Virus record (IMG/VR): IMGVR_UViG_3300033153_005126 | Coordinates: 1-41,129 of that record | Origin: a virus | Direction: 5' to 3' (one strand) | Length of the DNA: 41,129 nucleotides | Shown here: piece after piece, positions 1 to 41,129 of the stretch | Layout of the letters: each line of letters opens with the position of its first letter | How positions within the stretch are numbered: the first letter of the stretch is position 1 | Program-made: the position numbers and the translations under genes | Notes under the pieces: model-generated | What the model was told of the DNA's origin: nothing | What the model saw: the letters and a program-made list of their open reading frames with translations, nothing else | Databases searched by the model: none

Positions 1-75
1 CAACATTTAAGGGATGAAATAATTAAGAATGAGGTCGATAAAATTAAGCGAGAAAGGAGCAAACCAAGTGAGTAA
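1..75 (+). CDS. 3' end of the 41-residue protein that spans the circle junction (partial copy)
   Basis: This is the last 24 codons plus stop of the small gene given in full at 40965-41090. The frame continues exactly from codon 18. It is a duplicate created by the terminal repeat, not a second gene. Its stop overlaps the GTG start of the next gene at 68. Confidence 0.85.
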   Translation, partial: QHLRDEIIKNEVDKIKRERSKPSE

Positions 76-114
76 AGAGAAGATAATAGAAAAAGCTTTG
101 GAAATATTAGAAGA
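1..114. repeat. Direct terminal repeat, left copy
   Basis: These 114 bases are identical to the last 114 bases of the window (41016-41129). The repeat lies inside coding sequence and both copies keep the same reading frames. This is what a circular or circularly permuted genome looks like when an assembler walks past its own start. A true physical terminal repeat is possible but less likely, because no intergenic or terminase-site character is visible here. Confidence 0.95.
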
Positions 115-406
115 CAAGCTACTCGACGCTTTAAATTGTCAACAATCAATATGTGTAAATGAGCCGCCACTTTTTAAAGCCATAAAAGACTATACAATAG
201 AAATCCAATCAGCCCTAAAAAGCGAATCGGGCGGTAAAGCGGTTGATATGGACAACATAGAGCACGCCTACAATGAGGATTTTTACTTATGCCCTAGTGA
301 TGAGTGTAAATTCAGAGTTCAAGATTATCAAAAATATTGTGAGATGTGCGGTCAAAAGCTAATATGGGCTCAACCCCCAGAAACCAACCCACAAAGTGAG
401 GGATAG
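68..406 (+). CDS. Small protein with C-terminal zinc-ribbon cysteines, function unknown
   Basis: 112 residues. I start at GTG 68 rather than the ATG at 29, because AGGAG at 55-59 sits 8 bases before it and the GTGAGTAA start overlaps the stop of the upstream gene, a pattern repeated elsewhere in this phage. The N-terminal half is helical. The C-terminal part has cysteines at about 75, 80, 91 and 94 (C-x4-C...C-x2-C), which looks like a zinc-binding knuckle. The tail is Pro/Gln-rich and ends in SEG. It heads a tightly packed early gene cluster. I do not recognise the family. Confidence 0.75.
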   Translation: MSKEKIIEKALEILEDKLLDALNCQQSICVNEPPLFKAIKDYTIEIQSALKSESGGKAVDMDNIEHAYNEDFYLCPSDECKFRVQDYQKYCEMCGQKLIWAQPPETNPQSEG

Positions 407-610
407 ATGGATAATAAAGTTGGCGGAATAATATACACAGATGCTATTCTACATAAAAGAAAAGGGGTTGAGTGCCCTAGAGAGGGTTGTTTAATGACTA
501 AGCAATATTGTTTACATAAATGCTCTGATTATAGAGGCATGGTTAAGGGTGTTGATGTTGTTTTATGCAATCATGGCTCATATTTTTTTGAAGAGGCTAC
601 CAATGATTAA
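407..610 (+). CDS. Small cysteine-rich protein, unknown
   Basis: 67 residues; its ATG follows the preceding TAG with no gap. Cysteines at about 23, 28, 35, 39 and 54 suggest metal binding. No family recognised. The end of the gene contains the sequence GAGGCTACCAATG, which supplies the ribosome binding site and start codon of the next gene, so the two are probably translationally coupled. Confidence 0.7.
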   Translation: MDNKVGGIIYTDAILHKRKGVECPREGCLMTKQYCLHKCSDYRGMVKGVDVVLCNHGSYFFEEATND

Positions 611-815
611 ACAACAAATACAATTGAAAAATGAAACGCCTGATTCGGAATACACAAAGTTTTGTAATATGTGTGAGAAAGACGGTGTATTTGTTGCGTG
701 TGGTAACTGTGACGATAAATGGATTATCGTAAAGTTTGAAGATGAATTAGATCAACTCGCATGGCTCACAGCTAAGGGGCTTATTGAAATGAGCGAGGCT
801 ACCAATGGAGAATAA
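603..815 (+). CDS. Small treble-clef-like zinc protein, unknown
   Basis: 70 residues from ATG 603, preceded by GAGG at 592-595. A longer frame opens at 549, but its extra residues lie inside the upstream gene and have no ribosome binding site. Cysteines 21, 24, 33 and 36 make two CxxC pairs nine residues apart, a zinc-ribbon spacing. The C-terminal half is an acidic helix. The last codons again read GAG GCT ACC AAT and provide the next gene's start signal. Confidence 0.7.
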   Translation: MIKQQIQLKNETPDSEYTKFCNMCEKDGVFVACGNCDDKWIIVKFEDELDQLAWLTAKGLIEMSEATNGE

Positions 816-1194
816 AGAGAAAATAATAGAGATATTGAAAGCTAACTCTTGGAAATTAGACGCAGATGAGCTTTATGCAGATGAAGATTATGGAAACGTA
901 TTATCTGAGAGTGATTTTGAAAAGATAGCCAATTTTATCGTGGGCTTGGAGGGAGAGAAGTGGATAAGTGTTGAGGATAGATTGCCATTGGATGATAAAT
1001 CGGTGTGGGTTTGCTGTTCAGATTCAAGTGAAGTCGGGTGGTATGAAGCGGATGAAAAAAAATGGTACTCAGAATTTAATCCAGAGTATATTGGTGAATC
1101 ATGTTCAATACGGCTGATAGATGTAACCAATTGGATGCCTCTTGCTAAAAGACCTCAGCCCCAGAAACCAACACCACCAAGCGAGGGTAAATAA
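805..1194 (+). CDS. DUF551 domain protein
   Basis: 129 residues. An N-terminal helical region of about 50 residues is followed by a DUF551-like domain: WISVEDRLP at about 53-61, a VWVCC strand, a WYEADEKKW stretch, and the closing VTNWMPL near 111-117. DUF551 proteins are common in phage and prophage accessory regions; their function is not established. The start is ATG 805 with GAGG 6 bases upstream, overlapping the previous gene by 11 bases. A second DUF551 gene lies at 35879-36235, with a closely similar DNA segment coding for the motif. Confidence 0.85.
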   Translation: MENKEKIIEILKANSWKLDADELYADEDYGNVLSESDFEKIANFIVGLEGEKWISVEDRLPLDDKSVWVCCSDSSEVGWYEADEKKWYSEFNPEYIGESCSIRLIDVTNWMPLAKRPQPQKPTPPSEGK

Positions 1195-1424
1195 TGGAGA
1201 ATAAAGAGAAGGCGAGGGAAGGGGTTAAATTGTCGGATTATTACACTTGTGAGCAATGTGAAGCGTATGAGAAAAATAACGGTCATTTCTGCAATGAGTA
1301 TTATGCAAATATGAAAAACACTGAAGCGTGTTATGAATTTTCCGCTAATAAATGTATGTCATGCGGTAAAAATACTGTAACACACCCTAATTTAACGTGT
1401 CACAAATGTTATGAGGTGCTATAG
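1194..1424 (+). CDS. Small protein with eight cysteines, probable double zinc ribbon
   Basis: 76 residues. Cysteines at about 19, 22, 33, 46, 54, 57, 69 and 72 form three CxxC pairs plus two singles, consistent with two zinc sites. The first 17 bases of the gene (ATGGAGAATAAAGAGAA) are identical to the start of the gene at 805, so the initiation region appears duplicated. No family recognised. Confidence 0.7.
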   Translation: MENKEKAREGVKLSDYYTCEQCEAYEKNNGHFCNEYYANMKNTEACYEFSANKCMSCGKNTVTHPNLTCHKCYEVL

Positions 1425-1473
1425 TGAATAAACACACCAACACAAACGAACATAACGAGAAGGAAGGTGGAGA

Positions 1474-1650
1474 GTGAGTAAGAATGAATTAGTAACAAAA
1501 AGACTTAAAGAGATTGATTTAATTATGTTGGAATTGACAAGAGATAGGCGTAATGCAATTAAAGAAGAAAGGGAAGAATATACTTACGAAATAGCGATAT
1601 TGAAGGCAGAACGTAAAGGAATTATTTTAGCTTCAAATTGTGATGATTAA
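1474..1650 (+). CDS. Small highly charged coiled-coil-like protein, unknown
   Basis: 58 residues from GTG 1474, with the purine-rich AGGAAGGTGGAGA immediately upstream. The product begins V-S-K and is one long Lys/Arg/Glu-rich helix (about residues 3-50), likely to dimerise. A 17-codon frame (GTG 1424 to TGA 1477) lies just before it and overlaps its start by four bases; that could be a leader peptide or just the spacer carrying the ribosome binding site. Confidence 0.6.
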   Translation: MSKNELVTKRLKEIDLIMLELTRDRRNAIKEEREEYTYEIAILKAERKGIILASNCDD

Positions 1651-1674
1651 TATGTATAAATCGAGGAATAAATA

Positions 1675-2151
1675 ATGTCAGATAATAATAGAAAGGTAGA
1701 GCTTGAGAGATGCCCGTTTTGTGGTGGTGAGGCGAAGGGGCAATCATACAATGGCGATCACTGGATCAATTGTGAATGCCAAGAGATGCAACCAACGAAG
1801 GAAGAGGCTATCGAAGCATGGAACACCCGAACCAAGCCAAGCCCAATAGAAAACAACACAAACATAAACCTACTAGAAAACTTTGTTGATAAATGTATAA
1901 CCGACAAATGCCTCAATTTAGAGGACGCTGAAGAGGTGTTGGGACAGATTGAGGGACGAGTTGCCGATGTCAGCAAAACATCAGATAAGGCTATTTCGGA
2001 GGCGCTGGGGGAGGTTGGCAAGGAGTTAAATATTTTAGAAACTTTGAGTGATTTAAAACGTGTATCTTACCCTAGAAAAGTCCTAGTCGGAAAATTAACC
2101 AAGATTCAAAACATACTGGAACAAAACAATAAAGGAGTAAACGTTGAGTAA
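1675..2151 (+). CDS. Protein with N-terminal Lar-type (restriction alleviation) zinc motif
   Basis: 158 residues. Residues 10-52 match the Lar family pattern: CPFCGGEA (C13, C16), a later C-x-C pair (C33, C35), then EEAIEAWNTR. Lar proteins of Rac-type prophages reduce host type I restriction by modulating modification, but many phage proteins carry only the zinc motif. The remaining 100 residues are helical with a Thr/Asn-rich linker, longer than the usual short Lar. Start ATG 1675. Anti-restriction activity is inferred from the motif only. Confidence 0.75.
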   Translation: MSDNNRKVELERCPFCGGEAKGQSYNGDHWINCECQEMQPTKEEAIEAWNTRTKPSPIENNTNINLLENFVDKCITDKCLNLEDAEEVLGQIEGRVADVSKTSDKAISEALGEVGKELNILETLSDLKRVSYPRKVLVGKLTKIQNILEQNNKGVNVE

Positions 2152-2344
2152 AAACAAGATAATAACGGATAGTGATGAGCGTTACACAATAACCCCTCTA
2201 ATTGACCCATTAATGATGTGTGGTTTTGATAACGGAAACATTACATTATCCAATGGGAAACAGGTATTGAATCTCAAGAAAGAGGATTTGCCGAGAATAA
2301 TTGAGTTGTGTGCAATTAAGTTGCAACAAGTGGAGGGGATTTGA
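2144..2344 (+). CDS. Small protein of unknown function, TTG start
   Basis: 66 residues beginning at TTG 2144. AAAGGAG at 2131-2137 lies 6 bases upstream, which decides this rare start. It overlaps the previous gene by 8 bases. The sequence begins with the same start-Ser-Lys pattern as neighbours (start-AGT-AAA). Predicted beta strands in the first half and one C-terminal helix; no recognisable family. Confidence 0.65.
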   Translation: MSKNKIITDSDERYTITPLIDPLMMCGFDNGNITLSNGKQVLNLKKEDLPRIIELCAIKLQQVEGI

Positions 2345-2360
2345 TTATATTTAGAGGTAG

Positions 2361-2373
2361 ACATGTGTCATGT
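2361..2373. promoter_or_regulatory. Inverted repeat upstream of terS
   Basis: ACATG-TGT-CATGT is a perfect 5-3-5 palindrome 10 bases before the terS start codon. Its position suggests a protein-binding site or a small hairpin affecting translation of the terminase gene. Evidence is symmetry and location only. Confidence 0.3.
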
Positions 2374-2383
2374 ATAGGGAACT

Positions 2384-2842
2384 ATGGCTTCAACACCTGA
2401 TTATACCGTAGAGCAGAAAAGATACGCTAGATATCTGTATGAGACAGAGGGGTTGTCAATTCCAGCTATACGTAAAGACATGGGCGCGTCTCTTCAAACT
2501 CTCAACACTTGGAAAAAATCTCAAGAATGGCTGGCTAAAGGGGAAAAGGCTGAGGACTTCGAAGATTGGACAAGACAACGATTTCTTAAAATAGCAGAAG
2601 AGAAGGGTTTTGGAATTAATAAAACCATTGAAACCCTCATTGAAGGCATAGAAAAGCCAGTAAAGACTATATTCGGCAAAAATGGCGAAAGTATTATTGA
2701 TACCGATTACTCAGTAAGGCATAAATTCCTCAATTCATTCCTAAATGTATCTGGATTACTCAATACGGGTGGTAAAGTCGGAATAGAGGCTGGCGATGGG
2801 GCAATCCTCAACATTCAAATTAATCATCCAGGTAAGGAGTAA
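2384..2842 (+). CDS. terS: Terminase small subunit (probable)
   Basis: 152 residues. The N-terminus (about 5-50) has the helix-turn-helix layout of phage small terminases: YTVEQKRYARYLY, then SIPAIRKDMGAS and TLNTWKKSQEW. These subunits recognise the packaging site and load the large subunit. The central region is helical, and the C-terminal 40 residues may mediate oligomerisation or contact TerL. ATG 2384 has AGGGA 5 bases upstream. It is separated from terL (6216) by an inverted four-gene virion cassette, which is unusual. The call rests on the fold pattern and context, so it is good but not certain. Confidence 0.75.
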   Translation: MASTPDYTVEQKRYARYLYETEGLSIPAIRKDMGASLQTLNTWKKSQEWLAKGEKAEDFEDWTRQRFLKIAEEKGFGINKTIETLIEGIEKPVKTIFGKNGESIIDTDYSVRHKFLNSFLNVSGLLNTGGKVGIEAGDGAILNIQINHPGKE

Positions 2843-2844
2843 TA

Positions 2845-2991
2845 ATGCCAGAAGTGGACTATAAGAGGTTATTGGGTAAATATATGAGTGTAGTTTTAGA
2901 GGAAGAGGGTTATGATTATATATCCCCAAGGCAATTCTCTGAAGAAGAGATGAATTTACTTAATGAAGCCTATAACGAGTACGAAGAGTAA
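2845..2991 (+). CDS. Small acidic protein, unknown
   Basis: 48 residues, Glu/Tyr-rich, starting 2 bases after the terS stop; AAGGAG of the terS 3' end serves as ribosome binding site. Probably a single helical unit. No family recognised. Confidence 0.6.
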   Translation: MPEVDYKRLLGKYMSVVLEEEGYDYISPRQFSEEEMNLLNEAYNEYEE

Positions 2992-2992
2992 C

Positions 2993-3112
2993 ATGCTAAC
3001 GTTCGTAAAGTACGCCAAGACAACTCCAGAGCACACAATATACATCAAGACCGCCTCACAGCCACATATTAAGAAGATTCTAAGCGCATTTGATAAAGTA
3101 TTCGAGAAATAA
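2993..3112 (+). CDS. Small basic protein, unknown
   Basis: 39 residues following the previous stop by one base. Lys-rich with a C-terminal amphipathic helix. It is the last rightward gene before the opposing tail cassette. No clear ribosome binding site beyond the GAAGAG of the preceding gene, so this is tentative. Confidence 0.45.
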   Translation: MLTFVKYAKTTPEHTIYIKTASQPHIKKILSAFDKVFEK

Positions 3113-3113
3113 G

Positions 3114-3143
3114 AAAAAGCCCTTAGAGAGTATCTAAAAGGCT
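3114..3143 (-). terminator. Intrinsic terminator of the leftward tail cassette
   Basis: On the minus strand, AGCC + TCTAA-type arms (top-strand AGCC 3118-3121, TTAGA 3123-3127; TCTAA 3133-3137, GGCT 3140-3143) form a hairpin followed by a run of five T. It lies just beyond the stop of the last leftward gene (3166). Read on the plus strand there is no T run. Confidence 0.65.
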
Positions 3144-3165
3144 TGACTTGGAGGATAAAGAAATT

Positions 3166-3438
3166 CTACTGTTGACCGGCTACTAATATAATATTAACCG
3201 CGCCAGTGATTGCAATACCTCTTATTTCCGTACCATTAAATGGTGCTAGAATATCGAGGAACTCACCGGGACCAATTCTGATTCCGTTAAGCGCTGTTGC
3301 TGCCTGACCACCAAACGCTATATGAACGTCATTTGCGGCATCTAAGTTTTGAATACCTACGTAATTACGGCTATTTACTGCCGAATCAACCAATGTGTCT
3401 GTTGTAGCTACTGATACGCCACTTGAATATACTGCCAT
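3166..3438 (-). CDS. Small beta-rich virion protein, probable tail/head accessory
   Basis: 90 residues with alternating hydrophobic and polar residues, Gly/Ala/Val/Asn-rich, typical of small beta-sandwich phage structural proteins. AAAGGAAA sits 6 bases before ATG 3438. It is the last gene of a four-gene leftward cassette led by the SGNH tailspike. Role inferred from composition and context; the family is not recognised. Confidence 0.6.
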   Translation of the reverse strand: MAVYSSGVSVATTDTLVDSAVNSRNYVGIQNLDAANDVHIAFGGQAATALNGIRIGPGEFLDILAPFNGTEIRGIAITGAVNIILVAGQQ

Positions 3439-3466
3439 GTTGTTTCCTTTTGTTAAAAATTGTTGT

Positions 3467-3955
3467 TTAAACGCTCACAAGTATTGATCTAGCCTTTAAA
3501 TCCATATTACCATTAGGCGTTAATGTAAATTTAAACCCATAATCTTTTGCATCTGAATCTATGCCGTTATACAGCATAAAAAAGCGCGTTGTGTTTATGT
3601 CTATGTTATTCTTGTACATCACAATATCTTGCTCATCTATAAGTATATCACCATGAACAGGGTGAGGCACAAAGCACTTAACCAAGCAAATGTCATTAAT
3701 AGCACCATTTAGAGTCATTTTAAGTTTAACTCTAATCTCAGTGTTATCTATAGTGTCTTTTACTATTGATGTAGTGTTATTCCATAATTCAGTTGTTGTG
3801 CTCTTATAATCCCTTGACACACAATCAATTGGTAGATTAACTTCTGCTGAAGCTGTGAGGGCAAGCGTTGTCCCTGTATCTACGCAATCGTGTATAGCGT
3901 TTTTAGCGGGAGTGAAATTCTCTGCTAATATTGTCTGTAATCCGTTCGCTGTCAT
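3467..3955 (-). CDS. Virion-type protein sharing an N-terminal motif with its neighbour
   Basis: 162 residues, beta-rich. It starts M-T-A-NGLQTI; the next gene upstream starts M-E-NGLQTI, and the 18 bases coding for NGLQTI differ at one position between the two genes. That shared N-terminus may dock both proteins on the same tail site. The C-terminal half has alternating strands. Probable tail accessory or receptor-binding protein; no firm family. Confidence 0.55.
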   Translation of the reverse strand: MTANGLQTILAENFTPAKNAIHDCVDTGTTLALTASAEVNLPIDCVSRDYKSTTTELWNNTTSIVKDTIDNTEIRVKLKMTLNGAINDICLVKCFVPHPVHGDILIDEQDIVMYKNNIDINTTRFFMLYNGIDSDAKDYGFKFTLTPNGNMDLKARSILVSV

Positions 3956-3957
3956 TA

Positions 3958-4614
3958 TTATGCTCCGTAAAAGTTAGGGGCTTTGTTCTTTGTCCCTATA
4001 CCTGTAGATTGAAAGTGAAGGTCTATATTGTGAATAAAAGGCTTTGCGCTTCCATCCATTGTATTAGCTGTTAATTTGGTTCTTATGAGTAAAAGCCCGT
4101 CAATTTCTAAATCATCACTATCTAATTGAGAAGCTGAAGGGCTTGCCGCACTTAGTTGCACCTCTGTTATCATGTGTTGATATTGTGTGGTAGATGCGTT
4201 TTCACTTATTGTTGTAGTAATATTTGTACCAAAAGCCTCTTGATTGTGTCCTTTAGACCAAGTTACCTCACATTCAAACGTAGGCGCTCCTGTAGTGACT
4301 GTTGCACTATCGTGGCTCCAGTGTATGTGTAGATAAATATCAGTCCCTAAGGCGTACTCATGCGTAATATGAAACATGTTTGTAACTAGATCATTTACTG
4401 AGAACTCATACTGTGAGATGTTGCCTTTGTAGTTAGTCCATGAAGGGTCAGCCGCACCTAATCCTCTAATTATAATTGGTCCAAGCTGATCTTCCCAAGA
4501 ATAAGTAGGAGTGTCTAAATCTACTTTGAAGCCTTCATCACTTGCCTTGCCTAGTATCAATGAATTAAACTTCATATCACTAGCTTTATTTATTGTTTGT
4601 AATCCGTTTTCCAT
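3958..4614 (-). CDS. Tail-associated beta-rich protein, probable receptor-binding accessory
   Basis: 218 residues. N-terminal NGLQTI motif as in the gene downstream, then a beta-rich body with WEDQLGPIIIRG, YLHIHWSHD, and the C-terminal IHNIDLHFQSTGIGTKNKAP. A similar IDxHFQSTxIGTKxKAP ending is familiar from proteins encoded beside phage tail fibres. GAGG lies 6 bases before ATG 4614. Adjacent to the SGNH tailspike gene, so it probably belongs to the same adhesion apparatus. Confidence 0.6.
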   Translation of the reverse strand: MENGLQTINKASDMKFNSLILGKASDEGFKVDLDTPTYSWEDQLGPIIIRGLGAADPSWTNYKGNISQYEFSVNDLVTNMFHITHEYALGTDIYLHIHWSHDSATVTTGAPTFECEVTWSKGHNQEAFGTNITTTISENASTTQYQHMITEVQLSAASPSASQLDSDDLEIDGLLLIRTKLTANTMDGSAKPFIHNIDLHFQSTGIGTKNKAPNFYGA

Positions 4615-4615
4615 G

Positions 4616-6109
4616 TTAAGCCTCGTTTATGACAAATTTGCCTGTTAGTTCATTCACTACGGCTATGCCTGTTAATTCGTTTATCACTAGTTTATTTCCT
4701 CCACAGCTTGTATCGCTTATTAGATAAGACGTGTCCCATATCATACCATAAGGGAACATTGTATTAAAAGGCGTACCAGTTCCAAAAGTCCACTCCCTAA
4801 TAACTGCGCTTTCTGTAGTGCTAAAGAATTTATTTCCGTTAGGGTCTGTCTCTGTCCATATGCGTGTATCTAAATTAAGTCTGCCAGTATAACTTGAGTT
4901 AAAAAACTTCCATTTTGCAGGAAAGCGACCGGCTGTACTATCTTGAGAACTCACTGAAACCCTGTCAAATATTGCAGATGTTACTGTATTTGACTTAACC
5001 TGCACTAAGGTGTTTATTTTTATTGAAACCGATGTACTATTGTGGGATATTTTAAATGATATATGGTCACCCTCTGACACCGCAACATAAGAAGAAGTCA
5101 CCGCAGAGCCTGCATTGCCTGTATATAAAAACCTTATTCCGTTTCCTGCAACGTATGCAATGTTCATTCCTGAACTACCGTTCCCGAACTCAAAAATGCT
5201 ACTATTACCAATAGCCGTTAAGTCTCCAACAATAAATTCACCTTCAAAAATTGTTGTATCTGCTGTAATTATTTCAACTGCTCCACCTGTAAAAATTGTC
5301 CTCAAATAATCATTAAATAATTGAGTCCAACCTGTAGCAGGGACAAGATTAGAGCCACCTGCCGTCATAATAGGCTTGAGTAATTGAGTCCATAAAACAT
5401 CATGATGAGGGGCGTTATCAGGGTGTATTAAATCCGCACTTAATGCAGGGTCTAAAGTTCCTGCCGAGCCGCTTAAACTTAAAGCTGTGTTTGCATCATA
5501 GGTAAATATGTTTATTTCTGTAGATGTTAACGCCTCAATGTAAGCACTTAATTCCAAGGCATCCGCTATTTGTGTAGTTTCTGCTACTGGTCTAGGCAAT
5601 ACGGTTCCCCATATAATATCACACTTATATTTTTCTGCTTCTGTAACAATTGCATCAATAGTGGTCTTTAATGTAGCAACCGATGTCCCTGCAATTACAT
5701 CATTTGTAAGCACTTGAATTACAACATAATCTGCACCTTGTCTTAGGCAGGCGTTTGTTATATTTCTCGCAGTATCTTCACCACCATATCCATCAGGAGC
5801 TATATCTGCAATTACTTGACCACCAAATCCGTTATTTGTAAATGTACCATAATCAACATCTGATGTTGCAATGTATTGCTCAAGATCATAAAGGAATCCC
5901 TCTGAGCTTGTAGCGTTTGAGCCTCTTGCAACACTGTCACCAAGACCAACACCTGTATTTTTTGAATTGATGTATGATTCAGATGATACATAACTCTCTG
6001 TAACATTAGCAGAGCCGTTCCAATACTTTGTGGAATTACAAGAAACTCCTGGTGGATATAAGCCCATTCTAAAACTACCAAAAGGATTTGCGAGAGACTC
6101 TAAAGGCAT
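4616..6109 (-). CDS. Tailspike / tail protein with SGNH (GDSL-like) hydrolase domain
   Basis: 497 residues from ATG 6109 (an in-frame TTG at 6118 is a weaker alternative; neither has a strong ribosome site). Residues about 50-245 carry SGNH blocks: GLGDS with nucleophile S59, FGG at 95-97, LTND with N136-D137, and DLIH with D226 and H229 as the acid/base pair. SGNH enzymes in tailspikes usually deacetylate surface polysaccharide. The C-terminal 230 residues form a beta-rich lectin-like module ending in repeated VINELTG-type units. Lead gene of the leftward cassette. The enzyme class is well supported; the substrate is unknown. Confidence 0.85.
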   Translation of the reverse strand: MPLESLANPFGSFRMGLYPPGVSCNSTKYWNGSANVTESYVSSESYINSKNTGVGLGDSVARGSNATSSEGFLYDLEQYIATSDVDYGTFTNNGFGGQVIADIAPDGYGGEDTARNITNACLRQGADYVVIQVLTNDVIAGTSVATLKTTIDAIVTEAEKYKCDIIWGTVLPRPVAETTQIADALELSAYIEALTSTEINIFTYDANTALSLSGSAGTLDPALSADLIHPDNAPHHDVLWTQLLKPIMTAGGSNLVPATGWTQLFNDYLRTIFTGGAVEIITADTTIFEGEFIVGDLTAIGNSSIFEFGNGSSGMNIAYVAGNGIRFLYTGNAGSAVTSSYVAVSEGDHISFKISHNSTSVSIKINTLVQVKSNTVTSAIFDRVSVSSQDSTAGRFPAKWKFFNSSYTGRLNLDTRIWTETDPNGNKFFSTTESAVIREWTFGTGTPFNTMFPYGMIWDTSYLISDTSCGGNKLVINELTGIAVVNELTGKFVINEA

Positions 6110-6168
6110 AAGCACCAACTGTAAAAAAATTAATTGTTACTAATAAGAATAGCACAAATAGAACTTTA

Positions 6169-6185
6169 TATACTATATTAGTATA
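6169..6185. promoter_or_regulatory. Perfect 17-base inverted repeat between divergent tailspike and terL genes
   Basis: TATACTA-TAT-TAGTATA is a perfect 7-3-7 palindrome in the 100-base divergent intergenic region. It is well placed to act as an operator controlling both directions. No protein partner can be assigned; the XRE protein at 10710 is one candidate. Confidence 0.5.
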
Positions 6186-6197
6186 GACATATGGCAA
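6170..6197 (-). promoter_or_regulatory. Candidate leftward promoter for the tailspike cassette
   Basis: On the minus strand, TTGCCA (6192-6197) is 16 bases from TAGTAT (6170-6175), a fair sigma-70 match. The -10 element lies inside the 17-base palindrome, as expected of an operator-controlled promoter. Confidence 0.35.
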
Positions 6198-6215
6198 GTT
6201 ACATTTTAATAGTAG

Positions 6216-7793
6216 GTGATTATTTCTGAGACATTAGTAATTGGACCACAACCTGGAATGCAAACTGAGTTTCTAAAGTCCTCCGAAACGGAGGTTTTTT
6301 ATGGGGGAGAGGCTGGCGGAGGTAAATCCGCTGCCCTCCTCATTGATGCTCTTTATCAGGTCCCAATAGCCGGGTATAAGGCTGTAATATTCAGAAGAAC
6401 CTATCCCGATTTAGAAGACTTAATCCATAAAGCAAGAGAATGGTATTTACCAACAGGCGCTAAGTTCAATGAATCAAAGCACTTGTTCACATGGTCAAAC
6501 GGCTCACAAATCAAATTCTCACACATGCAACATCTTAAAGACATGTATTCTCATATGGGTAAAGAGTACGACTATATTGCATTTGACGAGCTTACCCACT
6601 TCCCAAAGATTATGTATGTGTATCTATTCTCAAGACTGAGAGGGGCGAATCCAGACATTAAGAGAATGATTCGAGGTACTGGGAACCCTGATGGCGAGGG
6701 CTTACTTTGGGTTAAGAACAGATTCTTCGACCCTATGAATCCACTGGAACGGGGCTATTTTAAAACCGTAATGGATAAAGATGTAAGGGTCACGAAAGAC
6801 ACGAAAGGCTGTGTTTCTCGTAAATTCATCCCATGTATAAGAGCTGAGAATAGAATACTTATGGACGCTGACCCAGAGTATGAGAATAGACTTGATCAGT
6901 TGCCAGAAGATAAGAAAAGGGCGCTAAAGCAAGGGCTTTGGACAACTCTTGATAAGCCAGACCAACTTGTTCATGGTCAATGGTGGGAAGATGCACTTAA
7001 TGGTAAAAATAAGTTTGTAGACAATGGTAAATATACTATTGGAGCCGATTATGGTACATATCAGGGTGTTGATAGATCGGTTGAGTTCCTTGGGGTTGGT
7101 AATCGACCATATAGATGTAAGAACTGGTCAAAGACTAAAACGAACCAATTTGCCAAGATTTTAGCAGAAACAGCCAATAGTGTAGATAAGAATAATGTTC
7201 GTATCGGTGTTGACTCAATTGGTCCCGGTACTGGCGTTGCGGATGATTTAGAAGAACATCACAGCATGTCATATATTCTCGAGAGATGCACCCACAAAGA
7301 CCCATTATTTGATGCAAAGTATCTGGGAGAGATTAAGTTCGATAACCTTAGATCACAAATGTGGTGGAATCTTAAGACGGACTTTGAGAAGGGCAATATT
7401 GATATGTCAGCCTTCCTTGATAAGCCGCTTACTTCAGATGGTGAGATTGACGAGAGAACCGAGCAGGGCTATTTTGACGAATTCAATAGACTCCAAGAGG
7501 AGATTCTAGCTCATACGTATAAAATCGTTAATGGTAAACTCATTGTTATCTCAAAAGAAGAGTTGAGGAAGCCTGAGAAGCTTGGTAGATCGCCCGACTT
7601 TGCCGACGCCCTTGTTATTTGGAACTGGACTCGTAGACACCATTACATCAGAGAAGTTCAGCCAGACGATCGCGGGGCAACAGATGGGTACATGAAGGCA
7701 ATGCATAAGAAAGAGAATGAGATTGAAGATGATGCCACTTATTTTCAATCAGAATATACACAGGATGAAGGAGATTATTCAGATGATTACTAA
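6216..7793 (+). CDS. terL: Terminase large subunit
   Basis: 525 residues. ATPase domain: Walker A GGEAGGGKS (30-38), Walker B YIAFDE with D124-E125, and coupling motif RGTGNPDG (153-160). Nuclease domain: D278 in GADYGT, D333 in GVDSIG, and D461/D464 in SPDFADAL, the usual acidic triad of terminase nucleases. It packages DNA into the procapsid through the portal. GTG 6216 is chosen because the conserved PxPGxQ..FL segment preceding Walker A begins at residue 10. A 12-codon frame starting at ATG 6191 overlaps this start and could be a leader. Full length for the family. Confidence 0.95.
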   Translation: MIISETLVIGPQPGMQTEFLKSSETEVFYGGEAGGGKSAALLIDALYQVPIAGYKAVIFRRTYPDLEDLIHKAREWYLPTGAKFNESKHLFTWSNGSQIKFSHMQHLKDMYSHMGKEYDYIAFDELTHFPKIMYVYLFSRLRGANPDIKRMIRGTGNPDGEGLLWVKNRFFDPMNPLERGYFKTVMDKDVRVTKDTKGCVSRKFIPCIRAENRILMDADPEYENRLDQLPEDKKRALKQGLWTTLDKPDQLVHGQWWEDALNGKNKFVDNGKYTIGADYGTYQGVDRSVEFLGVGNRPYRCKNWSKTKTNQFAKILAETANSVDKNNVRIGVDSIGPGTGVADDLEEHHSMSYILERCTHKDPLFDAKYLGEIKFDNLRSQMWWNLKTDFEKGNIDMSAFLDKPLTSDGEIDERTEQGYFDEFNRLQEEILAHTYKIVNGKLIVISKEELRKPEKLGRSPDFADALVIWNWTRRHHYIREVQPDDRGATDGYMKAMHKKENEIEDDATYFQSEYTQDEGDYSDDY

Positions 7794-8163
7794 AGATGAA
7801 ATATTAAGTATACTAAAAGAAAGCCTTAATTATTCAGAATGCTATAGCTGTAATAATGATTATGGAGGGGGTGAGAGTGATTTAATTTCAATAGTTGCAG
7901 ATATTTATGAGAAGGTTACTCATAAAGCTAGTAATGAATTAACAACAATATTTATTCCAGAGATAAGCCGTGGGATATGTGGTCATGATAAATTTAGTGG
8001 AATATCTGGAAGAGAAATATCATTCAATAAAATAAATAAATATGGTAGAACTTATGCTTATTCTTATACTGACATTGGGTGTAAAGAGTGTAATAAAGAA
8101 ATAAAACAAAAGGCTTTAGATTGGATCGAAAAACATAACGAGGCGGCTAAAGATGGAAAATAA
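7783..8163 (+). CDS. Small protein with paired cysteines, unknown
   Basis: 126 residues from ATG 7783, overlapping terL by 11 bases; AAGGAG 9 bases upstream favours this over in-frame starts further upstream. CYSC near residue 20, an isolated CGH, and GCKEC near residue 108 suggest metal binding. First of a run of small accessory genes between terL and portal. No family recognised. Confidence 0.65.
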   Translation: MITKDEILSILKESLNYSECYSCNNDYGGGESDLISIVADIYEKVTHKASNELTTIFIPEISRGICGHDKFSGISGREISFNKINKYGRTYAYSYTDIGCKECNKEIKQKALDWIEKHNEAAKDGK

Positions 8164-8494
8164 ATCAGAACTATTTAAGCAAGTAGCCAAGTCCGTAGAT
8201 TTTTGGGTATATTCCAACACCTCTATGTGTGCAAGAGATAGAGAAAAGCTCATAAAGTTCATTGAGAGCCTCGATAAACCCGTTGAGTTTAAAATGAAAG
8301 ACGGTACAATTGTTAAAACTGGTGTTAGGAGTGATTGTAAGGATTATGTTGAGATAAAGCCTAAAATACTATCTGGCAAAGCGTTAGCTCATAAACAAAA
8401 AACTATTGATGATCTGTTTGACAGAATAAAAGAAGGTTGGAGATCAACTATAAAAGAAGCTCATTCTAAATTGGCGGTCAAAGATGAACATTAA
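8153..8494 (+). CDS. Hypothetical phage protein
   Basis: 113 residues, helical and highly charged. Overlaps the previous gene by 11 bases; the coding end GAGGCGGCTAAAG gives the ribosome binding site. The start MENKSE resembles the MENKEK starts of two genes at 805 and 1194. No domain recognised. Confidence 0.6.
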   Translation: MENKSELFKQVAKSVDFWVYSNTSMCARDREKLIKFIESLDKPVEFKMKDGTIVKTGVRSDCKDYVEIKPKILSGKALAHKQKTIDDLFDRIKEGWRSTIKEAHSKLAVKDEH

Positions 8495-8777
8495 CAAAAA
8501 AGGCGTGAGCACCGTAAGGAATAGAGGCAAAATAATTCCTATATTATCTGAATCAATAGTTAAGGCGTGGAAAAGGCATAATAGTGATTACAGAGAAAGC
8601 ATTAAGAAGTGGGAGTGTAATGCTATCAAGGTGTCAGAGATGCCTAAAGAGGTGACTGACATGTTGGAGAAATATAATAACGATGCAAAGCCAATGACTG
8701 GCGAGTTTAAAGTGGTGCGTGGCGAGCCAATAACACAAGTTGACTATGCAACACATACACAAGAAGAGCATTTCTAA
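8484..8777 (+). CDS. Hypothetical phage protein
   Basis: 97 residues; begins inside the last codons of the previous gene (11-base overlap), suggesting coupled translation. A basic N-terminal half is followed by a more acidic C-terminus. No family recognised. Confidence 0.6.
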   Translation: MNINKKGVSTVRNRGKIIPILSESIVKAWKRHNSDYRESIKKWECNAIKVSEMPKEVTDMLEKYNNDAKPMTGEFKVVRGEPITQVDYATHTQEEHF

Positions 8778-8787
8778 GGAGTAATAT

Positions 8788-9000
8788 ATGGATAGTGAAG
8801 AGAAAACACATAAACAAAGACTTGTCGATGTGCCAACAGTTGACTTTCATTTTGATCAAGGCTATGTTAAAGTTCAAAAAGGTGACGATACGTATTCATT
8901 TACAACGTCTAACAACGCTTTTGGTAGTTGTTGCTTTGAAATGACAAGCGACAATCTTGATAAATATATTGAGCTATTGACGCAGATAAGGGGCAAATAA
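8788..9000 (+). CDS. Hypothetical small phage protein
   Basis: 70 residues, preceded by AAGGAG at a good distance. Alternating strands in the middle (VDFHFDQGYVKVQ, DTYSFTT) and a short C-terminal helix suggest a small alpha/beta fold. No family recognised. Confidence 0.6.
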   Translation: MDSEEKTHKQRLVDVPTVDFHFDQGYVKVQKGDDTYSFTTSNNAFGSCCFEMTSDNLDKYIELLTQIRGK

Positions 9001-9179
9001 TGGCGAACTACGAATTCAAATGCACCCAATGCAACGAGATAGTAAACCTAGAAATCCCCATGGTAGCATACGACACACAAAACGAATACAAACACGAAAA
9101 CTGCGAAGGCAAGCTTGAAAGACACTTTTCTCCTGAGAATATAGTGTCGATTAGGACATCATCTTCGCCAAATCGCTGA
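9000..9179 (+). CDS. FmdB-like zinc ribbon protein
   Basis: 59 residues, TAATG overlap with the previous stop. The N-terminus MANYEFKCTQC (C8, C11) and a later HENC (H32, C35) match the small FmdB-type zinc ribbon, in which a YEF/YEY-C-x2-C strand starts the protein. Such proteins are often annotated as regulatory, without proof. The short basic tail could bind nucleic acid. Confidence 0.6.
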   Translation: MANYEFKCTQCNEIVNLEIPMVAYDTQNEYKHENCEGKLERHFSPENIVSIRTSSSPNR

Positions 9180-9193
9180 ATAAGGAGCAAAAA

Positions 9194-9583
9194 ATGGAAA
9201 AATTACACAATAGAGATATAGCGGAGCACTACAACAAGATATCATTTTATCTTATGTTAAGCGATTTTAAAGGAGCTTTTGCTTATTGGGTAGCAGTGCA
9301 GAATCCTAATGAGATACTGGATAATAACAATGCTCTAGAGGCTTATATCAAGTATGTGGAGCTAAAGTACAAGCGAATCAATGATATGCCAGAGAAGTTT
9401 GATTGTGATAAACTGAAAGTTCTCGTAAATGAAGATATATTTTCTGCAATTCCAGAAATTTTAGAGTTAAATAAAATGGAGCCAGACTTCATAGATTTAG
9501 GAGCATTAGCTAGAAATATCTATTATATGATACTTCGGGAAGTAATTACACAGTCAGATTACACCAAACAAAAGGATGAATAA
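9194..9583 (+). CDS. Hypothetical all-helical protein
   Basis: 129 residues, AAGGAGCAAAAA before ATG 9194. Almost entirely helical by eye (HYNKISFYLMLSD, EAYIKYVELKYK). Next gene starts at the base of its stop. No family recognised. Confidence 0.6.
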   Translation: MEKLHNRDIAEHYNKISFYLMLSDFKGAFAYWVAVQNPNEILDNNNALEAYIKYVELKYKRINDMPEKFDCDKLKVLVNEDIFSAIPEILELNKMEPDFIDLGALARNIYYMILREVITQSDYTKQKDE

Positions 9584-9786
9584 TGAGTAAAAAGAAATCA
9601 AAATCAACAGGAGCCTTGCAAGACATTCTTGTCGGGTTCAAAATGAATAAATACATCAAATTCAAAGGCAAAGGAAGAGATGCAAAACGCTCTTACATGA
9701 GAGAGTATATGGCATCTGGCGCAATGGAGAAACATATGTTGAGAACCGATCTTGACAGACAATTAGATAGAATGGGGGTTAGATAA
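9583..9786 (+). CDS. Small strongly basic protein
   Basis: 67 residues with many Lys and Arg (KKKSKS at the N-terminus, KGKGRDAKRS in the middle). TAATG overlap with both neighbours. Basic charge suggests nucleic acid or acidic-protein binding. No family recognised. Confidence 0.6.
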   Translation: MSKKKSKSTGALQDILVGFKMNKYIKFKGKGRDAKRSYMREYMASGAMEKHMLRTDLDRQLDRMGVR

Positions 9787-10229
9787 TGCCAGATACACCA
9801 GAAAACCTTAAACAAGTAGATGCCCCAGATTTTAAAAACGATGGAGTAAGTGGAATAATGGAAGTAACAAAAGGTGAAGCAAAAACAACATTAGGCAAAG
9901 GTGATAGTCGACCACCAAGAACCCTTTGCAGATACGAAATGTGCGGAGATAGAATCTTATTTGAGGATTTCAACCTTAAGAAACAAGAAAAAATCGGGCG
10001 CATTTACATGGCTAATGGAAAAGAGGAAGAATTAGCAAAGGCGAAAGTTATTGCAATTGGTCCAGATGTAAAGACAACAAAGCTCAATGATGTTGTGATT
10101 ATAGTGCCAGACCTTGGGACTCACTTAAAAGATGGCGATAAAACTTACCGTGTCTTACCTGAGAACTCAGTAATGGCTATAGACTATGCATTCAACGAAG
10201 AGGAAGAGTGTGAGCCAGCCAAAAAGTGA
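9786..10229 (+). CDS. GroES-like co-chaperonin (Cpn10 fold)
   Basis: 147 residues. Residues about 50-132 follow the GroES pattern: GDRILFEDF, KIGRIYMANGKEEELAKAKVIAIGPD, then a VIIVPD strand and the closing DKTYRVLPENSVMAID. In GroES the segment after the first strand is the mobile loop that contacts GroEL. A phage version, as in T4 gp31, helps fold a large capsid protein in the host chaperonin. An extra N-terminal 48 residues are disordered. Its place shortly upstream of portal and capsid fits that role. Similarity is by pattern, so moderate confidence. Confidence 0.7.
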   Translation: MPDTPENLKQVDAPDFKNDGVSGIMEVTKGEAKTTLGKGDSRPPRTLCRYEMCGDRILFEDFNLKKQEKIGRIYMANGKEEELAKAKVIAIGPDVKTTKLNDVVIIVPDLGTHLKDGDKTYRVLPENSVMAIDYAFNEEEECEPAKK

Positions 10230-10686
10230 TGAAAAAGCTCCAATGTTGGCAAAGCTTCCAATTTACAACTTTTCAAGCAATGCCGCAATGGAACAGGAGT
10301 TAATGCGCTATGAAACGTGCTTTGCTGTTATTCCAAATAATGAGCCTACAGGCTTTGAAAATCATGCTGCACTTGTATTTAAGGATGGGGATGATAATGT
10401 TTATTCAATCCCTGCCTATCAGCACAATGGCAAATTAAAGAACACTAAGGAGAACATGAATGCTATTCAAGAGCAAGGCACAAATGGAACATCTCAGGAA
10501 GAACGAGCCGATACTGTACGCCCAGACGATGGAGAACAGCAAGAACGCCGGAATGGACTTGGCGAGCTTGCCGGAGAGAGCTACATCGACAGCCCCGGAG
10601 CCGAAGAAATCAGAGATAGGATCGACGCAGCCGGAAGAGAAGCCTTACCGATCAACCAAACCCAAACGTTCCGCGGTAGGAAGTGA
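10210..10686 (+). CDS. Hypothetical protein whose 3' half overlaps another gene
   Basis: 158 residues from GTG 10210 (AGGA 5 bases upstream); an ATG at 10186 in frame would overlap the co-chaperonin gene more. The first half is a compact alpha/beta region (ETCFAVIPNNEP, AALVFKDGDDNVYSIPAY). The second half is Glu/Arg/Gly-rich, probably disordered, and uses many GC-ending codons unlike the rest of the phage. From 10460 it shares DNA with the next gene in the +1 frame. The 5' half is likely real; the 3' half may be coding or only open by chance. Confidence 0.55.
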   Translation: MSQPKSDEKAPMLAKLPIYNFSSNAAMEQELMRYETCFAVIPNNEPTGFENHAALVFKDGDDNVYSIPAYQHNGKLKNTKENMNAIQEQGTNGTSQEERADTVRPDDGEQQERRNGLGELAGESYIDSPGAEEIRDRIDAAGREALPINQTQTFRGRK

Positions 10687-10720
10687 ACTCAAAAGGCGAA
10701 GACCCAAATATGGTAAGTGA
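10460..10720 (+). CDS. Overlapping +1-frame gene, small basic Pro/Lys-rich protein
   Basis: 86 residues. ATG 10460 has AAGGAG at 10447-10452, 7 bases away, the best ribosome binding site in this stretch. The N-terminal 30 residues look helical; the rest is Pro/Lys/Ser/Glu-rich and ends in a basic patch (KRRRPKYGK). It overlaps the preceding gene over 227 bases in another frame. Either both are translated, or this is the true gene and the other ends functionally near 10450. No family recognised. Confidence 0.55.
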   Translation: MLFKSKAQMEHLRKNEPILYAQTMENSKNAGMDLASLPERATSTAPEPKKSEIGSTQPEEKPYRSTKPKRSAVGSELKRRRPKYGK

Positions 10721-10913
10721 AAAGTGTAAAGACTTTGGGGAATTGCTCAAAAACCTTAGACGAGAGGAGGAGCTTACACAGGAATACTGTATTACTGTGA
10801 TAGGCTGTTCTCTCCGTTCTTGGTGTAGATGGGAGAAAGGGGAGGCTTACCCGCTTCATGTTTATAGAAAGCCACTCCTTAAACTTTTTCCAGAATTAGT
10901 GTCTATTGATTAA
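10710..10913 (+). CDS. XRE-type helix-turn-helix regulator
   Basis: 67 residues from ATG 10710; GTG 10683 in frame is an alternative but has poor spacing to its AGGA. The sequence FGELLKNLRREEELTQEYCITVIGCSLRSWCRWEKGEAYP (given in parts: FGELLKNLRREEELTQ, then SLRSWCRWEKGEAYP) matches the five-helix XRE/Cro layout with W-E-x-G at the end of helix 4. It probably dimerises on operator DNA. A palindrome and promoter sit immediately downstream, before the portal gene, so it may regulate late genes. Confidence 0.7.
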   Translation: MVSEKCKDFGELLKNLRREEELTQEYCITVIGCSLRSWCRWEKGEAYPLHVYRKPLLKLFPELVSID

Positions 10914-10917
10914 ATAC

Positions 10918-10946
10918 TTGCCACTTGGCTATATGTAATTTACATT
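10918..10946 (+). promoter_or_regulatory. Candidate promoter with operator upstream of portal
   Basis: TTGCCA (10918-10923), a 17-base spacer, then TACATT (10941-10946). The perfect inverted repeat ATGTAA-T-TTACAT (10933-10945) overlaps the -10 element. Transcription would begin near 10953, leaving a short leader without an obvious ribosome binding site before the portal ATG at 10976. The XRE gene ends just upstream. Confidence 0.45.
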
Positions 10947-10975
10947 TCCCTGTTTTTATTCACTAAATTATCAAT

Positions 10976-13006
10976 ATGGTGAATAATAAAAGCAATAGAG
11001 ATGATAAGACCGCTGATGCTCTTTACGAGCTTAACGAGTCCAATGATGCTAATGATTTGATCTTACATCACAGATATGTGCGCGAATACTATTATGAATA
11101 CAATAATAATAGGGAAATCAACCATAATTTCGTTCGTGGGTTCCATTATGAGCCAAACGAAGAGAGAAAATACAGGGATAAGCGAAAGACTCCTATCGTA
11201 TTTAATCAAACCAAGACCTCTGAACGCACAATACTCGGTACATTTCTACAGAATCGCTATGATATTAAATTTTCAGCAAACACACCAAACGACGATGATT
11301 TAGCAGAAGTTTTAGAGCAACTTGATACTTGGGAGCAAAACCAACAAGGCGACGACATGCTTGATATTGAGCTAATGCGTCAAGCTTGGGCTGGCGGTAA
11401 TTCATTTCAAGAATGCTATATGGATATAAGAAAAGGGCATGAGCCACGAATGAAAACGGCTATGCAGAATCCATTTGCTATCTATTGGGATCCTCAATCA
11501 AGACAATTAATCACAAGAACGGACGCTAGTTTTGTTGATCGTGACTCTTGGATGTCATATAGGGCTATTTTGAAGGCTTTTGGTGATGTAGCCAAGGGTA
11601 ATAAAGAACTTATAGACGATAGTGTCGGAGAAGAACAGCAAGACCAAACTTACGAGAAAACAAAGGTTTACGCCGATAGATCACACGAAGTCAGACAAGA
11701 GAGAAACAGTGAATATTTAGTTACAGAGCGCTTTTACAAGGTCGATGGTGTTGAACATTACGCTATTATGGGTGATGAAAAGATCGTTATTGACGATGAA
11801 GACCTAAAAGAATTTAAGAAAACACAACCAGGTGTTGAGATTTTAAGCGAAGATGTAGAAGAACTTTGGCTCGCAATCACTTGCGAGGACGTTTCGACAA
11901 GTGAATATCTGTATAATGGTAAATACCATTGCCAACCAAGGGACCCTTCATCCGGGGAAATCTTGTGGCCGTTCCTCGAAATGGTTGCAGAGTCATTGGC
12001 TGGGGAACCTCAAGGGTTCATTGATCACGAAAGAGGACCAAATAAAGTAGTTAACGCTATGATGAGTAATATTGTCTCATCGGCTACACACGCAAGTGCT
12101 GCAGCTAGTTTAATTGACCCAACGGCGTTTATTTCCGAGGCAGAGGCAAAACTTGCCGCAAGACACCACGCCGACTCAGACAGATCATTTCAAGTAAAAG
12201 CTGGTCGTGTTCATGATGCAATAGCGCCAGTCCCAAGAGCCGGAGTCAATGCAGACCACCAATATGCACTCGATTATTCATTGACATTCCTTAAAGAAGT
12301 AACGAGCACACCTCCATCACTTCAAGGACAAGAAGAGGGAAGCGGGGTTTCTGGTAAACTTAATGCTCAACGAATCGAGCAAGGATTTACGCAACTTCAA
12401 GTGCTGATGAAAAACTTTAGATTATTTCTAAAGCAACGCGCTAAACTAAGATATTATTACTGGAGAACTTATTACACGGCTGAAAAGACTTTCAGAATCG
12501 TTGATAAAACCTCTCCAGAGATGAATCCATTTGTGACAATTAATAAGGTTGAACCTGAGTTTGATGCTGTTGGTAACTTTACTGGCATTAAGAAAATGAA
12601 GGATATTAACGCGGCTGTTTACGATATCACTATTGAAGAATCGGTTAAATCTCCGACTTACAGAGACAAACAGCTTAAATTCGTATCAAATATGATGCAA
12701 TCAGGGTTTGTTCAGAACGATCCAGGTCTTGCGGCGGCATTACTCGAAGAAGCATTAAGGCTTTCAGACGCCCCAGAGAAAACCAAGAAATTTATGAAAG
12801 AGTATTCAAATCTAATCCAAAACGCTGAAGCAACAAAGAGGCAAGCAGAACAACAACTTACCGCAGCCAAAACCGAAGGCGTACAATTAGGGAATACTGA
12901 AAGAATGCAGAATATAGCTCAAACAGAAGTAGAGCAAACAGGACTTACACAGGGAATACCAACGGCTGGTCAAGCACCACAACCAATGGCTCCCCAAGTA
13001 GCATAA
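10976..13006 (+). CDS. Portal protein, P22-like
   Basis: 676 residues, in the size range of P22-type portals. N-terminal helical wing, the stretch RKTPIVFNQTKTSERTILG near 70 that resembles the conserved R-P-x-x-x-N region, long central beta region, SGKLNAQRIEQG in the stem part (near 460), and a C-terminal Gln/Ala-rich helical barrel-like tail (about 600-676). It forms the dodecameric ring at the capsid vertex through which DNA is packaged and ejected. Follows terL and small genes, precedes scaffold and capsid. No clear Shine-Dalgarno before ATG 10976. Confidence 0.85.
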   Translation: MVNNKSNRDDKTADALYELNESNDANDLILHHRYVREYYYEYNNNREINHNFVRGFHYEPNEERKYRDKRKTPIVFNQTKTSERTILGTFLQNRYDIKFSANTPNDDDLAEVLEQLDTWEQNQQGDDMLDIELMRQAWAGGNSFQECYMDIRKGHEPRMKTAMQNPFAIYWDPQSRQLITRTDASFVDRDSWMSYRAILKAFGDVAKGNKELIDDSVGEEQQDQTYEKTKVYADRSHEVRQERNSEYLVTERFYKVDGVEHYAIMGDEKIVIDDEDLKEFKKTQPGVEILSEDVEELWLAITCEDVSTSEYLYNGKYHCQPRDPSSGEILWPFLEMVAESLAGEPQGFIDHERGPNKVVNAMMSNIVSSATHASAAASLIDPTAFISEAEAKLAARHHADSDRSFQVKAGRVHDAIAPVPRAGVNADHQYALDYSLTFLKEVTSTPPSLQGQEEGSGVSGKLNAQRIEQGFTQLQVLMKNFRLFLKQRAKLRYYYWRTYYTAEKTFRIVDKTSPEMNPFVTINKVEPEFDAVGNFTGIKKMKDINAAVYDITIEESVKSPTYRDKQLKFVSNMMQSGFVQNDPGLAAALLEEALRLSDAPEKTKKFMKEYSNLIQNAEATKRQAEQQLTAAKTEGVQLGNTERMQNIAQTEVEQTGLTQGIPTAGQAPQPMAPQVA

Positions 13007-13068
13007 AGGGAATGTGAAAGCATAAACCCATATAAATAAACAGCTTAAACCTTAAAAGGAAAGCAAAC

Positions 13069-14319
13069 ATGAGTGAAACATTAGTAGAGGAAACAGTAGC
13101 ACCAGAGGTAACACCTGATGCAAACACTGAAATTCCAGATAATAACCCAGAAAATACAGGTATACCAGAAGTACAACCCGAACAGCCGGAAGGTCCGTCT
13201 GAACTCGACGTTTACCAAGATATATTAGCGAAAGCAGACGCAGAACCAGACTATCAAATGACTGAAGGTGAGCTTGAAGTTTTTGACGCAGTTCAAGAAA
13301 AGATAGTGAATGGTCAAATGGAAGTCCCAGAGTCTAAAAAACTAGAAGAGAAGCCAAAAGTGGAGGAGGCAGTAGCCGAAGAGTCCAAAGATGGTGATCT
13401 CAATTTATCAACAGAAAACGCATCTGTTTTACAGGATACGATGACTCAAGTCGGAGCCAAAGATGTAAGTGAACTCGCAGGTAAGGTTAAGGGATTAATC
13501 GATAACATGAAGAGTTCTGGCGGTAAACTAGGTACCGAGTTAAAAGACCTTCAAACAAAGGCAGATAACCACCAATTATGGTTAAATGACTTAGCGGCTG
13601 GGAAACCAGAAGCAATAGCCTATTTAGACCAAATTAGAGGCAAAGCATCAAGTACTCCAGCCGCTAACACCGGTAAAGAGGAATACGATGTATCTGATTT
13701 TGTAGATGAAGAACTTGGTAAAATGTTTTTAGATTTGCAAAAAACTGTTAAAGAACAAGCAAATACAATTTCAACGCTTTCAAATGGGGAAACTCAGAGA
13801 GTGGAAACAAACCAAAGGCAAGAAGCTGTTACTGGTTGGGTTGATGATATAGTTGAATTGGTTACAGCCGATACAGCCGGAGCATTTGGTCTAACTCCAG
13901 TTGAAGCAAGGGCTTTGGCAAAGGATTACTTGGGACCAGATGGTCACACTAAAGCGGTACATCCTAAGTTTCAGAAAATGCACGAGCTTATTCAATACGC
14001 GCACAAAAAAGGGTTAAATACATTACAGGACGCTCATGTTTTGAACCAACATGAAAACGGTTCTTACGCTCAACAAATAGTTAATGCAACTAAGAATGGG
14101 CAAAAAAGCACACAACATATTGAATCACCTAACTCTGCTATTTCAAACAATCAGAGTAAGGTTAAGTCTAACGTACCTGACCCACATATCACTGATGAAG
14201 CAGTCAAAAAAATGGAAGGAGGGGATTTTGAAAACATTCCTGATTCTTGGACTGATGAAAATGGAACTTTCGTAAAGGCAAATATCCCTGAAAGATTCCA
14301 TAAAAAGTGTTTTGGGTAA
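13069..14319 (+). CDS. Scaffolding protein (probable)
   Basis: 416 residues between portal and capsid, the standard scaffold position. The first 110 residues are very acidic and Pro/Glu-rich; the middle (about 120-250) is helical and charged; the C-terminal end (after 340) is shorter and more basic, ending in KKCFG. Scaffolds guide procapsid assembly and are then removed. AAAGGAAAGCAAAC precedes the ATG. Identity rests on composition and position. Confidence 0.7.
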   Translation: MSETLVEETVAPEVTPDANTEIPDNNPENTGIPEVQPEQPEGPSELDVYQDILAKADAEPDYQMTEGELEVFDAVQEKIVNGQMEVPESKKLEEKPKVEEAVAEESKDGDLNLSTENASVLQDTMTQVGAKDVSELAGKVKGLIDNMKSSGGKLGTELKDLQTKADNHQLWLNDLAAGKPEAIAYLDQIRGKASSTPAANTGKEEYDVSDFVDEELGKMFLDLQKTVKEQANTISTLSNGETQRVETNQRQEAVTGWVDDIVELVTADTAGAFGLTPVEARALAKDYLGPDGHTKAVHPKFQKMHELIQYAHKKGLNTLQDAHVLNQHENGSYAQQIVNATKNGQKSTQHIESPNSAISNNQSKVKSNVPDPHITDEAVKKMEGGDFENIPDSWTDENGTFVKANIPERFHKKCFG

Positions 14320-14342
14320 GGACATTTAAAGGAGAATAGCTA

Positions 14343-15605
14343 ATGTCAGCTACCCCAGTATTTACCGAACTCCAAGTACAATCTTGGAGAAAAAAGATGG
14401 TGAAAGAAGTGATTGTAAACTCACTTTGGCAATCATTAAGTAATAGAGTTGCGGTCACAGACCCAATTCCAAATGCAAGTCAGAAAAAAATACCTGATTC
14501 TGTGGTTCAATGGGTTTCCGACTCATTTAAGCCGGGAGTCTTGAAGACTACAATTCCATTTTTGCAAAAGTTGCAAGATATGGGTCAAGGTGGTCATGAA
14601 AAAGTTGAAGGTAATGAAGAAACGCCACTTATGCGTTACAAAATTATCAACTACAACTTACAGAGAAAAGGTACCGCTGTTGTGGATATGTCTGTTGAAG
14701 GTGATTTAACAGAAGCATACGCAATCGCATCACAAAAAGTTCAGTTACTTACAGATTACTTTAAAGAGTTAAATGATTATAACTCTCAAAGAGCACTCTT
14801 ACAAGGCGCTGATGAATACTTAACAGAGTCAAGATACTGGACTGGTCAAACATTGACTTCTGCTCCTGTATCGGTTGCTCATCATCCAAATTGGCTTGTT
14901 CAAGGCACAAGTGGACCTGTAACTTATAACGCTACAGACCTTACTTACGCTGGAAGCATCCAAACTGCAATGGACGCGCTTACAACCGCGAACACATTTT
15001 CTTTAACATCTCTTGAATCTATGATTTATCAAGCTGATGCAAGTAATGGCGTTCCTTTACAGAAGCTTGGCTGGAAATCAGGAAACGACTCAGTTAACTA
15101 TGTTGCTGCTCTTTCTGAACAACAAGCAAAGCAACTTACAAGTGCAACTGGTTCTGGAACATGGCGTGAGCTTATGGCTGAAGCTGGTAAGCGTGGCGTT
15201 GATAACCGTGCAATCTCTGGTGTAATCGGGACATATCGTAGAACTTTGGTTCTTGCTGATTCTCGTGCTCCAATTTGGGATACATCGGCGACTCCATCAT
15301 CTAACGCAGACCGTATTCAATACCATAAAATCACAGATGGTCGTACACCAGCAGCTAAAACAGGCGCCGGAGTTGGAACATGTGAAATGGGAAGAATGCT
15401 TGGTAAAGGCGCACTTGGTGCAGCAATGATCAAACAACTCGACTTCGTTGAAAAAGATTTCGATTATGGATTCTCTCAAGGACTTGCGGCTTCACAGTCA
15501 TGCGGTTACGAAAGAATGGACATGACCAATACTTCCATTTCAACTAAACCTCTTAACCAAAGTTCATTTGTATATGCTACTGGCACACCAGCCGTAACAG
15601 TATAA
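14343..15605 (+). CDS. Major capsid protein, N4-gp56 / DUF4043 type
   Basis: 420 residues. N-terminal VQSWRKKMVKEVIVNSLW, then the KKIPDS region and HEKVEGNEETPLMRY near 80-95, which matches the conserved GNEE region of the N4-gp56/DUF4043 capsid family; HK97-like fold expected. GGAGAATAGCTA precedes ATG 14343. The downstream 106-residue protein is the usual place for a decoration or head-completion protein. A phage GroES-like gene upstream may assist its folding. Confidence 0.85.
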   Translation: MSATPVFTELQVQSWRKKMVKEVIVNSLWQSLSNRVAVTDPIPNASQKKIPDSVVQWVSDSFKPGVLKTTIPFLQKLQDMGQGGHEKVEGNEETPLMRYKIINYNLQRKGTAVVDMSVEGDLTEAYAIASQKVQLLTDYFKELNDYNSQRALLQGADEYLTESRYWTGQTLTSAPVSVAHHPNWLVQGTSGPVTYNATDLTYAGSIQTAMDALTTANTFSLTSLESMIYQADASNGVPLQKLGWKSGNDSVNYVAALSEQQAKQLTSATGSGTWRELMAEAGKRGVDNRAISGVIGTYRRTLVLADSRAPIWDTSATPSSNADRIQYHKITDGRTPAAKTGAGVGTCEMGRMLGKGALGAAMIKQLDFVEKDFDYGFSQGLAASQSCGYERMDMTNTSISTKPLNQSSFVYATGTPAVTV

Positions 15606-15631
15606 GAACGCAATAAAAGGAGAATGTCAAA

Positions 15632-15952
15632 ATGGCAGATACCAAAGAAAAATTATGTATTGCTAGTCTTGGTACAAGACAAGAAATCATAAAAGTAAAA
15701 GCTACCCTTGCTGTAACGCAGGGGGCAGATACAACAACAACTACGGCTGTAGTGTTTGACAAAGAATACGTCAATATTCCAGAAATAATTGGAGTTGTGT
15801 GTACTGATGTTGCCGCTTTAAAAGGCAATGTTGCAGCTACAGACATTACTAAAACAGGTATGAATGTAAAAATCTATCAAGTACTGGCGGCTGATGTTGT
15901 CACTGGCTCTTATGTGGTAGAAGTTTCACTCGTAGGCTGGAAAGTAAGCTAA
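15632..15952 (+). CDS. Small head protein, possible decoration protein
   Basis: 106 residues, beta-rich with Thr repeats (TTTTTAVV) and a conserved-looking PEIIGVVC strand. AAAGGAGAATG precedes ATG 15632. Its position right after the capsid gene suggests a capsid decoration or vertex protein. A strong terminator follows. Confidence 0.6.
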   Translation: MADTKEKLCIASLGTRQEIIKVKATLAVTQGADTTTTTAVVFDKEYVNIPEIIGVVCTDVAALKGNVAATDITKTGMNVKIYQVLAADVVTGSYVVEVSLVGWKVS

Positions 15953-15959
15953 ATCATAT

Positions 15960-15989
15960 AAAGGCTCTTTCGAATGGGAGAGCCTTTTT
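15960..15989 (+). terminator. Intrinsic terminator after the capsid gene pair
   Basis: AAAGGCTCT (15960-15968) pairs with AGAGCCTTT (15979-15987), 9 bp, loop of 10, followed by TT. The next gene's ribosome binding site begins immediately after, so partial read-through would set the ratio of capsid to tail products. Confidence 0.85.
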
Positions 15990-16000
15990 AAGGAGAAAAA

Positions 16001-16417
16001 GTGGAAAATAATTATTTTGTTTTACAATCTAATATTAAGCAGAAAAAAGATCAACATCCGTATGGAATACCGGGACTTTGTGACGTTCTAGGTAAAGAAA
16101 TGCCGATACTACAGCCGACTAATGCATCTATTAAAAAGGGGCAACTTGAGTGGATTATTCCAAATACTCAAATCAATCAGTCTCATATTGCAGATCATTA
16201 TAGTCATTTTAATTTTTTAGAGGCGGGAAAAGAGCTAAAAGCATCTCTTCCAGGTATACCAAAACCTCCCAAGGAGAAGAAGAAATCTCCAAAAGAAATT
16301 GCAGAGCTTAAAACTTCTATTGAAGAAAAGCTAACTGGGCTTGGGGTAGAAATTCCCAAAAACTCGACACTTAAAACTCTTGAATCTTTGTTAGAAAAGG
16401 AAGAGAGTAAAAGTTAA
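16001..16417 (+). CDS. Hypothetical protein with C-terminal LEM/SAP-like helices
   Basis: 138 residues from GTG 16001 (AAGGAGAAAAA upstream). N-terminal globular part with Pro-rich loops; a Lys/Pro linker (PPKEKKKSPKE near 90); then two short helices ending TLKTLESLLEKEE, which resembles HeH/LEM-type motifs often found at the end of small phage head proteins. Function unknown; likely virion or assembly related by position. Confidence 0.6.
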   Translation: MENNYFVLQSNIKQKKDQHPYGIPGLCDVLGKEMPILQPTNASIKKGQLEWIIPNTQINQSHIADHYSHFNFLEAGKELKASLPGIPKPPKEKKKSPKEIAELKTSIEEKLTGLGVEIPKNSTLKTLESLLEKEESKS

Positions 16418-16425
16418 GAGGCTGT

Positions 16426-17481
16426 ATGTCGGCTCCAATTACAACACTTGCGGATATCCTTACAATGGTTCACAACCAGTATGGTATCCGCTTTCAAGCA
16501 AACACTGAAGAGTTGGTGAGATACGCCAACATGATTCAGTATATTGTCTATAATCAAGACCTTTCTTGCTTTGTAGAGGATGAGCAAACATTTGTCTTAG
16601 GGCAAGATGTGTTTATGGACACAGATACATCATATATAGCCCCAACTGACTCAGACATCGGTAAAACAGTAGTGGGTAACACTGTTGGTTCTATTGGTAA
16701 ACTCATGAATTATCAAACTAAGAATCGAAGTAATAAATGGATAATTGAGCCTCCAGATGGTGGAACGGAGATAACTTTACCAGATGATGAGATTTTAACT
16801 CTTGCCGGAAGTACTGGAACGGGCGTTGTTTGTGATGGTCAACCCTTTAATGTGAGCACGGGACCTTATAGAATGCCAACGGCAGCAGCAGGGAACCCAC
16901 CATATAGAAAGCTAATTGGCGTTTCTACATTAACCGATGAAGAACGTTTTAGAGTTCCAAATAACTCTGGATATGATGGAATTGATGATTACGGCATTGC
17001 TTTAAATGAAACAGGCGGTCGTTACAAAAACACGCCTTATATACTGAATAAAGTCAATCAACACATGGAAATTACGCTTGTACTTACAACAGCGCCGCAA
17101 ATTATTCAAACAGAAGAGGCTTGCGGTCCGGGTGGAATTACTTTAAATACAAGTAGTTACAGATGGTCATACTATACAAACCCACCTCCAATTGAGAATA
17201 AAGCCGATGAAGACAATCTTGTTATTCCAGAAGAATACAGATATGAAGTATTTTTCAAAGGCATTTCAAGACTTGCAGACACAGGGACTTTTGGAGACAT
17301 GGGAAGCGTTAGAGACCTAATAGCTCCACTTTGTGAGAGATTTTGGGAAGATATGAGAACACAAGAGCAAGCCTATGGCAGAAGTTCAAGCTGGATTTCT
17401 CATGGAGATCAATGGACGGGTAACGCTTTTGATGAATATTACAACCAGACTCAATACAACAATTCACAATTTAGAGGGTAA
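16426..17481 (+). CDS. Head-tail connector / adaptor protein (probable)
   Basis: 351 residues. N-terminal helices (ADILTMVHNQYG, EELVRYANMIQY) and a beta-rich middle. The C-terminal region has VIPEEYRYEVFFKGISRLAD (near 270-290), resembling the end of P22-like or T7-like adaptor proteins, where the segment VPEEYR often precedes helices packed on the portal. Situated after the capsid genes and before the large nozzle-type protein, as in podoviruses. Family assignment tentative. Confidence 0.55.
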   Translation: MSAPITTLADILTMVHNQYGIRFQANTEELVRYANMIQYIVYNQDLSCFVEDEQTFVLGQDVFMDTDTSYIAPTDSDIGKTVVGNTVGSIGKLMNYQTKNRSNKWIIEPPDGGTEITLPDDEILTLAGSTGTGVVCDGQPFNVSTGPYRMPTAAAGNPPYRKLIGVSTLTDEERFRVPNNSGYDGIDDYGIALNETGGRYKNTPYILNKVNQHMEITLVLTTAPQIIQTEEACGPGGITLNTSSYRWSYYTNPPPIENKADEDNLVIPEEYRYEVFFKGISRLADTGTFGDMGSVRDLIAPLCERFWEDMRTQEQAYGRSSSWISHGDQWTGNAFDEYYNQTQYNNSQFRG

Positions 17482-19797
17482 ATGAAGCGAGCACAAGCCA
17501 GAACAAGCCCGATTGTAGAAACAGAACTTGAGATAAACTCCTTTTCTGGCATTAATACATTTGGACCCCATGCAGACCTTGGGATAGGCGAATTAAGAGA
17601 TTCAATTAATATGGATTTCTTTAGTGCTACGGCTAAAAATCAGTCTGGACTCAGTGGATATATTAAAACAAGAAGAGGCTCACGGGTTCTTATTGAAGAA
17701 CTTTGTCCCGATCTTGACATATTGAATTATGTTGTTTTTGATGGTGGAGACAACGAATATGTTGTTATTCAACAATTAAACGGCAGTAATTCAGAGTTTA
17801 GATTTGTAGAGCTTGTGAGTGATGCGAGTTACATTACAGTTAAATCTAAAGCTGGACTTGTTGACTTTTCAATAGCAACTACTGAAAAAGTAGATATGAT
17901 GGTTTCAAATCAGAAAATCTATTTATTTAGCACTCTTGGCAATTCAATTTTAGAATATGACTCAACAGATTTCACAAAGTTTCAACAACGCAAAATGGGT
18001 ATGCCAGCCCCTCAAATTGAAAGTATTGCAGGATTAGCACATGGAACGCCTGGTGATGGAATTAATGGTAAGCGAGTTTATGGCGTTGAACTTGTATACA
18101 AAAATACAGCAGTCACTCCAAATGTAGATATTATAGTATCTGGACCAAATAGAGCGGTTGTGGTCGCAAATCCATTATTTAAAGAGGGTCGTTTAGCGTA
18201 TGCCGAGGGAGCTGATTTTGAATACACTGTAAAAGTATCTACAACCCTTAACGATGGAACGGCAATAACTGCAGCAGCCAACAGTAATTGGACTCACGCA
18301 AGGCTTTACAGGTCAAAAGACGTTACAACGGCAACAAATGCAACTCCTGATTTACAGGGACCAGCCGAGATCATAGGGCGTGAAGACGAGCTTTTTCAAG
18401 TTCAAGAAATGACCAAGGCGGCTTTTTTAGCTACTGAGGCTGGTGGATTTTATTTCTTTGCTGCAGATAGTGTAGCTGATGATGATATGCCTTTCCCGCT
18501 CGACGTTGTTACAGGAAGTCGTTTAGATATGAGTGTAATTCCTGCAGCTGAGATTGGAACATTTCACAGAAATAGAATCTGGGTATCTGGGGCAATCGCG
18601 GTACCCGGTCCCGGTGGAGATGTTACACTTGACTCAATTGGCGGTAAGATATTTTTTACACCTGAGAGTGACACAAAATACTCAGAGTCAAGCCGTGCTT
18701 TAGACGCTATCGAGTCAGACCCGGGCGATGGTGAGAAAATGATCAAGCTTTTACCATTTCAAGAAGACTTACTTGGTATTAAAGAGGGCAAGACAGGGCG
18801 CGTTCAGTATGGCGACCCCAATAGTGGATGGATAACAGAGGATAGTGTAATCGGTATTTCAAACCGTGACTTTGCTCAATTTGTCCCAAATGTTGGAATT
18901 TGCGCTATTGTCAACGATCAACAAGATTTTAGAATTTACGGATTTGATCAGGCGTGGCATAGTGATTTTGCAGGGATGCAAATCTCAAGACCAATTAGAG
19001 ATATTATAAAGACTTTTACCCCAGAAGATATCGATTTCTTTTATATGAATGGTAAATTGTTCATAAATGGTGGCAAAGGACTCTTTTTAGATTTAGGCGT
19101 TGAGCAGAGAAGCGGTTGGGGAACTTATGTTTACCCATTAAATAGCTTATCTGAAGCGGCTTTTACCTATAATGAGGGTAGAAATGCGGTAATATTAAAC
19201 CGTAATCAAAAAGCGGTTCAAATTGAGGTAGACGATCTAAACACAGATTACAACGCTATTTCAAAAGAAGATGAAAAAATCGATTATTCATTTACAACCC
19301 ATAAGTTTCAAAATAACGGCGGTAGATCACTAATTGAACAAAGATGGCTTTCAATGGTTGCGGTTCTTGAAACTAAAATTACATGTCAACCATATGTAAA
19401 CGGTAAGCTCTGGCATAATACATTTGATATGTTGTTAGACCCGGTTGAATACCCTGATTCAGCACTTAAAGAGACTGAATATCAAGGGTATAGCGAAATT
19501 AAGCCAATAGCCAATTATCTTCATTATGTTGTAACCGGTAAGGCTCCGGCTACTATTTACTCAATAATGCTTAATTGCCTTATTCAAACAGGACAAGTTG
19601 CCGTTGGGTTTGACCCTTTTGGAGTACTTGAGGGAGCGCAAAAAGCACCTTCTTGGGCTGCAGTATTGACCTATAAAGATGCCTCCCATAGTGGGCGCGT
19701 GATAACTAATTTTAAAATAAATGACGCTAGTTCATCTAGCAGAACAACATCTAACTTTAGACAAGATAACGCTTTAGGTGTAGATAGGAGTAATTAA
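17482..19797 (+). CDS. Tail hub / nozzle-like stabilisation protein (probable)
   Basis: 771 residues starting one base after the previous stop. The opening FSGINTFGPHADLGIGEL...INMDF pattern, followed by a RRGSR turn, is typical of P22 gp10-like and podoviral nozzle proteins, which begin with a Gly-rich strand and an N-x-D/RxG turn. Strongly beta-rich throughout, as expected of a beta-propeller-like tail hub. Last 30 residues are Ser/Arg/Asp-rich. Would form the tail tube below the adaptor. Confidence 0.6.
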   Translation: MKRAQARTSPIVETELEINSFSGINTFGPHADLGIGELRDSINMDFFSATAKNQSGLSGYIKTRRGSRVLIEELCPDLDILNYVVFDGGDNEYVVIQQLNGSNSEFRFVELVSDASYITVKSKAGLVDFSIATTEKVDMMVSNQKIYLFSTLGNSILEYDSTDFTKFQQRKMGMPAPQIESIAGLAHGTPGDGINGKRVYGVELVYKNTAVTPNVDIIVSGPNRAVVVANPLFKEGRLAYAEGADFEYTVKVSTTLNDGTAITAAANSNWTHARLYRSKDVTTATNATPDLQGPAEIIGREDELFQVQEMTKAAFLATEAGGFYFFAADSVADDDMPFPLDVVTGSRLDMSVIPAAEIGTFHRNRIWVSGAIAVPGPGGDVTLDSIGGKIFFTPESDTKYSESSRALDAIESDPGDGEKMIKLLPFQEDLLGIKEGKTGRVQYGDPNSGWITEDSVIGISNRDFAQFVPNVGICAIVNDQQDFRIYGFDQAWHSDFAGMQISRPIRDIIKTFTPEDIDFFYMNGKLFINGGKGLFLDLGVEQRSGWGTYVYPLNSLSEAAFTYNEGRNAVILNRNQKAVQIEVDDLNTDYNAISKEDEKIDYSFTTHKFQNNGGRSLIEQRWLSMVAVLETKITCQPYVNGKLWHNTFDMLLDPVEYPDSALKETEYQGYSEIKPIANYLHYVVTGKAPATIYSIMLNCLIQTGQVAVGFDPFGVLEGAQKAPSWAAVLTYKDASHSGRVITNFKINDASSSSRTTSNFRQDNALGVDRSN

Positions 19798-21327
19798 ATG
19801 GACGCATTACAAAAACACTTATATGGCACTGATGATACCGCAATTATTGCGGCTATGGTTGCAAGAGAAATAGCCGTTAATGAGCAAAAAAAGCAATTAA
19901 TGTACAAGCACGAAGACGGGGTAACGGTTTCAAAAGTTCCTCTTGTGATGGAATCGGCAACGACTAAAGCCGAACTTGTAGCTCTTTGTAATGAATCTGG
20001 TATACTTCATATTTTGTATACTGGTCCAACTATCACAAATGCCGCCGTTGCAGCAATGCTTATAACAAACGATAAGTATATTTACACCCTTAATAACAAT
20101 GTTTTAGATTTCGAAGGATCTTCTTTTAACCCGATTTTCCCAACAGACGTTGGCGACTTAACAGGGACAACAGCTTTTTTATATTTCATGAATGATTGCA
20201 CAACAGCGTCAAGCTCAGTTTTTACAACTGGCGGCGTAAGCGGCAAAACTGGTGTTTATTTTAAAGGGATTACGAGCGATATTGGCGCCGCAAGTGCAGA
20301 CGCTCCAATGTATTACGAAAAAGCAACAGTAAATCAAACGTCAGCCACACAAAAGCTTTGGAGCGGCATTCAAGTAGGGCGTTGGAAAGGGCTTAATGAA
20401 ACTTTAGCAAACATAACGGCTGATGGCGATACTGTTAGCACAAGCCTTAGAGGGTTTTCAGTTGACATTCTCCCGCCCACCCTTGACGCTTCTGCCTCAA
20501 ATATTAGCAGATTAGTTGATGCAGATGGCGCTATATTACAAATTCTTGGGAATACTAGATCAACACTCTTTGCCAGCAAGGTAATAATACAACACCAAAT
20601 AGCGCCGTTTGGCGAGGTTGACGGGAGTGGATTAGTAACTTATCTATTGTCTGATGCGAACAGGAATTTAGCTTTTGGCGGAGCATCAATTCCGTCAGGG
20701 ATCGCTAACGATACATATTTAAGACAGCATTTTTACACAGGGAATAAGTCTGTAATATGCAATGATTCACCAGGTCTAGAAATAGTATACGAGGGAGTAA
20801 ATTGCTATGCTTCAGCGTGGAGCGGCGGCGTAACGGAGTGGAAAGCTATAGGTAATGGCTTTTGTGAACTGTCGAAGTATGATGTTGCAACCGGCATAAG
20901 AACAGAGATGAGCACAGACGCGAGCTTATCAATAAATGATGTTATTACATGGAATGAGACTAAGAAAGTTGATGAAAACGGAAACATAGCTTATAATGGC
21001 GCTACGATTCCCGATGATGTTAGTAAAACATTTAAACATATTTTCTATAGCGATGATGTTTGCGATATAATTAGTGGTGGCGTTGACGGGACAAGCTATA
21101 GGGCAAATGGAATATATTACAGGGAGTCTCCGGCTGAATTTGCTTTAACTGGCGATGCAAACGGATTTTTAGAATCCAGGTCTTTAATTGAGGTTTCCGA
21201 GAGGTCTAGTACAAATGCGACCCCTTTAGAGGGTGATGCAGCAACATTAATTACAGTATATGAGCGAGATCGCATAACCGGCAGCATAAATATTTTAAGT
21301 GGCGGAACTTACACGGCAACTCTTTAG
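19798..21327 (+). CDS. Large beta-rich tail protein, unknown
   Basis: 509 residues, abutting the previous gene. Helical N-terminal 35 residues, then long alternating strands, many Thr/Ser/Gly/Asp, ending in a beta-strand SGGTYTATL. That pattern is usual for tail knob, needle or fibre proteins with an N-terminal attachment helix. No enzyme motif seen. In-frame with the tail gene row, so virion role is likely. Confidence 0.55.
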   Translation: MDALQKHLYGTDDTAIIAAMVAREIAVNEQKKQLMYKHEDGVTVSKVPLVMESATTKAELVALCNESGILHILYTGPTITNAAVAAMLITNDKYIYTLNNNVLDFEGSSFNPIFPTDVGDLTGTTAFLYFMNDCTTASSSVFTTGGVSGKTGVYFKGITSDIGAASADAPMYYEKATVNQTSATQKLWSGIQVGRWKGLNETLANITADGDTVSTSLRGFSVDILPPTLDASASNISRLVDADGAILQILGNTRSTLFASKVIIQHQIAPFGEVDGSGLVTYLLSDANRNLAFGGASIPSGIANDTYLRQHFYTGNKSVICNDSPGLEIVYEGVNCYASAWSGGVTEWKAIGNGFCELSKYDVATGIRTEMSTDASLSINDVITWNETKKVDENGNIAYNGATIPDDVSKTFKHIFYSDDVCDIISGGVDGTSYRANGIYYRESPAEFALTGDANGFLESRSLIEVSERSSTNATPLEGDAATLITVYERDRITGSINILSGGTYTATL

Positions 21328-21335
21328 GGTAATTT

Positions 21336-21494
21336 ATGGCAAAGACGAACGATGAAATATTTGAACTTATCCAAGGCATGGGATTTAGAAGGGAAAAAGT
21401 GACTAACACTCAACTTTTTGAGCAAAACAAGGTTATTATAAATGAATTACGTTCTATTAAAAAGATAATGGAAAAAGGAAAGGCTTCAATATGA
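21336..21494 (+). CDS. Small helical protein, unknown
   Basis: 52 residues, AGGG 9 bases upstream, and an ATGA overlap with the next gene at 21491. Sequence is two charged helices (DEIFELIQGMGF, INELRSIKKIMEKG). No family recognised. Confidence 0.55.
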   Translation: MAKTNDEIFELIQGMGFRREKVTNTQLFEQNKVIINELRSIKKIMEKGKASI

Positions 21495-23170
21495 GCGCTT
21501 TAACATGGGGTAATATGCCTACGAAAAACTTTAAGGATGTTAAAAAAGATTTACCAACACAACTTGGCGCTTCAACAGGAGCGGCGGCTGGGGTTAATTC
21601 TGGAAGCGGACTCCAGAGCATTGCTGACAACGCTATTGGCGGCATGCTTGGTGGCGGTGGTGAAAAAGAAAAAGTAAATCTAAATATAAAGCCAGTCACA
21701 ACTCTCCCAGGCGGATTTGGTCAAGGCGGATTTGGTCCGGGTGGCAATATTATTAAGGGTTCAACTGGTCAAACTGGTGGTCCAACAAGCACAAGCACAA
21801 GCATACCTTCACAAAGCACTATATTGAATGATACAACGTCTGCAGGGCTTAGCGTAACCAATATACCAACACAGGCAAGCTTACAGCAGGGAGCGGTTGG
21901 CGGTGCGATAGATTCCATTGAACAATCTTTTACTCCAGCAGTCGGCAGCGCGATAGATTTTATTAAGGATGAGACCAGCGTTGCGCCAGTGAGTGCCCCA
22001 ACAATTCAAACATTGCCTACTCAATTTTCAACCGAAATAGAACAGGAACCGGCTAAATATGAGGCACCGACTTATCAAACAACTGAGCTTGGAGATGAGG
22101 CACTTGATAAGTTTTCAGAATATGCTTTGGCAGATGAAGACCCACAAGTTACAGCAGAGCGTAAAAGATTGGAGCGTAATTCTGTAATGCAAGCTCAACA
22201 AGCGAAGCGTCAAGCGCACGAAAACGCCATTAGAAACGGTTTTCAGCCAGGAACTCAGCAGTATGAGCAAATGATGCGTGACGCAGTTTCAGACGCTAGA
22301 ACGGCTAATACAACCCAGATGAACGCATTTAACGACTTTGCGAGAGCAAGACGATCAGACCAACAAGCGGAACTCGAAGGGCTTGCATCAGGCGAATTTT
22401 CAAGACTTGGGACTGAACAGCAAAGGGAACAAAGGGAGTTTGAAAACTTAGTCAAATTCTTACCATCAGACATAGCTCAACAAGCTTTGGCAGTTGGTCA
22501 AGCTCAAGGCGTTGATTTGAAATCATCGTTTACTAACATGTATAATTCAGACGGAACCTTAAAGCCTGAGTATCAAGATAAAACTCAGCCTGAGCTAATT
22601 AAGCAAGGTATTGAACAGGCAGTTGGTCAAATGACAACTAATCCAGATACCAATGAGGCATGGAAAGGAACCGAACAGCAAGATTATATCAATAAGTTCT
22701 ATAACGATAATTTCCAGAACATTCTATACCCTGCTCAAACTCAAAGTGAGCAAATCACTGAGGAAAAGGCGGCATCTGACAGAATTGGTAAATTCCTTAG
22801 CTCTGGCGATGCTTCAGAAATGGCAGATTCGGATTGGAGTACATTGACCACGACCCAACTAAAAGAAGCGAAAGACAACGGTTATATTATTGAAAACTCA
22901 AGTTTTGGCAATAAGGGCGATAATTGGGATTACATGGATAATATCGGGGTTGTCGAGGCAAGAGAAAGATGGCTAAAGCGAAACCCAATATCTAACCCAG
23001 AAAACAAAGGTAAGATAATTGAGAAAAACGGTAAGCTTTATGAGTTGACGGTACCGCTTGAGACTAGAAAAACAGGCGATAACCATAAACTTTATGTAAT
23101 GGGCAAAGATTTAGTAACAGGTGAAGAAGTAGTGCTATCTAATTCAAGTGAATTTGATGAGCCTTGGTAA
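21491..23170 (+). CDS. Probable internal virion / DNA ejection protein 1
   Basis: 559 residues. Gly/Ser/Thr-rich first 130 residues (GGMLGGGGE and many GGFG), then a Glu/Gln/Ala helical section (about 200-330, with QAQQAKRQAHENA) and a more mixed C-terminus. Long Ala/Gln-rich helices and low-complexity ends are usual in podoviral ejection proteins (P22 gp7/gp20/gp16 type). First of four consecutive genes of this style. Assigned by composition and order, not by a motif. Confidence 0.5.
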   Translation: MSALTWGNMPTKNFKDVKKDLPTQLGASTGAAAGVNSGSGLQSIADNAIGGMLGGGGEKEKVNLNIKPVTTLPGGFGQGGFGPGGNIIKGSTGQTGGPTSTSTSIPSQSTILNDTTSAGLSVTNIPTQASLQQGAVGGAIDSIEQSFTPAVGSAIDFIKDETSVAPVSAPTIQTLPTQFSTEIEQEPAKYEAPTYQTTELGDEALDKFSEYALADEDPQVTAERKRLERNSVMQAQQAKRQAHENAIRNGFQPGTQQYEQMMRDAVSDARTANTTQMNAFNDFARARRSDQQAELEGLASGEFSRLGTEQQREQREFENLVKFLPSDIAQQALAVGQAQGVDLKSSFTNMYNSDGTLKPEYQDKTQPELIKQGIEQAVGQMTTNPDTNEAWKGTEQQDYINKFYNDNFQNILYPAQTQSEQITEEKAASDRIGKFLSSGDASEMADSDWSTLTTTQLKEAKDNGYIIENSSFGNKGDNWDYMDNIGVVEARERWLKRNPISNPENKGKIIEKNGKLYELTVPLETRKTGDNHKLYVMGKDLVTGEEVVLSNSSEFDEPW

Positions 23171-23185
23171 TTAAAGGAGAAAAAA

Positions 23186-23626
23186 ATGGAATATAATCCA
23201 AATCTATACAATGAAGGTGTTTTTGCAACACAAGGGTATAACCCTAATCAAGCAATATCTGGCGATTTTTCAAGTGCTTACCAAACGCCATCATTTGCTC
23301 CGCAAGCAACAGGAGGAGCGCCAGCACCAGAGGCGCCAGGAGGACCAGGAATGGACTACATGGGCATGGCTGGTACAGCGGCTCAAGTTGGTGGAATGGC
23401 TCTAGATGCCTACGGTAAATATCAAGACCGTGAAGAGGCAAAAGCTCGTTATAATGACGCTATGGACGAATATAAAAGGCAGCAACGGGTTGAAGAAAAA
23501 GACCGTTTAAGAGAAGGGCAACGTCAACAACGCCAAGAAAACTATTTTGGAGCCGATTATTCACAAAACCTTGAAGATAGATTTGCAGGGTCTTATGGTG
23601 GATATAGACAGCCAGGGGGAAGATAA
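23186..23626 (+). CDS. Small Gly/Ala-rich virion protein, probable ejection component
   Basis: 146 residues; AAAGGAGAAAAA precedes ATG 23186. Pro/Gly/Ala-rich N-terminal half (GGAPAPEAPGGPGMDYMGMA), with a short weakly hydrophobic AGTAAQVGGMALDAYG helix, then an Arg/Gln/Glu-rich helix (EYKRQQRVEEKDRLREGQ). Possibly a membrane-interacting ejection protein. Tail ends in a Gly/Arg-rich stretch. Confidence 0.5.
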   Translation: MEYNPNLYNEGVFATQGYNPNQAISGDFSSAYQTPSFAPQATGGAPAPEAPGGPGMDYMGMAGTAAQVGGMALDAYGKYQDREEAKARYNDAMDEYKRQQRVEEKDRLREGQRQQRQENYFGADYSQNLEDRFAGSYGGYRQPGGR

Positions 23627-24885
23627 TGACAATTCCATTTCCACAAGGAATGCCAATTCGTAGAGCCGGACCACGCCCAACCATGGAGCGAACTTCTAAT
23701 ATTTATAGTGATTTAGGCGATGTTGCGCGAGGTGTTAGTGGCGAGATAGGCAAATATCAAGAGAGAGAAGCAGAGCAAACAAAACAGCAAGCTATGATTG
23801 CCGATATGGTTGAAAAACGCCGTGCCGCCGATGAGGTCAGAAAAACAAAAGCCGATCTTGACCAAGCTAATTTAGCGATTAGAGAAGACGAAGCCGCATT
23901 TAAGCTAGAAGATAGAGAAATTAAGGCAGAAGATCGGGAGACTGCGAAGTTGTCAGCCGAGGAGGGCGCTGAAAGACGTAAGCAATTTTACACCGGCATT
24001 TCCGGACTTGACCAAGCGGACCCTAATTATCAGAGAAACGTTGAGTCACTTTTACTCGAGCACCAACAAGTAGACCCTGGTGATTATTATAAACAGAAAT
24101 TTGGTCAAAGTGGAGCAAGAGCGAAAGGCTCAAGATTCATTTCTGGCGGATATCACTATTTTATGGACCCAATTAGTGGCGAGGCTCAGCTTATGCAAGA
24201 CCCTGAAACTGGCGAACCACTAAAAGCACCTTCAAGATTTAAGACTATCGAAACAGAGCAAGGAGTTCAGACGTTCAACCCTGCGACCGGCGAATTTGAA
24301 ACTACAGGAATACAAGCAAAGGGCGCTGAAAAAGAGAAGCTTGAAAAAGAAGTACTTAAAGGCAGAACAGCCGAGATTGAGAAGAAACACAAGGCGTTTA
24401 AACTCAAGAAGCAGAGTCAAGTCAATGATTTACAGGCTTTTGCAGACATGGCGTATAGCCTCGCAAACAATGAGAACCTTGGATATGTTACTGGTTTAAA
24501 ATCTCCACTTAGACACGTTCCTGGTACTGACGCCGCCGATCTTGATGTTGATTTAAACAGAATGATTTCATCTGGTGTTATTACAGTGATGAATAAGCTT
24601 AAGTCAGAGAGTCCAACTGGATCAACTGGTTTTGGTGCATTGTCTGAAAACGAAATGAAAATACTTAAAGATTCATTTGCCGCTCTTGAAGATAGAAAGC
24701 AATCTCCTGAGAAGATGCGTAAGGAATTAATGAGAATTTTTGATACTATGAATAAATATGTTGAGGGAATTAATGAGCTTGATGCAAACGGCGCTGAAAG
24801 TGTTTCAAATGAAACGCCTCAACAAGATTCACTCGTAAGCCCAACAAACTCACTCGGTCTTAAGAAAAGAAAAGGGAATAGATAA
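23626..24885 (+). CDS. Probable internal virion / ejection protein
   Basis: 419 residues, TAATG overlap. Residues about 45-125 are a long Glu/Ala/Asp/Lys coiled-coil helix, followed by a compact region and another long Lys/Glu helix at about 225-265. The C-terminus is helical and polar. Third of the ejection-type row. No enzymatic motif seen. Confidence 0.5.
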   Translation: MTIPFPQGMPIRRAGPRPTMERTSNIYSDLGDVARGVSGEIGKYQEREAEQTKQQAMIADMVEKRRAADEVRKTKADLDQANLAIREDEAAFKLEDREIKAEDRETAKLSAEEGAERRKQFYTGISGLDQADPNYQRNVESLLLEHQQVDPGDYYKQKFGQSGARAKGSRFISGGYHYFMDPISGEAQLMQDPETGEPLKAPSRFKTIETEQGVQTFNPATGEFETTGIQAKGAEKEKLEKEVLKGRTAEIEKKHKAFKLKKQSQVNDLQAFADMAYSLANNENLGYVTGLKSPLRHVPGTDAADLDVDLNRMISSGVITVMNKLKSESPTGSTGFGALSENEMKILKDSFAALEDRKQSPEKMRKELMRIFDTMNKYVEGINELDANGAESVSNETPQQDSLVSPTNSLGLKKRKGNR

Positions 24886-27332
24886 TGGTTATACCTCCAG
24901 AGTATTTAAAAGAACCCGCTCAAAACCCGCTTGATACCACTTCAGCGCCAAGAATGGAGCCAACACCTACGACTCAACCGGTTATGGAGCCAGCGCCTAT
25001 TCAGCCAGCACAACCTCCAGTTCAACCCCCTGTTGAGCCTGTTGAGCAACCAGTAGAGCAAGCGCCACCAGTTGAGCCGGAATCTCCTAGATATAACCAG
25101 GTTAGTGTTCAAGATTTTGCATATTTGACAAAGAAGCAACATCCAGAATATACAGACGAAAATGAATGGCCCGAGTTCCAAGGGGAGCATGGAGATTATA
25201 ATTTAGTTGAGGCAATTGTCGAGCAAGACCCAAGAGCTTTAAGACGCATAAAAACCGATGATTATATTCAAAGAGGTCTTAAACGTGAACAAATGGAAAC
25301 GTTTGAGGAAATGCCTTGGTATGACAAAATGCTTGTTGGTACCGGGAAGGGCATGAGAGACATGGTTGAGGGAGCAAAGCAAATTGTCCCCGGGCTTGAA
25401 GCAGACCCAGAATATGAGGGCGATGCTGAACTTTATGAAGAATACTCAAAAGGAAGTGGAACAGCCCTTGTAGGTGAGATTTTAGGCGGAACCGCAATAA
25501 CTCTTCCCTTCACAATGGGCGCTGGAGGTCTTGTATCTGCAGCCGGAGCCGCGCCAAAACTTGGTACTGTGATTGCAAAAGTGGCTGAAAAGTCACCAAA
25601 GATATTTAAAGCATTAAAAGCCATAGCCCCATCAATTGCGGCTGGAGCGACAACTGGAGCGGTAACATACACTCCAGAAGACGAAACAAAGCTTACAAAC
25701 GCCCTTTATGGTGGTTTATTTGGTGCCGGAGGACAGCTCGCAACGAAGATTATCGCTAAAGGCGGTGCCAAATTATTTAACGCGCTTAAAAACAAAATGT
25801 CAAACGCAAGCTCTCAAGAACTTGTTGATTTAGCTACAAAATATGACGTTCCATTGTCATTTAGTGACATTGCAGACGCTCCAATCTCAAAGAAAGCTGA
25901 GGTTTTAATGGAGAATATACCAGCCATTGGGACAAGCGGATTTAGAAAAAAGGGCGCCGCAAAAGTAACCAAGGCAATTAAGGGAGTGGCTGAGGGGTAC
26001 AAAGAAGCCGCGCCGTCTGACGATGTAGGGAGAGAAATACAAAAAAGTATAAGCACTAAGCTTACTAAGGCAAAAGAAACGGCTAGGAAGCTGTATGACA
26101 AAGTTGAAAAGCTTTCTGGAACAAAGGAAATTCCGGCTAAAAAAGCGAAATCAGCGGCTAAAAAAATACTTAAAGAAATTGACGAGTCGGACGTCCCGAG
26201 TTCTGTTAGAAATAAATTCCAGAAAATATATAATAATCTCTCAGAGGGCGATAGAACATTTAAAAGCCTAAGAAGAACAAGGTCTGATTTAAAAAATATT
26301 GCTAGAAAATATTCACTCGCAGGGGATTCTCAGGGCGAAAGGTACGCTAACAAATTGAGATCAGCCATAGAACGTGATATGAATGATATCACAACTGATG
26401 TTGTTGAGGTTGGCACATTTTCAACAGGCGCAAAAACAGCATCAAAGAAAAAAGCTGAGGAAGTATTTTCAACTGGGACAGATATAGTTCCGTCAACCAG
26501 TAGAGATATTCCGTTAAAGCTTGGTAGCTCTAACCTTCCAAAAGTACAAAGTAAAGAATTAGCTAAACTAGGAAAGCAAGTTTCTCCGCAAGAATTTGCA
26601 GAGGAAGCGGCAGAAAAAACAGCTAAGACACAAAAGGTTTCTTTTGAAGATATGGAGTTAAGAAAAGCTTTAGAGAAGGCGGATAAATTCTATAAACAGA
26701 AAGTTGTGCCATTTAAAACGAGCAGAGACATTAAGTCAGCCTTAAGGTCAGATAAGCCAGACGAAATATTAAACACCTTCATTAAGAAAGGTAAAATTGA
26801 TAGAGCTAAAAACTTTTATAATGCTTTAGATCAAAAAGGACAATCCGCAGTCCGTCATGGCATGATTGAAGATGCTGTTGAAAAGGCGACACTTGAAGGC
26901 AAGAAAAATCTAAGCCCTGCAAAGTTTGCAAAAGCACTCGAAGACCTAAAGGGCGCAAGGGGTGTGTTTTTCGAAGGTAAGCAAGGCAAAGAGCTTGGAG
27001 GCTTCATTAAATTAATGAGAGCGGCTGAAAGATTCGGGCAATATGCAGAAAACCCACCATCAGGCGCTAGACTTATACCTCTTGCATTTGCGAGCGGAGC
27101 AGGGTACGCTACAACAATAAGCCCGTCAGCAGTAATTGGGGCAATAACGGCTACTCAAGCAACTAAAACGCTTCTTACATCTAAGCTAGGGCGCAATCTT
27201 TTACTTGCGTCAAGTAAGATCGAAGTTAACAGTCCAAAAATGCAGAAATTACTAGAAAGAGCTTATAAACATATAAAAACAGGGTCGGCGGTTGCATCAG
27301 CAAAAGCAGGGGTTGACGAAAAGGGAAAGTGA
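24885..27332 (+). CDS. Large internal virion / ejection protein (probable)
   Basis: 815 residues, the largest product. Residues 1-70 are Pro/Gln/Glu/Val repeats (PVEPVEQPVEQ). There are Gly/Ala-rich hydrophobic stretches at about 190-222 and 250-285 and again near 740-770, which could insert into membrane. The centre is long charged helices (residues 290-720). This layout fits the big ejection protein of podoviruses that helps form the channel through the cell envelope. TAATG start overlap with the previous gene. Confidence 0.5.
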   Translation: MVIPPEYLKEPAQNPLDTTSAPRMEPTPTTQPVMEPAPIQPAQPPVQPPVEPVEQPVEQAPPVEPESPRYNQVSVQDFAYLTKKQHPEYTDENEWPEFQGEHGDYNLVEAIVEQDPRALRRIKTDDYIQRGLKREQMETFEEMPWYDKMLVGTGKGMRDMVEGAKQIVPGLEADPEYEGDAELYEEYSKGSGTALVGEILGGTAITLPFTMGAGGLVSAAGAAPKLGTVIAKVAEKSPKIFKALKAIAPSIAAGATTGAVTYTPEDETKLTNALYGGLFGAGGQLATKIIAKGGAKLFNALKNKMSNASSQELVDLATKYDVPLSFSDIADAPISKKAEVLMENIPAIGTSGFRKKGAAKVTKAIKGVAEGYKEAAPSDDVGREIQKSISTKLTKAKETARKLYDKVEKLSGTKEIPAKKAKSAAKKILKEIDESDVPSSVRNKFQKIYNNLSEGDRTFKSLRRTRSDLKNIARKYSLAGDSQGERYANKLRSAIERDMNDITTDVVEVGTFSTGAKTASKKKAEEVFSTGTDIVPSTSRDIPLKLGSSNLPKVQSKELAKLGKQVSPQEFAEEAAEKTAKTQKVSFEDMELRKALEKADKFYKQKVVPFKTSRDIKSALRSDKPDEILNTFIKKGKIDRAKNFYNALDQKGQSAVRHGMIEDAVEKATLEGKKNLSPAKFAKALEDLKGARGVFFEGKQGKELGGFIKLMRAAERFGQYAENPPSGARLIPLAFASGAGYATTISPSAVIGAITATQATKTLLTSKLGRNLLLASSKIEVNSPKMQKLLERAYKHIKTGSAVASAKAGVDEKGK

Positions 27333-27496
27333 TGAAGAGAACAATTGAGGATGTTTATGACGTTGCCGTAAGGACTGAAACAAAGCTTGAGTCATTTATG
27401 GCGGCGCAAGCAGTTAAAAACAAAACAGCGACATTTATTGCTGTAACCGCTATTGGCGCAGGCGTTGGAATTGCGGTAAATATGGTAAATACTTGA
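27332..27496 (+). CDS. Small membrane protein, holin candidate
   Basis: 54 residues, starting on the last base of the previous stop. A charged N-terminal helix of 32 residues (KRTIEDVYDVAVRTETKLES) precedes one hydrophobic helix, TATFIAVTAIGAGVGIAV, near the C-terminus. Haemolysin XhlA-type and some small holins have this layout. It lies directly before the DUF1353 and peptidase genes, so a lysis role is plausible. No other holin candidate appears next to the endolysin. Confidence 0.55.
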   Translation: MKRTIEDVYDVAVRTETKLESFMAAQAVKNKTATFIAVTAIGAGVGIAVNMVNT

Positions 27497-27503
27497 GGTT
27501 TCC

Positions 27504-27926
27504 ATGGATAGTTACACAAAATTAATTCACTATCAAAAGGGCTTTAAATATCAACTTGATAGAACGTATATTAACAATGTTGGAATCAAGCCAGAGAAAA
27601 ACATTGATACAATGTATATTTCCCTTAAGGTCGATGGCTCAATTATAATTAAAGAGGGCTATGCGTGGGACGGTCCAAGCGGTCCAACTATAGACACTGA
27701 CACTTTTATGCGTGGCTCACTTGAACATGATGCTATTTACCAATTAATCAGAATGGGGCTTTTACCTCGATCATATAGAATTAAAGCCGATGAAAGATTA
27801 TATATATGTTGTCGTGAAGATGGTATGATTTGGATTCGTGCACAATGGGTTTACCGTGGCGTTCGTGTTGGTGGCTCATCTGCAGCTAACCCAGAAAATA
27901 AAAGAAAGACATTTTCAGCCCCATGA
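27504..27926 (+). CDS. DUF1353 family protein
   Basis: 140 residues. The core YAWDGPSGPTIDTDTFMRGS then EHDAIYQLIRMG and IKADERL is the DUF1353 signature; phage members usually sit in lysis or tail regions and their function is unresolved. GAGG lies 5 bases before ATG 27504. Located between the holin candidate and the M15 peptidase. Confidence 0.85.
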   Translation: MDSYTKLIHYQKGFKYQLDRTYINNVGIKPEKNIDTMYISLKVDGSIIIKEGYAWDGPSGPTIDTDTFMRGSLEHDAIYQLIRMGLLPRSYRIKADERLYICCREDGMIWIRAQWVYRGVRVGGSSAANPENKRKTFSAP

Positions 27927-27933
27927 GGTAATA

Positions 27934-28368
27934 ATGTACAGTTTCGGCGAAAGATCACAAGGTCATTTAAAAACATTACATCCTAATTTAAGGCTTGTTT
28001 TAAATCAAGCTATTAAAATAATCGATTTTTCCATAATTGAGGGATTAAGAGACAAAGCTGATCAAAACACTTATTACTATAATGGAACATCAAAGCTTGT
28101 ACACCCATTTAGCAAGCATAACCGCACCTCTGACATGACTTTAGACCGTTGTGAGTATGAAGTATCTGATGCCGTCGATATAGCGCCATATCCGAGCTTA
28201 TATGAGGATAAGGAGCAAATGGTTTATCTTGCTGGTATCGTGGTCGGAATCGGGGCAAGCCTTGGCATAGAGATAAGATGCGGCACAGATTGGAATAGTG
28301 ATGGTGAGCTAAATAATGAAGATGGTCAATTTTTCGACCCATATCATTTTGAGATAATCCACAAATAG
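27934..28368 (+). CDS. M15-family peptidase, probable endolysin
   Basis: 144 residues from ATG 27934 (GAGGTAAT upstream; a longer frame from 27838 lies inside the DUF1353 gene). Motifs: SKHN (H62), SDAVDIAP (D82), CGTDWNSDGE with acid residues, and DPYHFEI (H138, E140). These are the zinc-binding His/Asp/His set and catalytic acid of M15 peptidoglycan peptidases (L-Ala-D-Glu or DD type). It would cut the cell-wall peptide at lysis. No signal peptide, so release needs a holin. Bond specificity cannot be read. Confidence 0.8.
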   Translation: MYSFGERSQGHLKTLHPNLRLVLNQAIKIIDFSIIEGLRDKADQNTYYYNGTSKLVHPFSKHNRTSDMTLDRCEYEVSDAVDIAPYPSLYEDKEQMVYLAGIVVGIGASLGIEIRCGTDWNSDGELNNEDGQFFDPYHFEIIHK

Positions 28369-28391
28369 AGTCAACTGATTGATCTTATTTA

Positions 28392-28497
28392 AAGAAGTGG
28401 GTGATTGACTAGTACAATCCGATAACAGCACTGGTTCGCCCGACTAAAAGCCATGTTCCGATTAAGGCGTTACTGCTTATCGCTTTACCCACTACTT
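28392..28497 (+). ncRNA. Structured RNA candidate A in the late/recombination convergence zone
   Basis: The outer helix pairs AAGAAGTGGGT (28392-28402) with ACCCACTACTT (28487-28497), 10 bp with one mismatch. Inside lie the hairpin GATTG/CAATC (28403-28419), a second helix CGATAA-GCA with TGC-TTATCG (28420-28430 / 28474-28482), and CGCC/GGCG (28437-28440 / 28466-28469). Together these make a multi-branched fold. No open reading frame accounts for this. Plus orientation is assumed because it follows the endolysin by 24 bases; the opposite strand is possible. Confidence 0.45.
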
Positions 28498-28547
28498 ACC
28501 CTCCGGCTTAGCTTACCCCCAGTGGTTCTCCACGAAGGCAAGAGGGT
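28498..28547 (+). terminator. Hairpin adjoining RNA candidate A
   Basis: ACCCTC (28498-28503) pairs with GAGGGT (28542-28547), enclosing GTGG-TTCT-CCAC (28522-28533). The GGGTTTAATT end on the plus strand could act as a weak terminator for the late operon. Confidence 0.35.
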
Positions 28548-28563
28548 TTAATTAATATAACTC

Positions 28564-28595
28564 TTATTTAACATTTTGCCAAATAAGTTAAATAA
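28564..28595. repeat. Inverted repeat in the convergent junction
   Basis: TTATTTAAC (28564-28572) and GTTAAATAA (28587-28595) are a perfect 9-bp inverted repeat with a 14-base loop that itself holds ATTT-TGCC-AAAT. Very AT-rich; it may help terminate or process convergent transcripts. Confidence 0.45.
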
Positions 28596-28596
28596 C

Positions 28597-28647
28597 GCCC
28601 CACACAAGAATGCTGTTAACTTTGAAATAATTCTTAGTGTGTGAGGC
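28597..28647 (-). terminator. Terminator of the leftward recombination operon
   Basis: On the minus strand, GCCTCACAC + AAGAAT pair with ATTCTT + GTGTGGGGC (15 pairs, one G-U, a 3-base bulge), 8 bases after the DHH gene stop. The stem is followed by GTTATTTAAC, a weak T-rich end. The loop contains GTTAAC. Confidence 0.6.
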
Positions 28648-28654
28648 GCGGGTG

Positions 28655-29518
28655 TTATTCTCCAATTATTTTTGTAATATCGTCAACCTGAAAGCCAGCT
28701 GCACCTTTGTGACCGCCGCCCCCCATTGTCTTTGCTATTTCTGAACAATCTATTTCGTCTTTTGTAGAATAAAGAGATATGGTCCATTTTTTACCGTTAA
28801 ACTGAAAAGGCATCATAACATCATGCTTAGATTCATCATACACAGAACCAAATACAAGGCTATTAAATCCACCGCCATTAAGGCAAATACATTTAAGCCC
28901 ATTCCACTCTATTTCAAATGAAGCTTTGCGACATTGTAATTCATTTTGCTCTTTCTGATAGGAAATAATTAATTCTCCATTTTCAGTGACCGCCTCAACA
29001 AACGAAATATCCCAAAATAACTCTTGCGGGAAATTCTTTGGCGAATTACATATTAATCTCATGCCATATTGAAATGGCATAACTTTATTTTCCCAATATT
29101 CAAGATTATCATTTCTCCAAGAGTCATAAGTGCCGAGTAATCTTATGCTTTCTGGAAGTCTATCATTTGGGAAAAGCTCTCCCCATGTTAGTTCACATGC
29201 TGATATTGTGGAATTTAAAACAGCTCTAAAATTTATAGCCACTACGTTTGGAGCGAAAAACTCATCACAAGCCTTGATAGCTGAAATATGATGATCTATC
29301 CAAGTTAAATCACATTTATTTGCAATATGATACATTTTTTCCATTGGAAAAGATATGTCGGACATTATTACTTTTGCCCCATCCGGCAAGTCTGGTATTG
29401 GATTACCATAATCCCACCCAATCAATTTAGCATTTGGGTATTTCTTTTTAATTATTGCTCCGCTTGAATATCCGTCAAGATCGGCGCTATGATATATTCC
29501 TATTACTTTTTGTTCCAT
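28655..29518 (-). CDS. DHH-family phosphoesterase
   Basis: 287 residues. N-terminal domain: HSADLDGYSSGAI (10-22), MSDIS (52-56) and the DHH motif at 75-77 (WIDHH). The C-terminal DHHA1-like domain ends with GGGGHKGAAGF near residue 270. These are the metal-binding and phosphate-binding elements of RecJ/NrnA/pAp-phosphatase enzymes. Without a RecJ-size C-terminus, it is closer in size to oligoribonuclease or cyclic dinucleotide/nucleotide phosphodiesterases. Last gene of the leftward operon. Substrate unknown; it could recycle RNA or DNA ends or degrade signalling nucleotides. Confidence 0.85.
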   Translation of the reverse strand: MEQKVIGIYHSADLDGYSSGAIIKKKYPNAKLIGWDYGNPIPDLPDGAKVIMSDISFPMEKMYHIANKCDLTWIDHHISAIKACDEFFAPNVVAINFRAVLNSTISACELTWGELFPNDRLPESIRLLGTYDSWRNDNLEYWENKVMPFQYGMRLICNSPKNFPQELFWDISFVEAVTENGELIISYQKEQNELQCRKASFEIEWNGLKCICLNGGGFNSLVFGSVYDESKHDVMMPFQFNGKKWTISLYSTKDEIDCSEIAKTMGGGGHKGAAGFQVDDITKIIGE

Positions 29519-29529
29519 TGTTTATCCTT

Positions 29530-29658
29530 TTACTGTTGATGTATCCTAATTTTCTCTTTCAAAACCACTTTCCTATCTTCGCCATTCTTTATTACTGCAG
29601 CAAGCCCGAAAGCCATGATAAGCGCTATTATTATCCATGTTGCTATTATTCCGATCAC
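29530..29658 (-). CDS. Small single-pass membrane protein
   Basis: 42 residues from GTG 29658 (AGGAG 5 bases upstream). N-terminal hydrophobic helix (GIIATWIIIALIMAFGLAAV), then a charged tail rich in Lys/Glu/Arg. Starts with a GTGA overlap of the previous gene. Function unknown; could be a superinfection or membrane modulating protein. Confidence 0.6.
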   Translation of the reverse strand: MIGIIATWIIIALIMAFGLAAVIKNGEDRKVVLKEKIRIHQQ

Positions 29659-29903
29659 TTTTGCTCCTGTTTTTTGAACTTTAAAAACTCTTCTCTATCA
29701 ACAGCGTAAAGAGCAATAATGTATTTGCCATTGCCAGTTATTGCATTATTAGAAGCATCATGCCCCACTTCTGAATCAGTGCGAATAGTTATATCACTGT
29801 ATTCTATTCTATTCGATATATTTACCACTGTTCCATACATGCGGATTTTATCGCCACTCTCTTGTGACATTTGTTGCATTACATCAAAATCCGATTTATT
29901 CAT
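29655..29903 (-). CDS. Hypothetical protein
   Basis: 82 residues, ATGA overlap with the gene upstream. Beta-rich centre (RMYGTVVNISNRIEYSDITIRTD) with polar C-terminal helix. No family recognised. Confidence 0.6.
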   Translation of the reverse strand: MNKSDFDVMQQMSQESGDKIRMYGTVVNISNRIEYSDITIRTDSEVGHDASNNAITGNGKYIIALYAVDREEFLKFKKQEQK

Positions 29904-30124
29904 AAATCTACTCCCTTAAAATTCTCAACTACATAATGCCCTTTACTCAGACACCTAAACTCCTTAAATGTACTCTCGACCAATTCCCTAAACCTAATAT
30001 CTTTTATGTGTTTCTCAATCTCAACCTCTTCCTTGTTTCTATGTGTGATATAATAACAGTCCTTTTTGTAAGATGATGCTCTAAATAGTATATCGAAGCC
30101 GTTGAATAGTGCGTTAATCTTCAT
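29900..30124 (-). CDS. Hypothetical small protein
   Basis: 74 residues from ATG 30124, with AAAGGAATAT immediately before it; longer in-frame residues upstream cross the terminator and have no ribosome site. Charged helix near the middle (NKEEVEIEKHIKDIRFREL). No family recognised. Confidence 0.6.
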   Translation of the reverse strand: MKINALFNGFDILFRASSYKKDCYYITHRNKEEVEIEKHIKDIRFRELVESTFKEFRCLSKGHYVVENFKGVDL

Positions 30125-30136
30125 ATATTCCTTTAT

Positions 30137-30182
30137 AAAAATGCCGACCCTTGCGAGCCGACATGCGCCGGTGAGGATCGGC
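30137..30182 (-). terminator. GC-rich intrinsic terminator/attenuator inside the leftward operon
   Basis: On the minus strand GCCGATCC pairs with GGGTCGGC (30175-30182 and 30143-30150 on the top strand), 8 bp with one G-U, starting 3 bases after the stop of the 30186-30569 gene. A run of five T follows, then the next ribosome binding site. Its GC content is unlike the surrounding DNA. Confidence 0.6.
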
Positions 30183-30185
30183 GAC

Positions 30186-30569
30186 TTAAAAAAAGTTAAC
30201 CAACTCATTAATCACTGTTTCCTTCTCAGTTCTCAGTAATCTACAAGCTATATCTAATGTTTTGTCGTAATGCTTCTCAAAGTCCTCTTCTGGTAATTTG
30301 TCAAATGCTACTGAATCAGTGCCAGACATGAACTTAAAAAAGGTATGCATTGTTTCTTTGTTGCTTATCTCAATTGATGCGACCTCAACGTCAAATACTG
30401 AAATCTGAAACTCGAAGTAAGCCGGTAAGTGTTCAGATGTGAACTCGCATAATTTAAAATACTTGTTCAAGAATCTGCCTTTACGCTCTTTCTTCTTTTT
30501 AATCTCATAAAAGCCGTGAAGCCTCTTATTTGTTACTGGCACATTATCTCTAAATTCCATTATGTTCAT
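30186..30569 (-). CDS. Hypothetical protein in recombination operon
   Basis: 127 residues, starting inside the end of the HNH gene (20-base overlap; GGGG in TGGGGTAAAG upstream). Basic N-terminal part with KKKKERKGR, then acidic helices. No family recognised; position suggests an accessory of the recombination genes. Confidence 0.6.
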   Translation of the reverse strand: MNIMEFRDNVPVTNKRLHGFYEIKKKKERKGRFLNKYFKLCEFTSEHLPAYFEFQISVFDVEVASIEISNKETMHTFFKFMSGTDSVAFDKLPEEDFEKHYDKTLDIACRLLRTEKETVINELVNFF

Positions 30570-30894
30570 CTTTACCCCACTTTTCGTAAATCTCCTGATG
30601 TGATAACCTTAACCGTTGGCATTCTTGTTTGATCTCGTTTAAGCGCTCAAGTCTGTCGGGATATTCACGGTCGAGCCAATCAAAAAACTCTAACTTGTTA
30701 TTATGCGCTCTTGCGTGACATACAATACATAGAGGTATTAAATTTAAAAACACCAATACCATATAGCCAGATTGTGATTTAAAGACGATGTGATGCCCCA
30801 AATTAGACTCATGGACACGACCACACTTAGCGCATGGTTGTCCACAAAATTGCCACATAAACTTTTTGTATAGTGTTTTAGGTGGTTGCTTCAT
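30550..30894 (-). CDS. HNH nuclease family protein
   Basis: 114 residues from ATG 30894 (AAGGAATAAG upstream; the longer frame from 30942 overlaps the preceding gene). C21 and C24, the HH pair at 34-35, then LIPLCIVCHARAH with C56, C59, H60 and H64. This is the Cys-x2-Cys...His-His...Cys-x2-Cys-His HNH pattern: a metal-dependent nuclease or resolvase. It follows the Exo/coiled-coil genes, as NinG-type and similar nucleases do in recombination clusters. Confidence 0.8.
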   Translation of the reverse strand: MKQPPKTLYKKFMWQFCGQPCAKCGRVHESNLGHHIVFKSQSGYMVLVFLNLIPLCIVCHARAHNNKLEFFDWLDREYPDRLERLNEIKQECQRLRLSHQEIYEKWGKDEHNGI

Positions 30895-30895
30895 C

Positions 30896-31915
30896 TTATT
30901 CCTTTGTGATGAAAATACCGGCTTTGCCAGTGTTTTTCTCAACCCTAAGAACTTTTACAAAAATACAATCCCCAGCTTCAATTGCTTTCTTAATCGCGGC
31001 AGGTGTTATTTCCTTTGATGATTCAGCTAATACTTTAGTGTCGGCAATTCGTTTGGATTCCGCCGCTTTAGCTTCCTTCTCTGCCTTGATTCGGTTATCT
31101 TCAGCCTCTTTAGCAATTCGCTTAGATTCTGCCAATTCGGCTTCAACCTTCTCTTTTGCATCTTTCTCAGCCTTCATTTTCTTTTCAGCATCTTGACGCT
31201 TTTTGAGTTCTGCATGTTTTGTTTTCTCAGCTTTTGCCGCCTCAACTTTACGAGCCTCAAACTCTTCAGCGTCTTTTGCTGCTTTGGCTTCAGCATCCGC
31301 TTTAAGTTTAGCGTTTTCTTCACGTATACGCTTTTCTTCTTCTTCTCTTTCTTTTTTTGCTTTAGCCTCAGCCTCAGCCACAGCCCTTTCCTCAGCAAGA
31401 GCATTTTCAAAAGCTGTTTTCTTTGCCGATTTATAGGCTTCAAAAACATCGTCTCCCATTTCGGCGAGAGATTTGCAATCAAGTAATTCTCTATCCATGT
31501 AAACAGATAAAATGTCAATGCGTTCATTGCCAATCTTTTCAATGCGTTTAGCTTCTATTTTTTCGAAGTGAGTTTCTATTTCTTTTAATTTATCCTCTAT
31601 TCCTTCTGAGGCGGTTATTTGCGCCCTCTTAAATCCATCAACAAAACGCCCTCCATTCAAATAAAATTCCTTAAGTTTTTTATGAATTTCAGCGGTTCCA
31701 GTTCTTACTTTTACATATTTATTTCTAAGGGCTTTAGCTTGTTTGCATAAATCCTCTGTTACTTCTTGAGACGTTATATCGTTATACTCACCCTCAAGAT
31801 CTACCATTTTATTTAACATGGGAACAAATAGAGAATGAATCTCACTAGCTTTACTTTCGGTTATTCCGTATTCTTTATGATCTATTTTCACTAATTCAGT
31901 TGTTGCTTTTGTCAT
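30896..31915 (-). CDS. Coiled-coil protein of the recombination operon
   Basis: 339 residues. The N-terminal 160 residues are a helical domain; residues about 165-300 are an uninterrupted Glu/Lys/Ala coiled coil (EKRIREENAKLKADAEAKAAK and similar heptads); the last 40 are a basic globular end. Proteins with this architecture are common between phage exo/bet genes, where they may bridge the recombinase and exonuclease or bind ssDNA, but the role is not established. GAGGAAAAC precedes the ATG. Confidence 0.6.
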   Translation of the reverse strand: MTKATTELVKIDHKEYGITESKASEIHSLFVPMLNKMVDLEGEYNDITSQEVTEDLCKQAKALRNKYVKVRTGTAEIHKKLKEFYLNGGRFVDGFKRAQITASEGIEDKLKEIETHFEKIEAKRIEKIGNERIDILSVYMDRELLDCKSLAEMGDDVFEAYKSAKKTAFENALAEERAVAEAEAKAKKEREEEEKRIREENAKLKADAEAKAAKDAEEFEARKVEAAKAEKTKHAELKKRQDAEKKMKAEKDAKEKVEAELAESKRIAKEAEDNRIKAEKEAKAAESKRIADTKVLAESSKEITPAAIKKAIEAGDCIFVKVLRVEKNTGKAGIFITKE

Positions 31916-31925
31916 GTTTTCCTCT

Positions 31926-32531
31926 TTATTTGATAAATTGTTTAATTATTTCTATTCGTTCATTTACTAATTTCTCAGCCATTTCGAACCGCTCAAGCAT
32001 CTGATCTCTAAGTTCAGTATTGATGCCGTACTCAAGAAGAAAAGGCTTGTATAGCTCGTTATATGCGAAAAAGAAGCCCGTATCTGAATCGGAACAAAGC
32101 AGATGGTTTTCACATTGCCATTTATATTCATTTGGCATCTTTCCAGATAAGTGATATTTTTCAATAGTGTTGTACTTCACTACTTTAACCTCAAGAGTGC
32201 CGTCTTTTATATTGCCGTCTGGACTATCGCCAACCCAATCAGAATACTCCCAAAATCCACCGCTTGAAACAGGAATAAAAGTCTCCTTTTCAAATAATGC
32301 GATTGCAGTATCTTCTAAATCAATTCCTCGTTGCATATCTTTAGATATAAACCCGTCAGCTTCAAGCCTTTTGCCGTGTAGACGTTCAGAAGCCAATCTG
32401 TTAATAATATCTTTAAATCCTTGGGTGGACGTTCCAGACATTATTTTGCTTAATGCAGAGCCAGTAATTTTACCAGCCCTTAAATTAAACCATTCATCAG
32501 ATCTTTGTTCTATGTCATGAAATTTACACAT
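31926..32531 (-). CDS. exo: YqaJ-type (lambda Exo-like) recombination exonuclease
   Basis: 201 residues from ATG 32531; alternatives upstream are TTG 32546 and ATG 32537, with GGAG favouring this start. EQRSDEWFNLRAGKITGS (8-25), RGIDLEDTA (E73), GDSPDG (D102, D105) and LEVK (E114, K116) are the catalytic set of the YqaJ/lambda Exo fold. It degrades 5' strands of dsDNA ends to give the ssDNA loaded by Bet. Overlaps the bet stop by 8 bases. Confidence 0.9.
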   Translation of the reverse strand: MCKFHDIEQRSDEWFNLRAGKITGSALSKIMSGTSTQGFKDIINRLASERLHGKRLEADGFISKDMQRGIDLEDTAIALFEKETFIPVSSGGFWEYSDWVGDSPDGNIKDGTLEVKVVKYNTIEKYHLSGKMPNEYKWQCENHLLCSDSDTGFFFAYNELYKPFLLEYGINTELRDQMLERFEMAEKLVNERIEIIKQFIK

Positions 32532-33342
32532 CTTCATTCTCTCCAAGCGTCATTGCGTCATTCAATAGCAAGGCTTCATTTTCTTCTGAGATTGAATAGT
32601 GTTTTTTAATGAACTCCAATGTTTTATTTATACTGTATGCTTTAACAGCGTCACACCACTTTCCATGTTCTGGCGTTAATTCATCTTTTTCATCTTCAAT
32701 AGAGGCATCAGCATCAACAACCTGTTTTTGGAATTCCTCTTCAACATACATAGCATTTAGCTCTTGTGGGAACGCTTCACGTAAACACTGAACAATTGCA
32801 ACTTTGCGAATCATGGTCTTTTCTTTAGTAGCCCATTGTTGATTCTTTTCGCCGTTCTTCTTTTTGCCGATATACTCCTCGACATCTATCTCAATTAAGA
32901 ACGGATTTGTTCTATCTTCACGGAATACTTTGCACCATGCCCCAAGGACAGTTAGGTCTTTAGATATAAAAGAACCTTCTTTACGCTCAACCTTACCTTG
33001 CTTATCCTCAACTATAAGACCGGCTTGAAACCCTTTATACATTGGGTGCATTTCCGCTCTCTTCATAAAAGCATTCTTACCTACAACAATAGTCGCCGGT
33101 TCTTTTTCTGAATACTTCATTAAATATGCGTCTTTAAGAAATGGATTCAGCCCAAGACTTTTGCACATCTCAAGGAATATGGTACACTCTCCTATTGATG
33201 GCTTAACATAGCCAGATGCAATCATATTATAAACATCACTCAATGTTATATCTACTTGATTGGTTCCGGCTTTAAATTCATACTTAGTTGTCCAAGGGTC
33301 AACCTTTGCCACTTCAGCTACTTGCTTGTTTTCATCACTCAT
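32524..33342 (-). CDS. bet: Bet-type single-strand annealing recombinase
   Basis: 272 residues. Bet motifs: GECTIFLEMCKSLGLNPFLKDAYLMKY (in pieces: FLEMCKSLGLNPFLKDAY near 55-72), AGLIVE, and MIRKVAIVQCLREAFP (about 180-195). Lambda Bet promotes annealing of complementary strands in partnership with Exo, whose gene follows directly. The C-terminal 55 residues are more acidic and variable. GAGG precedes the ATG; TAATG overlap with the upstream micro-gene. Confidence 0.9.
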   Translation of the reverse strand: MSDENKQVAEVAKVDPWTTKYEFKAGTNQVDITLSDVYNMIASGYVKPSIGECTIFLEMCKSLGLNPFLKDAYLMKYSEKEPATIVVGKNAFMKRAEMHPMYKGFQAGLIVEDKQGKVERKEGSFISKDLTVLGAWCKVFREDRTNPFLIEIDVEEYIGKKKNGEKNQQWATKEKTMIRKVAIVQCLREAFPQELNAMYVEEEFQKQVVDADASIEDEKDELTPEHGKWCDAVKAYSINKTLEFIKKHYSISEENEALLLNDAMTLGENEDV

Positions 33343-33443
33343 TATTTCCTCAACTTTTTTAATTTAACATACTCTGGACATTTACCAGTACATTGTTGCA
33401 CTGGCTTTCTACATTCGCAATATTTTTCGCAGTCTTGTTTCAT
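33342..33443 (-). CDS. Small cysteine-rich micro-protein
   Basis: 33 residues with six cysteines (C5, C9, C11 and C18, C22 among them) and a basic tail, between the 33458 gene and bet, joined to bet by TAATG. The GTGAGTGAGTG ahead of its ATG is a weak ribosome site. Could be a zinc micro-protein; too short to assign. Confidence 0.5.
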   Translation of the reverse strand: MKQDCEKYCECRKPVQQCTGKCPEYVKLKKLRK

Positions 33444-33457
33444 CACTCACTCACTTT

Positions 33458-33847
33458 TTAATGTACTGAATATTCAGTTATGGTTTTAAAATACACGTAG
33501 TCACTCCCTATGTGATCACATGCTATTGTTATTGCGTCAATGTCGAATCTTACATCTGGACATGTTCTACTAGGGAAATCCCTGCTATCGCCTACATATT
33601 CCTGCCCGATCTCTTCGACATATGCCTCAAAGTCTCCTTTATCAGCATCGAGCTTAGTGTCCCCAAAGTCTCTTTCTAATTGAGCCTTGAACTCATCCCA
33701 ATGTACTGCAACGTGTTCGATGTATTCTATTTCGCCATCATATGTATTAGGCATTGTAAGCTCACAGCCCTCAAACTCTTTAAAGGTTAATATTTCGTAT
33801 TCTTTATCTTCGAATACTTTGTAGTGTGTATCTTTGATTCTTGACAT
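33458..33847 (-). CDS. First gene of leftward operon, unknown acidic protein
   Basis: 129 residues from ATG 33847 (GAGGATAAA upstream, preferred to ATG 33868). Acidic, Asp/Glu-rich; contains a 30-residue stretch predicted as strands near the C-terminus. Not similar to any family I recognise. Being the promoter-proximal gene, it would be expressed most. Confidence 0.65.
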   Translation of the reverse strand: MSRIKDTHYKVFEDKEYEILTFKEFEGCELTMPNTYDGEIEYIEHVAVHWDEFKAQLERDFGDTKLDADKGDFEAYVEEIGQEYVGDSRDFPSRTCPDVRFDIDAITIACDHIGSDYVYFKTITEYSVH

Positions 33848-33880
33848 TTTATCCTCACGATTTGTCATGCGTATAAGGTA

Positions 33881-33908
33881 AAGATAATTAAAAGAAAAAC
33901 GTTGTCAA
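33881..33908 (-). promoter_or_regulatory. Leftward early promoter
   Basis: Perfect -35 TTGACA on the minus strand (33903-33908), 16-base spacer, -10 TATCTT (33881-33886). GTTG-T-CAAC symmetry overlaps the -35 element, suggesting an operator. It faces the recombination operon. Confidence 0.65.
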
Positions 33909-33934
33909 CACTTTATTTCAAAAAAAGAAAATAA

Positions 33935-33963
33935 ATTACACTTTTTTAAAATTATGTTATTAT
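33935..33963 (+). promoter_or_regulatory. Rightward early promoter candidate
   Basis: ATTACA (33935-33940), 17-base spacer, TATTAT (33958-33963). Transcription would begin near 33970, so the ATG at 33973 would be almost leaderless; this favours the next in-frame ATG at 33997 as the start of the regulator. Divergent with the leftward promoter. Confidence 0.5.
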
Positions 33964-33996
33964 ATTATAAGTATGAAACAAAACAAAAGAGATGTT

Positions 33997-34218
33997 ATGA
34001 ATAAGAAAGAATGTTTAATAAGACTATCGGGAGAGGTTCAAGTGGCTGTCTTTAAACTATTATGGAAAAAGAAAATAATGAGGTCTAGAGACATTATAAA
34101 AGAGTTGAAAATTATAAGTGGAACCATCAGCAAAGCCTTAAAGTCTCTTATTGAGAAAGGGTTTGTTGAGAAGGTGGCTTGTGGGTTATACAAAATTTCA
34201 GATAACGTAACTAAATAA
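33997..34218 (+). CDS. Small winged-helix DNA-binding protein
   Basis: 73 residues from ATG 33997 (an upstream ATG at 33973 in frame is an alternative). VQVAVFKLLWKKKIMRSRDIIKELKI, ISGTISKALKSLIEKGFVEKV and GLYKIS are the helix-turn-helix and wing of a MarR/ArsR-like fold. It sits between divergent early promoters, the place of an early switch or repressor, and directly before the tRNA-like RNA. Binding site unknown. Confidence 0.65.
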   Translation: MNKKECLIRLSGEVQVAVFKLLWKKKIMRSRDIIKELKIISGTISKALKSLIEKGFVEKVACGLYKISDNVTK

Positions 34219-34223
34219 TGAGT

Positions 34224-34383
34224 TTGCACTGTGGCGGAATAGAGACGCTAGCACCGACATTGACTTCACAGCACATCCTAAGTGATCGGCGACACCATAG
34301 GAGTCAACCTAGTAAATAAACCCTTGTCGGAGTTTTAGGAATAACTTGGCGGTTATTGTGGGTATCGAATCCCACCAGTGCAA
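34224..34383 (+). ncRNA. tRNA-like RNA with enlarged anticodon domain
   Basis: TTGCACTG (34224-34231) pairs with CAGTGCAA (34376-34383) as an acceptor-like stem. GTGGCGGAAT..AGACGC (34231-34248) resembles a leucine-type D arm. AATAAC/GTTATT (34340-34357) resembles a long variable arm. GTGGG-TATCGAAT-CCCAC (34358-34375) is a T arm with an 8-base loop, one more than normal. Where the anticodon arm should be lies a 77-base domain, CCGACATTGACT (34254-34265) pairing with AGTCAA (34302-34307) and TGTCGG (34325-34330). No CCA is encoded. It is not a normal tRNA; a decayed tRNA-Leu, or a new tRNA-like RNA. Confidence 0.55.
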
Positions 34384-34411
34384 TTAATTTAACAGCAAAA
34401 GTGAGGAAAGA

Positions 34412-34639
34412 ATGAGCAAGCGTAAATCACAAGATAAACGGATATTAGATTTCATCATAGAACACGGCTCAATCACAAGATACAAAGCCGTGTTCGATCT
34501 CGGGATTTTTGAATTGGCAGCAAGAATCCGAAAACTTGAAACCGATGGTCACAGATTCATTAAGCTCCCAAGGTCAACGGTAGATAGGTTTGGCGGTACT
34601 GTTTATTTTAAAGAATATAAATTAGAGGCTGCAAAATGA
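34412..34639 (+). CDS. Helix-turn-helix protein
   Basis: 75 residues; GAGGAAAGA precedes ATG 34412. RILDFIIEHGSITRYKAVFDLGIFELAARIRKLETDGHRF is a HTH/wing pattern close to those of phage HTH domain proteins used for early control. Overlaps the next gene by ATGA. Regulator by fold only. Confidence 0.6.
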   Translation: MSKRKSQDKRILDFIIEHGSITRYKAVFDLGIFELAARIRKLETDGHRFIKLPRSTVDRFGGTVYFKEYKLEAAK

Positions 34640-34875
34640 AATTACCAGAATGGCTGAGAAAGCTTAAGGATTCGATGAAGTCTGAAGGAAAGGATCTCGA
34701 GGTAGAATATGAGTTTTTAGACATAAGCGACGCTAATGATCTTTTTAAAATGGCTGTGATGAGTCATCCAATGAGAGAGCGTTTGCTTTTTGGTAGATGG
34801 ACTAACCACGTTGATTCAGACATCGAAACCATGGTTACTGAAATAGAAGACAAACCTTTTAAGGAATTTACATGA
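34636..34875 (+). CDS. Hypothetical acidic protein
   Basis: 79 residues, ATGA overlap with both neighbours. Begins with a basic helix, then becomes acidic. No family recognised; its place before the RusA-like gene suggests a replication or recombination accessory. Confidence 0.6.
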   Translation: MKLPEWLRKLKDSMKSEGKDLEVEYEFLDISDANDLFKMAVMSHPMRERLLFGRWTNHVDSDIETMVTEIEDKPFKEFT

Positions 34876-35207
34876 TAGTACTCAGAGGGCTTAAAAAGTT
34901 CAGCTTAAACATGCTGTATTCCGGTAAACATTGGGGAAAACGTGCGAACCTTAAAAAGGATTACCTCAAGGCTGTTAGATTGCAGACTAAAAAAGTTTTC
35001 CCAATAACTAAACAATATGAAGTAATATGGACATTCTATTTTAAAGGTGTTCCGCTTGATGCTTCAAATTGTGGAGGTATGGCAAAAATGATAGAGGATA
35101 TTCTGTTTGAAGATGATGCACCAAATATAATTAAAAGTATAACATACAAATCACGCAAAGATAAAGATGAGCGTGTAGAAATTGAAGTAAAGGAAATAGA
35201 AGAATGA
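34872..35207 (+). CDS. RusA-like Holliday junction resolvase
   Basis: 111 residues. Y-x-G-K-H-W-G-K-R near 16-24, then PLDASNCGGMAKMIEDILFEDD (61-82) with D63, N66, K72, E75-D76 and D81-D82, matching the RusA pattern D-x-x-N...K-x-x-x-D-x-L...D-D. RusA resolves four-way junctions, which would be needed for packaging branched DNA. Length is close to the family usual 120. Some catalytic positions are shifted, so similarity is moderate. Confidence 0.7.
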   Translation: MIVLRGLKKFSLNMLYSGKHWGKRANLKKDYLKAVRLQTKKVFPITKQYEVIWTFYFKGVPLDASNCGGMAKMIEDILFEDDAPNIIKSITYKSRKDKDERVEIEVKEIEE

Positions 35208-35566
35208 AAATATACAGCGAGGGAATTTCTATTGGATATCAAGGCAAGCACTACCACATGGCAGAGGATGTAATAGTCACCAGCCAGAAGAAAATCAAGA
35301 AGCGCCAACCTGACGGATGTTTTTACTTTTCGCATCTTAGAGGGCGAATCAGAATAACCCAAGAGCATTTGGAAGCACACATAAAACTAAATGGCACAAA
35401 TAAAAGGGTCAACACGCCAAAAGGCACGAGCAGCAACGACCCTATAACGCCATTTAAACGCGCACTTATAGCAGGAGATTTAGCGAGAGATGTTCCTATC
35501 AAAGATATAGTCAAAGATCGTGGCGTGAGTATGAGCGTGGTTTACGATATAAAGAATAAACAATAA
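35204..35566 (+). CDS. HTH-containing protein, unknown
   Basis: 120 residues, ATGA overlap. N-terminal half is beta-rich and basic. The C-terminal half has IKDIVKDRGVSMSVVYDIKNK, a resolvase-type helix-turn-helix ending. A DNA-binding role is plausible. Family unknown. Confidence 0.6.
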   Translation: MKIYSEGISIGYQGKHYHMAEDVIVTSQKKIKKRQPDGCFYFSHLRGRIRITQEHLEAHIKLNGTNKRVNTPKGTSSNDPITPFKRALIAGDLARDVPIKDIVKDRGVSMSVVYDIKNKQ

Positions 35567-35586
35567 TTCGACCGAGTGAGGACAAA

Positions 35587-35727
35587 ATGATCGAAGTAAT
35601 AACAGAAGAGACCATAGACAAAAAGCCTGTAACCAGAGTTAAGAAATGCCCTACCGAGTGGGTACTTGCTTTAACGCTTAACGATCTCAACCCAGAGGAA
35701 AGAGTTAAGAAGGTGGTTGTGGTATGA
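35587..35727 (+). CDS. Small hypothetical protein
   Basis: 46 residues, GAGGACAAA before ATG 35587. Glu/Val/Lys-rich; ends overlapping the next start (ATGA). No family recognised. Confidence 0.5.
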   Translation: MIEVITEETIDKKPVTRVKKCPTEWVLALTLNDLNPEERVKKVVVV

Positions 35728-35882
35728 ATCAGCTTAAGCAAGATTGGAGACGCTACCTTAACAAAGCGTTTAAGAACAGAAACAATTACGAGTGTGGAAA
35801 CCCTCAATCTGGCAATGTGTTAAGGCAGTTGGATATAACAGAGGTTAAAGGTTGGATATATTTAATAAGGATGTACGGATGA
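35724..35882 (+). CDS. Small hypothetical protein
   Basis: 52 residues, basic N-terminus (DWRRYLNKAFKNRNN), short C-terminal helix. ATGA overlaps at both ends indicate translational coupling. No family recognised. Confidence 0.5.
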   Translation: MNQLKQDWRRYLNKAFKNRNNYECGNPQSGNVLRQLDITEVKGWIYLIRMYG

Positions 35883-36235
35883 ATAAAGATAAACTTATAG
35901 AAGAGGCTGAGAAGATGATGTTTAGTGAGTCATATCATTATGCCGCAGATGGCAATGTATTAGAGCAAGCCGACTTTAAAGCAGTAGCCACAGCCATAGT
36001 AGAGAATACAATGAAGCAGGACGCTTGGGTAAGTGTTGAGGATAGGTTGCCTGAGTGCCTATACACCTCTTCTAATTTAAGGAAAGTATTTGTTTTATTT
36101 GAAGATGGTGGAGTAGAAAGGGCTGAATACTCAGAATCAAGCAGACTTTTCTGGGATGAGTGGTCAGATGAGTTTGAATCAGTTATCTCGTGGCAATATG
36201 ATAATCTCCCACGACCACCAAAGGACACAAAATGA
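35879..36235 (+). CDS. DUF551 domain protein, second copy
   Basis: 118 residues from ATG 35879 (ATGA coupling; AAGGA upstream). Helical N-terminal half, then WVSVEDRLPE (near 50-60), a variable middle and ISWQYDNLPRPPKD at the end. DNA around the motif (GTAAGTGTTGAGGATAGG) is nearly identical to the gene at 805, so the two are likely duplicated or exchanged by recombination. Function unknown. Confidence 0.8.
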   Translation: MNKDKLIEEAEKMMFSESYHYAADGNVLEQADFKAVATAIVENTMKQDAWVSVEDRLPECLYTSSNLRKVFVLFEDGGVERAEYSESSRLFWDEWSDEFESVISWQYDNLPRPPKDTK

Positions 36236-36456
36236 GAACAGAATATAAAATAATAAGTGGAGTGGAGCGTATAAGCTGTTACAAGAACCTTGATGCTGAT
36301 GCAGATGTGTTTCCTGATGTTGTGATTAATGAATACTTAACGCGCAATAAATACGACATCCATTTTGCAGATAATTGTGATAACGTTAACATTAATAAAC
36401 GAGAAACGGCTTTAAAAATAGCTGAATTATACATAAACGACATGGAGGAAGGATAA
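36232..36456 (+). CDS. Hypothetical protein
   Basis: 74 residues, ATGA overlap with the DUF551 gene. Asp-rich middle and a C-terminal helix (KRETALKIAELYIND). No family recognised. Confidence 0.55.
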   Translation: MRTEYKIISGVERISCYKNLDADADVFPDVVINEYLTRNKYDIHFADNCDNVNINKRETALKIAELYINDMEEG

Positions 36457-36510
36457 ATGAACTACTACAAGCCTTGGTTTGACTCAAGAGAAAACCATAA
36501 ACCTAGATAA
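36457..36510 (+). CDS. 17-residue micro-ORF with strong ribosome binding site
   Basis: ATG 36457 to TAA 36510, starting at the base after the previous stop and preceded by GGAGGAAGG, one of the strongest ribosome sites in the region. Product is aromatic/basic. Could be a real micro-protein or a leader; unproved. Confidence 0.3.
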   Translation: MNYYKPWFDSRENHKPR

Positions 36511-36528
36511 ACTAACAGAGGAAAAACA

Positions 36529-36813
36529 ATGAACTTAAACAAACCTTATAGCGCTGTAAAGTGCAACAATAAAAGAGAACTTAGCTTTGTGTTAGATTAC
36601 GCTGAATCTATAAATAAACACGTTTCTAACTCAATTAGATCGTTTGAAAAATACCCAGTATTAATCTATTTAAGTGATGAGATAGTGAGTTGGAATGATT
36701 CTATGGATAGAATTGGTAAAAAATATAGCTTTATTGAATTGGTAGAATATATAAATGAGAGCGAAGCGAGCGAGCTTGCCGAGCCCCTAGATAAACTAAT
36801 GGAGGAAGAGTAA
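36529..36813 (+). CDS. Hypothetical protein
   Basis: 94 residues, GAGGAAAAACA before ATG 36529. Mixed alpha/beta (SIRSFEKYPVLIYLSDEIVSW) with an acidic C-terminal helix. TAATG overlap with the next gene. No family recognised. Confidence 0.6.
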   Translation: MNLNKPYSAVKCNNKRELSFVLDYAESINKHVSNSIRSFEKYPVLIYLSDEIVSWNDSMDRIGKKYSFIELVEYINESEASELAEPLDKLMEEE

Positions 36814-36938
36814 TGGTTACAGCGATTGGAATAATTTGTGACAGCAAATATAAAATGGATTTTCAAGGATTGGCGTATTTCTATTTTATGATTATTGATT
36901 TTGCAATATGTGCAGTGTTTATAAATATTTTCGGATAA
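36813..36938 (+). CDS. Small membrane protein
   Basis: 41 residues with one hydrophobic segment (AYFYFMIIDFAICAVFINIF) taking up the C-terminal half. GGAGGAAGAG supplies the ribosome site from the previous gene. Function unknown; early membrane proteins often affect superinfection or the host envelope. Confidence 0.5.
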   Translation: MVTAIGIICDSKYKMDFQGLAYFYFMIIDFAICAVFINIFG

Positions 36939-36947
36939 GGGGTAATA

Positions 36948-37088
36948 ATGAGCATAGTAGACCGTTTAAAAGAGATCGAAAAAGAAGCAAGGTCAGTATG
37001 TAGACAGGCTTTTGGTAATGAAGATTGTTGGAAAATCTTTGCAGAAGATATTTATCAGCGTAAAAAACAAGAATTAAAGGAGCAATAA
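36948..37088 (+). CDS. Small helical protein
   Basis: 46 residues with AAGGGG upstream. A single charged helix with C-x8-C spacing (SVCRQAFGNEDCW). TAATG overlap with the next gene. No family recognised. Confidence 0.5.
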   Translation: MSIVDRLKEIEKEARSVCRQAFGNEDCWKIFAEDIYQRKKQELKEQ

Positions 37089-37333
37089 TGGACTATAAGA
37101 ATTGGTTTAGAAGAAAGGCAGATAAGCAAATAAAAATGTCTTGTGAAATGGAGAAAACTTCATTTATTGTATTTGACTCTACCACCATAGAAGAATTGTA
37201 CCAGATGTTCAAGGCTAGGCTACTAGCTGAGACTAAACAGGCTGTACGGAATGAGTGGTTTAAATCTGCAAATGAATTGAAGGAAACTATCGAGGAACAT
37301 GTGGATTTAAGAACAGATATAAAGGAGAAGTAA
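37088..37333 (+). CDS. Hypothetical helical protein
   Basis: 81 residues, AAAGGAGCAATA upstream. Basic first 20 residues, then acidic helices. No family recognised. Confidence 0.55.
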   Translation: MDYKNWFRRKADKQIKMSCEMEKTSFIVFDSTTIEELYQMFKARLLAETKQAVRNEWFKSANELKETIEEHVDLRTDIKEK

Positions 37334-37705
37334 ATGAATGTAGAAAAATTGATATGTGAATGTGGTTGCGTAGATTTCGGCATTTATGGTTGTGAATTAA
37401 TATGTAACGACTGTATTGCTAAATACATGTATGATAACGACAAAGATTTATTAATGAAGAAATTTAATTTAGTGGAAAAGAAATATTCTTTAAATTGGGG
37501 AAAGGTTAACTATCAAACAAAATGCTTAGAGTTGTCAGTAATAAAAACAGATGTAAATTATAGGAATGAGCAGCTTTATAAAATCAATGGTCAGTGGTGG
37601 AATAAAGATGAAATTGATAGAATGGCAAAAGAATGGAAAAGTTTGATAACTGGCGAAAACTCTTGCGACACCCCGTCTACGAGCACAACAAAGGAGGAAG
37701 GATGA
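37334..37705 (+). CDS. Protein with N-terminal cysteine cluster
   Basis: 123 residues following the previous stop directly; GGAGAAGTAA upstream. LICECGC..CELICNDC near residues 7-26 gives C8, C10, C12, C20, C24, C27, a probable zinc cluster. The rest is a charged helical and strand region. No family recognised; nucleic acid binding plausible. Confidence 0.6.
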   Translation: MNVEKLICECGCVDFGIYGCELICNDCIAKYMYDNDKDLLMKKFNLVEKKYSLNWGKVNYQTKCLELSVIKTDVNYRNEQLYKINGQWWNKDEIDRMAKEWKSLITGENSCDTPSTSTTKEEG

Positions 37706-37911
37706 AGATAGGTGAATTAAAAGATTTAATACGAGGAATTCCAGATGATTTTGAGTTTGAAATAAGCGTTGAAACTAAAATGCCAGAAGATGAATTGAAA
37801 GACTCAAGCTACCCTTATCCATATTCAGAAGAGAGATTTTCACCAGGTAAAAAAGATTATGATATAGGTTGGTCTAATAAAAGTATGTTTATTTCAGTTA
37901 GAGCAAAATAA
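37702..37911 (+). CDS. Small phage protein of the MKIGELKDLI type
   Basis: 69 residues from ATG 37702 (ATGA coupling and AAGGAGGAAGG upstream; the longer frame from 37633 lies inside the upstream gene). The start MKIGELKDLIRGIPDDFEFE matches a recurrent phage/bacterial hypothetical pattern with a leading amphipathic helix and an acidic strand. Function unknown. Confidence 0.6.
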   Translation: MKIGELKDLIRGIPDDFEFEISVETKMPEDELKDSSYPYPYSEERFSPGKKDYDIGWSNKSMFISVRAK

Positions 37912-37914
37912 GTG

Positions 37915-37943
37915 TTGCCAGATAAATGCGATTAATGTAGTTT
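37915..37943 (+). promoter_or_regulatory. Candidate promoter before structured RNA B
   Basis: TTGCCA (37915-37920), 17-base spacer, TAGTTT (37938-37943). The -35 sequence also occurs at 6192-6197 (minus strand) and 10918-10923. The -10 is weak, so this is tentative. Confidence 0.3.
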
Positions 37944-37944
37944 G

Positions 37945-38260
37945 TAATCAGTGGTAGAGAGTTTAGCGGCTCTTTACCTGTCTAGGCTACCACTCATCTA
38001 CTTCTCTGGATGTAAAATAAGAGCAAAGTAGATGTAAAGCTCATAATTTAATTCTTTACATTGATACAGCAACAAAAGTAACTTAGATGCGTTCAGGTTA
38101 TGGTTGCATAATAAATAATTTGCATTTTGAAATAGATGCTGTAGTAATCAACATTATTCACACAGAATGATATTGATATTTGGTAAAATATTACCGCTGG
38201 GTCGACGACTCCGAAAGGTGACGGAAAGATCATACAGTCTTACAGTAGCGTAAGCTGTAT
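37945..38260 (+). ncRNA. Structured non-coding stretch B upstream of the HNH gene
   Basis: A 390-base gap with no ORF. Visible helices: GGTAGAGAG/CTCTTTACC (37953-37978), competing with GTGGTAG/CTACCAC (37951-37957 / 37987-37993); CATCTACTT/AAGTAGATG (37995-38003 / 38026-38034) extended inside by CTCT/AGAG; ATGTAAAG/CTTTACAT (38032-38061), which overlaps the previous arm; TACAGCA/TGCTGTA (38065-38143); GGTAA/TTACC (38182-38195); ATACAG-CTTAC/GTAAG-CTGTAT (38232-38260). So many helices, two of them mutually exclusive, suggest a functional RNA or regulatory leader for the HNH gene. The exact ends are unknown. Confidence 0.5.
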
Positions 38261-38301
38261 CTTCAAACCTCCTCAAGGCTCTGGAAAGTATAAAGGAATA
38301 C

Positions 38302-38904
38302 ATGAATACTAGTACATTTATAAAGAGATACTGTAAACCAACAATAGGTAGTGCAGATATAAAGTCTCTAGACAAGTTAATGGAGCATATAGTAGACTAT
38401 GAGGTTATCAGAGAATACTTAGTTGCAATACCATACAAAGACTATCTAAGAACATTCTATTGGAAATCTGTATCAAAATATGTAAGATCAAAATTCCCTT
38501 CATGTAAATGTGGGGTTAGAGAGAAATTACACGTACATCACAATACATATCAATATATCGGCATAGAACACCTACATATAAGCTGTTTAGAGGTTCTGTG
38601 TGATAAGTGTCATAGTTTAATACATAGCTGTGAAGGCGCTCCAGAATCGAAAGATAGGGGTGTTGGGTATGTAGTGACTAAAGATGATAATTTACAGAAA
38701 TACAATAAGATTAAAGTGAATAAACGTAAACAGAAGCCAACAGGTAAAAATCAAAACGTAATACTTTGTGAGTTATATGTTAAATACCGAATGTATGATA
38801 AACTCAAGAAATTTAAAGCAATGAGTAAATTACCAAAAGACAAGCAATACACAGCACAACAGAAATACTTAATGATTAATGAATTAATAAAGGACAATAA
38901 ATGA
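38302..38904 (+). CDS. HNH homing-type endonuclease
   Basis: 200 residues, AAAGGAATAC before ATG 38302. The HNH core is at 68-108: KCG with C68/C70, HVHHNTY (H77, H79, H80), and LCDKCHSLIH (C100, C103, H104, H108). The N-terminal 60 residues are helical and the C-terminal 80 are Lys-rich, likely DNA binding. Phage HNH endonucleases of this kind nick DNA and often move with introns or as free-standing elements. The structured RNA stretch immediately upstream is notable. Next gene overlaps by ATGA. Confidence 0.85.
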   Translation: MNTSTFIKRYCKPTIGSADIKSLDKLMEHIVDYEVIREYLVAIPYKDYLRTFYWKSVSKYVRSKFPSCKCGVREKLHVHHNTYQYIGIEHLHISCLEVLCDKCHSLIHSCEGAPESKDRGVGYVVTKDDNLQKYNKIKVNKRKQKPTGKNQNVILCELYVKYRMYDKLKKFKAMSKLPKDKQYTAQQKYLMINELIKDNK

Positions 38905-39104
38905 GTGAATATAAAGGGTCACAGTTAGAAATATCTATAAATAACTGTAATGATGAAATTAAGTTAAAGCGACAAGACATGTATGTGTGTAATGCCGTAG
39001 AAACCCATGAAGAGAATCCTTCAGAGCATAAATTTTTCAGCGATGCACATTTTCACATACAAGATAAATTAAAAAAGATTGGTACACTATGTGTGAACCA
39101 TTAA
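38901..39104 (+). CDS. Small hypothetical protein
   Basis: 67 residues, ATGA overlap with the HNH gene. Polar, slightly acidic, with a His/Phe-rich segment in the second half. Overlaps the following gene by 16 bases. No family recognised. Confidence 0.5.
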   Translation: MSEYKGSQLEISINNCNDEIKLKRQDMYVCNAVETHEENPSEHKFFSDAHFHIQDKLKKIGTLCVNH

Positions 39105-39406
39105 ATAACAGAGCTAGAAGAGTGTTTTGGTCTTGTATACCATTAGGGATTGTCGTTTGGTTCTTCCAAAAATATGTCAAGGCTCACGATAGTATGGGTA
39201 ACACTGTATGGTCTAGGGTTTGGAGTAGCTATTCAGAAAAATATAGTGGCGCGGTTGTATTGATAAGGAAACGAAAGGTTAACGCATCTCAAGAGATGGA
39301 TAAATTACAACTTTTAACTGTTTTATGTGAAGAACACGGTGTTGCGTTTTGTGGAAAAGAAAGTGTTGTTATATGTAAAGCTATGGATAAGTGGAAATTC
39401 AATTAA
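39089..39406 (+). CDS. Membrane-anchored hypothetical protein
   Basis: 105 residues. An N-terminal hydrophobic helix (VFWSCIPLGIVVWFFQKYV, about 12-30) with basic residues on one side, then a soluble domain with IRKRKVN and cysteines near the C-terminus. Probably inserted in the inner membrane. Ribosome site weak. Function unknown. Confidence 0.5.
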   Translation: MCEPLNNRARRVFWSCIPLGIVVWFFQKYVKAHDSMGNTVWSRVWSSYSEKYSGAVVLIRKRKVNASQEMDKLQLLTVLCEEHGVAFCGKESVVICKAMDKWKFN

Positions 39407-39430
39407 CGAACTAATAAAGGATAACAGACA

Positions 39431-39628
39431 ATGAAAGAATTTACATACGCAAGAGAATTTGAAATAAACATAAAGTGTTCGGATAGCCTCTCAGGCAGAA
39501 AAGCACTTGAGGCGGTTAGCGACAAGATACAGAGAGATGGCGTTGAGGATGGCATACATGAAACTACAACTGAAGGCGCTAAAGTTATTCGGTATGAAAT
39601 TAAATCAATTCCACTTTACAAAGGATAG
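39431..39628 (+). CDS. Hypothetical small protein
   Basis: 65 residues, AAAGGATAACAGACA upstream of ATG 39431. Alternating strand/helix layout (FEINIKCSDS, RKALEAVSDKI, KVIRYEIKS), like a small ferredoxin-like alpha/beta fold. No family recognised. Confidence 0.55.
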   Translation: MKEFTYAREFEINIKCSDSLSGRKALEAVSDKIQRDGVEDGIHETTTEGAKVIRYEIKSIPLYKG

Positions 39629-39631
39629 ACA

Positions 39632-39844
39632 ATGAAATACAGTACAAAAAAAATTATAGATTTTTTAGATAGCGATGAAACAAAGCTGAGTTGGGATGAT
39701 TTTGTTTCAATGCTTCATAATAAGTTTGGTGACGAAATAGATTGTATGTTGCCCGGCATTTGTGATAGGGTTGAGTATAAGTATTACCGTAATGATGTTG
39801 CAAAGCATATAGAAGAAATCAAGAAACTAGCTAATTTAATTTAA
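39632..39844 (+). CDS. Hypothetical small protein
   Basis: 70 residues, AAAGGATAGACA upstream. Helical, charged, with CMLPGIC in the middle. No family recognised. Confidence 0.55.
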   Translation: MKYSTKKIIDFLDSDETKLSWDDFVSMLHNKFGDEIDCMLPGICDRVEYKYYRNDVAKHIEEIKKLANLI

Positions 39845-39874
39845 AGATAAATAACAGGGCATAAGGAGAGAACA

Positions 39875-40105
39875 GTGATTAGAGTAGAACAAGAAATTAG
39901 ATATATAATCGAATACCCGACCACATTAGATAACGTACATGAAAGCTGTTTTAGAAGTTATCATGCATTAAATAAGGTGTTGTGCATGATTGAGCGTGGA
40001 GATTCAAAAGAGACTATTGTGGAGTTTGCTGAGTATATGAGGGGGCACATAAAAGAAGATTATTCTGTTGTTAGCTCCAATGATTTAAAAACAAAGGATA
40101 AATAA
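39875..40105 (+). CDS. Hypothetical small protein, GTG start
   Basis: 76 residues from GTG 39875; AAGGAGAGAACA supplies the ribosome site. Helical, with H and C residues scattered. No family recognised. Confidence 0.55.
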   Translation: MIRVEQEIRYIIEYPTTLDNVHESCFRSYHALNKVLCMIERGDSKETIVEFAEYMRGHIKEDYSVVSSNDLKTKDK

Positions 40106-40108
40106 CAA

Positions 40109-40708
40109 ATGAAGAATAAAATAGAAATATTGGCAGAGGGTAAATGGGTATTGCCCGTTGGAACAAAGCTTAAGCGTTATATGCATAGCGAACTTGAAGA
40201 GGATATAATTCTTAAATGCTGTACTGAGATTGACACTAAGGCATATATATCGGATTATAAAGTAGATTTCTCAGACCTCCCACCACTCTACCCCACTAAG
40301 GGAATGGAAGTGCCAGAGGGAGGGATAGAGTTTGTTTGCGGTAAAAGAATATTACTTCTTGTAGGTGATTACGGTTTTGCCGGAAAACATAAGACTGTAG
40401 ATTATAACCCTTTTTTAACAAGTTGGGATTATTTTGGTAAAAGCAGTAACTCTTATGAACTAATCCGCACCCTACCAAAAACGCTCACTGTCTGCGCTGA
40501 GTGCTTCAAAGAGGTGTGTGAATGTAAGCAAGAAGAGGGGTGGTATCGGGTGTTAACTGTTGCCGATAATTGGTACATAAGATATTTCAACGGAAATACT
40601 TTTCGCAATAGTGATATTCACTCAACAGAGGCGGGATTTATTTCAGACTATAAAGAAATAGATTGGGCTAACCCTATCTCTGCCAAACCTATAACAGAGG
40701 AGGGATAA
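40109..40708 (+). CDS. Hypothetical protein with central cysteine pair
   Basis: 199 residues. N-terminal strands (EILAEGKWVLPVGTKLKRYM), a central Pro-rich loop (YPTKGMEVPEGGIEF), and TVCAECFKEVCEC near 135-147 that forms a four-cysteine knot. The C-terminal region is aromatic-rich. Not recognised; the largest gene of the rightmost cluster. Confidence 0.55.
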   Translation: MKNKIEILAEGKWVLPVGTKLKRYMHSELEEDIILKCCTEIDTKAYISDYKVDFSDLPPLYPTKGMEVPEGGIEFVCGKRILLLVGDYGFAGKHKTVDYNPFLTSWDYFGKSSNSYELIRTLPKTLTVCAECFKEVCECKQEEGWYRVLTVADNWYIRYFNGNTFRNSDIHSTEAGFISDYKEIDWANPISAKPITEEG

Positions 40709-40711
40709 CAG

Positions 40712-40972
40712 ATGAAGCAAAGAGAGATGAAGCCTTATACTCTGAAAAATGAGGACAATGATATAATATGTTGTGGCAGATATACAATGTATAATCAACA
40801 AATAAGCATATCAGTTCAGGAAGAGGATGGAATAGACCAAAATATAATTTTAGAATATAGTGAGTTTTGTGATATGGTTAAATCATTATTGACTAAAGAA
40901 GAGATTGAAGCAATCGGAAACATCCACACCACACCAGAGCTATTAAATAACAAAGGAGAATGTAGTGAGTAA
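40712..40972 (+). CDS. Hypothetical protein
   Basis: 86 residues; GAGGAGGG in the end of the previous gene provides the ribosome site. Beta strands and a C-terminal acidic helix. The end overlaps the next start (GTGAGTAAG). No family recognised. Confidence 0.55.
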   Translation: MKQREMKPYTLKNEDNDIICCGRYTMYNQQISISVQEEDGIDQNIILEYSEFCDMVKSLLTKEEIEAIGNIHTTPELLNNKGECSE

Positions 40973-41090
40973 GAAATACACAATAATACCTCAAATTGTT
41001 TATGATTTTATGCCCCAACATTTAAGGGATGAAATAATTAAGAATGAGGTCGATAAAATTAAGCGAGAAAGGAGCAAACCAAGTGAGTAA
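40965..41090 (+). CDS. Small basic protein spanning the circle junction
   Basis: 41 residues from GTG 40965 with AAAGGAG upstream. Begins V-S-K-K and has Lys/Arg-rich helix (RDEIIKNEVDKIKRERS). Its last 24 codons fall in the terminal repeat. The stop overlaps the GTG start of the gene at 68 (41083 in this copy). Confidence 0.7.
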   Translation: MSKKYTIIPQIVYDFMPQHLRDEIIKNEVDKIKRERSKPSE

Positions 41091-41129
41091 AGAGAAGATA
41101 ATAGAAAAAGCTTTGGAAATATTAGAAGA
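41016..41129. repeat. Direct terminal repeat, right copy
   Basis: Exact repeat of 1-114. It includes the end of the 40965 gene and the first 15 codons of the gene beginning at 68 in the left copy. Subtracting it gives a unit length of 41,015 bp. Confidence 0.95.

Follow-up and report, generated by a model that had tools for sequence, protein, structure and literature searches.

Within the window analysed here, a 41,129-base virus record from IMG/VR that encodes a P22-like portal, a terminase, RecT and YqaJ, positions 34224-34383 carry a tRNA-like RNA that is well supported, by sequence comparison, as one member of a large and mostly unannotated phage RNA family. Its structural identity as an RNA with a tRNA body can be assigned with high confidence. 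For its role we favor, at a probability of about 0.5, the reading that it is a non-decoding tRNA mimic with a body derived from tRNA-Leu and a cassette in place of the anticodon domain, which would act in trans in the manner proposed below.

A tRNA body with an insert in place of the anticodon arm

The arms of the element and the two genes that flank it are laid out as follows.

34224-34383, plus strand: whole tRNA-like RNA (34225-34382 plus an eighth closing pair, 34224:34383)
34225-34231, plus strand: acceptor 5' strand TGCACTG, 7 of 7 pairs with 34376-34382; the acceptor covaries among relatives
34232-34248, plus strand: U8 and D arm TGGCGGAATAGAGACGC; the string recurs in unrelated phages and the D stem covaries
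34249-34357, plus strand: insert (cassette) of 109 nt replacing the anticodon arm and variable region; in relatives free in length and sequence, with syntenic exchange
34254-34330, plus strand: nested insert domain CCGACATTGACT...AGTCAA...TGTCGG, predicted from the fold and inverted repeats of this sequence alone
34340-34357, plus strand: variable-arm-like hairpin AATAAC-TTGGCG-GTTATT, from the fold and inverted repeats
34358-34375, plus strand: T arm GTGGG-TATCGAAT-CCCAC with an 8-nt loop; T-arm strings occur in relatives
34376-34382, plus strand: acceptor 3' strand CAGTGCA, CCA not encoded
33973-34218, plus strand: upstream gene, 81-aa winged-helix protein (TrmB/MarR-like), with 6 nt between the end of its stop codon and the acceptor
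34412-34639, plus strand: downstream gene, 75-aa winged-helix protein (HTH_39, PF14090)

An inverted-repeat search recovered eight-base acceptor strands, TTGCACTG and CAGTGCAA, paired at 8 of 8 positions (34224-34231 with 34376-34383). U8 is at 34232, the D stem GCG/CGC joins 34234-34236 (G10-C11-G12) to 34246-34248, and A14 and A15 stand at 34238-34239. Where a tRNA has an anticodon arm of 5 bp with a 7-nt loop, the window has the 109-nt insert, in which an outer helix CCGACA/TGTCGG (34254-34259 with 34325-34330) and an inner helix TTGACT/AGTCAA (34260-34265 with 34302-34307) are predicted, followed by the variable-type arm with strands AATAAC/GTTATT (34340-34345 with 34352-34357). The final insert base, T34357, occupies position 48, which is also T in the relatives found through the D arm, and the sequence 3' of the acceptor is ATTAATTT, without CCA. 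The features shared with canonical tRNAs are thus a 7-bp acceptor stacked on a 5-bp T stem, U8 and A14, and the element further resembles class II tRNA-Leu in its D-arm type, A15-U48 and variable-type arm; it differs from tRNA-Leu in the missing anticodon arm, the shortened D loop, the 8-nt T loop and the unencoded CCA.

Together with the comparisons below, these observations bear out what a sequence-only reading of the stretch had described, namely a tRNA-like RNA with a tRNA-Leu-like D arm, an extra base in the T loop and no encoded CCA, lying between a winged-helix regulator and an HTH gene. The 77-base domain that it placed at the anticodon position agrees with the nested CCGACA...TGTCGG domain, and falls short of the whole stretch from D arm to T arm.

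The minimum-energy fold of the element includes the acceptor, D, variable-type and T arms as well as the insert helices. The folding energy is not significant (z of -1.42 for the element and -0.16 for its insert alone), so the single sequence could not prove the structure; comparison does. For the nested insert no relative was found, and its helices are therefore predicted from one sequence.

Standard tools return nothing at this site. ARAGORN called no tRNA or tmRNA at 34224-34383, Rfam gave nothing relevant there at gathering cut-offs or at E values up to 10, and the tRNA covariance model RF00005 did not match the element even at an E value of 10. BLAST searches of phages and plasmids with this region gave nothing relevant, and neither BLAST nor a RecT-based search found close relatives of the window phage. 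We found no description of the family in the literature searched, which took in few subscription papers or preprints. Elsewhere in the window, a 287-aa ORF on the minus strand (28655-29518) has a borderline match to DHHA1 (25.6 bits, cut-off 25.9).

Relatives in many phages share a covarying body

The D-arm string TGGCGGAATNGAGACGC matched 41 viral stretches and, with one more base, 30 cellular stretches. About 28 viral and about 6 cellular loci of this kind show an acceptor (7 bp, differing in sequence) and a T arm (5 bp) where a tRNA body would have them; the cellular ones come from 257 Gb of cellular genomes, and one of them lies beside a phage tail gene and another is identical to a viral contig. 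This set has T at position 48, though the scan did not require a T there, which fits the A15-U48 core pair that needs it. In viral contigs the T-arm string TGCAGGWATCRAAYCCTGC had at least 120 matches, and each of two other T-arm strings had 18; in most of the T-arm-string matches listed, a complementary acceptor strand stands upstream and is succeeded by TGGCGGAA or a related string. The recurrence of the same D-arm string with an acceptor and a T arm in dozens of unrelated phages argues that the window element is real.

Run over 1.82 Mb of fetched sequence, a strict finder that demands at least 6 of 7 acceptor pairs returned 108 unique matches; three shuffles yielded 0, 1 and 1, and this contrast is independent of that demand. 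Most of the matched loci had been drawn in by one of two arm strings, the remaining arms being free. The window element is itself among the matches, and follows the family pattern of acceptor, TGGCGGAA-type D arm, insert, U48 and T arm. In an alignment of 56 bodies, 97.5% of the cells in the three helices are standard pairs, and two-sided changes in these helices number 195, compared with 45 in shuffles and 27-45 in slid controls. Compensatory changes, whose absence had been named beforehand as counter-evidence along with loss of the arms, are thus frequent across the family, and the arms are retained. In all, more than 100 distinct phage loci carry the same tRNA-type body.

Some members with a 7-nt T loop and a length of about 120 nt are matched by the Rfam tRNA model (35.4, 31.0 and 29.7 bits in the records of L016, L201 and L202; cut-off 29 bits), and in the D-arm-seeded set a GG in the D loop tends to accompany the 7-nt T loop, with exceptions. 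The commonest T-arm string was found in 0 of 395 Bacteroidota genomes, which hold too few bases to establish strict phage specificity.

Inserts are exchanged between syntenic copies

As far as the D arm, the near-identical contigs L018 and L093 share 97.7% identity (4,051 bp), and from the T arm onward they share 99.0% (614 bp), with 96% identity in the body; their inserts (72 and 97 nt) align at 45% identity, against 47% for shuffled sequence. Likewise, L076 and L031 are 99.7% identical over 694 bp from the T arm onward and have unrelated inserts, and eleven loci with a common upstream 136-aa gene and an AGCAAGG body carry three unrelated inserts. One insert type (AAAAAACTGTAATGAGG...) sits in bodies with the acceptors AGCAAGG, TGCAAGG, AGTCAGG and GGTCAGG; the T loop of these bodies is 7 or 8 nt long, and the genes upstream of them differ. 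The hairpins of this insert type show two-sided changes (TGAGG/CCTCA to TGTGG/CCACA, and CGCA/TGCG to CGCG/CGCG), and this internal covariation indicates that inserts can be conserved structured domains. Judged from these comparisons, the inserts of the family are swapped as cassettes while the tRNA body stays, and exchange between syntenic copies makes the conserved D and T arms the borders of exchange.

About 40-80 nt upstream of the RNA in L018 and L093 we also observed a hairpin, ACACG-TAGAAAT-CGTGT, that changes to the compensated CATTG-TAGAAAG-CAATG, and another structured RNA may adjoin the element in these contigs.

The anticodon position

Inserts range from about 12 to 195 nt across the family, and the shortest members measure about 62-77 nt. 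At the anticodon place these have hairpins such as CCATCG-TA-CGATGTGG, CCGTA-(6-nt loop)-TACGG, CCTCC-GGGAT-GGAGG and CCAG-TC-GCC-AAGA-GGC-TT-CTGG, with loops that are mostly not 7 nt; a few can be drawn with a 7-nt loop, with an inconsistent anticodon. No convincing anticodon arm is present in the members inspected, and for want of a normal one the class cannot, as a class, read codons.

A tRNA-Leu gene that contains an intron or has decayed would account for the tRNA-Leu-like D arm and for extra sequence at the usual place of an intron, but we regard this explanation as very improbable: anticodon-arm exons would be conserved, whereas the insert ends are unrelated between syntenic copies, the hairpin loops of the shortest members are mostly of the wrong size, no group I intron match was found in the window, and decay is excluded by the covariation and breadth of the family. 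Of the three readings offered from the sequence alone, a decayed tRNA is therefore refuted by conservation and covariation in more than 100 phage loci; a tRNA carrying an insertion stands as a description of the anatomy and fails as an intron or accident, both because the insert ends are unconserved in syntenic copies and because the shortest relatives also have no normal anticodon arm; and a tRNA mimic is the best of the three.

Among 96 distinct inserts, no shared k-mer rose above dinucleotide shuffles; CATAA, enriched in 38 inserts, was rejected as a shared motif since it was not enriched against such shuffles in the 96. The inserts are weakly more structured than flanking DNA (z of -0.58 vs -0.21). 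Their free choice would suit a tRNA-scaffolded small regulatory RNA, whose cassette would base-pair with specific phage or host mRNAs, and a precedent is found in tRNAOther of B. cereus, which is described as a tRNA-like element not working in translation, inside a larger regulatory RNA (PMC3399842). That element is a cellular pseudo-tRNA beside a genomic island, and the abstract mentions no exchangeable insert (PMC3399842). We judge a regulatory RNA unlikely, as no long antisense match of an insert to its own locus was found and exact matches on either strand beat 30 shuffles in 2 of 96 inserts where 3 were expected, a count that covers the insert's own locus and has pairing of 7-9 nt or with host mRNAs outside its scope.

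RNA ends

Two features of tRNA genes recur at the ends of family members: a T at position -1 (63 of 121, against a background of 31%; p 1e-6) and an NCCA encoded after the acceptor (10 of 121; p 2e-5). A73 is found in 9 of the 10 members with an encoded CCA, and across the family base 73 is A in 44, T in 37, C in 30 and G in 10. Outward pairing of -1 with 73 occurs in 66 of 102, above the 43 expected by chance, and the acceptor reaches 12 bp in the TGCTATG group. Mature tRNAs do not end in this way, so neither charging nor a free 73-CCA end can be a general property of the family, and by the pairing of their ends many members lack a normal tRNA 3' end.

The ends also bear on the notion of a leucine-accepting mimic, which LeuRS would charge and which would be used, or kept sequestered, in a capacity other than decoding. 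E. coli LeuRS is known to dispense with the anticodon, which we counted in its favor together with the tRNA-Leu-type D arm, with A14 and A15-U48, and the A73 of most CCA-encoding members. Given that base 73 is variable over the family and often paired, that most members have no encoded CCA and that some acceptors are extended, such a mimic seems highly doubtful.

Genomic context

No recurring neighbor gene family was found beside the family loci, which makes a role in trans, as for tRNAs, more natural than one in cis. A canonical tRNA match is missing in about half of 37 phage records, so the family is not tied to tRNA arrays. We rejected the CCA enzyme as a general companion, since it was present in just 2 of the virus records searched and in one cellular genome.

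The E. coli phage phAPEC8 contains a complete, unannotated 76-nt member in the gap between tRNA-Asn and tRNA-Thr (L203:2453-2528; about 60020-60095 in NC_020079), and dozens of phAPEC8-related records have the T-arm string in an unannotated stretch. Also in the phAPEC8 tRNA array is an unannotated tRNA-like stretch with CACAA-TTTA-TTGTG at the anticodon position and a canonical T arm (L203:3427-3497), and L203:1960-2053 holds a gene resembling tRNA-Ser(UGA) in which the D arm is odd and GCCA is encoded; this gene is unannotated and not called by ARAGORN. Pairs of member copies occur within one phage; in L190, two copies with an identical insert lie about 5.5 kb apart (1027-1133 and 6498-6604) and differ in one T-stem base. 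In a related phage contig (L002), ARAGORN gave a starred tmRNA of the permuted type with the tag GNVLQMNRPQVRLAA downstream of a family member (1832-2203, minus strand). Between the two, at about 2175-2285 on the minus strand, is a third tRNA-like stretch with the acceptor GGAGCAG/CTGCTCC, a T-arm-like GTGGCGTTCGATTCCCAC, a long middle domain and no Leu-type D arm.

A cis-acting role as processing punctuation, in which the element would serve just to bring in RNase P and RNase Z for cleavage of a polycistronic mRNA between genes and the insert would be filler, draws on the location of the window element 6 nt past a stop codon between co-oriented small genes, and on gene orientation at 95 loci, where 73 upstream genes and 68 downstream genes share the strand of the element. 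We nevertheless consider it quite unlikely: phage genomes are compact and yet retain inserts of up to 195 nt, the conservation of one insert type, with covariation inside it, extends over different bodies and contexts, copies come in pairs in single phages, members lie inside tRNA arrays and the neighboring gene is not conserved.

Comparison with known RNAs

In tmRNA, as in the element, a long domain stands in place of the anticodon arm of a tRNA body. Identity with tmRNA was rejected: besides the negative ARAGORN and Rfam searches at the site, the third acceptor pair in the window is C3-G70 instead of G3-U70, a normal D stem is present, and the inserts of the shortest family members (12-27 nt) are too small for a tag frame. 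YrlA, which does not decode, resembles a tRNA in its D, T and acceptor arms (PMC8394870). Its two ends form a long Rsr-binding stem, whereas those of the window element form the acceptor. We also rejected identity with YrlA or another bacterial Y RNA, as the YrlA model RF02553 has no match in the window and a TROVE (Rsr) gene is present in 0 of 14 phage records including the window, a count outside which the hosts' own Rsr falls. Non-decoding tRNA mimics are already known as a kind, and the cassette principle has a fair chance of being new.

Within phages, a parallel in arm order is T4 species 1 RNA (rnaC), which lies in the T4 tRNA cluster and is annotated as a 'small, stable RNA'. Like the family, it has a T arm (CCGGG-TTCGAAT-CCCGG), a 10-bp variable-type arm and the same arm order in its 3' half, with a large domain where the D and anticodon arms would be. 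The acceptor, CGATTCG/CGTTTCG, is our own reading and contains two U-U mismatches. Unlike the window element, species 1 has no GGCGGAA-type D arm and its T loop is 7 nt; the likeness is one of arm order, and homology would be a conjecture.

Proposed mechanism

The tRNA elbow is recognised by RNase P, RNase Z, the CCA enzyme and LeuRS (PMC4810234). Because processing enzymes recognise the elbow and the acceptor/T stack, a body such as that of the family should be excised and stable. We propose that the RNA would be cut from an early polycistronic transcript at its acceptor ends by host tRNA-processing enzymes, with RNase P cutting the 5' end and RNase Z or exonucleases the 3' end, sometimes with CCA; these enzymes would read the elbow and the 12-bp acceptor/T stack, would need no anticodon, and would leave a stable small RNA. 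Processing of this tRNA-like kind is, on the strength of the body's architecture, probable.

More tentatively, the non-decoding mimic would act in trans, its tRNA body docking on, or competing for, a host factor that recognises the elbow, and the fast-changing cassette would set specificity. The cassette's most likely target would be a defence or toxin directed at tRNA, or some other tRNA-binding protein of the host. Since the cassette is exchanged and the body kept, the body may address the RNA to a common partner, a host tRNA-binding factor, and the cassette may supply the specificity that changes; such a pattern of exchange is as expected of a factor engaged in a conflict, be it with the host or with rival phages. 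For a decoy or anti-defence role the one line of evidence is this exchange pattern, and such a role is possible, at less than even odds.

Implications

These findings point to a large class of phage RNA, for the most part unannotated, which standard tRNA and RNA-family searches miss and which easily grown coliphages carry. A broader and rather unlikely generalisation is that phages of many hosts share one RNA platform, with a constant tRNA body and a rapidly exchanged specificity cassette in place of the anticodon domain, of which T4 species 1 RNA would be an unrecognised historical example. If true, the platform would be an RNA counterpart of swappable anti-defence genes, and by joining an exchangeable domain to an unchanging tRNA body, phages would have a new route to the tRNA-binding machinery of the host. 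The old question of the role of the T4 stable RNAs thereby gains a comparative and testable form.
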